Of a stretch of 39,894 bases of DNA, positions 1-39,894 are shown in pieces. The translations under genes and the position numbers were made by a program. The notes below the pieces were generated by a model. That model did no database searches. It saw only the letters and a program-made list of their open reading frames with translations, and had not been told where the DNA came from. Location: the NCBI GenBank assembly GCA_003164715.1, contig PLTZ01000052.1, forward strand, positions 1-39,894, given 5' to 3'. Numbering within the stretch: the stretch's first letter is position 1; each line of letters begins with the position of its first letter. The stretch is from Opitutaceae bacterium. Lineage in GTDB: Bacteria; Verrucomicrobiota; Verrucomicrobiia; Opitutales; Opitutaceae.

Positions 1-26
1 CCCCTGCTTAGCAGAAGACCGTGGGC

Positions 27-48
27 GGCCCCCCCGGGGGGCTCTTTT
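27..48 (+). terminator. Possible rho-independent terminator of a gene left of the window
   Basis: A C-run (29-35) is followed at once by a G-run (36-41), then CTCTTTT. G28 to C32 can pair with G38 to C42 around a five-base loop, giving a short, very GC-rich stem followed by a T-rich tail. It would end transcription of a gene that lies outside the window. The homopolymer runs could also be chance in GC-rich DNA, so this is tentative. Confidence 0.4.
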
Positions 49-192
49 GGGGTTGCCCCGGAGCGGGTTCGGGGCGATGCTGCCCCGCTTCGGCACTTGC
101 GTTTGAGCGCGTTCCCATGCGCTCCGCACCGCCGGACAAAACCCGGCCGCTCCCAACCCTTGGTGAGCGCCATTACACAAAACAAAAACAAA

Positions 193-1197
193 ATGACAGA
201 TACAAACCCGTCCGGCGCAACTTCCGGCCAGGCTGCCGACACACCGGCACCCGCGGCCAGCGCCGAGACACCCCCTGCCGGAAGCTTCGGCAGCACGCGC
301 GGATCGGGCCTCCTCCGCGGAAAGCGCCCCACGAGCGCAACGGCCCCCACAGCAAGCCCGGCAAAGAGCGACTACAAGCCCACTGCCGTCGAGATCATCA
401 CGCCTGAGCGCGAGTACAAGAACCCGTTCGCGCCCCAGGAGCCCGAGAGGGCGCCAGCCGCAGAGCCGGTCATCGACAAGCCCGCGGTGGCACCCGCCGC
501 TGAAGCACCGCCGGCGCCCGAGGCGGCGGCCCCGGCCGAGCCCGTGGAGGAGAAGCGCGAAATCCAGATCCTTCCGCCGGCCGAGGCTGTCCGCCCCGCG
601 GTCAGCTGGGAGTCGCCGTCCGCGGCCCGCAACGACCCGGCCGAGCCCGAGCGCCCCCTCTTCCGCGCGGACCGCAGGGAAGACGCAGATCGCGGCCCGC
701 GGCCCGAAGGGGCCGAGCCCCGCTACGAGCGGCGCGAGCCCCGTCACGACCCCTACCGGGGCCAGCCGCGCGATCCGCGCGACGAGCCCGACTACCAGCC
801 GCGCCCCCGCTACGAGCAGCGCCCGCAGCGCGAGCAGGCCGCAGCAGCCGCGCCGGCGCCGAAGGGTTTCTTCGCGTGGCTGAAGGGCCTCTTCGGGGGC
901 GCCAAGCCCGCCGAGGCGCCCGTTTCTCGCGAGACCGGATTCGGCGGCGAGCGCTCCGGCGATGGCCAGCGCCAACGCAGGCGCCACCGCGGAGGCCGCG
1001 GGCACGGCGGTGGGCCCCAGGGCTACCGCGGCGACGGCGCGCCCCAGGGGGGCGAGCGCTTCCCGCAGGGCGGCGAGGGCGAGAACCGCGGCGACGACCG
1101 GCCCGGCGGCAACCGGCGCAGGCGCCATCGCGGCGGACAGGGCCGCGACAGGGGCGGCCCGCGCTCGGAGGGCCACCAGGGTGGCGGGGCCATCTGA
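193..1197 (+). CDS. Arg/Gly/Pro-rich disordered protein, possibly RNA-binding
   Basis: This 334-residue protein has no globular domain that I recognise. Residues 1-150 are rich in Ala, Pro and Glu. Residues 150-220 are dominated by Arg, Glu, Pro and Tyr. Near residues 223-235 there is one aromatic, amphipathic stretch (KGFFAWLKGLFGG). The tail from about 250 to the end is rich in RRR, RGG and GGE motifs, like the RGG tails of RNA-binding proteins and the low-complexity arms of RNase E-type scaffolds. I chose the ATG at 193, after an A-rich leader, over the in-frame ATG at 97, because the extra 32 residues look like untranslated leader. The composition supports nucleic-acid binding only as inference. 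The short hydrophobic patch could be a partner-binding or membrane-touching helix. Tandem hairpins follow the gene. Confidence 0.7.
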   Translation: MTDTNPSGATSGQAADTPAPAASAETPPAGSFGSTRGSGLLRGKRPTSATAPTASPAKSDYKPTAVEIITPEREYKNPFAPQEPERAPAAEPVIDKPAVAPAAEAPPAPEAAAPAEPVEEKREIQILPPAEAVRPAVSWESPSAARNDPAEPERPLFRADRREDADRGPRPEGAEPRYERREPRHDPYRGQPRDPRDEPDYQPRPRYEQRPQREQAAAAAPAPKGFFAWLKGLFGGAKPAEAPVSRETGFGGERSGDGQRQRRRHRGGRGHGGGPQGYRGDGAPQGGERFPQGGEGENRGDDRPGGNRRRRHRGGQGRDRGGPRSEGHQGGGAI

Positions 1198-1232
1198 CCC
1201 GAAGGATCCCTTCCCTGAAGTTATTCCTTGCC

Positions 1233-1256
1233 AATGCGCTCTCCAGGGAGCGCATT
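1233..1256 (+). other. Perfect 9-bp hairpin before the terminator
   Basis: AATGCGCTC (1233-1241) and GAGCGCATT (1248-1256) are exact reverse complements around a 6-base loop. No T-run follows. It stands 4 bases before a second hairpin, so the two form a tandem RNA structure between the Arg/Gly-rich gene and murA. It may stabilise the upstream transcript or form part of a leader structure. Confidence 0.6.
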
Positions 1257-1260
1257 CCAA

Positions 1261-1296
1261 GGCGTCCGGCCCTTGCGGACGCCTTTATCATTTTCC
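1261..1296 (+). terminator. Rho-independent terminator or attenuator just before murA
   Basis: GGCGTCCG (1261-1268) and CGGACGCC (1276-1283) pair perfectly around a 7-base loop, followed by the T-rich tail TTTATCATTTTCC that runs into the murA ATG at 1297. The shape is that of an intrinsic terminator for the upstream gene. Because the tail touches the start codon, murA must either be transcribed through it, so that it acts as an attenuator, or start within it. Confidence 0.75.
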
Positions 1297-2586
1297 ATGG
1301 CCGATCTCGTCGTCATCGGGGGTAAGCCCCTCTCCGGAACGGTAACCCCGTCGGGCAACAAGAACTCCGCGCTGCCGGTCCTGTGCGCGACGCTCTTCAC
1401 GGACGAGCCGGTCTCGCTCACCAACGTCCCTGACATCACCGACCTGGACAAGCTCGTGTCGTTCTTCGAGTCCCAAGGGTCGAGGATCGAATGGGACCGC
1501 AAGGCGGGCGTCATGCGGGTGGACCACAGTTCGTTCCGGAGCACGCTTTCTAACGCCGAGCTGCCGCAGGACATGCGCTCGACCGTGCTCCTCTACCCCG
1601 CGCTCCTCAGGAGGCTCGGGCGGATCACCATCCGCTCCAACGCAAAGGGATGCTCGCTCGGGGTCCGCGAGATCGACCCGCACCTTGACGTCCTGGCCGC
1701 GCTCGGGGCCTCGGTCGAGACGGGCGAGCCGCTCGCGATCAGCGCGCCCGGCGGGTTCCGGGGCGCACGGCACTGGCTAGACTACATGTCCGTCACGGTC
1801 ACGGAGAACTTCGCGATGGCGGCCGCGGTCGCCTCCGGGACCTCCACCCTGATCAATGCGGCCAGCGAGCCCCACGTCCAGGACCTATGCAAGGCGCTCG
1901 TCGCGATGGGGGCGAGGATCAGCGGCATCGGCACCAGCATGCTCACGATCGAGGGCGTCGCGGGCCTTCACGGCGCGTCAATCGCGATCGGCACGGACTA
2001 CCACGAGGTGACCACCTTTCTGGCGCTCGGCGCCATCACGGGAGGCGAGGTCAGCGTCCGTAACTCGGTGCCCCAGCATTTCGACCTGATCGCCCGCTCC
2101 TTCCGCAAGCTCGGGGTCATCGTGGCGCACGAGGGTGACACGGCGGTCGTCCGCCGCGGGCAGCCAAGGGTCATAGAGGTACCCTTCACGGCCAACATGC
2201 TCCAGAAGATCGAGGCGGCCCCGTGGCCCTACTTCTCGGTGGACCTCCTGCCGCTCCTCATCGCCCTGTCGACCCGGTGCGAGGGAACGATCCACTTCTG
2301 GAACAAGGTCTACGAGAATGGCTTCTCGTGGATGCCCGAGCTCGCCAAGTTCGGCGCGCACATCCTCGTCAGCGACCCGCACCGCATCGTCGTCTTCGGC
2401 AACCGCCCGCTGCGCCCCGCGGTCGTCGACTCCCCGTACGTTATCCGCGCCGCCGTCGCGCTCACGATGGTCGCCGCCTCGATCCCGGGCCGGAGCGTCG
2501 TGCGCAACGCCGAGATCATCAAGCGCGCCCACCCGCGCTTCGTCGAGAACCTGCGCTCGCTCGGGGCCGAGCTGGAGTGGAGATAA
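1297..2586 (+). CDS. murA: UDP-N-acetylglucosamine 1-carboxyvinyltransferase (MurA family)
   Basis: MurA catalyses the first committed step of peptidoglycan precursor synthesis in the cytoplasm, moving enolpyruvyl from phosphoenolpyruvate to UDP-GlcNAc. The protein has 429 residues, close to the usual 420. Visible landmarks are the substrate-binding K22-N23 in SGNKNSALP, the catalytic cysteine C119 in [11 protein letters not shown], and the conserved acid D316 in YFSVDLLP. Several motifs are off-consensus: the usual PGGCxIGxRPxD loop lacks its leading Gly and the RP, and the usual PDRIEtGTF segment reads [10 protein letters not shown]. It could therefore be a divergent lineage-specific MurA or a paralogue. 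I chose the ATG at 1297 over an in-frame ATG at 1228, because the latter would put two hairpins inside the coding region. There is no Shine-Dalgarno sequence. ruvB starts 4 bases downstream. Confidence 0.85.
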
Positions 2587-2590
2587 CGCA

Positions 2591-3634
2591 ATGGCCCCTT
2601 CCAAGGACCCCGGCAAGGGCGTCGGGTATGTGACCTCGACCCTCGCGGCTCCCCTGACGCCGGCCGAGGCCGCGCTCAGGCCCCTCCTTTTCTCGGACTT
2701 TGCGGGGCAGGCCAAGACGATCGAGCGCCTGCAGGTGATGGTCGGCGCCGCGAAGAAGCGGGGTGACCCGCTCAACCACATCCTCCTGTCCGGGCCTCCG
2801 GGCCTCGGAAAGACGACCCTCGCCTTCATCCTCGGCAACGAGCTCGGCCGCAACGTCCGGGTGACCTCGGGGCCCGTCGTCGAGAAGGCGGGCGATCTGG
2901 CGGGGCTCCTGACGAACCTCGAGGAGGGTGACCTGCTGTTCATCGACGAGATCCACAGGATCCCGAAGACCGTGGAGGAGTACCTGTACTCGGCCATGGA
3001 GGATTTCCGGATCGACATCATGATCGACCAGGGGCCGAACGCCCGAAGCGTGCGGCTCACGCTCCCGCGGTTCACGCTCATCGGGGCCACGACGCGGGCG
3101 GGGCTCCTGACCTCGCCCCTCAGGTCCCGGTTCACGCTCCAGACGAGGCTGGACTACTACGACCGTGAGACCCTGCACTCGATCGTGCGCCGGACGTGCG
3201 GCCTGCTCAAGGTGGCGATAGACGACGAGGGCGCCGGCGAGATCGCGAGGAGGGCCAGGGGGACGCCCCGGGTCGCGAACAACCTCATCAACTTCATCCG
3301 CGACTTCGCGCAGGAGCGCGCGAAGGGGGCCATCACCCGCGAGGTCGCGGCCGCGGGCCTGGAGCTCCTGGAGATCGACGCCTCGGGGCTGGACGAGATG
3401 GACAAGCGGATGCTCCGCGCGATGGCCGAGAACTACCGCGGAGGTCCCGTCGGGATGAGCACGATCGCCGTGGCCGTGGGCGAGGAGTCGGAGACCCTCG
3501 AGGAGGTGCACGAACCGTTCCTCATCCAGGAGGGCTATCTCCAGAGGACGCCGCAGGGCCGCGTCCTCACCGAGAAGGGCTACGCCGCGGTCGGGCTCAA
3601 GCCGGCGGGCGGCGGCCAGGGGTCGTTCCTCTAG
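2591..3634 (+). CDS. ruvB: Holliday junction branch migration ATPase RuvB
   Basis: RuvB is the hexameric AAA+ motor that, with RuvA, drives branch migration of Holliday junctions in recombinational repair. The 347-residue length is normal for the family. Walker A (GPPGLGKTT, residues 68-76), Walker B (FIDEIHR, near 116), the sensor segment LIGATTRAG and the arginine-finger region SPLRSRF are all present. The C-terminal winged helix ends with the family-typical [10 protein letters not shown]. It starts 4 bases after murA and is probably co-transcribed with it. RuvA and RuvC genes are not next to it. Confidence 0.98.
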
Positions 3635-3646
3635 GCCTGGAGCCCC

Positions 3647-4477
3647 GTGACGCCGCTCGACTTCACCCTCGCCGCGCTCGGGATCTCGTTTTTCGCCGGC
3701 CTCCTCGGTTCCCTGGTCGGCGTGGGCGGTGGGATCATCGTCGTCCCCGCCCTCACGCTCTTGATGGGCGTCGGCATCCAGAAGGCCATCGCGGCCTCGA
3801 TCGTGTCCGTCATCGCGACCTCGAGCGGAGCGGCGGCCACGTACGTGAGCCAGCGGATCACGAACATGCGCCTCGGAATGGTCCTCGAGCTGGCTACGGT
3901 CACCGGGGCGCTCACGGGCGCTTACGTCGCCGCGTTCGTCCCGGGAAAGGGTCTCTTCCTGATCTTCGCCCTCGTGCTCACCTACACCGCTTGGTCGATG
4001 CTGCGGCCGGGCGGCCGCTCGATCGACCCGGCGCCCGACCCCCTGGCCGACCGGCTCCGCCTACACGGATCCTTCTTTGACCGGTCGCTCGGCATGGACG
4101 TCTCGTACCGGGTCTTCAGGACGCGGCTCGGGCTCGCGGTCAGCTACATCGCAGGCGTCGCGAGCGGCCTCCTCGGTATAGGGGGCGGGGTCTTCAAGGT
4201 GCCCGTCATGAACCTCGCCATGGGCATCCCCATCAAGGCCTGCACAGCGACCAGCAACTTCATGATCGGCGTCACCGCCGCGGCCAGCGCCGCCGTCTAC
4301 TTCATGCGCGGCGAGGTGCTCCCCTTCGTGGCGGCACCGGTCGCCGTCGGCGTGCTCCTCGGGGCAAGGACCGGCGCCCGGCTGCTCGGCGGCATGAAGA
4401 ACAGCACGATCCGGATGATTTTTATCGCCGTGCTCGCGGTGTCCGCCCTGAAGATGTTCGCGGAGGGGTTCAAATGA
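3647..4477 (+). CDS. TauE/SafE-family sulfite/organosulfonate exporter-like membrane protein
   Basis: This 276-residue polytopic inner-membrane protein has a two-fold repeat. The glycine motif GSLVGVGGGIIVVP (about residues 22-35) recurs as GLLGIGGGVFKVP (about 176-188), the hallmark of the TauE/SafE (DUF81) family, which exports sulfite, sulfoacetate or related anions. The substrate cannot be read from the sequence. The start is GTG at 3647, with GGAG at 3639-3642. The gene follows ruvB by 12 bases and overlaps the next gene by 4 bases (ATGA). TauE/SafE with a following DUF1634 protein is a recurrent bacterial pair, so the two probably work together. Confidence 0.9.
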   Translation: MTPLDFTLAALGISFFAGLLGSLVGVGGGIIVVPALTLLMGVGIQKAIAASIVSVIATSSGAAATYVSQRITNMRLGMVLELATVTGALTGAYVAAFVPGKGLFLIFALVLTYTAWSMLRPGGRSIDPAPDPLADRLRLHGSFFDRSLGMDVSYRVFRTRLGLAVSYIAGVASGLLGIGGGVFKVPVMNLAMGIPIKACTATSNFMIGVTAAASAAVYFMRGEVLPFVAAPVAVGVLLGARTGARLLGGMKNSTIRMIFIAVLAVSALKMFAEGFK

Positions 4478-4875
4478 AGCCGACCGCCCAGGAACCCGCC
4501 GCGGGCATTGAGCAGGCGATCAGCCGGATCCTGCGGATCGGCGTGACCGCGAGCCTGGTGTTAATAACGGCCGGCACGCTCCTCTCCTTCCTGCGGGGCG
4601 GGGGCTACGGGCACCAGCCGTCCGAGGTGGCGAGGCTCATAGGACCCGCAGGGGCCTTCCCGAGGACCGCAGATTGGATCCTCGGGGGCCTGCTACGCCT
4701 CGACGGCGGGGCCGTCATCGTCGCCGGACTGCTCCTCCTCATCGCGACGCCCGTCCTGCGGGTCGCGGTTTCCATCGTGTCCTTCTCCAAGGAGCGGGAC
4801 CGGGCCTTCGTGGTGATCACCTCGGCCGTGCTCGGACTCCTGCTCCTCTCCCTCGTGCTCGGGAGGGCCGGCTGA
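4474..4875 (+). CDS. DUF1634 membrane protein, partner of the TauE/SafE exporter
   Basis: This 133-residue protein has three hydrophobic segments, near residues 20-40, 70-95 and 107-130, and charged linkers between them, including FSKERDRAF before the last segment. The layout fits DUF1634, which is usually encoded directly after a TauE/SafE-type permease. The 4-base ATGA overlap with that gene here implies translational coupling. The molecular role is not known; a subunit or stability factor for the permease is a reasonable inference. Confidence 0.8.
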   Translation: MKPTAQEPAAGIEQAISRILRIGVTASLVLITAGTLLSFLRGGGYGHQPSEVARLIGPAGAFPRTADWILGGLLRLDGGAVIVAGLLLLIATPVLRVAVSIVSFSKERDRAFVVITSAVLGLLLLSLVLGRAG

Positions 4876-4890
4876 CGCCGGCGGGCGCGA

Positions 4891-5169
4891 TCAGCGGTGG
4901 GCCGTGCCCCGCGCGGCCCGAAGGGCGAGCGCGCCCTCCTCACCGTCCGGCGCCACCGACAGGATGCGCGCCAGGGCGGGCATGACGCGGGCGCGGACCA
5001 GGTATCCCGCGCCGAGCGTCACCTGCACCGCGCCCATGAGGTCCAGCCAAAGCGCCCGGCTGCTCGCCTGGTCGGCATGGGCCGGCGAAAACCACGCCGG
5101 GAACACATGCGGAAGGAGCTCCATGACCGCACCGATGGCGCAGAAGGCGACGGCATTCAGGTTGTTCAT
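4891..5169 (-). CDS. Small membrane protein, conserved-hypothetical type
   Basis: A 92-residue protein read from the ATG at 5169; a GTG two codons earlier, at 5175, is an alternative start. It has two hydrophobic segments, roughly residues 5-27 and 43-62, separated by a short polar loop. The tail (about 65-92) is polar and Arg/Ala-rich. I do not recognise a family. The gene converges with the DUF1634 gene at a 15-base gap and has a candidate promoter about 70 bases upstream of its start. It is short, but the amphipathic layout and the isolated AT-rich promoter region support a real gene. Confidence 0.6.
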   Translation of the reverse strand: MNNLNAVAFCAIGAVMELLPHVFPAWFSPAHADQASSRALWLDLMGAVQVTLGAGYLVRARVMPALARILSVAPDGEEGALALRAARGTAHR

Positions 5170-5241
5170 AAGCACTTCAATCCCAGCCAGCGTCGTGCCA
5201 GTGTGGCTGCAGCCGACATGGTTTCTGTAACCCTTTTCTTT

Positions 5242-5270
5242 TTAATAGGATGCGAGAATGTTCCCATTAA
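5242..5270 (-). promoter_or_regulatory. Candidate sigma-70-type promoter for the small membrane protein
   Basis: On the - strand TTAATG (5270-5265) and TATTAA (5247-5242) are spaced by exactly 17 bases inside an AT-rich island within very GC-rich DNA. The boxes match 3 of 6 and 4 of 6 consensus positions. Transcription from here would give a leader of roughly 65 bases to the ATG at 5169. The rest of the 5170-5357 gap shows no gene. Confidence 0.35.
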
Positions 5271-5357
5271 GGCACCATCAACGAACCTGCAAAGTGCACA
5301 CTGCGGCCCCCGGCGATCGTGCAGGGTGCTCGGCGAGCGCGCCCGTCAGGGCCGCCG

Positions 5358-6080
5358 CTAAAGGTCCCCGAGCTGGGGTCGCAGGACGATTTCCTCCACC
5401 ACCGTCCTGCGGCTCATCCGGTAGAGCGCGACAAACGCGCGGGCCACGTCCTCGGCGGGCATCATCCGCCGCTGCGGCACTCCGCTTCCCTTCCACGAGG
5501 GGGACACGGTCGCGCCCGGGTGGACGCAGCACACCCGCACGCCCTTGTCCCTAAACTCGGCCCTCAGGGCCTTTGAAAGCCCGGCCACGCCGAACTTCGC
5601 CGCCACGTAGGCAGGGGCGCCCGGCATCGCCGTGATCCCGGCGATCGAGCCCATGTTGAAGATGTCCCCCTGGCGCCGCCTCACCATGGCCGGGGCGAAC
5701 GCCCGGGTCACGAGGAACAGGCTGCGGAGGTTCGCGCAGATCATCCGGTCGAACTCCGCGGCGCTTGTCGAGAGAAAGGGCCCCCCGGCGTACTTTCCGG
5801 CGTTGTTGACGAGGACGTCAACCGCGCCGAACCTGCGGCGCACGGCGGCCTCAAGCTGCGCGACGGCGGCTTCGTCCGAGACGTCGCAAGGGAACACCCC
5901 CGGGGCCGCGCCGAGCGCCGCGCACTCGCGGGCGATGCCCGCCAGCTTGTCGGGGCTGCGCGCCACGAGGGCGAGCCTCACGCCCTTGAATTCGCCGGAG
6001 AAGGCCCGCGCTATCGCGGCGCCGATGCCCTGCGACGCCCCCGTGATGACGACCACCGGAGCTTTGGTTCGGGATGTCAT
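5358..6080 (-). CDS. Short-chain dehydrogenase/reductase (SDR family)
   Basis: A 240-residue classical SDR, an NAD(P)-dependent oxidoreductase of unknown substrate. Visible features are the cofactor glycine motif TGASQGIG (residues 13-20), the structural NNAG near residue 91, the catalytic Ser in NMGSIAG (about 145), and the catalytic Y158 and K162 in AYVAAKFG. The ending VEEIVLRPQLGDL resembles YwfD/YdfG-like or 3-ketoacyl-reductase-like members. The start is the ATG at 6080. The open frame continues far upstream on this strand, but only as an antisense shadow of the next gene. The gene is divergent from the metallo-beta-lactamase-fold gene. Confidence 0.9.
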   Translation of the reverse strand: MTSRTKAPVVVITGASQGIGAAIARAFSGEFKGVRLALVARSPDKLAGIARECAALGAAPGVFPCDVSDEAAVAQLEAAVRRRFGAVDVLVNNAGKYAGGPFLSTSAAEFDRMICANLRSLFLVTRAFAPAMVRRRQGDIFNMGSIAGITAMPGAPAYVAAKFGVAGLSKALRAEFRDKGVRVCCVHPGATVSPSWKGSGVPQRRMMPAEDVARAFVALYRMSRRTVVEEIVLRPQLGDL

Positions 6081-6215
6081 GGGCCTTTGATGCCAGGCCC
6101 TTGGACTTCGGCGCGCGTCGGCATGGAGGGCCAGAGGTAGCACAAAACGCCCGCGGGTCAATCCGCCGCGGGGAATACCGTTGCGCTGGCCGAGCACGAG
6201 GCTTGAAGCTGCCGG

Positions 6216-7016
6216 ATGGTGATGAGGTTCTGCATTCTGGGCAGCGGCAGCTCGGGCAACAGCGCCCTGATCGAGACGGGGACGACCAGCGTTCTCCTGG
6301 ACGCCGGGTTTTCGGCCCGCAGGCTCGCCGCCCTCATCGCGGCTGCCGGCGGCTCCATGGAACGGGTCGACGCCGTCTTCGTGACCCACGAGCACAGCGA
6401 CCACTCGTCCGGGATCGAGAGCCTGAAGAAGTTCCCGCACCTGAAGTTCTACGCAAACTCGGCGACGGCGCGCGCCGTCCAGAAGACGCTCACGTGGAGC
6501 CCCGAATGGAAGATCTTCGCCACCGGCTCGTCGTTCGCGCACCGGGACCTCGAGGTCGAGAGCTTCGCCATCCCGCACGATGCGCAGGACCCGGTGGGGT
6601 TCCGGTTCTCGAGCGGCCTCGAGGGCGACCTTTTCTCGCCGCGCAGGACGCTCACCTGGGTGACCGACCTCGGGCACGCGCCGCAGAGCATCCGCGACCA
6701 AATCCGCGAGTCCGATGTCGTCGTCGTGGAGGCGAACCACTGCCCCAGGATGCTCGAGGCGGACCCGAAGCGGTCCTGGACCCTGAAGCGCAGGATCTCC
6801 GGCCGCCACGGCCACCTGTCCAACGAGCGCATGAGCGAGCTGCTCCTGAGCGTGGCGAGCCCGCGCTGGCGTAGGATCTACCTCGCCCATCTTTCGCGAG
6901 ACTGCAACTCGCGGGACGCCGTGGAGCTGGCACTCGTCGCCCTGCGCTCGATGCTCACGTGCGAGTTCTCCATTGTCCCGCACGGAGGCGGGACGCCCTT
7001 CTACGAGATCGGCTGA
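6216..7016 (+). CDS. Metallo-beta-lactamase-fold hydrolase, YycJ/WalJ-like
   Basis: A 266-residue protein beginning FCILGSGSSGNSALI, the typical opening of YycJ-type MBL proteins. The metal site THEHSDH gives H58, H60, D62 and H63. Further ligand motifs are TDLGH, EANHCPRML, GRHGHLS and LAHLSRDCN. Relatives are cytoplasmic phosphodiesterases or nucleases; in Firmicutes they are linked to the cell-wall regulator WalRK, while elsewhere the role is unclear. Two ATGs, at 6216 and 6222, are possible starts. The 135-base divergent gap upstream shows no convincing promoter. A terminator follows at 7048. Confidence 0.92.
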   Translation: MVMRFCILGSGSSGNSALIETGTTSVLLDAGFSARRLAALIAAAGGSMERVDAVFVTHEHSDHSSGIESLKKFPHLKFYANSATARAVQKTLTWSPEWKIFATGSSFAHRDLEVESFAIPHDAQDPVGFRFSSGLEGDLFSPRRTLTWVTDLGHAPQSIRDQIRESDVVVVEANHCPRMLEADPKRSWTLKRRISGRHGHLSNERMSELLLSVASPRWRRIYLAHLSRDCNSRDAVELALVALRSMLTCEFSIVPHGGGTPFYEIG

Positions 7017-7047
7017 CCGCGTGCCGGCCGGGCGGCCGGCCCTTCCC

Positions 7048-7069
7048 GGGGGGACTACGACCCCCTTTT
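7048..7069 (+). terminator. Rho-independent terminator after the MBL-fold gene
   Basis: GGGGG (7049-7053), a 7-base loop and CCCCC (7061-7065) are followed by TTTT (7066-7069). A second GC hairpin without a T-run stands just before it: GCCGGCC (7023-7029) pairs with GGCCGGC (7034-7040). Confidence 0.65.
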
Positions 7070-7135
7070 GCGAATTATTCGGTAAAATCGCACTCCGGCC
7101 CGTCACCAAATGCCTTAACAGGCGTCAATGTGCCA

Positions 7136-10100
7136 ATGCCCCCGCTCACGCCAGGACCCGGACCGGGCCTCCGTCACCTTGGGGTGGCGCTTGCCTTTCT
7201 CCTGGGCGCCGCCCAGGCGGACGCCGACTCCCCGCGGCTCTTCAACATCTCGACCCGGGGCCCGGTCGGGACGGGGGCCGACATCATGATCGCCGGGCTC
7301 GTCATCGGTCCGGGCACCCCGGAAACTGTCCTGATCCGGGCCGTGGGCCCGGCGCTCGTGCCATACGGGGTGAGCGGCGAGCTGACGGCGCCGATCCTTT
7401 CGCTGTATGACGCCGCCGGCAACCTGCTGCAGTCAAACCAGGGATGGGGCAACGGAAACGCGACGGCCCAGATTATGAGCTCCGCGGGGGCGTTCGCGCT
7501 GCCGCCGGGCAGCGCGGACTCGGCGCTCGTGGCGACGTTGCCGGCGGGCAATTACACGGCCCAGGTGTCCGGCGCCGGCGGCACCACCGGCGTCGCCCTG
7601 CTCGAGGTCTACGAAGTCGGCGCCACGTCCACGACCGCCCGGCTGCTCAATCTCTCCACGCGGGGCCAGGTGGGCACCAGCGGCAACATCATGATCCCGG
7701 GCATCACGATCGGGCCGGGCGCGGGAACAAGGACCCTGCTGGTGCGGGCGGCGGGCCCCGCCCTGACTTCGCTCGGCGTGCCCGGCGCCCTCGTGGACCC
7801 CGCCTTCGTGGTCACCAACGCGTCAGGCGCCATAGTGGCGAGCAACGACAACTGGGGAGCCCCCATCGGCGACGCGCCGGACGCCTCAGAGCTGAACGCC
7901 GCGTTCGCCGCGGCCGGGGCCTTCTCGTTCGCGGCGGGCAGCCTCGATTCCGCGACCATCGTGAGCGCGGGGCCCGGTTCGTACACGGTTCAGGTCAGCG
8001 GCAACAACGGATCGACCGGGGTCGCCCTTGTGGAGATCTACGACCTCACCCCGGCCGTCGCACCGGGACCCGACACCGTCACGATCGCGGCCACCGACCC
8101 GAACGCCGACACGAGCGGGGGCAACCCGGGGACTTTCACCGTCACCCGGTCCGGCGACATGAGCGAACCCCTCACCGTCAGCTACGCGGTCGGCGGAACC
8201 GCGGTCAACGGGAGCGACTACGCCGAGCTGCCGGGCACGGTCACGCTTCCCGCCTACGTGTCGACGGCAACCATCACGGTCGCGCCGAGCCCGAGCCTAT
8301 CCTCCGGGGTCGCGAGCACCGTCGTCCTGACACTGAGCCCTTCGGGAGGCTACACGGTCGGCCCCGCCGGCGCGGCGACGGTCACGATCCAGTACATCGC
8401 CCCGACCCTGTTCGTGTCCGAGATTCGCCCGACATCGAACGCCCCGGGCTCCACCGGCTACGGGGTCGCGACCATCCTCCTCAGCGCCGACGGCACCCTG
8501 GCGAGCGTCAGCATGTCGTTTAGCAACCTCTCGTCGGACGAGGTCGTCGCCCACCTGGAAATCGGCGGCGACATGAACAACGGGACCTACCTTCTCAAGC
8601 TGCCGAGCGGCCAGGTGAGCGACCTTCCGTGGGCGCCCGCCGCAGCCGGGCAGTACTCGGCGGCGCAGGTGGTGGCGGCGCTCATATCGGGCAATCTCTA
8701 CGTCGAGATCGACACCGCGACCTACCCGGGCGGCGAGCTCGGCGGGCTGTTCGTCGCGGGCGCGGGCTCGCAGGCCTTCACTCCACCGGCCGCCCCGCCC
8801 GCGATTAGCCTGGGCGTCGTGTCCGCGGCGGACGCCCCGCGCTTCCTCGCCCAGGCGACCTTCGGACCCACCGCTGCCGATATCAGCGCGCTTCAGGCGC
8901 AGGGCTACACGGCGTGGATATCGAGCCAAATGGCCCTCCCCGAAACTAATCACCGCGCCGCAACCGATGCGGATGCGGCGGCGTTCCCACCCACCGGCCA
9001 GTTCGCGGTCACGCAAGACAATCGGCAGGCCGCTTGGTGGAAGATCTCCATCGGGGCCCCCGACCAGCTGCGCCAGCGGGTCGCATTCGCCCTGAGCGAG
9101 ATCTTCGTGACGTCGGATGTCGCCTCCCAGCTCGCGAATGAGCCTGACGGGCTCGCGACGTACTATGACCTGCTGGCAACCGACGCATTCGGCAACTTCC
9201 GACAGCTCCTCCAGGACGTGACCTTGAGCCCCGCGATGGGCAACTACCTGAACATGCTGCGCAACGCCAAGGCCAACCCGTCGAAGGGCACGAGCGCGGA
9301 CGAGAACTACGCCCGGGAGGTGCAGCAGCTCTTCACCATAGGCCTCAACGAGCTCCAGCCCGACGGGACGCTCGTGCTCGACTCGACCGGCCTGCCGATC
9401 CCCACGTACAACCAAGACGAGGTCGTCCAGACCGCCAACGTCTTCACCGGCTGGGGCTACCAAACCGCGGCTACCAATCCCAGCTTCTACGGGACCGCGC
9501 CCGACTTCGATGATCCGATGATGCTGTATCCATCATATCACGACGAGACGCAGAAGACGGTTGTGGGCGGCCTCGTGATCCCGGCGAACCAGGATGGGGC
9601 CGCGGACCTGAAGATGGAGCTCGACGCGCTCTTCAACCACCCTAACACCGGCCCCTTCGTCTGCTCCCAGCTCATCCAGCACCTCGTGACGAGCAACCCC
9701 AGCCCGGGCTACGTCTACCGGGTGGCGCAGGTGTTCGCCAACGACGGCACCGGAACACGCGGCAACCTGGCGGCGGTGATCAAGGCCATTCTCCTCGACT
9801 ACGAGGCACGCTCGCTGGTTGTCGCGGCCGACCCGGGCTTCGGGAAGCTGAAGGAGCCGCTCCTGCGGATGGCGGCGCTCTACCGCGCATTCGGCGGCGC
9901 GGCCGCGGACAGCCGGTTCGCGATCTTCGACCCGCAGGTCAACTTCGACGAGGCCGCCCTGCGCTCCCCAACCGTGTTCAACTTCTTTGAACCGGGCTAC
10001 GTGCTGCCCGGCATCCTGGCAAGCGCGGGGCTGGTCGCCCCGGAGTTCCAGATCACCACGGCGAGCACGGCCGTCAGCGTGCCTAACAGCCTCTACGCGG

Positions 10101-10357
10101 CGGTCTACACCCCTGCAAGCCCGTCATCCTCGACCATCGTTCTCAACCTGTCGTCCCTCACCGCGAACGCCTCTAATCCCGCCGCCATGGTGGGCACGCT
10201 TAACCAGCTCCTGTGCGCGAACGCGATGAGCGCCCAGACCCAGGCCGCCATCGAGTCTGCCCTCGCCGCGGCGCCTTCCGGGGAGTCCCCGTCCGCCCTC
10301 GCACAACTGTCGCTCTACCTCGCCTGCACCTCGCCCGATGCGGCGATCCAAAGATGA
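7136..10357 (+). CDS. Secreted multidomain DUF1800 protein with RLxNxSxRG repeats, Calx-beta and CHRD domains
   Basis: A 1,073-residue exported protein. A signal peptide (about 1-31, core LGVALAFLLGAAQADA) is followed by two homologous repeats beginning RLFNISTRGPVG (about 34-160) and RLLNLSTRGQVG (about 169-305). Each repeat has an inner LIRAVGPAL or LVRAAGPAL motif and ends in STGVALVEIY-like strands. Next come a Calx-beta domain (about 310-420), a CHRD domain (about 424-540, with GGELGG) and a DUF1800 domain (about 565-1073) opening APRFLAQATFGP. DUF1800 proteins are almost always paired with DUF1501 proteins, as here, where the next gene overlaps by 4 bases. The molecular function of the pair is unknown; an envelope or extracellular polymer role is inference. 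The start is the ATG at 7136; a GTG two codons earlier is possible. A -10-like TAAAAT lies at 7083-7088. Confidence 0.92.
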   Translation: MPPLTPGPGPGLRHLGVALAFLLGAAQADADSPRLFNISTRGPVGTGADIMIAGLVIGPGTPETVLIRAVGPALVPYGVSGELTAPILSLYDAAGNLLQSNQGWGNGNATAQIMSSAGAFALPPGSADSALVATLPAGNYTAQVSGAGGTTGVALLEVYEVGATSTTARLLNLSTRGQVGTSGNIMIPGITIGPGAGTRTLLVRAAGPALTSLGVPGALVDPAFVVTNASGAIVASNDNWGAPIGDAPDASELNAAFAAAGAFSFAAGSLDSATIVSAGPGSYTVQVSGNNGSTGVALVEIYDLTPAVAPGPDTVTIAATDPNADTSGGNPGTFTVTRSGDMSEPLTVSYAVGGTAVNGSDYAELPGTVTLPAYVSTATITVAPSPSLSSGVASTVVLTLSPSGGYTVGPAGAATVTIQYIAPTLFVSEIRPTSNAPGSTGYGVATILLSADGTLASVSMSFSNLSSDEVVAHLEIGGDMNNGTYLLKLPSGQVSDLPWAPAAAGQYSAAQVVAALISGNLYVEIDTATYPGGELGGLFVAGAGSQAFTPPAAPPAISLGVVSAADAPRFLAQATFGPTAADISALQAQGYTAWISSQMALPETNHRAATDADAAAFPPTGQFAVTQDNRQAAWWKISIGAPDQLRQRVAFALSEIFVTSDVASQLANEPDGLATYYDLLATDAFGNFRQLLQDVTLSPAMGNYLNMLRNAKANPSKGTSADENYAREVQQLFTIGLNELQPDGTLVLDSTGLPIPTYNQDEVVQTANVFTGWGYQTAATNPSFYGTAPDFDDPMMLYPSYHDETQKTVVGGLVIPANQDGAADLKMELDALFNHPNTGPFVCSQLIQHLVTSNPSPGYVYRVAQVFANDGTGTRGNLAAVIKAILLDYEARSLVVAADPGFGKLKEPLLRMAALYRAFGGAAADSRFAIFDPQVNFDEAALRSPTVFNFFEPGYVLPGILASAGLVAPEFQITTASTAVSVPNSLYAAVYTPASPSSSTIVLNLSSLTANASNPAAMVGTLNQLLCANAMSAQTQAAIESALAAAPSGESPSALAQLSLYLACTSPDAAIQR

Positions 10358-11742
10358 ACTCACCCAGCGATCTCTCAAGGCGCCGATTCATCGGCCGTGC
10401 GTGCGCGGCCGTGGGCGCGACCGGCATGCTCTCGGCGCTCGCCCAGCTCAGGATGATCGGCGCGCTTGCCGCCGATTCCTCGCCGGCCGACTACAAGGCC
10501 CTTGTCTGCCTCTTCCTCTACGGCGGCAACGACTCGAACAACCTGCTGGTCCCCGTGGACAACACGAGCTACCCGCTGTACGCCGCGGACCGGACGGTGC
10601 TCGCGCTGCCGCAGGCGACCCTGCTCCCGATCGCGCCGAAGGCCTACAGCGACGGGCGGTCGTGGGGGCTGCATCCGTCCCTCGTCGAGGTCCAGCAGCT
10701 CTTCGGCCAGGGAAGCCTGGCCCTCCTCGCGAACACCGGGACGCTGGTGCAGCCGGTCACCCTGGCACAGTACAACGCAGGAACCGTGGCGCTTCCGCCC
10801 CAGCTCTTCTCGCACGCGAACCAGCAGGTCCAGTGGCAGAGCAGCGTGCCCGACCAGCCCTACTCGACCGGATGGGGCGGGCGCCTCGCCGACATCGTGA
10901 ACGCCCTCAACGCCAACCCGAAGATCTCGATGTCGGTGAGCGTCGCCGGCCAGAACTCCTTCCAGGTCGGCAACACCGTGTCGCAGTTCGCCGTGAACCC
11001 CACGGGCGCCGTGGTCCTCCAGGGAACGGGCACCTCCGGGATCGCCGGCGTGCGGACCACGGCCCAGCAGAACATCCTCAACCTCCAGGAGCAGAATCTC
11101 TTCGAAGCCGCCTTCGCCGGCACCACGTCGGGCGCAATCACCGACAGCCAGCTGCTCAACACGATCCTGGCGGCCTCGCCCAAGCTCACCACGGTGTTCC
11201 CGAGCACCTCGATCGGAAGCCAGATGCAGATGGTCGCGCGGATGATCGGCGCGGCACCGCAGCTCGGACTCACGCGCCAGGTTTTCTTCGCAAGCCTGGG
11301 CGGCTTCGACCTGCACTCGGACCAACTCGCGGCCCACGCGAGTCTCTTCACGCAGCTCAGCCAGGCCCTGAGCGCGTTCTCCGCCGCCACGACGGAGCTC
11401 GGCCTGCAGAACCAGGTGACCACCTTCACCGCGTCGGACTTCAGCAGGACGTTCAACACCAACGGCACGAACAATGGAACCGCGGGCTCCGACCACGGCT
11501 GGGGCTCCCACCACCTGATCATGGGCGGCGCGGTCAAGGGAGGCGACATCTACGGCCAGGTGCCGCTCCTCGAACTCGGAGGGCCCCAGGACACCGGACG
11601 GGGCCGCTGGATCCCGACGACGAGCGTCGACGAGTACGCGGCGACGCTGGCGACCTGGTTCGGGGTAAGCGCCTCGAACCTGCCGGTGGTGCTCCCGAAC
11701 ATCGGCCGCTTTGCCACGGCCAATCTGGGCTTCATGGGTTAG
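10354..11742 (+). CDS. Tat-exported DUF1501 family protein
   Basis: A 462-residue protein with a twin-arginine signal at its N-terminus: SRRRFIG (residues 8-14), a hydrophobic stretch to about residue 40 and AA sites near LAADSS. This implies export in a folded state. The mature part matches DUF1501, which has an alkaline-phosphatase/sulfatase-like fold: it opens LVCLFLYGGNDSNNLLVP and later shows GGFDLHSDQ and GSDHGWGSHH, positions where the family keeps metal-type Asp and His residues. Substrate and reaction are unknown. It overlaps the DUF1800 gene by 4 bases (ATGA), so it is co-translated with it, and is followed 13 bases later by a small membrane-anchored protein. Confidence 0.93.
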   Translation: MNSPSDLSRRRFIGRACAAVGATGMLSALAQLRMIGALAADSSPADYKALVCLFLYGGNDSNNLLVPVDNTSYPLYAADRTVLALPQATLLPIAPKAYSDGRSWGLHPSLVEVQQLFGQGSLALLANTGTLVQPVTLAQYNAGTVALPPQLFSHANQQVQWQSSVPDQPYSTGWGGRLADIVNALNANPKISMSVSVAGQNSFQVGNTVSQFAVNPTGAVVLQGTGTSGIAGVRTTAQQNILNLQEQNLFEAAFAGTTSGAITDSQLLNTILAASPKLTTVFPSTSIGSQMQMVARMIGAAPQLGLTRQVFFASLGGFDLHSDQLAAHASLFTQLSQALSAFSAATTELGLQNQVTTFTASDFSRTFNTNGTNNGTAGSDHGWGSHHLIMGGAVKGGDIYGQVPLLELGGPQDTGRGRWIPTTSVDEYAATLATWFGVSASNLPVVLPNIGRFATANLGFMG

Positions 11743-11755
11743 GCTGGGCCTCCGC

Positions 11756-12271
11756 ATGGTTTCCCCTCGCCTGCTCGCCGTCCTTTTCGGGGCCGCCCTC
11801 GTCCTGGCCGCCGTGCTGCTGGCGGTGCGCCTGAGGCCCCCGTCCGCAGGCCCAGCCGCGCCCGCACGGGTCTCCACCGATGGCCGGCAGCCCGGCGGGC
11901 TCCCTGGCGCTCCCGTGGCCGGGGCAGAGGAGCGTTCGCGCCTGGCCGACGGGCTCAACTCGCCGTCGGGCGACATCCACTCTGACCTGCGCCTGATCAA
12001 CGAGCTCTTCATCGCCTACCGCATCGCGGTCCGCACGGGGAACCCCGTGGGCGAAAACGCGGAGATCACCGCCACCCTAAAGGGGCGAAACCGGCTGGGA
12101 TACGCGTTCATCCCGGCCGACTGCCCGGCGGTAAGCGCGAAGGGGGAGCTCTGCGACCGCTGGGGCACCCCCTTCTTCTTCCACCAGCTATCGGGCGAGC
12201 GGATGGAGATACGTTCAGCGGGCCCGGACCGAAGGCTCTGGACCGCAGACGACGAGGTGTTGACGCCCTAG
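11756..12271 (+). CDS. Membrane-anchored small protein of the DUF1800/DUF1501 operon
   Basis: A 171-residue protein with one N-terminal membrane segment (about residues 5-26, LLAVLFGAALVLAAVLLAV), a Pro/Ala-rich linker, and a periplasmic domain from about 60. The domain ends RSAGPDRRLWTADDE. That ending resembles the SAGPDGxxGTxDD tail of GspG-type pseudopilins, but the N-terminus lacks a prepilin cleavage glycine and the family Glu5. It has two cysteines (in ADCPAV and GELCDR) that could form a disulfide. I chose the ATG at 11756 as it places the hydrophobic segment at the N-terminus. It is probably an accessory of the two upstream proteins; its role is unknown. Confidence 0.75.
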   Translation: MVSPRLLAVLFGAALVLAAVLLAVRLRPPSAGPAAPARVSTDGRQPGGLPGAPVAGAEERSRLADGLNSPSGDIHSDLRLINELFIAYRIAVRTGNPVGENAEITATLKGRNRLGYAFIPADCPAVSAKGELCDRWGTPFFFHQLSGERMEIRSAGPDRRLWTADDEVLTP

Positions 12272-12358
12272 CCGGCTCCCTACCTTGGGCGCGCGAGGTC
12301 GCCGGTTGACGGCGGGTCGCATTAACGTTCATTTCAGGGCGGATCACGACCCATCCGC

Positions 12359-13753
12359 ATGGATTCAACCCCTATTCCCGTCACCGTTCTCACCGGCTTC
12401 CTCGGCTCGGGCAAGACCACCCTCCTGAACCGCATCCTCACCGAGCGCCACGGGCGCAAGCTGGCCGTGATCGAGAACGAGTACGGCGAGGTCGGGGTCG
12501 ACAACCAGCTCGTGATCCAGAGCGACGAGGAGCTGTTCGAGATGAACAACGGCTGCATCTGCTGCTCCGTGCGCGGCGACCTGATTCGGATCCTGGGGCG
12601 CCTCCTCAAGCGGAAGGACCGCCTGGACGGGATCCTGATAGAGACGACCGGGCTCGCCAACCCGGCTCCGGTCGCGCAGACCTTCTTCACGGACGACGAG
12701 ATGCGCCGCAGCTTCCGTCTCGACGGGATCGTGACCGTGGTGGACGCAAAGCACGTCTCCAAGCACCTCGATCTGGGCGACGAGTCCGTGAAGCAGATCG
12801 CCTTCGCCGACGTGGTCCTGCTCAACAAAACCGACCTGGCCTCGCCGGGCGATCTCGAAGGGCTCGAGGCCCGCATCCGGGCAATCAACGCCGTCGCCTC
12901 GGTCCACAGGACCCGCGACTGCGCCGTGCCGCTCGACCGCGTGCTCGACATCGGCGGCTTCAATCTCGGCAGGGCCACGCAGATCGACCCGAAGTTCATG
13001 GAGCCCGAGTACCCCTTCGAATGGGCCGGGGCCTACCGCCTGCCGGCGGGAACCCATGACCTTGTGATCGGACACGCGGACGGCGACGGGCACGACCACG
13101 GGCACGGCGACGGCCCCCACCACCATCACCACGGCAACGAGAACGAGCTCGACGTGGCCGTGATGCCGGTGGGATCCCTCGGCGACGGCGACATCGCCGC
13201 CATGCGCGACGCGGCCGTGGCCGTCTTCTCGGACTGGGAACGGCGCGTGAAGCCGGGCGAGCGGATCGTGCCCGGCCCCAGCCTCAACAGGCTGCTCCTG
13301 GACCATGGCCAGGGGACCTTCAGGATCGAGGTCGAGAACCCCGGGCACTACCTCGTGTTCGAGGGATGCGGCGAGGACCCGCTTCACCTCCATGTCGGCG
13401 GTGAGATCGTCAGGCCGTCATGGCAGGCCGACTTCCACGCGGCGCACGAGCACAGCGAGGGCGTCGGCTCCGTCGGCATCCAGCAGGCGGGGGAGCTCGA
13501 CGGCGGGCGCCTGAACGCGTGGATCAGCGAGCTCCTGCGCACCAAGGGCAACGACATCTACCGCATGAAGGGGGTCCTCAGCATCCGTGGCGCCGCCAAG
13601 CGCCTCGTGTTCCAGGGGATCCACATGCTCTTTGACGCCAAGTTCGACCGCGAGTGGGGTGCGGAGCCGCGCGTCAACACGCTCGTCTTCATCGGCAAGA
13701 ATCTTGACCGGGCCGCGCTCTCGCAGGCGTTCAAGGCGTGCCTTTCGGCGTGA
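12359..13753 (+). CDS. COG0523/CobW-family GTPase metallochaperone with His-rich loop and extra internal domain
   Basis: A 464-residue G3E GTPase. It shows Walker A GFLGSGKT (residues 13-20), the metal-binding GCICC (65-69), the switch region IETTGLANP and the guanine-specificity motif NKTD (156-159). A His/Asp/Gly-rich loop lies at about 239-259, with five consecutive His. The CobW C-terminal domain runs from about 378 to 464 (RMKGVLSIRG...VFQGIHM...VFIGKNLD). Between loop and C-domain are about 110 extra residues not usual in short COG0523 proteins. The family delivers metals such as zinc to client enzymes in the cytoplasm, and the His loop favours zinc, nickel or cobalt. No Zur-like palindrome was seen in the 87-base gap upstream. 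The WD40 and ModB-like genes follow directly. Confidence 0.92.
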   Translation: MDSTPIPVTVLTGFLGSGKTTLLNRILTERHGRKLAVIENEYGEVGVDNQLVIQSDEELFEMNNGCICCSVRGDLIRILGRLLKRKDRLDGILIETTGLANPAPVAQTFFTDDEMRRSFRLDGIVTVVDAKHVSKHLDLGDESVKQIAFADVVLLNKTDLASPGDLEGLEARIRAINAVASVHRTRDCAVPLDRVLDIGGFNLGRATQIDPKFMEPEYPFEWAGAYRLPAGTHDLVIGHADGDGHDHGHGDGPHHHHHGNENELDVAVMPVGSLGDGDIAAMRDAAVAVFSDWERRVKPGERIVPGPSLNRLLLDHGQGTFRIEVENPGHYLVFEGCGEDPLHLHVGGEIVRPSWQADFHAAHEHSEGVGSVGIQQAGELDGGRLNAWISELLRTKGNDIYRMKGVLSIRGAAKRLVFQGIHMLFDAKFDREWGAEPRVNTLVFIGKNLDRAALSQAFKACLSA

Positions 13754-13760
13754 GGCGCCC

Positions 13761-14771
13761 ATGCAGCTGACCAAGCACTGGGCCGGGCAGCTGGAAGACT
13801 ACGCAATCGACCTGGCATGGTCGCCCGACGGGTCGGTCCTCGCGGCCGCGTCGGCATCCGGGCCGATCACGCTCTTCGCGGAGACGGACGGGGCGAAGCG
13901 CCACGAGCTTCCAGGCCACGAGGGCGGCTCGAACGCGGTTGCGTGGCGGCCAACGGGGATGCTCCTGGCGAGCGGCGGCCAGGACGGCGCCGTGAAGCTC
14001 TGGGACGGCGCCGCGGGCCAGCACGTCGCGACGGCGTCACTCGGCCGCGCCTGGGTCGAGCATCTTTCGTGGCGTCCGCAGGGCCCGGCGCCCGTCCTCG
14101 CCGCGGCGGCGGGCCGGAGCTTCGTGCTCCTGAACCCCGATGCGACCGTGCGCCACGGGTTCAAGGACGCCCCGAAGACCATCTCTGCGCTCGCGTGGCA
14201 TCCCCAGGGGGGATGCACGGCCGTGGCCTACTTCGGGGGCGTGTGCCTCTGGGACGCGGACGACTTCGTGGCGCAGAAGGAGTATGCCTACGGCAACGGG
14301 ATCCACGCCCTCGCCTGGTCGCCCGACGCCCGGTGGCTCGTCTCGGGTAACCAGGACCCGAGCGTGCACCTCTGGATGCCCGAGAGCGACGTCGAGCTGC
14401 AGATGAGCGGCTACGAGGGAAAGGTGCGCCACCTCTCGTTCGACCCAACGAGCCGCTGGCTTGCCACGAGCGGCAGCCAGGACGCCTGCCTCTGGGACTG
14501 CTCCGGCCCCGGGCCGGAGGGCCGCGAGCCCGTCATGTTGCCCCACGAGGCCCCGGTCTGCGGGGTCGCATTCCAGAGGACCCACAGCCTGCTGGCGACG
14601 GCGTCCCAGGACGGGACCCTGGTGCTCTGGAGCCCCGAGCGGCGGCAGCCGCTCAGGGCCACGGTCCGGATGCCGGCGGCCGCGGCCTGCCTGTCCTGGT
14701 CCCCCGATGACAAGCTCCTCGCGATTGGCTCCGAGAAGGGGTTCGTGTACGTCCTGCGCTGCGAACCATGA
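13761..14771 (+). CDS. WD40 repeat beta-propeller protein
   Basis: A 336-residue protein made almost entirely of WD40 blades. It has recurring LAWSPDGSVLAAAS, VAWRPTGMLLASGGQDGAVKLWD, LSWRPQG, LAWSPDARWLVSGNQDPSVHLWM, LSFDPTSRWLATSGSQDACLWD, VAFQRTHSLLATASQDGTLVLWS and LSWSPDDKLLAIGSEKGFVYVL units, enough for about seven blades and one closed propeller. There is no signal peptide, so it is probably a cytoplasmic interaction scaffold. It starts 7 bases after the COG0523 gene and overlaps the permease gene by 4 bases, so all three are likely one transcript. The client is unknown; a partner for the metallochaperone is inference from position. The start is the ATG at 13761. Confidence 0.9.
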   Translation: MQLTKHWAGQLEDYAIDLAWSPDGSVLAAASASGPITLFAETDGAKRHELPGHEGGSNAVAWRPTGMLLASGGQDGAVKLWDGAAGQHVATASLGRAWVEHLSWRPQGPAPVLAAAAGRSFVLLNPDATVRHGFKDAPKTISALAWHPQGGCTAVAYFGGVCLWDADDFVAQKEYAYGNGIHALAWSPDARWLVSGNQDPSVHLWMPESDVELQMSGYEGKVRHLSFDPTSRWLATSGSQDACLWDCSGPGPEGREPVMLPHEAPVCGVAFQRTHSLLATASQDGTLVLWSPERRQPLRATVRMPAAAACLSWSPDDKLLAIGSEKGFVYVLRCEP

Positions 14772-15463
14772 AGCCGTTTGAATTCCTGGGGCTGCCCGGG
14801 CTCCTCTGGCAGTCGCTCGGCCTGACGTTCGAGCTTGCCGCCGTCACGACGGTGATCCTGGGGGTCGTCGGCCTCCCGCTCGCCCACTGGCTGAACACCT
14901 CGCGCCGCGGGCTGGCCCCCATCGTCGAGACGCTCGTCGCCCTGCCGCTCGTGCTGCCGCCCACCGTCATCGGCTTCTACCTGCTCATCGGGTTCTCGCC
15001 GGACCACCCGCCCGGCAGCTGGTGGGTCGCGCTGACGGGCCACTCCCTCGCCTTCACGTTCGCCGGGCTCGTCATCGGCTCGGTGATCTATTCCCTGCCG
15101 TTCGCGGTCCAGCCCTTCCAGGTCGCCCTGAGGGGCGTTCCCCAGGAGCAGCTGGACGCCTGCGCGGCGCACGGGGCCCCGCCCTGGCACGTCTGGACGC
15201 GGGTGCACCTGCCGCTGGCCTCGCGCGGGATCGCGGCCGGACTCACGCTCGGTTTCGCCCACACGCTCGGGGAGTTCGGCGTCGTGCTGATGATCGGCGG
15301 GGCGATACCGGGCGTGACCAAGGTCGCCAGCATCTCCCTCTACGACCTGGTCCAGAACCTGGACTATTCCCGGGCGCACGCCTTCGCCGCGATCTTGATG
15401 GTCCTGTCCTTCGTGCTCATCCTGACCGCGACGCTCCTGAGGCGGCGCGAGCAGCAGCGATAG
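14768..15463 (+). CDS. modB: Molybdate-type ABC transporter permease (ModB-like)
   Basis: A 231-residue inner-membrane permease with about five to six hydrophobic segments. The family motifs LPLVLPPTVIGFYLL (about residues 59-73) and AHTLGEFGVVLMIGG (about 163-177), and the EAA loop ACAAHGAPPWHVW near 136-148, which contacts the ATPase, match ModB of molybdate/tungstate importers. ModA (periplasmic binding protein) and ModC (ATPase) are not in this window, so it is either an orphan or uses components encoded elsewhere. It overlaps the WD40 gene by 4 bases (ATGA). It converges with ftsY, the two stops being 4 bases apart. A sulfate/thiosulfate or other oxyanion permease is the main alternative. 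Confidence 0.83.
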   Translation: MKPFEFLGLPGLLWQSLGLTFELAAVTTVILGVVGLPLAHWLNTSRRGLAPIVETLVALPLVLPPTVIGFYLLIGFSPDHPPGSWWVALTGHSLAFTFAGLVIGSVIYSLPFAVQPFQVALRGVPQEQLDACAAHGAPPWHVWTRVHLPLASRGIAAGLTLGFAHTLGEFGVVLMIGGAIPGVTKVASISLYDLVQNLDYSRAHAFAAILMVLSFVLILTATLLRRREQQR

Positions 15464-15467
15464 CCAA

Positions 15468-16415
15468 TTAGGGGGCCGCGCGCTCCACGCCGAACACCGC
15501 GTCGGCGTAGTTCTCGGCGCTGAAGGCCTGCAGGTCCTCGGGCCCCTCGCCGAGCCCCACGAAGAAGATGGGCAGCCGCAGCTGGCGCCAGATCCCGACG
15601 ATGGCCCCGCCCCGGCTCGTGCCGTCGAGCTTAGTGACGATGAGGCCCGTCAGGCCGAAGCTCTTGTGAAACGCCTTCGCCTGCTCGATCGAATTCGCGC
15701 CAAGCGAGCCGTCGACAACCAGCCAGGCGTGGTGCGGCGCGGCCGGGTCGAGCTTGGACACGACCTTTCTTATCTTCGAGAGCTCGATCATCAGGTTGCC
15801 CTTCGTGTGGAGGCGGCCGGCCGTGTCGATGATGACCCAGTCCCGCTTCCGGCTCCTGGCGGCCTGGACGGCGTCAAACGCGACCGCCGCCGGGTCCGCC
15901 CCCGGCTTGCTCGCCACCACCTCTAGGTCGAGCCGCGCGGCCCATGACTTGAGCTGGTCGATCGCCGCCGCGCGGAAGGTATCGCACGCGGCAAGGAGCA
16001 CGGTCCCTCCCTCCTGCCTGAGCCGCCAGGCGAGCTTTGCCGCGGTGGTGGTCTTGCCCGACCCATTGACTCCGATGAGGACGATCACGGTCGGCGGCGA
16101 CGCGGCCGGGGTGACCGCGCCCTCGGAGCCCGCGAGGGCGCGCCGCAGCACCTCCGCCCCTATTGCCGCGGCCTGCCGTCCCTCGAGCCCCTTCCCGCTG
16201 CGGGCGGCCTGCTTGATCTCCCCCAGGATCTCGGCCGTTGTCTCGACGCCGAAATCCGCGGCGAAGAGCGCCTCCTCCAGGCCCTCGAGCGACGAGGCGT
16301 CGATCCGGCGACCTCCGAAGAGCCCCTGCGTCTTCGACGAGATCGCAGACACCGTCTTGGCGAGGCCCTCCCTGAACTTCTTGAGAAGCGATATCACGTT
16401 TCGCCGTTTCCGCAC
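15468..16415 (-). CDS. ftsY: Signal recognition particle receptor FtsY
   Basis: FtsY is the SRP receptor GTPase that docks ribosome-SRP complexes at the inner membrane. The 315-residue protein holds the N and G domains only, without a long acidic A domain. Visible motifs are KFREGLAKT near the N-terminus, G1 GVNGSGKTTT, the DTFRAAAIDQL insertion-box motif, G3 DTAGR, G4 TKLDGTSRGG and the closing GxGE. The open frame starts at GTG 16415; a GTG at 16397 would give a start closer to the LLKKFREGL motif. It follows nusB in the same direction by 6 bases. Confidence 0.96.
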   Translation of the reverse strand: MRKRRNVISLLKKFREGLAKTVSAISSKTQGLFGGRRIDASSLEGLEEALFAADFGVETTAEILGEIKQAARSGKGLEGRQAAAIGAEVLRRALAGSEGAVTPAASPPTVIVLIGVNGSGKTTTAAKLAWRLRQEGGTVLLAACDTFRAAAIDQLKSWAARLDLEVVASKPGADPAAVAFDAVQAARSRKRDWVIIDTAGRLHTKGNLMIELSKIRKVVSKLDPAAPHHAWLVVDGSLGANSIEQAKAFHKSFGLTGLIVTKLDGTSRGGAIVGIWRQLRLPIFFVGLGEGPEDLQAFSAENYADAVFGVERAAP

Positions 16416-16421
16416 CGTCGC

Positions 16422-16868
16422 CTAGTCGGAGGCCTTGCGGGCGTCCCGGCCGAGGTGGTCCTTCATGCGGTCAAGGATCCCGTTGATGAAGCGCTTCGAG
16501 TCGGCGTTCGAGAATTCCTTCGAGATGTCGATCGCCTCGTTGATCGAGACGACGGGCGGGATGTCCTTGCGGTGGAGCATCTCGAACATCGCGATCCGCA
16601 GGATCGCCAGGTCTATCTTCGCGATCCGTTCGAATTCCCAGTTCTGGGCGAGGACGCGGATCTGCTGGTCGATCTCCGCATGGTTCCTGATGACGCCGTC
16701 GATCAGCTCCTCGCCGAACGAGAAATGGTCCCTCGGCTTCTCCTGGCCCTCAAAAAACACCCTCAGGTCGTCGGCCAGGACGGCTGGCGGGTTAATGCTC
16801 CAGGCGTAGAGGTACTGGACAGCGGCCACCCGGCCGTCGTGGCGCTGAGCGTACTGGGCCTTGCTCAT
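16422..16868 (-). CDS. nusB: Transcription antitermination protein NusB
   Basis: NusB (148 residues) binds the boxA RNA of rRNA leaders together with S10 (NusE) and prevents premature termination. The sequence shows the all-helical family pattern: an N-terminal RHDGRVAAVQYLYAW, the mid-region LIDGVIRNHAEIDQQI, and the strongly conserved RIAKIDLAILRIAMFEM and VVSINEAIDISKEFSNADSKRFINGILD. The start is the ATG at 16868, which overlaps the stop of the upstream ribB/ribH chimera (ATGA at 16868-16865). Translation of nusB is therefore probably coupled to that small frame. Confidence 0.97.
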   Translation of the reverse strand: MSKAQYAQRHDGRVAAVQYLYAWSINPPAVLADDLRVFFEGQEKPRDHFSFGEELIDGVIRNHAEIDQQIRVLAQNWEFERIAKIDLAILRIAMFEMLHRKDIPPVVSINEAIDISKEFSNADSKRFINGILDRMKDHLGRDARKASD

Positions 16869-17128
16869 CGTGAAAGCCTCCTCCTGAGCGCCGCCATCGA
16901 GGCCGCCGCGTCCGCGAACTCGGCGCCGCGGGTGATCGGCTCGCAGTGGGGCGTGCCGCCCCGGATGGTGACGCCGAGCGCCTCGGTCGCCGCCTTCGAC
17001 GCGCCCATGACCAGGTCGCCCTCGTTCTCGCATCGCTCGTCGTCGGTGACGATGACCATCCTGCCAGCGGCGATGTCAGCCATGGCCGACTCCACAGAGT
17101 CGAAGGGCGGCGGTTGGTTTAAGGGCAT
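16865..17128 (-). pseudogene. In-frame ribB/ribH deletion chimera (riboflavin gene remnant)
   Basis: This intact 87-residue frame joins pieces of two riboflavin enzymes. Residues 1-50 match the N-terminus of 3,4-dihydroxy-2-butanone 4-phosphate synthase (RibB): SVESAMADIAAGRMVIVTDD followed by CENEGDLVMGASKAATEA. Residues about 49-65 match the middle of lumazine synthase (RibH), EALGVTIRGGTPHCEPI. Residues 66-87 match the RibH C-terminus, TRGAEFADAAASMAALRRR. Full RibB or RibBA has over 200 or about 400 residues and RibH about 155, so two internal stretches are missing. The RibB motif DDEDRENEGD reads DDERCENEGD, changing two normally fixed residues. Neither active site can form. The frame is intact with an ATG at 17128 and is translationally coupled to nusB, so it may persist as a leader peptide. 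A misassembly is the main alternative. Confidence 0.75.
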
Positions 17129-17193
17129 CCGGCCAAAATCGCCGTACGGACGCCACCTGTCAATTCGCGGCCATCCCCGGCCGCCTCGTTGGA

Positions 17194-17616
17194 TCAGCCC
17201 GGGAAGTCGATGACGTAGCTCTCCACATCCGAGCTGCTGGACAACATTAGGGTGATGTGCAGCTTGAAGGCGTGCGGGGGCTTGACGGGATAGTCGGACG
17301 CGAGCACCGCGGGATCGTCTGTCGGCAGAAGCTCGGTGCGCTCGCTGTTGGGCTGGTAGTGGACCGGCCAGCGAAGGACCGCCGACGTCTTGTCCGCGGG
17401 CACAGGCTTCTTCTTTTCGTTGTAGAACGTGATCCGGAACGTGCCGTTCTTGATCTCCACTCCGATGTAGCCGCCCTGATGGCGCGGGACCGTGGTGCCC
17501 GCGATCGTTCCCTCCTTGTCATCGTCGGCGGGCGCCTTGGGGGCGGCCGGGGCGGCGACGGCGCAAACGGCTGACAACAGGAGTCCGGACAAGACCAGAA
17601 AAACACCTCGCTTCAT
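17194..17616 (-). CDS. Secreted hypothetical protein
   Basis: A 140-residue protein with a clear signal peptide (residues 1-22, KRGVFLVLSGLLLSAVCAVAA with a cleavage-like AVAAPAA). The mature part has alternating beta-strand patterns (GYIGVEIKNGTFRITFYNEKKK, AFKLHITLMLSSSSDVESYVIDFPG), which suggests a small immunoglobulin-like or beta-sandwich domain. I do not recognise a named family. It follows rarA by 11 bases in the same direction, so it is probably co-transcribed, and precedes the riboflavin remnant by 65 bases. It probably acts in the periplasm or at the outer membrane. Confidence 0.75.
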   Translation of the reverse strand: MKRGVFLVLSGLLLSAVCAVAAPAAPKAPADDDKEGTIAGTTVPRHQGGYIGVEIKNGTFRITFYNEKKKPVPADKTSAVLRWPVHYQPNSERTELLPTDDPAVLASDYPVKPPHAFKLHITLMLSSSSDVESYVIDFPG

Positions 17617-17627
17617 CGCCTGGAAAC

Positions 17628-19007
17628 CTATGGCCGCGGCCCGGGTTCCGCAAGTTTCTTCACGGAACGTATTGACATCGAGTCCTTTAGACCTACCCAG
17701 CGCTTGAGACGCTCCGCGATGGCCGACTCGGCGCCCGCGGTCTTTGGCGTGTAGAGTCGCACGGGGCGCTCCATGTAGTCCTGACCGGACACCCCCTCCG
17801 GAAAGTCATGCGAATAACGGTAGCCCTTCCCGTGGCCCATCCGCTTGCTCGCCTGGCCCCCCTTGTCGCGAAGATGCTCCGGCACGGCTTGCACGGGCTC
17901 CTCCGCCAGCACGCGGTGGGCCTCCCCGAGAGCGAGCGTGGCCGAATTGCTCTTGGGGGCCGTCGCAATGTAGAGCGTCGCGTGGGCGAGCGTGAGCTCG
18001 GCCTCGGGCAGGCCCACGAAGTCGACGGCATGGTGAGCGGCCACGGCCAGCGGCAGCGCGTTCGGATCGGCGAGGCCGACGTCCTCGCTGGCCAGGATGA
18101 CGATCCTGCGGGCCACGAACCGGGGGTCCTCCCCTCCCGCGAGCATCTTGGCCAACCAGTACATCGCCGCGTCCGGATCGGACCCGCGGCAGCTCTTGAT
18201 GAAGGCGGAGATCGTGTCGTAGTGCTCGTCCTCGTCGGCATCGTAGCGGATCCTCCTTTCGCGCGCGAAGAGCGCGAGGTCCTCCACCGTGATCGCCGAC
18301 GGCCCGGCCTTCCCAAGCGCGATGACCTCGAGGGCGTTCAGCGCGCGCCTCAAGTCCCCGTCGCAGAAGACGGCGAGTTCGGAGAGGATCTGCGCGGTGG
18401 CCGTGACGCCGAGGCCGCCGAGGCCGCGCTCCGCGTCCGCGAGCGCCACCGCGAGGACACCCGCGACCGCGTCGGTCGACAGGGGCTCCAGCCGGAACAG
18501 GTGGCTCCGGGACAGCAGCGGCGGGTTCACATAGAACCCCGGGTTGTGGGTCGTCGCCCCGATGAGCCGGACGACGCCCTGCTCGACGTCGGGCAGCAGC
18601 AGGTCCTGCTGCGTCTTGTTGAACCGGTGGAGCTCGTCGATAAAGAGGATCGTGCGCGCGCCGGGCGCCCTCCTTGCGACCCCGAGGACGTCCCGGAGCT
18701 CGGCCACGTTGGACATGACGGCGTTGACGCGCACGAAGCGGCTGCGCGTCTCGCGGGCAATCGCCTCAGCGATGCTCGTCTTACCGCTGCCCGGCGGGCC
18801 GTAGAAGAGCAGCGACCCGAAGTTGTTCTGGGCCACGAGGCGAGCGAGCAGGCTGCCCGGCCCTAGGATGTGGTCCTGGCCCACGACCTCCGAGAGGGCA
18901 CGCGGCCTCATCCGTACCGCCAGGGGCCGGCCCGCGGCGCCGGGCGCCGCCTCCGGCATCGCGGCGTCGGGCTCTGAGAAGAGTTCGCTCTGGTCGTCGG
19001 AGCTCAT
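17628..19007 (-). CDS. rarA: Replication-associated recombination protein A (RarA/MgsA), AAA+ ATPase
   Basis: RarA (459 residues) is a clamp-loader-like tetrameric ATPase that acts at stalled replication forks and binds SSB. Walker A is GPPGSGKTS (residues 70-78), Walker B is LFIDELHRF, and the sensor segment is LIGATTHNPGF. The C-terminal half carries the family signature EDEHYDTISAFIKSCRGSDPDAAMYWLAKML and the end motif GKGYRYSHDFPEG. At the N-terminus QSELF (residues 6-10) resembles the beta-clamp-binding pentapeptide QxxLF, a possible direct tether to the sliding clamp. The start is the ATG at 19007. It is the first gene of the rarA to ftsY direction and diverges from the coiled-coil gene, with no clear promoter in the 93-base gap. 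Confidence 0.96.
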   Translation of the reverse strand: MSSDDQSELFSEPDAAMPEAAPGAAGRPLAVRMRPRALSEVVGQDHILGPGSLLARLVAQNNFGSLLFYGPPGSGKTSIAEAIARETRSRFVRVNAVMSNVAELRDVLGVARRAPGARTILFIDELHRFNKTQQDLLLPDVEQGVVRLIGATTHNPGFYVNPPLLSRSHLFRLEPLSTDAVAGVLAVALADAERGLGGLGVTATAQILSELAVFCDGDLRRALNALEVIALGKAGPSAITVEDLALFARERRIRYDADEDEHYDTISAFIKSCRGSDPDAAMYWLAKMLAGGEDPRFVARRIVILASEDVGLADPNALPLAVAAHHAVDFVGLPEAELTLAHATLYIATAPKSNSATLALGEAHRVLAEEPVQAVPEHLRDKGGQASKRMGHGKGYRYSHDFPEGVSGQDYMERPVRLYTPKTAGAESAIAERLKRWVGLKDSMSIRSVKKLAEPGPRP

Positions 19008-19100
19008 GGGTGCGCCCGGCCAATCTCCCCCCATTGCCCGAGGATGAAAAGGCATTTCCTTGCCCTTGGCGCCGCGACGGGCGATCCTTGGCATCCAACC

Positions 19101-19388
19101 ATGAAGAGCTCCTACGAACTGGCGATGGAACGGCTGTCCAAATCGGACTCCGGCTCCGCGACGACCCTCACACCGGAACAGCGCGCACGGCTCGCCGAGG
19201 TGGACCGGGTCTTCCAGGGGAGGCTCGCCGAGCGCGAGATCTTCCTGAAACAGCGCCTTGAGCAGGCCCTCACGGGCCAGGATGCCGACGAAGTGGAAAA
19301 GATCCGAAAACAGATCGCGTCCGAAAAGGCTCGCCTCAAGGAGGATCGGGAGTCCGAGAAGGACAAGATCCGCTCGGGGAAGGCCTGA
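19101..19388 (+). CDS. Small coiled-coil protein, conserved hypothetical
   Basis: A 95-residue, highly charged protein with no signal peptide or membrane segment. From about residue 22 it is almost all helix with heptad-like spacing (LTPEQRARLAEVDRVFQGRL, AEREIFLKQRLEQAL, EVEKIRKQIASEKARLKEDRES), consistent with a coiled coil. The opening KSSYELAMERLSKSD looks like a conserved feature of small proteins seen in Verrucomicrobia, from memory of the family. I chose the ATG at 19101; an ATG 19 codons earlier (19044) would add a less conserved extension. It diverges from rarA and converges with the phosphatase-family gene. Function unknown. Confidence 0.72.
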   Translation: MKSSYELAMERLSKSDSGSATTLTPEQRARLAEVDRVFQGRLAEREIFLKQRLEQALTGQDADEVEKIRKQIASEKARLKEDRESEKDKIRSGKA

Positions 19389-19401
19389 CGGGGGGCGTTC
19401 C

Positions 19402-20169
19402 CTAGAACCCGAAGTCAAAGTCGGCGACCACCGGCAGGTGGTCCGACGCCAGCGTGTGCTCGACGGAATGGCCGACGCAGCGCAGACCCGAGTTGTAGAA
19501 GATGTGGTCGAGGACGAACGGCCTGCGGTGCCACGTCGGGACCTTGTACTGGACCGTCGCGTACCCGAACTCCGCAAACTGCTCCACGAGCGAGGCATGC
19601 TGGCTGACATTGAAGTCGCCGCCGAGGATCGTCGGCAGATCCGACGAGGCCAACCGGTCCGCGACCAGATCCCGCTGCCAGGGGAACATCGTGCTGCTCG
19701 AGCCCAGCATGAAGAACGCCAGCAGGTGAACGTTGAAGAACTGGACCTCCCTATCGCCGACGATTGTCTTCGCGCCGATCATCAGCCGGTCGGTCGGCGT
19801 CGTCTTCTTGCCGCCGAACTCGAACTCGATCGCGGGCGAGGGAACGTCGACACGGAACTTCTCGAGGAGCGGCGTCTTCGAGAAGATCGCCAGCCCGATC
19901 CCGAACGGAAGCTCGCGCGGATCCGCCTTGGGGTACGAGAACCAGCTGTCGTAGTCCGTCAGCGCCTCCTTTATCCGCGTGTAGTTCGGCGGGGGCTCGA
20001 TCTGGACGCCGCCCACGCAGGCATGCTCGACCTCTTGGAGCAAAACGACATCCGGATTGTGCTTTTTGATCTCGGCAATGGTCCGCTCGATGTCGATGGG
20101 CACGTCGTCGGGAGAGCTGGCGCTCCAGCCCATTCCAAACTGCATGTTGAACTGTAGAACCCGGAACAT
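19402..20169 (-). CDS. Endonuclease/exonuclease/phosphatase (EEP) family protein
   Basis: A 255-residue metal-dependent phosphoesterase of the DNase I/sphingomyelinase/inositol phosphatase superfamily. Landmarks in order are FNMQFG (N8), the magnesium ligand E46 in LLQEVEH, GLAIFSKTPL, FFNVHLLAF, the catalytic GGDFN, and the terminal SDHLPVVADF. No signal peptide is evident, which favours a cytoplasmic enzyme. The substrate (nucleic acid, phospholipid or nucleotide) cannot be assigned. The start is the ATG at 20169. The 131-base gap to the ThyX-like gene holds a short AAGGC/GCCTT hairpin near the start but nothing else. Confidence 0.88.
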   Translation of the reverse strand: MFRVLQFNMQFGMGWSASSPDDVPIDIERTIAEIKKHNPDVVLLQEVEHACVGGVQIEPPPNYTRIKEALTDYDSWFSYPKADPRELPFGIGLAIFSKTPLLEKFRVDVPSPAIEFEFGGKKTTPTDRLMIGAKTIVGDREVQFFNVHLLAFFMLGSSSTMFPWQRDLVADRLASSDLPTILGGDFNVSQHASLVEQFAEFGYATVQYKVPTWHRRPFVLDHIFYNSGLRCVGHSVEHTLASDHLPVVADFDFGF

Positions 20170-20300
20170 GACGCACTAGGACCCCAAGGCTTCGGGCCTT
20201 AAAAGTTGAGCCTGAAATACCATGGCTATCGCAATTATTCGTGGCTTCGCCAACAGATTGCAGCAACTTTTTATTGGACGATCCTCGCGTTTTGCGACCC

Positions 20301-21650
20301 CTATTCGGGTTCGGCTGAACCCTCCACGACCCACTCCCGGGCCTCCGGGACCTGCCCCAGAAATGCGCAAAGCGCCGCCCCGAGGTGTTCGGCGTAGCGG
20401 AAATGGGCGCCCATGCCCGTCCGCAGTTCCGCCTCGTAGATGAATTTGTCCGCGTGGGTTCCGTGCTCGAAAGGCGTCTGGGCGCCAAGCAGGAGCGAAT
20501 AGACATAGGACGGCGATCCCCGCCTCATGAGTTCACGCGTAAGTTCGAGTTGGTCATTAAGAAGCGCAATGTGCCCGACGCGCGGGATCTCCGGGGGCAG
20601 ATAGAATCCGGCCTGGATCACCGGCGTGTAGCGGTTGCCGGTCCGATGCCGGTTCAGGTCGCGGAGTTCCGCAAGGGCCATATTGTTCCATGCGAATGTC
20701 ACCCGCATCCGCCGGGTCGCCTGCCCCTGCTGGCCGTAGCGGTTGGCCCGGTGCCTGAGCGCCTCGGCGACCGGCTGGGCCTGCGGGAGCCAAGGTGGCG
20801 CAGAGCGGTCCACGCTCACCCACACCTGGTCGCCCAGCGGTTCCGCGCTCAGGCGCTCAAGCCCCATCTGCAGCGAGACCGCAAGCTCCTGGCGAGCCTG
20901 CTCTTGGAACGACCCCTCGGCCGAGCTGTGCCGCATTAGGCGCGGCGACTGCTTGACCAACTCGTCGCGGATGAGCGCCGCCGCGGCGCGCGCCTCGGGG
21001 TGCGGCAGCGAGTCGAGCTGCTTCACCGTCTGTGCCCACATCCGGGAGGTCTGCACGAGCCCTACGTTCGTCCTCGTCGCAAAGGGGACAAAATACCGGG
21101 CCCGGTCCAGTGCGTAGTTCTTCCGGATCCGGGCGACCACCGCGGGCTTGGCGTCCTTCGGCAGGCGGATGCGCCCGGGCTCCGCCACCGACAGCGCGTC
21201 CAGGCGGGCGTATTCCGCATGGTACGCGGCGAACGCCCGGGCCAGCACGTCGCGCCACCGGGGTGCGAGATCCTCGGGAATCCCGAGCTCGCCCGCCTCC
21301 GGGATGTTCCGCGGATCCATCGCGATGTAGCGCGTGCTCGATTCCTGCCCGTCGGCCATCTGCGCGATTTCAAACAGCTTGTACGCAAGCCACATCGAGA
21401 CCCCGTCTAGCGCGACCGCCAGGCCTCCCGTCAGCCCGCCGATCGACGCATGGCCGTAGTCGACGAACTTGAGGATCCGGTCGATCGAGGCCTCGGGATT
21501 CGCAACGTCCACCTTTGCGAGGATGGCCGCGATGCCCTCGTTGCTGCGCGAGTACCTCGCGAGCACCGAGGCGAGCAGTTCGGGGGTGACCTTCGGCAGG
21601 TCTGCGGCGCTGGGGGGAGGGACCAATGCGAGCCCGGTAACCTTCATCAT
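20301..21650 (-). CDS. Two-domain ThyX-like protein (FAD-dependent thymidylate synthase family) with split motif
   Basis: A 449-residue protein, about twice the usual ThyX length, with two ThyX-like halves. In the first half GHASI (residues 66-70) and QESSTRY (102-108) correspond to the GHxS and NExSxRY parts of the ThyX signature, but the RHR triad before it is lost. In the second half LRDLNRHRTGNRYTPV keeps RHR (334-336), but the following SxNExSxRY is collapsed. Canonical ThyX makes dTMP using FAD, NADPH and methylene-tetrahydrofolate. Whether this fused form keeps that activity is uncertain; the halves could complement each other to rebuild one site. Long, duplicated ThyX forms are known in Chlamydiae as I recall. 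Start codons at 21650 or 21647 (ATGATG) are preferred over GTG 21677. It is divergent from the Trp-rich gene. Confidence 0.8.
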   Translation of the reverse strand: MMKVTGLALVPPPSAADLPKVTPELLASVLARYSRSNEGIAAILAKVDVANPEASIDRILKFVDYGHASIGGLTGGLAVALDGVSMWLAYKLFEIAQMADGQESSTRYIAMDPRNIPEAGELGIPEDLAPRWRDVLARAFAAYHAEYARLDALSVAEPGRIRLPKDAKPAVVARIRKNYALDRARYFVPFATRTNVGLVQTSRMWAQTVKQLDSLPHPEARAAAALIRDELVKQSPRLMRHSSAEGSFQEQARQELAVSLQMGLERLSAEPLGDQVWVSVDRSAPPWLPQAQPVAEALRHRANRYGQQGQATRRMRVTFAWNNMALAELRDLNRHRTGNRYTPVIQAGFYLPPEIPRVGHIALLNDQLELTRELMRRGSPSYVYSLLLGAQTPFEHGTHADKFIYEAELRTGMGAHFRYAEHLGAALCAFLGQVPEAREWVVEGSAEPE

Positions 21651-21787
21651 CGAATATGAATCAGTCAGCATTTGCACCCGGAAACAAACTGGAAAAGGCC
21701 GGGCCGGCGAAATACTTTCATGCGCGCCCGCGCCGTAACATTTTCCCGAAACCGGCGTCTATTAAGGCAACAGCCTATCCAATTCCC

Positions 21788-22384
21788 ATGAAGATCACAC
21801 AGCTCTCCCTCATCGCCCTTGCGCTCGGCGCGGCCCCCGTGGCCGTGCGCGCGGGGCTGGACATCGGCATCAACATCGGCGGACCCGAGGTCATCGTCCG
21901 CAGCGCGCCGCCTCCCGAGCGCATGGAGGTCATCCCCCAGGACCCGGGACCCGGCTACATCTGGATCCGCGGCCACTGGGTGTGGCGCCACGAGCGCTGG
22001 GAATGGTTCGACGGACACTGGGACCGCGTGGCCCGTCCCGGGTACGCGTGGATCCCCGGCCAGTGGGTCGCCCGAGGATCAGGCTGGGTCTGGATCGAGG
22101 GGCACTATTCCACACAGCCCCCGCCCCCGCCGCCTCGCCCGGGCCAGCAGGTCGAGGTGGTCGCCTCAGAGGCCCCGCCCACACCCATTGTCGAGGCCAT
22201 ACCCGTCGCCCCGGGCCCTGAATTCTTCTGGATCGGCGGCCACTGGCACTGGAACGGCGGATGGGTCTGGATCCGCGGGCATTTCGACCGCCATCCCCAT
22301 TTCCATCCCGGCGCCTATTGGGAGGCCGGCCGCTGGGACCGCAGGGGCGGATCCTGGGTTTGGCACGAGGGGCACTGGCGGTAG
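21788..22384 (+). CDS. Secreted Trp-rich YXWXXGXW repeat protein
   Basis: A 198-residue exported protein with a signal peptide (about 1-22, ending AVRA). The mature chain carries repeated WxxGxW units: YIWIRGHWVW, WEWFDGHWDR, YAWIPGQWVA, WVWIEGHYST, FFWIGGHWHW, WVWIRGHFDR, YWEAGRWDR and WVWHEGHWR. A poly-Pro hinge lies near residue 115. These match YXWXXGXW (BcpO-related) repeats, thought to act in the periplasm or at the cell surface; the ligand is unknown, though Trp clusters suggest glycan contact. The 137-base gap upstream is comparatively AT-rich, with a -10-like TATTAA before the gene. A strong terminator follows. Confidence 0.85.
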   Translation: MKITQLSLIALALGAAPVAVRAGLDIGINIGGPEVIVRSAPPPERMEVIPQDPGPGYIWIRGHWVWRHERWEWFDGHWDRVARPGYAWIPGQWVARGSGWVWIEGHYSTQPPPPPPRPGQQVEVVASEAPPTPIVEAIPVAPGPEFFWIGGHWHWNGGWVWIRGHFDRHPHFHPGAYWEAGRWDRRGGSWVWHEGHWR

Positions 22385-22406
22385 GCCGCCGCGCCGTCAC
22401 CCACAG

Positions 22407-22432
22407 GGCCGGGCTCCCAAGCCCGGCCTTTT
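22407..22432 (+). terminator. Rho-independent terminator after the Trp-rich gene
   Basis: GGCCGGGCT (22407-22415) and AGCCCGGCC (22420-22428) pair perfectly over 9 bp around a 4-base loop, followed by TTTT. It serves the + strand. On the - strand no T-run follows, so it is at best a weak stop for the complex I operon that ends at the same place. Confidence 0.85.
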
Positions 22433-23937
22433 CAGTGTCCGGAGACCAGGCGGCCCAGCGGGCCCTGGTAGAGCCCGAGGACCACCGTCGCCGCGGCGAG
22501 CGCCGCAAGGGTGATGCGAAGCACCCTGCCGCCTCCCGTGCGCGCCCGCTGCGCGATTTCGGGGGAGATCGGGGCTTCGTCGTTGAAGTAGGCAGCGCGG
22601 ATCCAGCCGAAGTAGTAGTAGATCGAGATCACCACGCCGGCGATCGCGACCGCCAGCAGCCCGAAATGGCCCGCCCTGAACGCGGCGACGAATACGAAGA
22701 GCTTCGCGGCGAACCCGGCGAGCGGCGGGATGCCCGCGAGCGAGCCGAGGCCGCAGGCCAGCACGCCTCCCAGAAACGGGCTCTCCTTGGCGAGGCCGCA
22801 GTAGTCGCTCAGCTCCTGGGTCGTGTCGTCGGGGCCTGAGAGGATCGTCATCACGCCGAACACCGCGAACGAGGCGATGAGGTATGCGATGAGGTAGAAG
22901 TACACCGCGCCCACGGCTCTCGGCCCCTGGCCGACGGAGGCCACGGCGAGCAGGATGAAGCCCGCGTGGGAGACGCCCGACAAACCGATCAGGCGCTTCA
23001 CGTTGTTCTGCTTTAGGGCCGCCAGGTTCCCGAAGAGGATCGTGGCGGCCGCCATGAACGTGAGCACCGGGCCGACCAGCCATTCGTAGGCCGCGAACAC
23101 CTCGGTGACCAACACCAGCAGGACGACGAAGCCCGCGGCCTTGGAGGCGACCGCGAGGAGCGCGGTGACCGGCGTCGGGGCGCCCTGGTACACGTCCGGA
23201 ACCCAGATCTGGAACGGGAAGGCGCCTATCTTGAACGCGAGGCCCGAGAGGACGAGCACGATGCCGGCCGCGGCCACGAAGTTGTGCGGGTTGGCCCCGA
23301 GGAACTGGGAGAGCCCGACAAACTGCATCGCCTCGCCCGTCCTGCCCGCCAGCCCGGGGCTGCCGGCGACGCCGTACAATAGGACGATCCCGAAAAGCAG
23401 GAGGGCCGAGCTGAGGGCGCCCATCACCAGGTACTTGAGCCCCGCCTCGAGCGTCCTCGGGTTCGAACGGGTGTAGCTCACGAGGATGTACAGGCCCACC
23501 GTCACCGTCTCGAGCGCCACAAAGAGCATGATGAAGTTCCGGCTCTGGACGAGCAGCATCATGGCCGCCGCGACGACGAGGACGATGTGGTGGAACTCCA
23601 CGCGGGGCACGCCCCGGCCGGGCAGGCTCGCGCGCGCCAGGATCGAGACGAAGATCGACGAGACCAGGAAGAACACCCGCATCACCTGCCCCGAGGGCGA
23701 CTGCATCAGGAGCCCGTTGAAGGTCTCCCGGTAGGCGGTGTCGAAGTTGGCCAGGAGCACGGCGAGGATGCCCAGCTGGCCCAGGATCGACACGGCGGGG
23801 ATCCCCTTGCGCGCCGCCCGCGGAAGGACGGTCTCCAGGACGAGCAGCAGGAGGGCGAGGCAGCCGAGGGAGAGCTCGGGCCAGATGGCCGGCCAGGGGT
23901 TTCCTGCGGCGAGTTCTCGGAGGGAGGGGAAGTCCAT
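22432..23937 (-). CDS. nuoN: NADH-quinone oxidoreductase subunit N
   Basis: NuoN is one of the three antiporter-like proton-pumping membrane subunits of complex I. The 501-residue protein is hydrophobic throughout, with about 14 membrane segments. The proton-channel segment LKYLVMGALSSALLLFGIVLLYG, the lysine in SGLAFKIGAFPFQIWVPDVYQGAPTPVTA, and the NNVKRLIGLSGVSHAGF helix are diagnostic. It is the last gene of the nuo operon, 21 bases after nuoM. The start is the ATG at 23937. Confidence 0.97.
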   Translation of the reverse strand: MDFPSLRELAAGNPWPAIWPELSLGCLALLLLVLETVLPRAARKGIPAVSILGQLGILAVLLANFDTAYRETFNGLLMQSPSGQVMRVFFLVSSIFVSILARASLPGRGVPRVEFHHIVLVVAAAMMLLVQSRNFIMLFVALETVTVGLYILVSYTRSNPRTLEAGLKYLVMGALSSALLLFGIVLLYGVAGSPGLAGRTGEAMQFVGLSQFLGANPHNFVAAAGIVLVLSGLAFKIGAFPFQIWVPDVYQGAPTPVTALLAVASKAAGFVVLLVLVTEVFAAYEWLVGPVLTFMAAATILFGNLAALKQNNVKRLIGLSGVSHAGFILLAVASVGQGPRAVGAVYFYLIAYLIASFAVFGVMTILSGPDDTTQELSDYCGLAKESPFLGGVLACGLGSLAGIPPLAGFAAKLFVFVAAFRAGHFGLLAVAIAGVVISIYYYFGWIRAAYFNDEAPISPEIAQRARTGGGRVLRITLAALAAATVVLGLYQGPLGRLVSGH

Positions 23938-23958
23938 GGTGCGGCGGCGCCTTTCGCG

Positions 23959-25479
23959 TTATCGGTTGGCCACGACGGCGGCGGGCTCGCCCGCGAGCGC
24001 CCGGTCGATACCTGTGGACAGCGACCGGGGCCACAGCCCGATGAAGACCATCGCCGCGACCAGGACCAGGGCCGGAAGCTTCTCGCTCCATCCGATGTCG
24101 GGGGGCGGCTGGGTCGCGCACAGCCGCGTGAACGACGCCGACGGGCGCCCGAAGAAGACCTTGGCCACGGCGCGCAGGCCGTACACCGCCGAGATGACGG
24201 TGCCCGTGAGCGCGACCACGGTGAGCGCGTGCGAGAAGCTCCATAGCGCGAAGAAGATCGGCAGCTCGCCCCAGAAGTTGGCGAACCCCGGAAGGCCGAT
24301 GCTGGCAAACGTCGCGACGAGGAACAGGGCCGCGAGCACCGGGGCCCTCGGCGCGAGACCGCCCATCTGGTCCATGTCAAACGTGTGCACCCGGCGGTGG
24401 ATGCTGGTCGAGAGCAGGAAGAGGAGGGCGACCGAGAGCCCGTGGCCCACCATGAGCATCACGACGCCGCCCGCGCCGAGCACCGATCCGGCGGCGATCC
24501 CGAGGAAGGCGTAGCCCATGTGCATGACGGAACTGTAGCCGACCATCTGCTTCAGGTCCCGCTGGGCCATGGTGACGAGCCCGATCACGACCACGTTGCC
24601 CACGGCCGCAAGGACCGCCAGGCCGTGGCTCCAGTGCAGGGCGCCGAGCGGCAGGATCGGCAGAGCGATCTGCACCAGGCCGTAGAGGCCGAACTTCTTG
24701 AGGACGCCCGCGTGCAGCATGGCCGCCGAGCTCGGCGCGGCCCCGTATCCCAGGGGCGCCCACGAATGGAACGGCCAGAGCGAGACGAGGATCCCGAAGC
24801 CAAACAGCAGGAGCCCGTAGATGTGCTTCTGCGTGACCTCGCCGAGCGGGCTTGACGCCAGCGTGTCGCGAAGCGCCATCAGGTCGAAGCTGCTCGCGCC
24901 GCTCTTCGCGTAGATGGCGATCAGCCCCAGGAGCGAAAGCATCGCGCCGAGCGTCAGGTAGATCGTCATCGTCATCGCCGCGTAGCTGCGGTCGCGCCCG
25001 CCCCAGATGCCGACCATGATGAAGGTCGGGATGAGCGCCATCTCGTGGAACAGGTAGAAGAAGGCGACGTCCACGCTCGCGAACATCCCCATGAGGCCCG
25101 CCTGCATGACCAGCAGGAGCGCAAGGTAGGTCTTCATCCGCTCCGCGCCCGACTGGATCGCGTAGAGCCCCGCCGCGAGGCCCACAATGCCCGCGAGCAC
25201 GAAGAGCGGCAGCGAGATCCCGTTGAGCCCGAGCTTCAGCCCGATGCCGAAGCCGTCGAGGCCGGTCGAGTAGCTCGACAGGAACGCGTAACCGTGGGAC
25301 TCCTTCGCCGCGTCCCCGAAGCTCCACCACGCCCAGAGGGCCGTGAGCGCGGGGACCGCGAATCCCGCATAGGCGAGCTTCATGACCCATCGTTTCGGCA
25401 GGCCGAGCACGATCGCGACCGCGAGGGACAGCGGCGCGGCGACCGCTAGCAGGAGGGGATCGAGGGAGAGGTTGCTCAT
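23959..25479 (-). CDS. nuoM: NADH-quinone oxidoreductase subunit M
   Basis: NuoM (506 residues) is the middle antiporter-like proton pump of the complex I membrane arm. Typical segments are FFYLFHEMALIPTFIMVGIWGG with the conserved channel Glu, FGFGILVSLWPFHSWAPLGYGAAPSSAAMLHAGVLKKFGLYGL, and QRDLKQMVGYSSVMHMGY. In the second, the family usually has KxPxxPFHxWLPdAHxxAPT; here the leading Lys is replaced (LVSLWPFHSW), a small departure at a normally charged site. It lies 8 bases after nuoL. Confidence 0.97.
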   Translation of the reverse strand: MSNLSLDPLLLAVAAPLSLAVAIVLGLPKRWVMKLAYAGFAVPALTALWAWWSFGDAAKESHGYAFLSSYSTGLDGFGIGLKLGLNGISLPLFVLAGIVGLAAGLYAIQSGAERMKTYLALLLVMQAGLMGMFASVDVAFFYLFHEMALIPTFIMVGIWGGRDRSYAAMTMTIYLTLGAMLSLLGLIAIYAKSGASSFDLMALRDTLASSPLGEVTQKHIYGLLLFGFGILVSLWPFHSWAPLGYGAAPSSAAMLHAGVLKKFGLYGLVQIALPILPLGALHWSHGLAVLAAVGNVVVIGLVTMAQRDLKQMVGYSSVMHMGYAFLGIAAGSVLGAGGVVMLMVGHGLSVALLFLLSTSIHRRVHTFDMDQMGGLAPRAPVLAALFLVATFASIGLPGFANFWGELPIFFALWSFSHALTVVALTGTVISAVYGLRAVAKVFFGRPSASFTRLCATQPPPDIGWSEKLPALVLVAAMVFIGLWPRSLSTGIDRALAGEPAAVVANR

Positions 25480-25487
25480 CGCATGTT

Positions 25488-27314
25488 TCAGAGGACCCCG
25501 GCGGCGAAGGCCCAGAGGATCACAACGCCGCCCAGGAACCAGTAGACGTAGTTGCTGAGGCGGCCCGTGTGCAGCGAGCGGGCGCCGAAGCCCGCGACCT
25601 CCGTGACGCCGGCGAGCCCCCGGACCACGGCGCCGGCGAGCCCGACGAGGTCCAGGAAGTTGAGGACCATCGCCGCGCGCTGCTGGACCTTCGCGACGTA
25701 GTAGTCGTAGGCCAGGTCGAACGACGCCCGAAGCGACGTCAGGAACCCGAAGACCGCCGGGAACCTCTGGTCGAGCGCGTCGGCTCCGTCCGTCCTGTAG
25801 AACGCGAGCGCGGCGCCCGCGCCGACCACCAGCACGGCCACGCTCGTGGCGAGGACGGCCGCGAAGGCCGTGCCGGACGCCTCGGGAACCTGCGAGAGCA
25901 CGCCGTCGAACGCCCTCGGATAGAGGCCCCGGTACCCGCCGACCGCCGAGAGGGCCGCGAGCAGGACGAGCGGCGACGTCAGCGAGATCCCGCCCTCGTG
26001 CGCATGCTCCACGGGCTCGCTCCTCGGCGCCCCGAGGAAGACGATCTTCCAGAGGCGCAGCATGTAGAAGGCGGTCAATACCGCGGTCAGCGCGAGCACC
26101 GCAAAGACCGCCGGGTTGTTGTCGTACGCGAGCGCCAGGATGGCGTCCTTCGAGAAGAAACCCGACAGGAACGGGACGCCGGCGATCGCGGCGACGCCGA
26201 CCGTGAACGCCCAGAACGTGAGCGGCATCCTGGCCTTAAGGCCGCCCATCCTGAAGATGTCCTGCTCGTGGTGGCAGGCGACGATCACGGAGCCGGACCC
26301 GAGGAACAGGAGCGCCTTGAAGAAGGCGTGGGTCGTCAGGTGGAACATGGCCGCCCCGACCGAGCCCAGGCCGAACGCCGCGACCATGTAGCCGAGCTGC
26401 GAGATCGTTGAGTAGGCGAGCACCTTCTTGATGTCGCGCTGCGTGACGGCGCAGAGGGCCGCGTAGAGCGCGGTGAGCGTCCCCACCCATGCGATGACCT
26501 CCGCCGCCTGCGGGACCATCAGGACGTTGATGCGGCACAGCATGTAGACGCCCGCGGCCACCATCGTCGCCGCGTGGATCAGCGCCGAGACCGGGGTCGG
26601 CCCCTCCATCGCGTCGGGCAGCCACACCTGGAGGGGCAACTGCGCCGACTTGCCGACCGCGCCGCAGAAGAGGAGCAGCGGGATCAGCCTGCTGTAGGCC
26701 ACGTGCGCGAGGCCGTGGCCCTCCCCGAGGGCCGAGAGGCTCACGGTCCCGTTCGTCCAGTAGCACAGGATGATCCCCAGCAGCAAGCCGAAGTCCCCCA
26801 CCCGGTTCACGATGAAGGCCTTCTTCGCGGCGTCCGCCGCGGACGCCTTCGCGTTCCAGTGGCCGATGAGGAAGTAGGAGCTGAAGCCGACAAGCTCCCA
26901 GAAGATGAACATCATGAATAGGTTGTCCGCGAGGACGATCCCGGTCATCGAGAACATGAAGATCGAGAGGCCCCCGTAGTAGCGCGACCTGGCGGAGTCG
27001 TCGCGCATGTAGCCGAGCGAGAACACGTGCACGCAGAGCCCGACAACCCCGACGACGCTGAGCATGAGCGCCGCAAGGTCGTCAACCTTGAACCCGATGC
27101 GGACGGAGAAGGAGCCGAAGCGCAGCCACTCCAGGGAATCGGCGAAGCGCGCGCCTCCGAGAGCGAGCCAGAGTGCGCCGGCGGCCACGAGCGCGGCCGC
27201 TGCGACCGACACCGCCGACGCAAGGGCCGGCCTCCTTCCCAGGAAAAGCGTGATCAGCGCGGCCGAGCCGAGCGGCGCCAGGAGAACAAGCAGTGCGGTG
27301 TGAAGGGGTGTCAT
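25488..27314 (-). CDS. nuoL: NADH-quinone oxidoreductase subunit L
   Basis: NuoL (608 residues) is the distal antiporter-like subunit. It carries a long C-terminal lateral helix that runs along the membrane arm. The diagnostic regions are MFIFWELVGFSSYFLIGHW, GKSAQLPLQVWLPDAMEGPTPVSALIHAATMVAAGVYML and QRDIKKVLAYSTISQLGYM. The C-terminal region (about 500-608) holds the helix-rich extension expected for NuoL. It starts with ATG at 27314, 10 bases after nuoK. Confidence 0.98.
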   Translation of the reverse strand: MTPLHTALLVLLAPLGSAALITLFLGRRPALASAVSVAAAALVAAGALWLALGGARFADSLEWLRFGSFSVRIGFKVDDLAALMLSVVGVVGLCVHVFSLGYMRDDSARSRYYGGLSIFMFSMTGIVLADNLFMMFIFWELVGFSSYFLIGHWNAKASAADAAKKAFIVNRVGDFGLLLGIILCYWTNGTVSLSALGEGHGLAHVAYSRLIPLLLFCGAVGKSAQLPLQVWLPDAMEGPTPVSALIHAATMVAAGVYMLCRINVLMVPQAAEVIAWVGTLTALYAALCAVTQRDIKKVLAYSTISQLGYMVAAFGLGSVGAAMFHLTTHAFFKALLFLGSGSVIVACHHEQDIFRMGGLKARMPLTFWAFTVGVAAIAGVPFLSGFFSKDAILALAYDNNPAVFAVLALTAVLTAFYMLRLWKIVFLGAPRSEPVEHAHEGGISLTSPLVLLAALSAVGGYRGLYPRAFDGVLSQVPEASGTAFAAVLATSVAVLVVGAGAALAFYRTDGADALDQRFPAVFGFLTSLRASFDLAYDYYVAKVQQRAAMVLNFLDLVGLAGAVVRGLAGVTEVAGFGARSLHTGRLSNYVYWFLGGVVILWAFAAGVL

Positions 27315-27324
27315 CGGCTGCGAA

Positions 27325-27630
27325 TCAGTGCTTCAGGGAGTTGAGCTCGTCCACCTGGACCGTCTGGCGCGCGCGGAAGAGCGCGACGATGATCGCCAGG
27401 CCCACGGCCACCTCGGCCGCCGCCACGGTCAGGATGAAGAACACGAACACGTCGCCGTCCTCCGTGCCGTTGAACCGCGAGAACGCGACAAGCGCCAGCG
27501 TCGCCGCCACCAGCATGAGCTCTAGGCACATGTAGATGACCAGGGTGTTGCGGCGGATGAGCACGCCGAGGAACCCCACGGCGAAGAGCGCGGCGCTCAG
27601 CATCAGGTAGGCCTCGAGGTGGGGCGTCAT
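27325..27630 (-). CDS. nuoK: NADH-quinone oxidoreductase subunit K
   Basis: NuoK (101 residues, the normal size) is a three-helix membrane subunit in the coupling region of complex I. It has the conserved glutamates in [19 protein letters not shown] and in [22 protein letters not shown], both needed for proton transfer in the family. The start is the ATG at 27630, overlapping the nuoJ stop by 4 bases (ATGA). Confidence 0.97.
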
Positions 27631-28139
27631 CGGGGATCCTCCGGCTCCGCCATGCGCCGGCTCAGGACGACCACCCCGAGCATAGCGACCAGCAGAAGAA
27701 AGCCCATCACCTGCACCGGCAGCAGGTAGGTCGTGAAGAGCTGGTAGGCGTAGAGTTTGAGCGACGACCCGACCGAATGGCCCACGGGCGCCGCGTCGGC
27801 GATCCTGCCGCGCACGGCGAGCAGGTCCAGGCCCGTGATGAGGAGCGCCGCGGCGACGACCCCCGCCACCAGGCTCGCGACCCGGGGCCGCCAGGGCTGG
27901 CCGCCCTGCATGTCGAGCAGCATGATGATGAAGAGGAAGAGCGCGACGACCGCGCCCGCGTAGACGAGGATCAGGACGAACGCCAGGAGGTAGGCGTGCA
28001 GCTGCACGAAGAGGCCCGCGATCCCCGCCAGGCACAGGAGCAGGCACATCGCCCCGTTGACCGCGTTCTTGCTCAGCACGACGCCCAGGGCGCAGGCGAG
28101 CGTGAGGACCGAGAGGGCTGTGAAGGCGAGCTGCTCCAT
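27627..28139 (-). CDS. nuoJ: NADH-quinone oxidoreductase subunit J
   Basis: NuoJ (170 residues) is a five-helix membrane subunit next to NuoK. The signature is the third helix [29 protein letters not shown], where family members form a pi-bulge at a conserved Tyr-Ala-Gly-Ala. The usual NPVxSAL helix appears as [15 protein letters not shown]. The start is the ATG at 28139, chosen over longer frames because it begins directly at the first membrane helix. It follows nuoI by 11 bases. Confidence 0.96.
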
Positions 28140-28150
28140 CGGTGGGTCCC

Positions 28151-28693
28151 TCAGTGGCGCCCCCCGGCGCGCTCCTCGGCGGCCTTCTTCACGTCCCATT
28201 TGAAGTGCTTGTCGGGGAGCGTGCCGCCGAGCTCGTAGAGGCGGTCCTTGTGGTTCACCAATTCCGCGCGGCTGTAGCCCGATGTCGAGTACTGCGTCTG
28301 CAGGACGATCGCCTCCTCCGGGCAGACCTCCTCGCAGAGGCCGCAGTAAATGCAGCGGAGCATGTCGATGTCGAAGGCCTGCGGGGCCTTCTCGACGTGG
28401 TCGACTCCCGCCCCCGCGGCGACCGAGCCCGGGACGATGCGTATCGCCTTCGGCGGGCACACGAATTCGCAGAGCTGGCACGACACGCACTTCTCGCGCC
28501 CGTGCGGATCCATGACGAGCGTCGGCACCCCCCGGTATCCGGGAGGGATCGCGGGCCGCTCCTCCGGATACTCCATCGTCTCGGCGGGGCGCAGAAAGTG
28601 CTTAATCGTCGTCAGCATCCCGCCGAAGATCTGCGGCAGGTAGGCGCGTTCCACCAGGGTCAGGGTCTTTCGTTGGACTTGGATGACGGCCAT
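28151..28693 (-). CDS. nuoI: NADH-quinone oxidoreductase subunit I (2x 4Fe-4S)
   Basis: NuoI (180 residues) is a ferredoxin-like subunit carrying clusters N6a and N6b, which pass electrons to N2 in NuoB. Two CxxCxxCxxxCP motifs are visible: [12 protein letters not shown] and [12 protein letters not shown]. The N-terminal amphipathic stretch that anchors it to NuoH is present. The start is the ATG at 28693, 10 bases after the nuoH stop. Confidence 0.98.
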
Positions 28694-28703
28694 GGCGCGT
28701 GGT

Positions 28704-29867
28704 TTATCCCTGCAGGAAGTAAATCCCTACCGCGTAAGCAATAAGGTTGGCGATGGAAAGGGGAAGCAGCTTCTGCCAGCCGATCCTCATCACCTGGTCG
28801 TAGCGGAAGCGCGGAACCGTCCAGCGCACCCACATGAACACGAAGATGGTCGCAAGGACCTTCGCGACGAAGATGGCGATTGAGACGAGGCCCACCGCGA
28901 GCGGGTGGAGCCAGAACGCCCAGCCGGTCACGTGGTGGAGCCCCTCCATGAGGGTGGCCAGCGGCAGCCACGGCAGGAGGTTCCAGCCGCCGAGGAACAG
29001 GAGCGAGAAGACGGCGGAGCCGACGATCATGTTGGCGTACTCCGCGACGAAGAAGAGCGACCACTTGAACGCGCCGTACTCCGTGTGGAACCCCCCCACC
29101 AGGTCCGCCTCGGACTCGGGCATGTCAAAGGGCTGGCGGTTGGTCTCCGCGAAGAGCGCGACGGCAAAGATGAGCGCCGAGACCGGCATCGTGAAGAGGA
29201 ACCACGCGCCGCCCCAGCCCGAGGTCCCACTCTGGAACGCCACCACGCGCGCGAGGCTGAGCGAGCCGCTGGATCCGGGCTCGTTCACCCAGAGGAACAC
29301 CGGAAGCACGGACAGCGTCATCGAGAGCTCGTAGGAGATCAACTGCGCCGAGGCGCGGACGCCGCCGAGGAACGGGTACTTGGAGTTCGAGGCCCATCCC
29401 GCGAGGATCAGCGAATAGATGCCCAGCGACGCCACCGCGAACACGGCCAGGATCCCGATGTCCACGTTCGCCAGCACGAGCGGGACCACCCCGCCGTGCG
29501 GATCGAGGTAGGCGCCGAACGGGACCACCGTGACGGTCGTGAACGCGGGGACCATCGCGATGACGGGCGCCAGGGTGTAGTAGACCCGGTGGACGTGGTC
29601 CGGGAGCGGCTCCTCCTTGAACACGAACTTCCCGCCGTCCGCCATCAGCTGCCACAGGCCCAGGCGCTGCAGGAACCGCGTGCCAGGGATCCCGACCAGG
29701 AAGGGGGGGATCGACCGGTTCGGTCCGGGCCTGCGCTGGATCCAGGCCGAGACCTTCCGCTCCGCCATCGAGCACGCCGCCGCGACCGGGAAGATGAACA
29801 GGATGACCGCGAGGCCCTTGACCACGGCCTGGACGACCACCGGGAGCCCGAAGAAGAAGTCAGCCAC
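28704..29867 (-). CDS. nuoH: NADH-quinone oxidoreductase subunit H
   Basis: NuoH (387 residues) forms much of the quinone-access chamber of complex I. Diagnostic segments are ERKVSAWIQRRPGPNR, KFVFKEEPLPDHVHRVYYTLAPVIA, LGIYSLILAGWASNSKYPFLGGVRASAQLISYE and AETNRQPFDMPESEADLVGGFHTEYGAFKW. The GTG at 29867 is chosen because GGAGG stands 7 bases before it and it begins just before the first membrane helix. This start lies inside the last codons of nuoG (8-base overlap), so its ribosome binding site is within nuoG. A longer frame from 29927 would start within nuoG and looks unlikely. Confidence 0.96.
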   Translation of the reverse strand: MADFFFGLPVVVQAVVKGLAVILFIFPVAAACSMAERKVSAWIQRRPGPNRSIPPFLVGIPGTRFLQRLGLWQLMADGGKFVFKEEPLPDHVHRVYYTLAPVIAMVPAFTTVTVVPFGAYLDPHGGVVPLVLANVDIGILAVFAVASLGIYSLILAGWASNSKYPFLGGVRASAQLISYELSMTLSVLPVFLWVNEPGSSGSLSLARVVAFQSGTSGWGGAWFLFTMPVSALIFAVALFAETNRQPFDMPESEADLVGGFHTEYGAFKWSLFFVAEYANMIVGSAVFSLLFLGGWNLLPWLPLATLMEGLHHVTGWAFWLHPLAVGLVSIAIFVAKVLATIFVFMWVRWTVPRFRYDQVMRIGWQKLLPLSIANLIAYAVGIYFLQG

Positions 29868-31569
29868 GGGAAGCCTCCTTTCCCGCGGGCGCCGCCGGGC
29901 TGTAGTGCAGCCCCGGCCCCTCGGCAAACGGAAGGCCGGCCCATGGCGTCCCGTCGACCTGGAGCCCCGTGTCCGGGATGTTGCCGTAGCTCATCATTGC
30001 GAGCGCAGGCACCTCGGAGGCGATCGCCGTCCAGAGCGCGCCGACGTCCGCCGTGGCGATGGGTCGGCCCACGGCGCCGAGAAGCCTTGAGAGGGCGACC
30101 AGGTCGTCCGTGGCGCCCGCCGGGCCCGGCACCGCCCGGGCGAAACGCTGGATCCGGAACTGCTGGTTGATGAACGTCCCGTGCTTCTCGAACACGGTCA
30201 GGGTCGAGATCACGACCTTCGCGGCCGCGCTGGTCGCGTTGGCGTGGGTCCCGAGGTAGATGACGGACACCCTCGCCAGCTGCGCCGCGCTCAGGCCGGC
30301 CGCGGCCAGGTCCTCGCCCATCGAGACGACCGAGGTCACGCTCCCCGAGTCGATTAACGCCCCCAGGGCGTCGAGTCTTCCCGACGGCAGGGCGTCGACG
30401 AGCCCGGTGACGAGCGCGCCCCTCACGTTCGGGTTCCTGTCGGCGGACACCAGGATCCGGTCGCCCTCGCCCACCCGGGAGACAAGCCACGCCTTCGCCT
30501 TGAGCGCCACGGCGAGCTTCCTCGTCAGGAACTGCTCCTCCACCGAGCTCCTTCCCGACCCGACCACCGCGGCCCCCCCCCTTAAGAGGAGCTCAGCCGC
30601 CGCCTTCACCGCCAAGTCGAGGGCGCTCTCGGCCCCGTTCACGCGGGCGCAATCGAGGCGGCCGTCGCCGCGGATCGCCTTGTAGAGGGCCCGGCCGCTG
30701 TCGGCCATCCAGGTGTCGTTCACCGCATCGTTCTGGCGCGGGGTGATCCGGTAGACGACCCCCTCCCGCGACCACAAGAGCGTGTTAGCGCCCGCGCTCG
30801 ATTCGGCGTCGATGCTGGGGGTCTGCTTCAGGAACCAGACCCGCATCTTGAACCGGAAGTCCGTGCTCGTGAGCGCCCCGACCGGGCAGATGTCCACGGT
30901 GTTGAGCGAGTAGTTGCCCTCGAGCCTGCGGCCGGGGTAGCACGTGAGCGTCGTGTAGCTGCCCCGGTCCGTGAACCCGAGGACGTCGTCCTTGGCGATC
31001 TCCTTGCAGAAGCGGATGCAGCGCGAGCACAGGATGCAGCGCTCGTCGTCCAGCATGACCCTGGGGCCGAGGAGCGTCCGCTTCGGCTTCACGTTCTTCT
31101 GCTCGATGTAGCGCGAGTATCCCCGGCCGTAGCCCGCCGACTGCTCCTGGAGCTTGCACTCGCCCGCCTGGTCGCAGATCGGGCAGTCGAGCGGGTGGTT
31201 GACCAGGAGGAACTCCATCACGCCCTCGCGGCAGTCCTTCACGAGCGGGCTCGTCGTACGGACGTGGAGCCCCGGCATCGCGTTCGTCGCGCAGGCGATC
31301 GCCGGGCGCGGCCCCCAGTTGACCCGCTGCTTGCCGGTTGCCGGGTCGATGACCGGCGCCTTGGTCGCGGGATCCACGGCCGGCATGCCCGTCTCCACCA
31401 GGCACATCCGGCAATTGCCGACGACCGACAGCTTGGAATGGTAGCAGTAGTGCGGCACGTCGACGCCAACCCGGCGCGCGGCCTCGATCATGTTGGTGCC
31501 CTTCGGGACGGAGACCTCCCTCCCGTCGATGGTGACGGTGATCAGGTCGGATGTGGCGGGTTGAATCAT
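29860..31569 (-). CDS. nuoG: NADH-quinone oxidoreductase subunit G
   Basis: NuoG is the large Fe-S subunit of the peripheral arm. The N-terminal 2Fe-2S ligands begin C42, C53, C56 (YCYHSKLSVVGNCRMC). The HPLDCPICDQAGECKLQ segment carries cluster N5, and CILCSRCIRFC with DICPVGAL carries N4. The C-terminal part is a reduced molybdopterin-oxidoreductase-like domain. At 569 residues it is short compared with 680-900 in many bacteria, so that domain is trimmed. The start is the ATG at 31569, 40 bases after nuoF, the widest gap in the operon. Confidence 0.96.
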   Translation of the reverse strand: MIQPATSDLITVTIDGREVSVPKGTNMIEAARRVGVDVPHYCYHSKLSVVGNCRMCLVETGMPAVDPATKAPVIDPATGKQRVNWGPRPAIACATNAMPGLHVRTTSPLVKDCREGVMEFLLVNHPLDCPICDQAGECKLQEQSAGYGRGYSRYIEQKNVKPKRTLLGPRVMLDDERCILCSRCIRFCKEIAKDDVLGFTDRGSYTTLTCYPGRRLEGNYSLNTVDICPVGALTSTDFRFKMRVWFLKQTPSIDAESSAGANTLLWSREGVVYRITPRQNDAVNDTWMADSGRALYKAIRGDGRLDCARVNGAESALDLAVKAAAELLLRGGAAVVGSGRSSVEEQFLTRKLAVALKAKAWLVSRVGEGDRILVSADRNPNVRGALVTGLVDALPSGRLDALGALIDSGSVTSVVSMGEDLAAAGLSAAQLARVSVIYLGTHANATSAAAKVVISTLTVFEKHGTFINQQFRIQRFARAVPGPAGATDDLVALSRLLGAVGRPIATADVGALWTAIASEVPALAMMSYGNIPDTGLQVDGTPWAGLPFAEGPGLHYSPAAPAGKEASRG

Positions 31570-31609
31570 CGGTCGGGTCCTTGAAAGGGGTCCTTGCCGC
31601 GGGGCGGCC

Positions 31610-32971
31610 TCAGACGAGCTCGGGCGCCTCCCTGGCCCCGGTTTCCTTCTTGGCCTGCGCGTACGCCTTGAACTCGTCGCCGAACTTGGCGACGAAGCTC
31701 TGGGTCGGCCAGGCGCAGGCCTCGCCGAAGGCGCAGATCGTGCGTCCGGCGATCTGGTCGGCCACGCTCTTCAGGAGCGCCCCGTCCTCCGCCCTCGCCT
31801 CCCCGTGGACCATGCGGGCGGTGATCTTCTTCATCCAGAGCGAGCCCTCGCGGCAGGGCGTGCACTGCCCGCAGCTCTCGTGGGCGTAGAACGCGTTGAT
31901 GTTGCCGAGCGCCTCGACCATGCTGACGGAGTCGTCCATCACGATCACGCCGCCCGAGCCGCCCATCGAGCCCGCCGTGGCCAGCGAAGCGAAATCCAGG
32001 GGTATGTCCTCGACGCCCCAGTCGTACTCGACCATCTCGACGCCGACCTTGCGCTTGCCCCTGAAGCGCTCCCCGAACCGGAGCACCTTCGCCGACGAGC
32101 CGCCCGGGATGACCGCCTTGAATTTGCGGCCGGGCAGCGGCCCGCCGCACACCTCGTAGAGGAGCTGGCCCAGCGTGATCTTGCCCAGCGCGAACTCGTA
32201 GTAGCCCGGGCGCTGGACGTGGCCCGAGACACAGTAGATCCGCGTGCCCGTGTTGTTGAGGGTTCCGATCTTAGAGAAGGCCTCGCCGCCCATGTCCGCA
32301 ATGTGCTTCACGTGGCAGAGCGTCTCGACGTTGTTCACGATCGTCGGGCACTGGTAGAGGCCGAGGACCGCCGGATAGTACGGCGGCTTGATGCGCGGAT
32401 AGGGGCGCTTGCCCTCGAGGGACTCGATGAGCCCGGTCTCCTCGCCGCAGATGTAGGCGCCCGCCCCGCGGTGGACGTAGATCTCGCAGCCGTAGCCGGT
32501 GCCGAGGATGTCGGGGCCCGCGAAGTTGGCGGCCCGCGCCTCCGCGATCGCCTTCTCGAGGATCCTGGCCCCCTGCGGGAACTCGCCCCGAATGTAGATG
32601 AAGGCGCGCTCCACCTTGTTCGCGAAGCAGGTGATCATGATCCCCTCGATCAGCTGGTGCGGGTCCTGGTGGATGATGTAGCGGTCCTTGAACGTCCCCG
32701 GCTCGGACTCGTCCGCGTTCACGATCAGGTAGACGGGCTTGCCGCTCCTCCTGTCGAGCAGCGTCCACTTGACCCCGCAGGGGAAGCCGGCGCCGCCCCG
32801 GCCAAGGAGCCCCGACCGCTTCACCTCGTCGACCAGCTCCTCGGGCCTGCGCTTCACGGCCCTCCTGAGCACCTCGTAGCCGCCGTTGCGCACGTAGCAC
32901 GCGAGGTCGTTCGAGTACCCGGGCTCGTCGATGTGCCTGAAGATCATCCGGTATTGTTCGGGCGCGGGCAT
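31610..32971 (-). CDS. nuoF: NADH-quinone oxidoreductase subunit F (NADH/FMN site)
   Basis: NuoF (453 residues) binds NADH and FMN and holds cluster N3. The glycine-rich site GRGGAGFPCGVKW, the FMN region AGAYICGEETGLIESLEGKRPYPR, and the 4Fe-4S motif ESCGQCTPCREG are all in place. The start is the ATG at 32971, 11 bases after nuoE; a longer open frame upstream is a shadow of nuoE. Confidence 0.98.
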   Translation of the reverse strand: MPAPEQYRMIFRHIDEPGYSNDLACYVRNGGYEVLRRAVKRRPEELVDEVKRSGLLGRGGAGFPCGVKWTLLDRRSGKPVYLIVNADESEPGTFKDRYIIHQDPHQLIEGIMITCFANKVERAFIYIRGEFPQGARILEKAIAEARAANFAGPDILGTGYGCEIYVHRGAGAYICGEETGLIESLEGKRPYPRIKPPYYPAVLGLYQCPTIVNNVETLCHVKHIADMGGEAFSKIGTLNNTGTRIYCVSGHVQRPGYYEFALGKITLGQLLYEVCGGPLPGRKFKAVIPGGSSAKVLRFGERFRGKRKVGVEMVEYDWGVEDIPLDFASLATAGSMGGSGGVIVMDDSVSMVEALGNINAFYAHESCGQCTPCREGSLWMKKITARMVHGEARAEDGALLKSVADQIAGRTICAFGEACAWPTQSFVAKFGDEFKAYAQAKKETGAREAPELV

Positions 32972-32982
32972 GGGCGTTCGCT

Positions 32983-33483
32983 CTAGGGTTTTCCGGCGGG
33001 GGCTCCCGCCTCGGCCTTGATCTTCTCGGAAAGCGCGCGCGCCTTCGCCGGGTCCACCTTCTCGTGGAGCTCCTCGTCGATCATGACGACGGGCGCAGTG
33101 CCGCAGCTCGCCAGGCACTCGACGAACTCGATCGTCACCGCGCCGTCCGGCGAGACCTCGCCCAGCTTGGTGCCGAACTGCCGCTGGAACTCCGCGCAGG
33201 TCCGGTAGCCCCCCATGATCGCGCAGGAGAGGGTCCGGCAGACCTTGATGTGCCTGCGCCCGATCGGCTTGCGCCGGAACATCGGGTAGAACGAGACGAG
33301 CTCGTAGACGTTGATCGGCTGGAGCCCCAGCTTTGCGGCGATCCACTCGATCGCCTCGTCGGAGATGAGCCCCTGGTCCTCCTGGACAAGGTGCATGACG
33401 GGCAGCACGGCGCTGCGCTTGACCGGGTAGTGCGCGACGGCCTCGTCGATCCTGCTGAGGGTTTCGGGCTTGAGGTTCATCAT
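32983..33483 (-). CDS. nuoE: NADH-quinone oxidoreductase subunit E (2Fe-2S)
   Basis: NuoE (166 residues) is the thioredoxin-fold subunit carrying cluster N1a. The four cysteine ligands lie in CRTLSCAIMGG and ECLASCGTAP, with the usual spacing between the two pairs. The N-terminal helical part (YPVKRSAVLPVMHLVQEDQGLIS) is typical. The gene has two adjacent ATGs (33483 and 33480) overlapping the nuoD stop, so translation is coupled. The C-terminal tail is short and Ala/Lys-rich. Confidence 0.97.
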   Translation of the reverse strand: MMNLKPETLSRIDEAVAHYPVKRSAVLPVMHLVQEDQGLISDEAIEWIAAKLGLQPINVYELVSFYPMFRRKPIGRRHIKVCRTLSCAIMGGYRTCAEFQRQFGTKLGEVSPDGAVTIEFVECLASCGTAPVVMIDEELHEKVDPAKARALSEKIKAEAGAPAGKP

Positions 33484-34706
33484 CGGTCGCACTCGCCCAT
33501 CACGAAGTCGAACGAGCCCAGGATCGCCACGACGTCGGACACCATGGCGCCGACGCAGACCCTGGGCAGGATCGAGAGGTTGCAGAACGAGGGGGAGCGG
33601 ATCTTGAGCCTCCACGGGACCCCGCCGCCCTTCGAGACGACGTAGAACCCGAGGGCCCCCTTGGGGTTCTCGGCCTCGAAGTAGACCTCGCCCGCGGGCA
33701 TCTGCGGCCCCTCCGTGACGAGCATGAAGTCCTGGATCAGCTCCTCCATGGACGTGAGCACCTTGTCCTTCGGGGGGGCGAAGATGCGCCGGGCGTCCTC
33801 GGCGTACCACTTGCCCGCCGGCAGCCCGGCGATCGCCTGGCGGATGATGCGCACCGACTGCCTCATCTCCTCGGCGCGGACCAGGTACCGGTCGTAGGCG
33901 TCGCCCCTCGAGCCGACGGGGACGTCGAACTCGTACTGCTCGTAGCCGCTGTACGGCCTGTCCTTGCGCAGGTCGAGCGGGACGCCGCTTCCGCGCAGGT
34001 TCGGGCCCGTGAGACCGTAGGCGATCGCGTCCTCCCGGGAGATGACCCCGACGCCCGCCGTCCGGTCGGTGAAGATCTTGTTCCTCGTCAGGAGGCTCAG
34101 GATCTCCTCGAGCTGGGGCAGGAACTGGTCGCAGAAGGCGAGCACCCGGTCCGTCCAGCCGGGGGGCACGTCGCGGGCGACGCCGCCGATGCGCGTGTAG
34201 CTGGTCGTGAACCGGGCCCCGGTCAGCTCCTCGAAGAGCTTGTAGAGCTTCTCGCGCTCCGTGAACGAGTAGAGGAACACCGTCCACGCCCCGACATCGA
34301 TCCCGAAGGCGCCGAGCCCCATCAGGTGGGACGATATCCGCGCCATCTCCGCCGTGATCACGCGGATCGCCTGGCAGCGCGGCGGGACCTCGAGCTTCGC
34401 GAGCCGCTCGACCGCGATCGCGTAGGCCATGTTGTTCGCCAGCGGGGCGAGGTAGTCCAGCCGGTCCGTGTAGGGCACGAACTGGTTGTAGGTCATGTTC
34501 TCGGCGATCTTCTCGTCGCCGCGGTGCAGGTAGCCGATGACCGGGTCGGCCTTGGTCACGACCTCCCCGTCGAGCTCCAGCTGAAGCCGCAGGACGCCGT
34601 GGGTCGACGGGTGGGACGGTCCCATCGAGATGGACATCCTCTCCGTCTCGAACGCGCCCTGCGCGTGCTTCGCGGCTGTGTCGGGAATCGTGTGCTCGAC
34701 GGCCAT
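33480..34706 (-). CDS. nuoD: NADH-quinone oxidoreductase subunit D
   Basis: NuoD (408 residues) forms the quinone-binding site with NuoB and derives from the large subunit of NiFe hydrogenases. It shows SMGPSHPSTHGVLRL near the N-terminus with the quinone-contacting His, then GYLHRGDEKIAENMTYNQFVPYTDRLDYLAP, and the closing DIVAILGSFDFVMGECDR. C and D are separate genes here, not fused. The start is the ATG at 34706, 15 bases after nuoC. Confidence 0.98.
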   Translation of the reverse strand: MAVEHTIPDTAAKHAQGAFETERMSISMGPSHPSTHGVLRLQLELDGEVVTKADPVIGYLHRGDEKIAENMTYNQFVPYTDRLDYLAPLANNMAYAIAVERLAKLEVPPRCQAIRVITAEMARISSHLMGLGAFGIDVGAWTVFLYSFTEREKLYKLFEELTGARFTTSYTRIGGVARDVPPGWTDRVLAFCDQFLPQLEEILSLLTRNKIFTDRTAGVGVISREDAIAYGLTGPNLRGSGVPLDLRKDRPYSGYEQYEFDVPVGSRGDAYDRYLVRAEEMRQSVRIIRQAIAGLPAGKWYAEDARRIFAPPKDKVLTSMEELIQDFMLVTEGPQMPAGEVYFEAENPKGALGFYVVSKGGGVPWRLKIRSPSFCNLSILPRVCVGAMVSDVVAILGSFDFVMGECDR

Positions 34707-34721
34707 TGGGGGCTAAGGGGT

Positions 34722-35348
34722 TCAGGTCCCCGGCTTCGGATGGCGCTCGGTCCAGCTCTCATCCTTGGCGCGCGGCTCGGCCTCGGTCATGTTGATCCCG
34801 CCCGGCGAGGCCACGAACGGCCCGCCGGCCATGGGGGCGGCGATGGCGCCCGTCTTGGTCTCGGCAACCACCTCCGCATCGGGCAGCTCCGTCGGGACCC
34901 CGGAGAGCGGGAAGTCCTTGCGCAGGGGGAAGTGCGGGTACCCGTCCCACATGAGGATCCGGCGCAGGTCGGGGTGGCCGGTGAAGCGGATGCCGTACAT
35001 GTCATAGGCCTCGCGCTCGTGCCAGTCGGCCCCGGGCCACAGGGCCGCGGCGCTCGGGACCTCGGGGGCCCCGGCGTCGGCGCAGTCGGCGGCGACGCGG
35101 ACATAGTCGTGGCCCGTCGTGGACAGCACGTGGTACACCACCGTGAAGCGCGGCGAGGAGCCGACGCCCCAGTCCACGCCCGAGACGTCCTCGAGCACGT
35201 CGAACCCGTGCTCCTCCTTGAGCGACCTTAAGACCGCCAAGAGGTCGGACGCCGGCACGTTGACTGCGGGGTGGTCGAGGGTCGCGCGATCAGTCGCGCC
35301 CGGCCACCTAGCCTTCAGCGCTCGGACGGCGTCTAAGGCTGCGGACAT
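34722..35348 (-). CDS. nuoC: NADH-quinone oxidoreductase subunit C
   Basis: NuoC (208 residues) is a peripheral-arm subunit between NuoD and NuoI. The family signature WHEREAYDMYGIRFTGHPDLRRIL followed by YPHFPLRKDFPLSG lies in the C-terminal half. About 50 residues follow the signature, ending in a polar tail (AKDESWTERHPKPGT). The ATG at 35348 overlaps the nuoB stop by one base (TGATG). Confidence 0.96.
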   Translation of the reverse strand: MSAALDAVRALKARWPGATDRATLDHPAVNVPASDLLAVLRSLKEEHGFDVLEDVSGVDWGVGSSPRFTVVYHVLSTTGHDYVRVAADCADAGAPEVPSAAALWPGADWHEREAYDMYGIRFTGHPDLRRILMWDGYPHFPLRKDFPLSGVPTELPDAEVVAETKTGAIAAPMAGGPFVASPGGINMTEAEPRAKDESWTERHPKPGT

Positions 35349-35857
35349 CAGGCTGAAAGGAGTTTGCTCGCGGACGGCTCCCGCTTCACCTTCTCCTGCA
35401 GTTTGACAAGCGCGTCCAGGAGCGCCTCCGGCCGGGGCGGGCATCCGCTCACGTAGACGTCCACGGGGAGGATCCGGTCGACCCCCTGAAGGACGGCGTA
35501 GCTCCGGTACATCCCCCCGGTGCTCGCGCAGGCCCCCATCGCGATCACCCACTTCGGCTCGGCCATCTGGTCGTAGATCCTTCGGACCGCCGACGACATC
35601 TTGTAGGTCACCGTGCCCGAGACGATCATCACGTCCGACTGCTTGGGGGAGAAACGCATCACCTCCGCGCCGAACCGGGCGATGTCAAAGCGGCTCGCCG
35701 CGACCGCCATCAGCTCGATCGCGCAGCACGCCAGGCCCATGGGCATCGGCCACATCGAGCTGCTGCGGATCCAGTTGATCACCGCATCAGCCCGGGAGAC
35801 GATGACGTCGCCCTCTATCTTGCTGTTGTAGGTCAGGTCGGTGTTGGCTGAAACCAT
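35348..35857 (-). CDS. nuoB: NADH-quinone oxidoreductase subunit B (cluster N2)
   Basis: NuoB (169 residues) holds cluster N2, the last Fe-S centre before quinone. Its ligands are the tandem C44-C45 in GLACCAIE, the Cys in [11 protein letters not shown] and the Cys in VSGCPPRPE. It is the first gene of the operon. The usual first gene, nuoA, is absent; a GH2 glycosidase gene stands directly upstream instead. The ATG at 35857 has no Shine-Dalgarno sequence. An in-frame TTG at 35911 would add 18 unconserved residues. A sigma-54-like element ends 13 bases before the ATG. Confidence 0.97.
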
Positions 35858-35869
35858 GGTAGAATTCGG

Positions 35870-35885
35870 GCAAAAACCGTGCCAG
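35870..35885 (-). promoter_or_regulatory. Sigma-54-like (-24/-12) promoter element before nuoB
   Basis: On the - strand the DNA reads CTGGCACGGTTTTTGC, matching the RpoN consensus TGGCACG-N4-TTGC in both halves and in spacing. The expected start of transcription, about 12 bases past the GC, would fall on or next to the nuoB ATG and give a nearly leaderless message. A single site can arise by chance, and no activator site was identified. Confidence 0.4.
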
Positions 35886-35935
35886 CGTACCGTGCCGCAA
35901 AGGCCGCGCAAGAAGGTTTTCTCTGACGCCAGCGA

Positions 35936-38011
35936 TTAGCGCGTGCTCAGCGTCCAGACGCACGAATCGGTCGCTTCCGAAGCGCCAAAATGAGCCGTCG
36001 CCGTCACCCGGTTCTGGCCCTTCGCGAGCGTGACGGCCGGCCAGCGGAACACCCGGTCGCCCTTCGGGTCGGCCTCCGCGCCGAGCGACCGGCCGTTCAG
36101 CTCAAGCGTGACCTCCGGGGCGTTCGAGTACACCTTGATCTCGGTGACCGGCTCGGCCCTCTCGGTGAACCGGCGGCTTGCGATGTGGAGCACGGGCGCG
36201 GCGCTCCAGTTGGCCTTGTAGAAGTAGAACGCGTCCTTCATCACCTTCCGGTCGTAGGTCACCAGGCCCTTGTCATTGCGCCCGGGGTGGTCGCCCTCGT
36301 TGCGCCCGTCCGACGCGAAGTCGTGGAGGCACCAGATGAACTTCGCCCAGACGTACGGCCGGCCCTTGAGCGCGGCCCAGTAGGCCTCGTGGAAGAGATT
36401 CTGGTACTCCTCAGGATGGAGCGGGCCGCGGGCCGCGGGCCGTGCGGGGTTCTCCTCGTGCTGGTAGATGCTCGCCCCCGCCCCGAATTCGCTCATCCCG
36501 AACCGCGCACGGGGGTAGTCCGCGCGGGTCTTGTCGAGCCAGGGTGCGAATTCGGAGAGTCGCCCGCCGTACCAGCCAAAGTAGCGGTTGAAGGCCACGA
36601 CGTCCGTGTGCCAGTTCTTTGGGTCCGCGTTGTCGTGGTTCGACGCGTACGTGGACAGCCGCGACGGGTCCTCCTCGCGCACCACCTCGGTCAGGGCCTC
36701 GATCACGGAATCGGCGGCGGGCCCCGAGGTCTCGTTGCCCACGCCCCAGAAGCAGATGGAAGGATGGTTGAAGTTCTGCCGGATGAGCTCGCGCAGCTGC
36801 TGCTTGGCGCTCTCAAGGTATTCCGGGGTCGCCAGGCCCTGCCCCCACGAGGGGATCTCGGCCCAGGCCACGAGGCCTGCCCGGTCGCAGCGGTCGTACC
36901 ATGAGTCGGACTGCTGGTAGTGCGACACGCGCACCGCCGTCGCGCCCGAATCCATCATGATCGCAAAGTCCTCGGCCTCCTCGGCTTCCGAGATCGCCCA
37001 TCCCTGGTCCGGCCAGTCCTGGTGCCGGTTGAACCCGTAGAGGTCCAGGTACCTCCCGTTCAGGATGAAGCCGCGGTCGGGGTCGACCGTGAAGGATCGC
37101 AGCCCCAGCGGCTGCTCGACGGCGTCGGACAGGCCTCCCTTCGCCCCGTTCCCCGGGACCGGCCGGAGCTCGACCCGGACCGTGTAGAGGTACGGGGCGG
37201 CGCGGGCGGCCCAGAAATGCGGCCGGCCGATGACCAGCGGCTTGGCCACCTCGTTCGCGCCGTTGGGCTCCAGGCGCACCCTGAAGGTTGAGTCCGCGCC
37301 GGCCACCACGGTCCCCGTCGCGTCGGCAACGGTCACCTGCATGTCCACCTCCCGCGGCATCGGGGTGTGGTTCTCGACCTCGGCGCGGACAATGATGCTC
37401 GCCGACTCCGCGCTCACGGCCCCCTCCTCCACGAAGACGCCCGCCGATCCCATGTCCATCGCCGAGACCTGGACCGGATCGGTCGCAAGCAGCGAGACGT
37501 CGCGGTAGAGCCCTCCGAAGATCGTGAAGTCCGCCGCGGTCGGAGGGATGCCGAGCTTCCCGTTGTCCACCCGCACCGCGATCAGGTTATCCGCCCCCGA
37601 GTGCAGGATGCCGGTCGCGTCAAACCGAAACCGCGCGAAGCCGCCCTTGTGGCTGCCGAGCCGGACGCCGTTCACGTAGACATCGGCCATCAGGCTCGCC
37701 CCGTCGAACTGCAGGTAGAGTCTGCGGCCCGCGAACGATCCATCGAGCGCCAGGTGCCGCCGGTACCAGCCGGCGCCCCGGCGGTAGTCGTCGCCCCCGT
37801 CCTGGCCGTCCAGCGCGTTCCAGGTGTGGGGAAGGTCCACCGGCTGCCACGCGTGGTCGTCGAATCCCGCCGCCTGGGCGCCCCCCGCGTCCCCGGCGAG
37901 GAACCTCCAGCCCCGGTCGAGGCTGACGGCCTGCCTGCCGTCGGCCGCGCGGGCCGCCGTCAGGACGCCAAGGAGGGCCGCGGCCGCGGCAAAGCTGCGA
38001 AGAGAGCGCAT
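35936..38011 (-). CDS. Secreted glycoside hydrolase family 2 (beta-galactosidase/beta-glucuronidase-like)
   Basis: A 691-residue exported glycosidase. A signal peptide (about 1-22, SFAAAAALLGVLTAARA) is followed by the GH2 jelly-roll sugar-binding domain (to about 200, with LPHTWNALDGQDGG and GWYRRHL), an immunoglobulin-like domain (about 205-320) and the TIM barrel (about 325-600). The acid/base E427 in GNETSG and the nucleophile E508 in MSEFGAGA are present, so it should be catalytically competent. A small C-terminal beta domain follows. GH2 enzymes release beta-linked galactose, glucuronate or mannose; the specificity here is open. It begins 7 bases after the binding-protein gene, so they are likely one transcript. 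It lies 78 bases upstream of nuoB with no terminator between. Confidence 0.93.
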   Translation of the reverse strand: MRSLRSFAAAAALLGVLTAARAADGRQAVSLDRGWRFLAGDAGGAQAAGFDDHAWQPVDLPHTWNALDGQDGGDDYRRGAGWYRRHLALDGSFAGRRLYLQFDGASLMADVYVNGVRLGSHKGGFARFRFDATGILHSGADNLIAVRVDNGKLGIPPTAADFTIFGGLYRDVSLLATDPVQVSAMDMGSAGVFVEEGAVSAESASIIVRAEVENHTPMPREVDMQVTVADATGTVVAGADSTFRVRLEPNGANEVAKPLVIGRPHFWAARAAPYLYTVRVELRPVPGNGAKGGLSDAVEQPLGLRSFTVDPDRGFILNGRYLDLYGFNRHQDWPDQGWAISEAEEAEDFAIMMDSGATAVRVSHYQQSDSWYDRCDRAGLVAWAEIPSWGQGLATPEYLESAKQQLRELIRQNFNHPSICFWGVGNETSGPAADSVIEALTEVVREEDPSRLSTYASNHDNADPKNWHTDVVAFNRYFGWYGGRLSEFAPWLDKTRADYPRARFGMSEFGAGASIYQHEENPARPAARGPLHPEEYQNLFHEAYWAALKGRPYVWAKFIWCLHDFASDGRNEGDHPGRNDKGLVTYDRKVMKDAFYFYKANWSAAPVLHIASRRFTERAEPVTEIKVYSNAPEVTLELNGRSLGAEADPKGDRVFRWPAVTLAKGQNRVTATAHFGASEATDSCVWTLSTR

Positions 38012-38018
38012 GGGGTTC

Positions 38019-39626
38019 CTACGGCTCCAGGTGGAGCTCGCGCCAATCTATGACGGATATTCCGTTGTCACGCCAGCCGCGAACGCTCGGGCCGATGAGG
38101 AGCCCCTGGTTCGTGTAGAAGACCGGCGCGAAATAGGCCTCGCGGGCGTTGATGGCCTCGAGCTCCGCAAAGGCCGCGCTGCGGCGGTTCTCGTCCGCCG
38201 TCTGGTCGGCGGCCGCAAACACCCGGTCGAACTGCGCGTCGCTCGAGCCGGAGTCGTTGTTGGGGTCCCCAGTCACCACTCCCTCGAGCATGTCGCGCGG
38301 ATCAGGAATGTAAGAGTACCCCTCAAGCAGCACCTGAAACTGCCTCTCCCGCTCGATGTTGAGGTAGGCCTTGAACTCGACGGGGCGCACGGCGGCGCGG
38401 ACGCCGAGGTTCTCGGCCCACATTCGCTGGATCACCTCGGCCACCTCAAGGGTGGTTCCCGTGTTGCCGTTGAGCGTGAGCTCGACCGGCGGCAGGCCCT
38501 TTCCCCCCGGGTATCCCGCCTCGGCCAGGAGGCTCGCGGCGCCCGCGGGGTCGAATGCGAATACGGCCGGCGGATGGAACCCCCCGGTTCCAGGCCGCAC
38601 GAGAGAAAAGGCCGGTGTGCCCAGCCGTCCGAGAACGGCGCTGACGAGCCGCTGGCGGTCGATCGCCAGCGATAAGGCCCGGCGCACGAGGCTGTTGGTG
38701 AAGGGGGCGCGGGAGACGTTGAAGGTCAGGAAATTGCTCCGCAGGCTCTGGAGGACGTGAAGCTCGCCGGGGTGCTCCGCCGCGTAGGCGGGAACCTTTG
38801 CCTTCGGCAGCCGGTACGTGAGGTGCAGCTGGCCCGTCCGGAAGGCCCGCTCCTCGGCCCCCTCGTCGTCGGTGGGATAGAACCGGACCTCGCGAAGCCT
38901 CATGCGGCCGGCGTCCCAGAAGTGCGGGTTCGCCCCGACGCGCACGTAGACGTTGGGCCGCCATTCCAGGAGCCTGAAGGGGCCGTTGCTGACGAGCGCG
39001 CCCGGTCGGGTCCATGGTCCGCCTCGCTGGCGGCGTCCACCGTTGGCGTCAAGGGACGGCATGTAGACGGGATAGAACGGGTCCCTCGACAGGAGCTTCA
39101 GGAGGTACGCCGCGGGATGGTCGAGCCGGATCACGAGGGTGCGGACGTCCGGGGCCCTTATCCCGACTGTCTCGGGATCGGCGCTGCGGCCCATCAGGAA
39201 GTCCCGGGCCCCCGTGATCGGGAACGCGTAACCCGCGTTCTCGCAGCCCACGTGGGGATCCAGGAGCCTCAGGAAGGAGTCGCGGAAGTCCATCGCGGTC
39301 AGGGGTGCCCCGTTGGACCACCTTGCGTCCGCCCGCAAATGGAACACGAGCTTCAGCCCGTCACGCGATACCTCCCAGCGTTCGGCCACCCCCGGCAGCA
39401 GGGTCTCGCCGTCACTGCTGTATTCCACCAGTCCCTGGAAGAGCGCCTGCAGGATTGTGCCCGTCGAGATCGCGGTGTTGATCTGGGGATCAAGGTCGGC
39501 CGGCTCGTCCTTGTTGCCCATGTGAAGGACCTGCTCTCGGTTGCCCTCCTCGACGGCGGTCTCGTGCTTCCCGCAGCCTGCGGCCGCAAGGACGCCGGCA
39601 GCCAGGTACAAGAGGCGCCGCATCAT
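38019..39626 (-). CDS. Family 5 extracellular solute-binding lipoprotein (OppA/DppA-like)
   Basis: A 535-residue ABC-importer binding protein. The N-terminus is a lipoprotein signal with the lipobox AAGC and acceptor C18, so it is membrane-anchored. The mature part has the SBP_bac_5 pattern: EPADLDPQINTAISTGTILQALFQGLVEY, LPGVAERWEVSRDGLKLVFHLRADARWSNG, VSNGPFRLLEW, and FNVSRAPFTNSLVRRALSLAIDRQ. The family binds oligopeptides, and some members bind oligosaccharides. No permease or ATPase gene is adjacent. The GH2 gene downstream hints at a glycan ligand. The ATG pair at 39626 and 39623 is preferred over the longer frame from 39671, because it gives a proper signal peptide. Confidence 0.9.
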   Translation of the reverse strand: MMRRLLYLAAGVLAAAGCGKHETAVEEGNREQVLHMGNKDEPADLDPQINTAISTGTILQALFQGLVEYSSDGETLLPGVAERWEVSRDGLKLVFHLRADARWSNGAPLTAMDFRDSFLRLLDPHVGCENAGYAFPITGARDFLMGRSADPETVGIRAPDVRTLVIRLDHPAAYLLKLLSRDPFYPVYMPSLDANGGRRQRGGPWTRPGALVSNGPFRLLEWRPNVYVRVGANPHFWDAGRMRLREVRFYPTDDEGAEERAFRTGQLHLTYRLPKAKVPAYAAEHPGELHVLQSLRSNFLTFNVSRAPFTNSLVRRALSLAIDRQRLVSAVLGRLGTPAFSLVRPGTGGFHPPAVFAFDPAGAASLLAEAGYPGGKGLPPVELTLNGNTGTTLEVAEVIQRMWAENLGVRAAVRPVEFKAYLNIERERQFQVLLEGYSYIPDPRDMLEGVVTGDPNNDSGSSDAQFDRVFAAADQTADENRRSAAFAELEAINAREAYFAPVFYTNQGLLIGPSVRGWRDNGISVIDWRELHLEP

Positions 39627-39715
39627 GGGGAGGGAGCGTCTCCGCGGGCCGAAGGAGGACGCAAACACCAATTTGTGGGGGCCCTGCCCCTAGGGCTTTC
39701 TGGTTTGGGCCGCTA
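39627..39715. mobile_element. Probable insertion sequence end region
   Basis: This gap between the partial transposase and the binding-protein gene contains GCCCTGCCCCTAGGGC-like self-complementary sequence and should include the IS terminal inverted repeat. The exact boundary and any target duplication cannot be set without the other end of the element, which is outside the window. Confidence 0.35.
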
Positions 39716-39894
39716 TTAGGCAGTAAAGTCACGGGAGAAGAGGAGGCGGAGAGCGACGTTGGGGCGTGCTGCGTGGGCTTGGAGGGTGGCGCGCAGGTTG
39801 ATGGATCCGTCGCGCAGGAGTGCGCCGAGCAAGGCGCCGCGCAGGAGGGCGAGGTTTGCCGTGGTATTTCCTTTTCGGGCCCGGCAGCCATCCT
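39716..39894 (-). CDS. C-terminus of an ISAs1-like transposase (partial, runs off the window)
   Basis: The frame entering from the right edge ends at the TAA at 39718-39716 and gives about 58 residues with pieces DGCRARKGNTTANLALLRG, LLRDGSINLRATLQAHA and ARPNVALRLLFSRD. This resembles the end of ISAs1/IS4-type transposases (EDASRxRxGxAPxxLAxLRNxAxxLLRxxGxxNIxAALRxxAxxPxxAL). The catalytic DDE part lies outside. The element would sit upstream of the binding-protein gene. The 89 bases between them hold a GCCCT/AGGGC inverted repeat near 39682-39697 that may be part of the element end. Confidence 0.6.
   Translation of the reverse strand, partial: DGCRARKGNTTANLALLRGALLGALLRDGSINLRATLQAHAARPNVALRLLFSRDFTA

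Follow-up and report, generated by a model that had tools for sequence, protein, structure and literature searches.

How a short open frame that begins like RibB, continues like RibH and ends on the start codon of nusB came to stand in an Opitutaceae genome, and what it means for the riboflavin supply of the cell and for nusB, are the questions raised by this locus. The window, that is, the whole stretch of DNA analysed (39,894 nucleotides of contig PLTZ01000052.1, assembly GCA_003164715.1), belongs to a draft genome of 3.8 Mb in 92 contigs, referred to as G000, of a bacterium not known to be in culture, which is 98.8% complete and of which about 1.2% may be missing. The preliminary description of this DNA had interpreted the frame as a chimera left by two deletions in an ancestral ribB(A)-ribH-nusB-ftsY order. 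Its coordinates proved correct, and the gene order in relatives together with the two alignment gaps described below supported the ancestral order and the deletions.

Composition and origin of the frame before nusB

On the minus strand, the 87-codon frame runs from an ATG starting at 17128 to a TGA stop at 16865-16867. Pfam analysis assigned residues 13-59 to the start of RibB (PF00926, above cut-off, covering positions 1-47 of 191) and residues 46-66 to the middle of RibH (PF00885, positions 61-81 of 139) with an E-value of 0.074 and 13.4 bits versus a cut-off of 26.7; the frame holds neither a whole RibB domain with its catalytic residues nor a whole RibH domain above cut-off. Because the PF00885 match lies below its cut-off, the assignment to RibH is based on base-level alignment to six congeners with intact genes (G003, G004, G006, G007, G008 and G010). 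All six alignments contained the same two gaps of 755 and 120 bp, with exact edges varying by a few bases from alignment to alignment, and the main blocks were 72-85% identical. Read along the remnant, positions 1-150 of ribB are followed by the 755-bp gap, 47 bp from the middle of ribH, the 120-bp gap and the end of ribH leading into nusB, with switches near residues 50 and 66 as the preliminary description had proposed. The first gap moves the reading from the ribB frame into the ribH frame and the second is a multiple of three, and both junctions keep frame. The distance from the ribB ATG to the codon before the nusB ATG is exactly 1132 bp in five of the six congeners and 257 bp in the window; G004 was aligned on the same footing, its start codon lying three bases later. 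The TGA of the remnant overlaps the nusB ATG (ATGA), and the native ribH stop shows the same overlap in all five intact congeners in which this was examined. The deletions of 755 and 120 bp have removed essential parts, and whole orthologues occupy the syntenic place in relatives, where 10 of the 13 genomes sampled from the genus (G000 and 12 others) carry whole ribB(A)-ribH before nusB.

Table 1. Coordinates of features around the remnant frame in the window.
Feature	Position	Strand	Basis
ftsY, start codon uncertain	15468..16415	-	TIGR00064 E 4e-90 for 15468-16400
nusB; ATG 16866-16868 overlaps remnant stop	16422..16868	-	TIGR01951 E 6e-39
Remnant frame (RibB start and two RibH pieces; TGA within nusB start)	16865..17128	-	ORF, Pfam and alignment to congeners
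RibH C-terminal piece RGAEFADAAASMAALRRRLSR and stop, 3' of 120-bp in-frame deletion	16865..16931	-	Alignment to congeners
Candidate nusB ribosome-binding site AGGAGGAGG, within RibH remnant	16877..16885	-	Sequence; junctions of 16 species compared
RibH middle piece LGVTIRGGTPHCEPI, 3' of 755-bp deletion at imperfect 21-bp direct repeat	16932..16978	-	Alignment to congeners
RibB-derived part, codons 1-50	16979..17128	-	72-83% DNA identity to ribB of six congeners; PF00926 E 3.6e-10
GATTTT, possible -10 element, ending 6 nt before ATG	17135..17140	-	By eye; inferred only
TTGACA, -35-like element, exactly 35 nt before remnant ATG	17158..17163	-	9/9 inner-clade species
Small conserved upstream gene, 140 aa	17194..17616	-	Same place in 8 congeners

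A change of the RibB motif DDEDRENEGD to DDERCENEGD had been taken as a sign of drift, and comparison with congeners corrects this in part. The motif reads DDERRENEGD in G003, G006, G008 and G010, DDEKREN in G007 and DDEGREN in G004; DDER itself is usual in the clade, and only the exchange of R for C is peculiar to the remnant of the window. In a small test, 7 of 61 otherwise invariant residues were altered in the fragment versus 7 of 277 in five relatives taken together, G004 being excluded, with P 0.005; among control proteins of G000, FtsY (P 0.018) and NusB (P 0.054) look fast too, and RarA (P 0.42) does not.

The first junction lies on an imperfect direct repeat formed by ribB codons for (A)IGIMIR or similar and ribH codons for (A)LGVIIR or similar. 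With the highest-scoring of 17 start positions near the junction taken, the pair of 21-mers at offset 755 shows 16 of 21 matches in G010 and G008, where it ties for best among 275,409 ribB-ribH pairs; it ranks in the top 0.04% in G006, G004 and G007 and only in the top 0.25% in G003. At the second junction only a few bases are shared. Both genes read the repeat in the same codon phase, and a crossover within it therefore yields an open chimera without selection, and a 755-bp deletion on this 21-bp direct repeat can explain why the frame was kept. We propose that the starting state was one operon with intact ribB and ribH before nusB and ftsY, that 755 bp were lost, probably by recombination or slippage at the short imperfect direct repeat of ribB and ribH, and that a further 120 bp were lost within ribH.

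That the 87-residue product might be a new small protein, functional in its own right, or an unrelated conserved protein as the preliminary description had considered, could appeal to the open frame, but it is scarcely credible for a product that is pieced together from parts of two enzymes without completing a domain of either, with otherwise invariant residues altered, and that is absent from all 12 other genomes of the genus (10 with whole genes, two with other scraps).

Loss of riboflavin genes at two loci

In relatives, ribE lies apart from ribB-ribH between two neighbours, which we take to be a protease-like gene and a uracil-DNA glycosylase-like gene. At this place G000 (contig C45) retains a 56-residue in-frame scrap between the same neighbours, with a RibE start MFTGNVEETGEVESL and a RibE end VNPEFDMPGKCVEKI. 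A frame of 65 residues is found there in G005 and about 30 bp in G002. The latter two genomes have also lost ribB-ribH before nusB, with breakpoints differing from those of G000; in G002 little can be aligned on the nusB side beyond the first codons of ribB and the start region of ribH, and the start codon of its remnant was placed via the upstream alignment and a TTGACA element. Both loci, ribB-ribH and ribE, have thus decayed in each of G000, G005 and G002. In a tree built from RarA, NusB and FtsY, nine inner species separate from the rest at 100 and G005 pairs with the intact G010 at 93, and G000 and G002 are placed with poor support (42-57); that the three erosions were independent is argued more by the breakpoints than by this tree.

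The preliminary description had allowed for misassembly, that is, for a true genome in which ribB and ribH are complete here, which a draft assembly in many contigs might hide. Such an assembly or binning artefact is very unlikely, however, as the unlinked ribE place of G000 is eroded too, residues invariant in relatives are altered in the scrap, two other genomes of the genus carry their own, different scars, and the usual upstream gene is present at the locus with nusB and ftsY following as usual.

Profile searches of G000 at E 0.001 gave no match to RibH, RibE or the RibA domain and, for RibB, none to a whole protein. A flavokinase (PF01687 match at contig C58) is kept. RibD is still an open frame (C30:43319-43945, L134), with both deaminase motifs changed, NPMVG to DPMGG and GRTGAC to GSTGAC; these changes would fit early decay and make RibD a candidate for the next gene lost. 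Decay of RibD as judged by rate was rejected, since G000 is not faster overall (11 of 215 unique changes among six species, compared with 18 of 222 in G010) and only the deaminase motifs look hit.

Across the 13 genomes, a whole RibB was detected in 11 (exceptions G000 and G005), and RibH and RibE in 11 each. RibD_C was present in 12, the exception being G007, which is 64% complete; the sole RibD_C match of G005 reads as another reductase-like protein without deaminase part. Flavokinase was likewise present in 12, all except G005. This genome, which is 92% complete, contains no whole RibB and no RibH, RibE or RibA match either. At that completeness, the absence of both RibD and flavokinase matches from G005 is uncertain.

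G002 differs in that its contig C31 (L142:4868-8238) carries RibB, RibH, RibE and RibD together in a compact ribE-ribH-ribBA-ribD operon, away from nusB on C13, with a G+C content similar to the surroundings and a RibA domain with a normal zinc motif; this operon seems to replace the eroded native rib genes. The three genomes present different stages, namely scraps with RibD in G000, scraps with no RibD found in G005 and scraps with a replacement operon in G002.

The preliminary description had suggested that the cell either holds riboflavin genes elsewhere or is an auxotroph. The second alternative fits better: with a gene complement in which flavokinase is retained but a whole RibB and any RibH, RibE or RibA match are missing, G000 is quite likely a riboflavin auxotroph dependent on outside riboflavin, the absence of the de novo pathway being provisional at 98.8% completeness. 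The riboflavin synthesis genes would have been lost as a set, with ribE eroded, no RibA domain remaining and RibD still open, and the cell would most likely import riboflavin and form FMN and FAD via its own flavokinase. FMN riboswitches, which could mark an importer, were found in 0 of the 13 genomes at E 0.001. Replacement instead of loss, with a foreign rib operon in DNA absent from the assembly and native genes decayed as redundant, has its precedent in G002, but is improbable given the completeness of G000, in which no second RibB and no RibH, RibE or RibA match was found, and given that G005 also lacks all four at its lower completeness. Searches of plasmid records gave 15 with a match, none covering 80% of the query; among the five plasmid matches listed, four lay under genes annotated RibBA and one under no annotated gene. 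Taken jointly, that the 87-residue frame is a real genomic scar and that the riboflavin pathway has been lost are held with high confidence.

Beyond the genus sample, nusB is preceded by a RibH match over 110 aa in 45 of 48 scanned loci, a set that is not fully independent, since at least seven of its records come from genus genomes already used; four of the original 52 loci were dropped (two Flavobacteriales, one Bacteroidota and one Kapaibacterium locus). The three without a match are L047, which is G005, L090 and the distant L092. At L090:5740-6003 (CAIPAH010000011.1, Opitutae), there is no ribBA/ribH before nusB and a short ORF ends on the nusB ATG. L090 was not counted as a fourth erosion, its similarity to the rib region of a relative scoring 28.5, a value that does not exceed those of 200 shuffles (mean 26.7, maximum 53.1).

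In a survey of RibB/RibBA across the order (31 loci entered, G028 unrecovered, G029 and G037 not included), the protein is long and lacks the GTP cyclohydrolase II zinc motif in 23 of 30 genomes, six inner-clade entries lack the second domain, and the motif occurs only in the operon copy of G002. A long RibB without this motif is as in RibBX (PMC10012899). In three genomes of the order with sizes of 0.9-1.9 Mb (G030, G033 and G036), no RibB match was found. GTP cyclohydrolase III (PF05165) was rejected as a substitute for RibA, being found in 0 of the 13 genus genomes; these also gave no other PF00925 match, so that neither family offers a candidate for the enzyme that opens the pathway in the intact congeners.

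The remnant and the expression of nusB

The TTGACA element precedes the ribB ATG by the same 35 nt in all nine inner-clade species, including the three with eroded genes (for G004 measured to its own ATG, which lies three bases later), and TTGACA-N29-ATG occurs once in the window versus 0.04 expected. Together with a GAnnnT hexamer ending 6 nt before the ATG, this arrangement suggests that the mRNA might start at the start codon and be leaderless. The remnant would be co-transcribed with nusB.

The nusB-side remnants of G000, G005 and G002 comprise 87, 92 and 57 codons, are open from the promoter-proximal ribB ATG, and have stops that end 4, 1 and 4 nt past the start of the nusB ATG and so overlap it; the frame of G005 reaches the nusB start via a non-native stop. 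On the ribE side, where two remnants survive, the frames close 2 and 4 nt ahead of the following ATG. Under a null of random deletions with 0-30% substitution, the three nusB-side results together had a probability of 0.006-0.024 and all five of 0.00005-0.002, in a rough model that was devised after the data had been seen, takes no account of the repeat, used five relatives for the nusB side and two of three for ribE, and modelled the ribE remnant of G005 at 203 nt, its true length being 202.

It is plausible from these arrangements that the remnant acts as a translational coupling leader for nusB, as the preliminary description had supposed. It retains the promoter-like TTGACA, the ribB start codon and a frame that is open as far as its overlap with nusB, so that ribosomes could still reach nusB. 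That the frame has been kept open for the sake of nusB is less likely than not. All three erosions, with their different breakpoints, have spared the TTGACA element and the ribB start codon and left a frame that is open up to the nusB ATG and overlaps it, and on this basis it is possible, at somewhat less than even weight, that selection for expression of nusB (and ftsY) shapes the decay of the rib genes, turning dead enzyme genes into a ribosome-loading leader, with the two ribE scraps as the same process at a second locus.

As regards its present role only, there is about an even chance that the remnant is a neutral scrap, open by chance and by the repeat-guided deletion, with nusB translated from its own ribosome-binding site. 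The codon phase of the repeat explains the first junction without selection, stops are rare and open frames common at this high G+C, and AGGAGGAGG stands before nusB, with which coupling may be unnecessary. Less easily reconciled with a neutral scrap is that 3 of 3 nusB-side remnants, with their different breakpoints, and 2 of 2 surviving ribE-side remnants are open to the next start.

Relation to known systems

The kind of event is known, namely loss of a pathway with gene remnants. Among the titles listed by a literature search in which subscription journals were mostly outside the scope, none concerned collapsed rib genes or rib gene loss in Opitutaceae. The locus shows vitamin B2 synthesis genes midway through their loss in a genome of unremarkable size, and three congeners represent different stages. 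It also provides a natural experiment, run more than once, on whether the survival of particular pseudogene fragments is decided by translational coupling and operon polarity.

In bacterial pseudogene remnants of lost vitamin pathways, the genes for cofactor precursors erode and the salvage kinase stays. G000 resembles these in its eroded rib genes and retained flavokinase, but differs in that scraps persist at two loci as open frames that stop at, or a few bases short of, the start of the next gene, and in that its 3.8 Mb are no tiny symbiont genome. Unlike in rib-nusB gene clusters, the rib part has collapsed here and nusB-ftsY remain. With coupled leader ORFs, the remnant shares a short frame whose stop overlaps the next start; with leaderless mRNAs (PMC3160421), it shares a promoter-like element so near that the mRNA could start at the ATG. 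It differs from both in having arisen through the collapse of enzyme genes.
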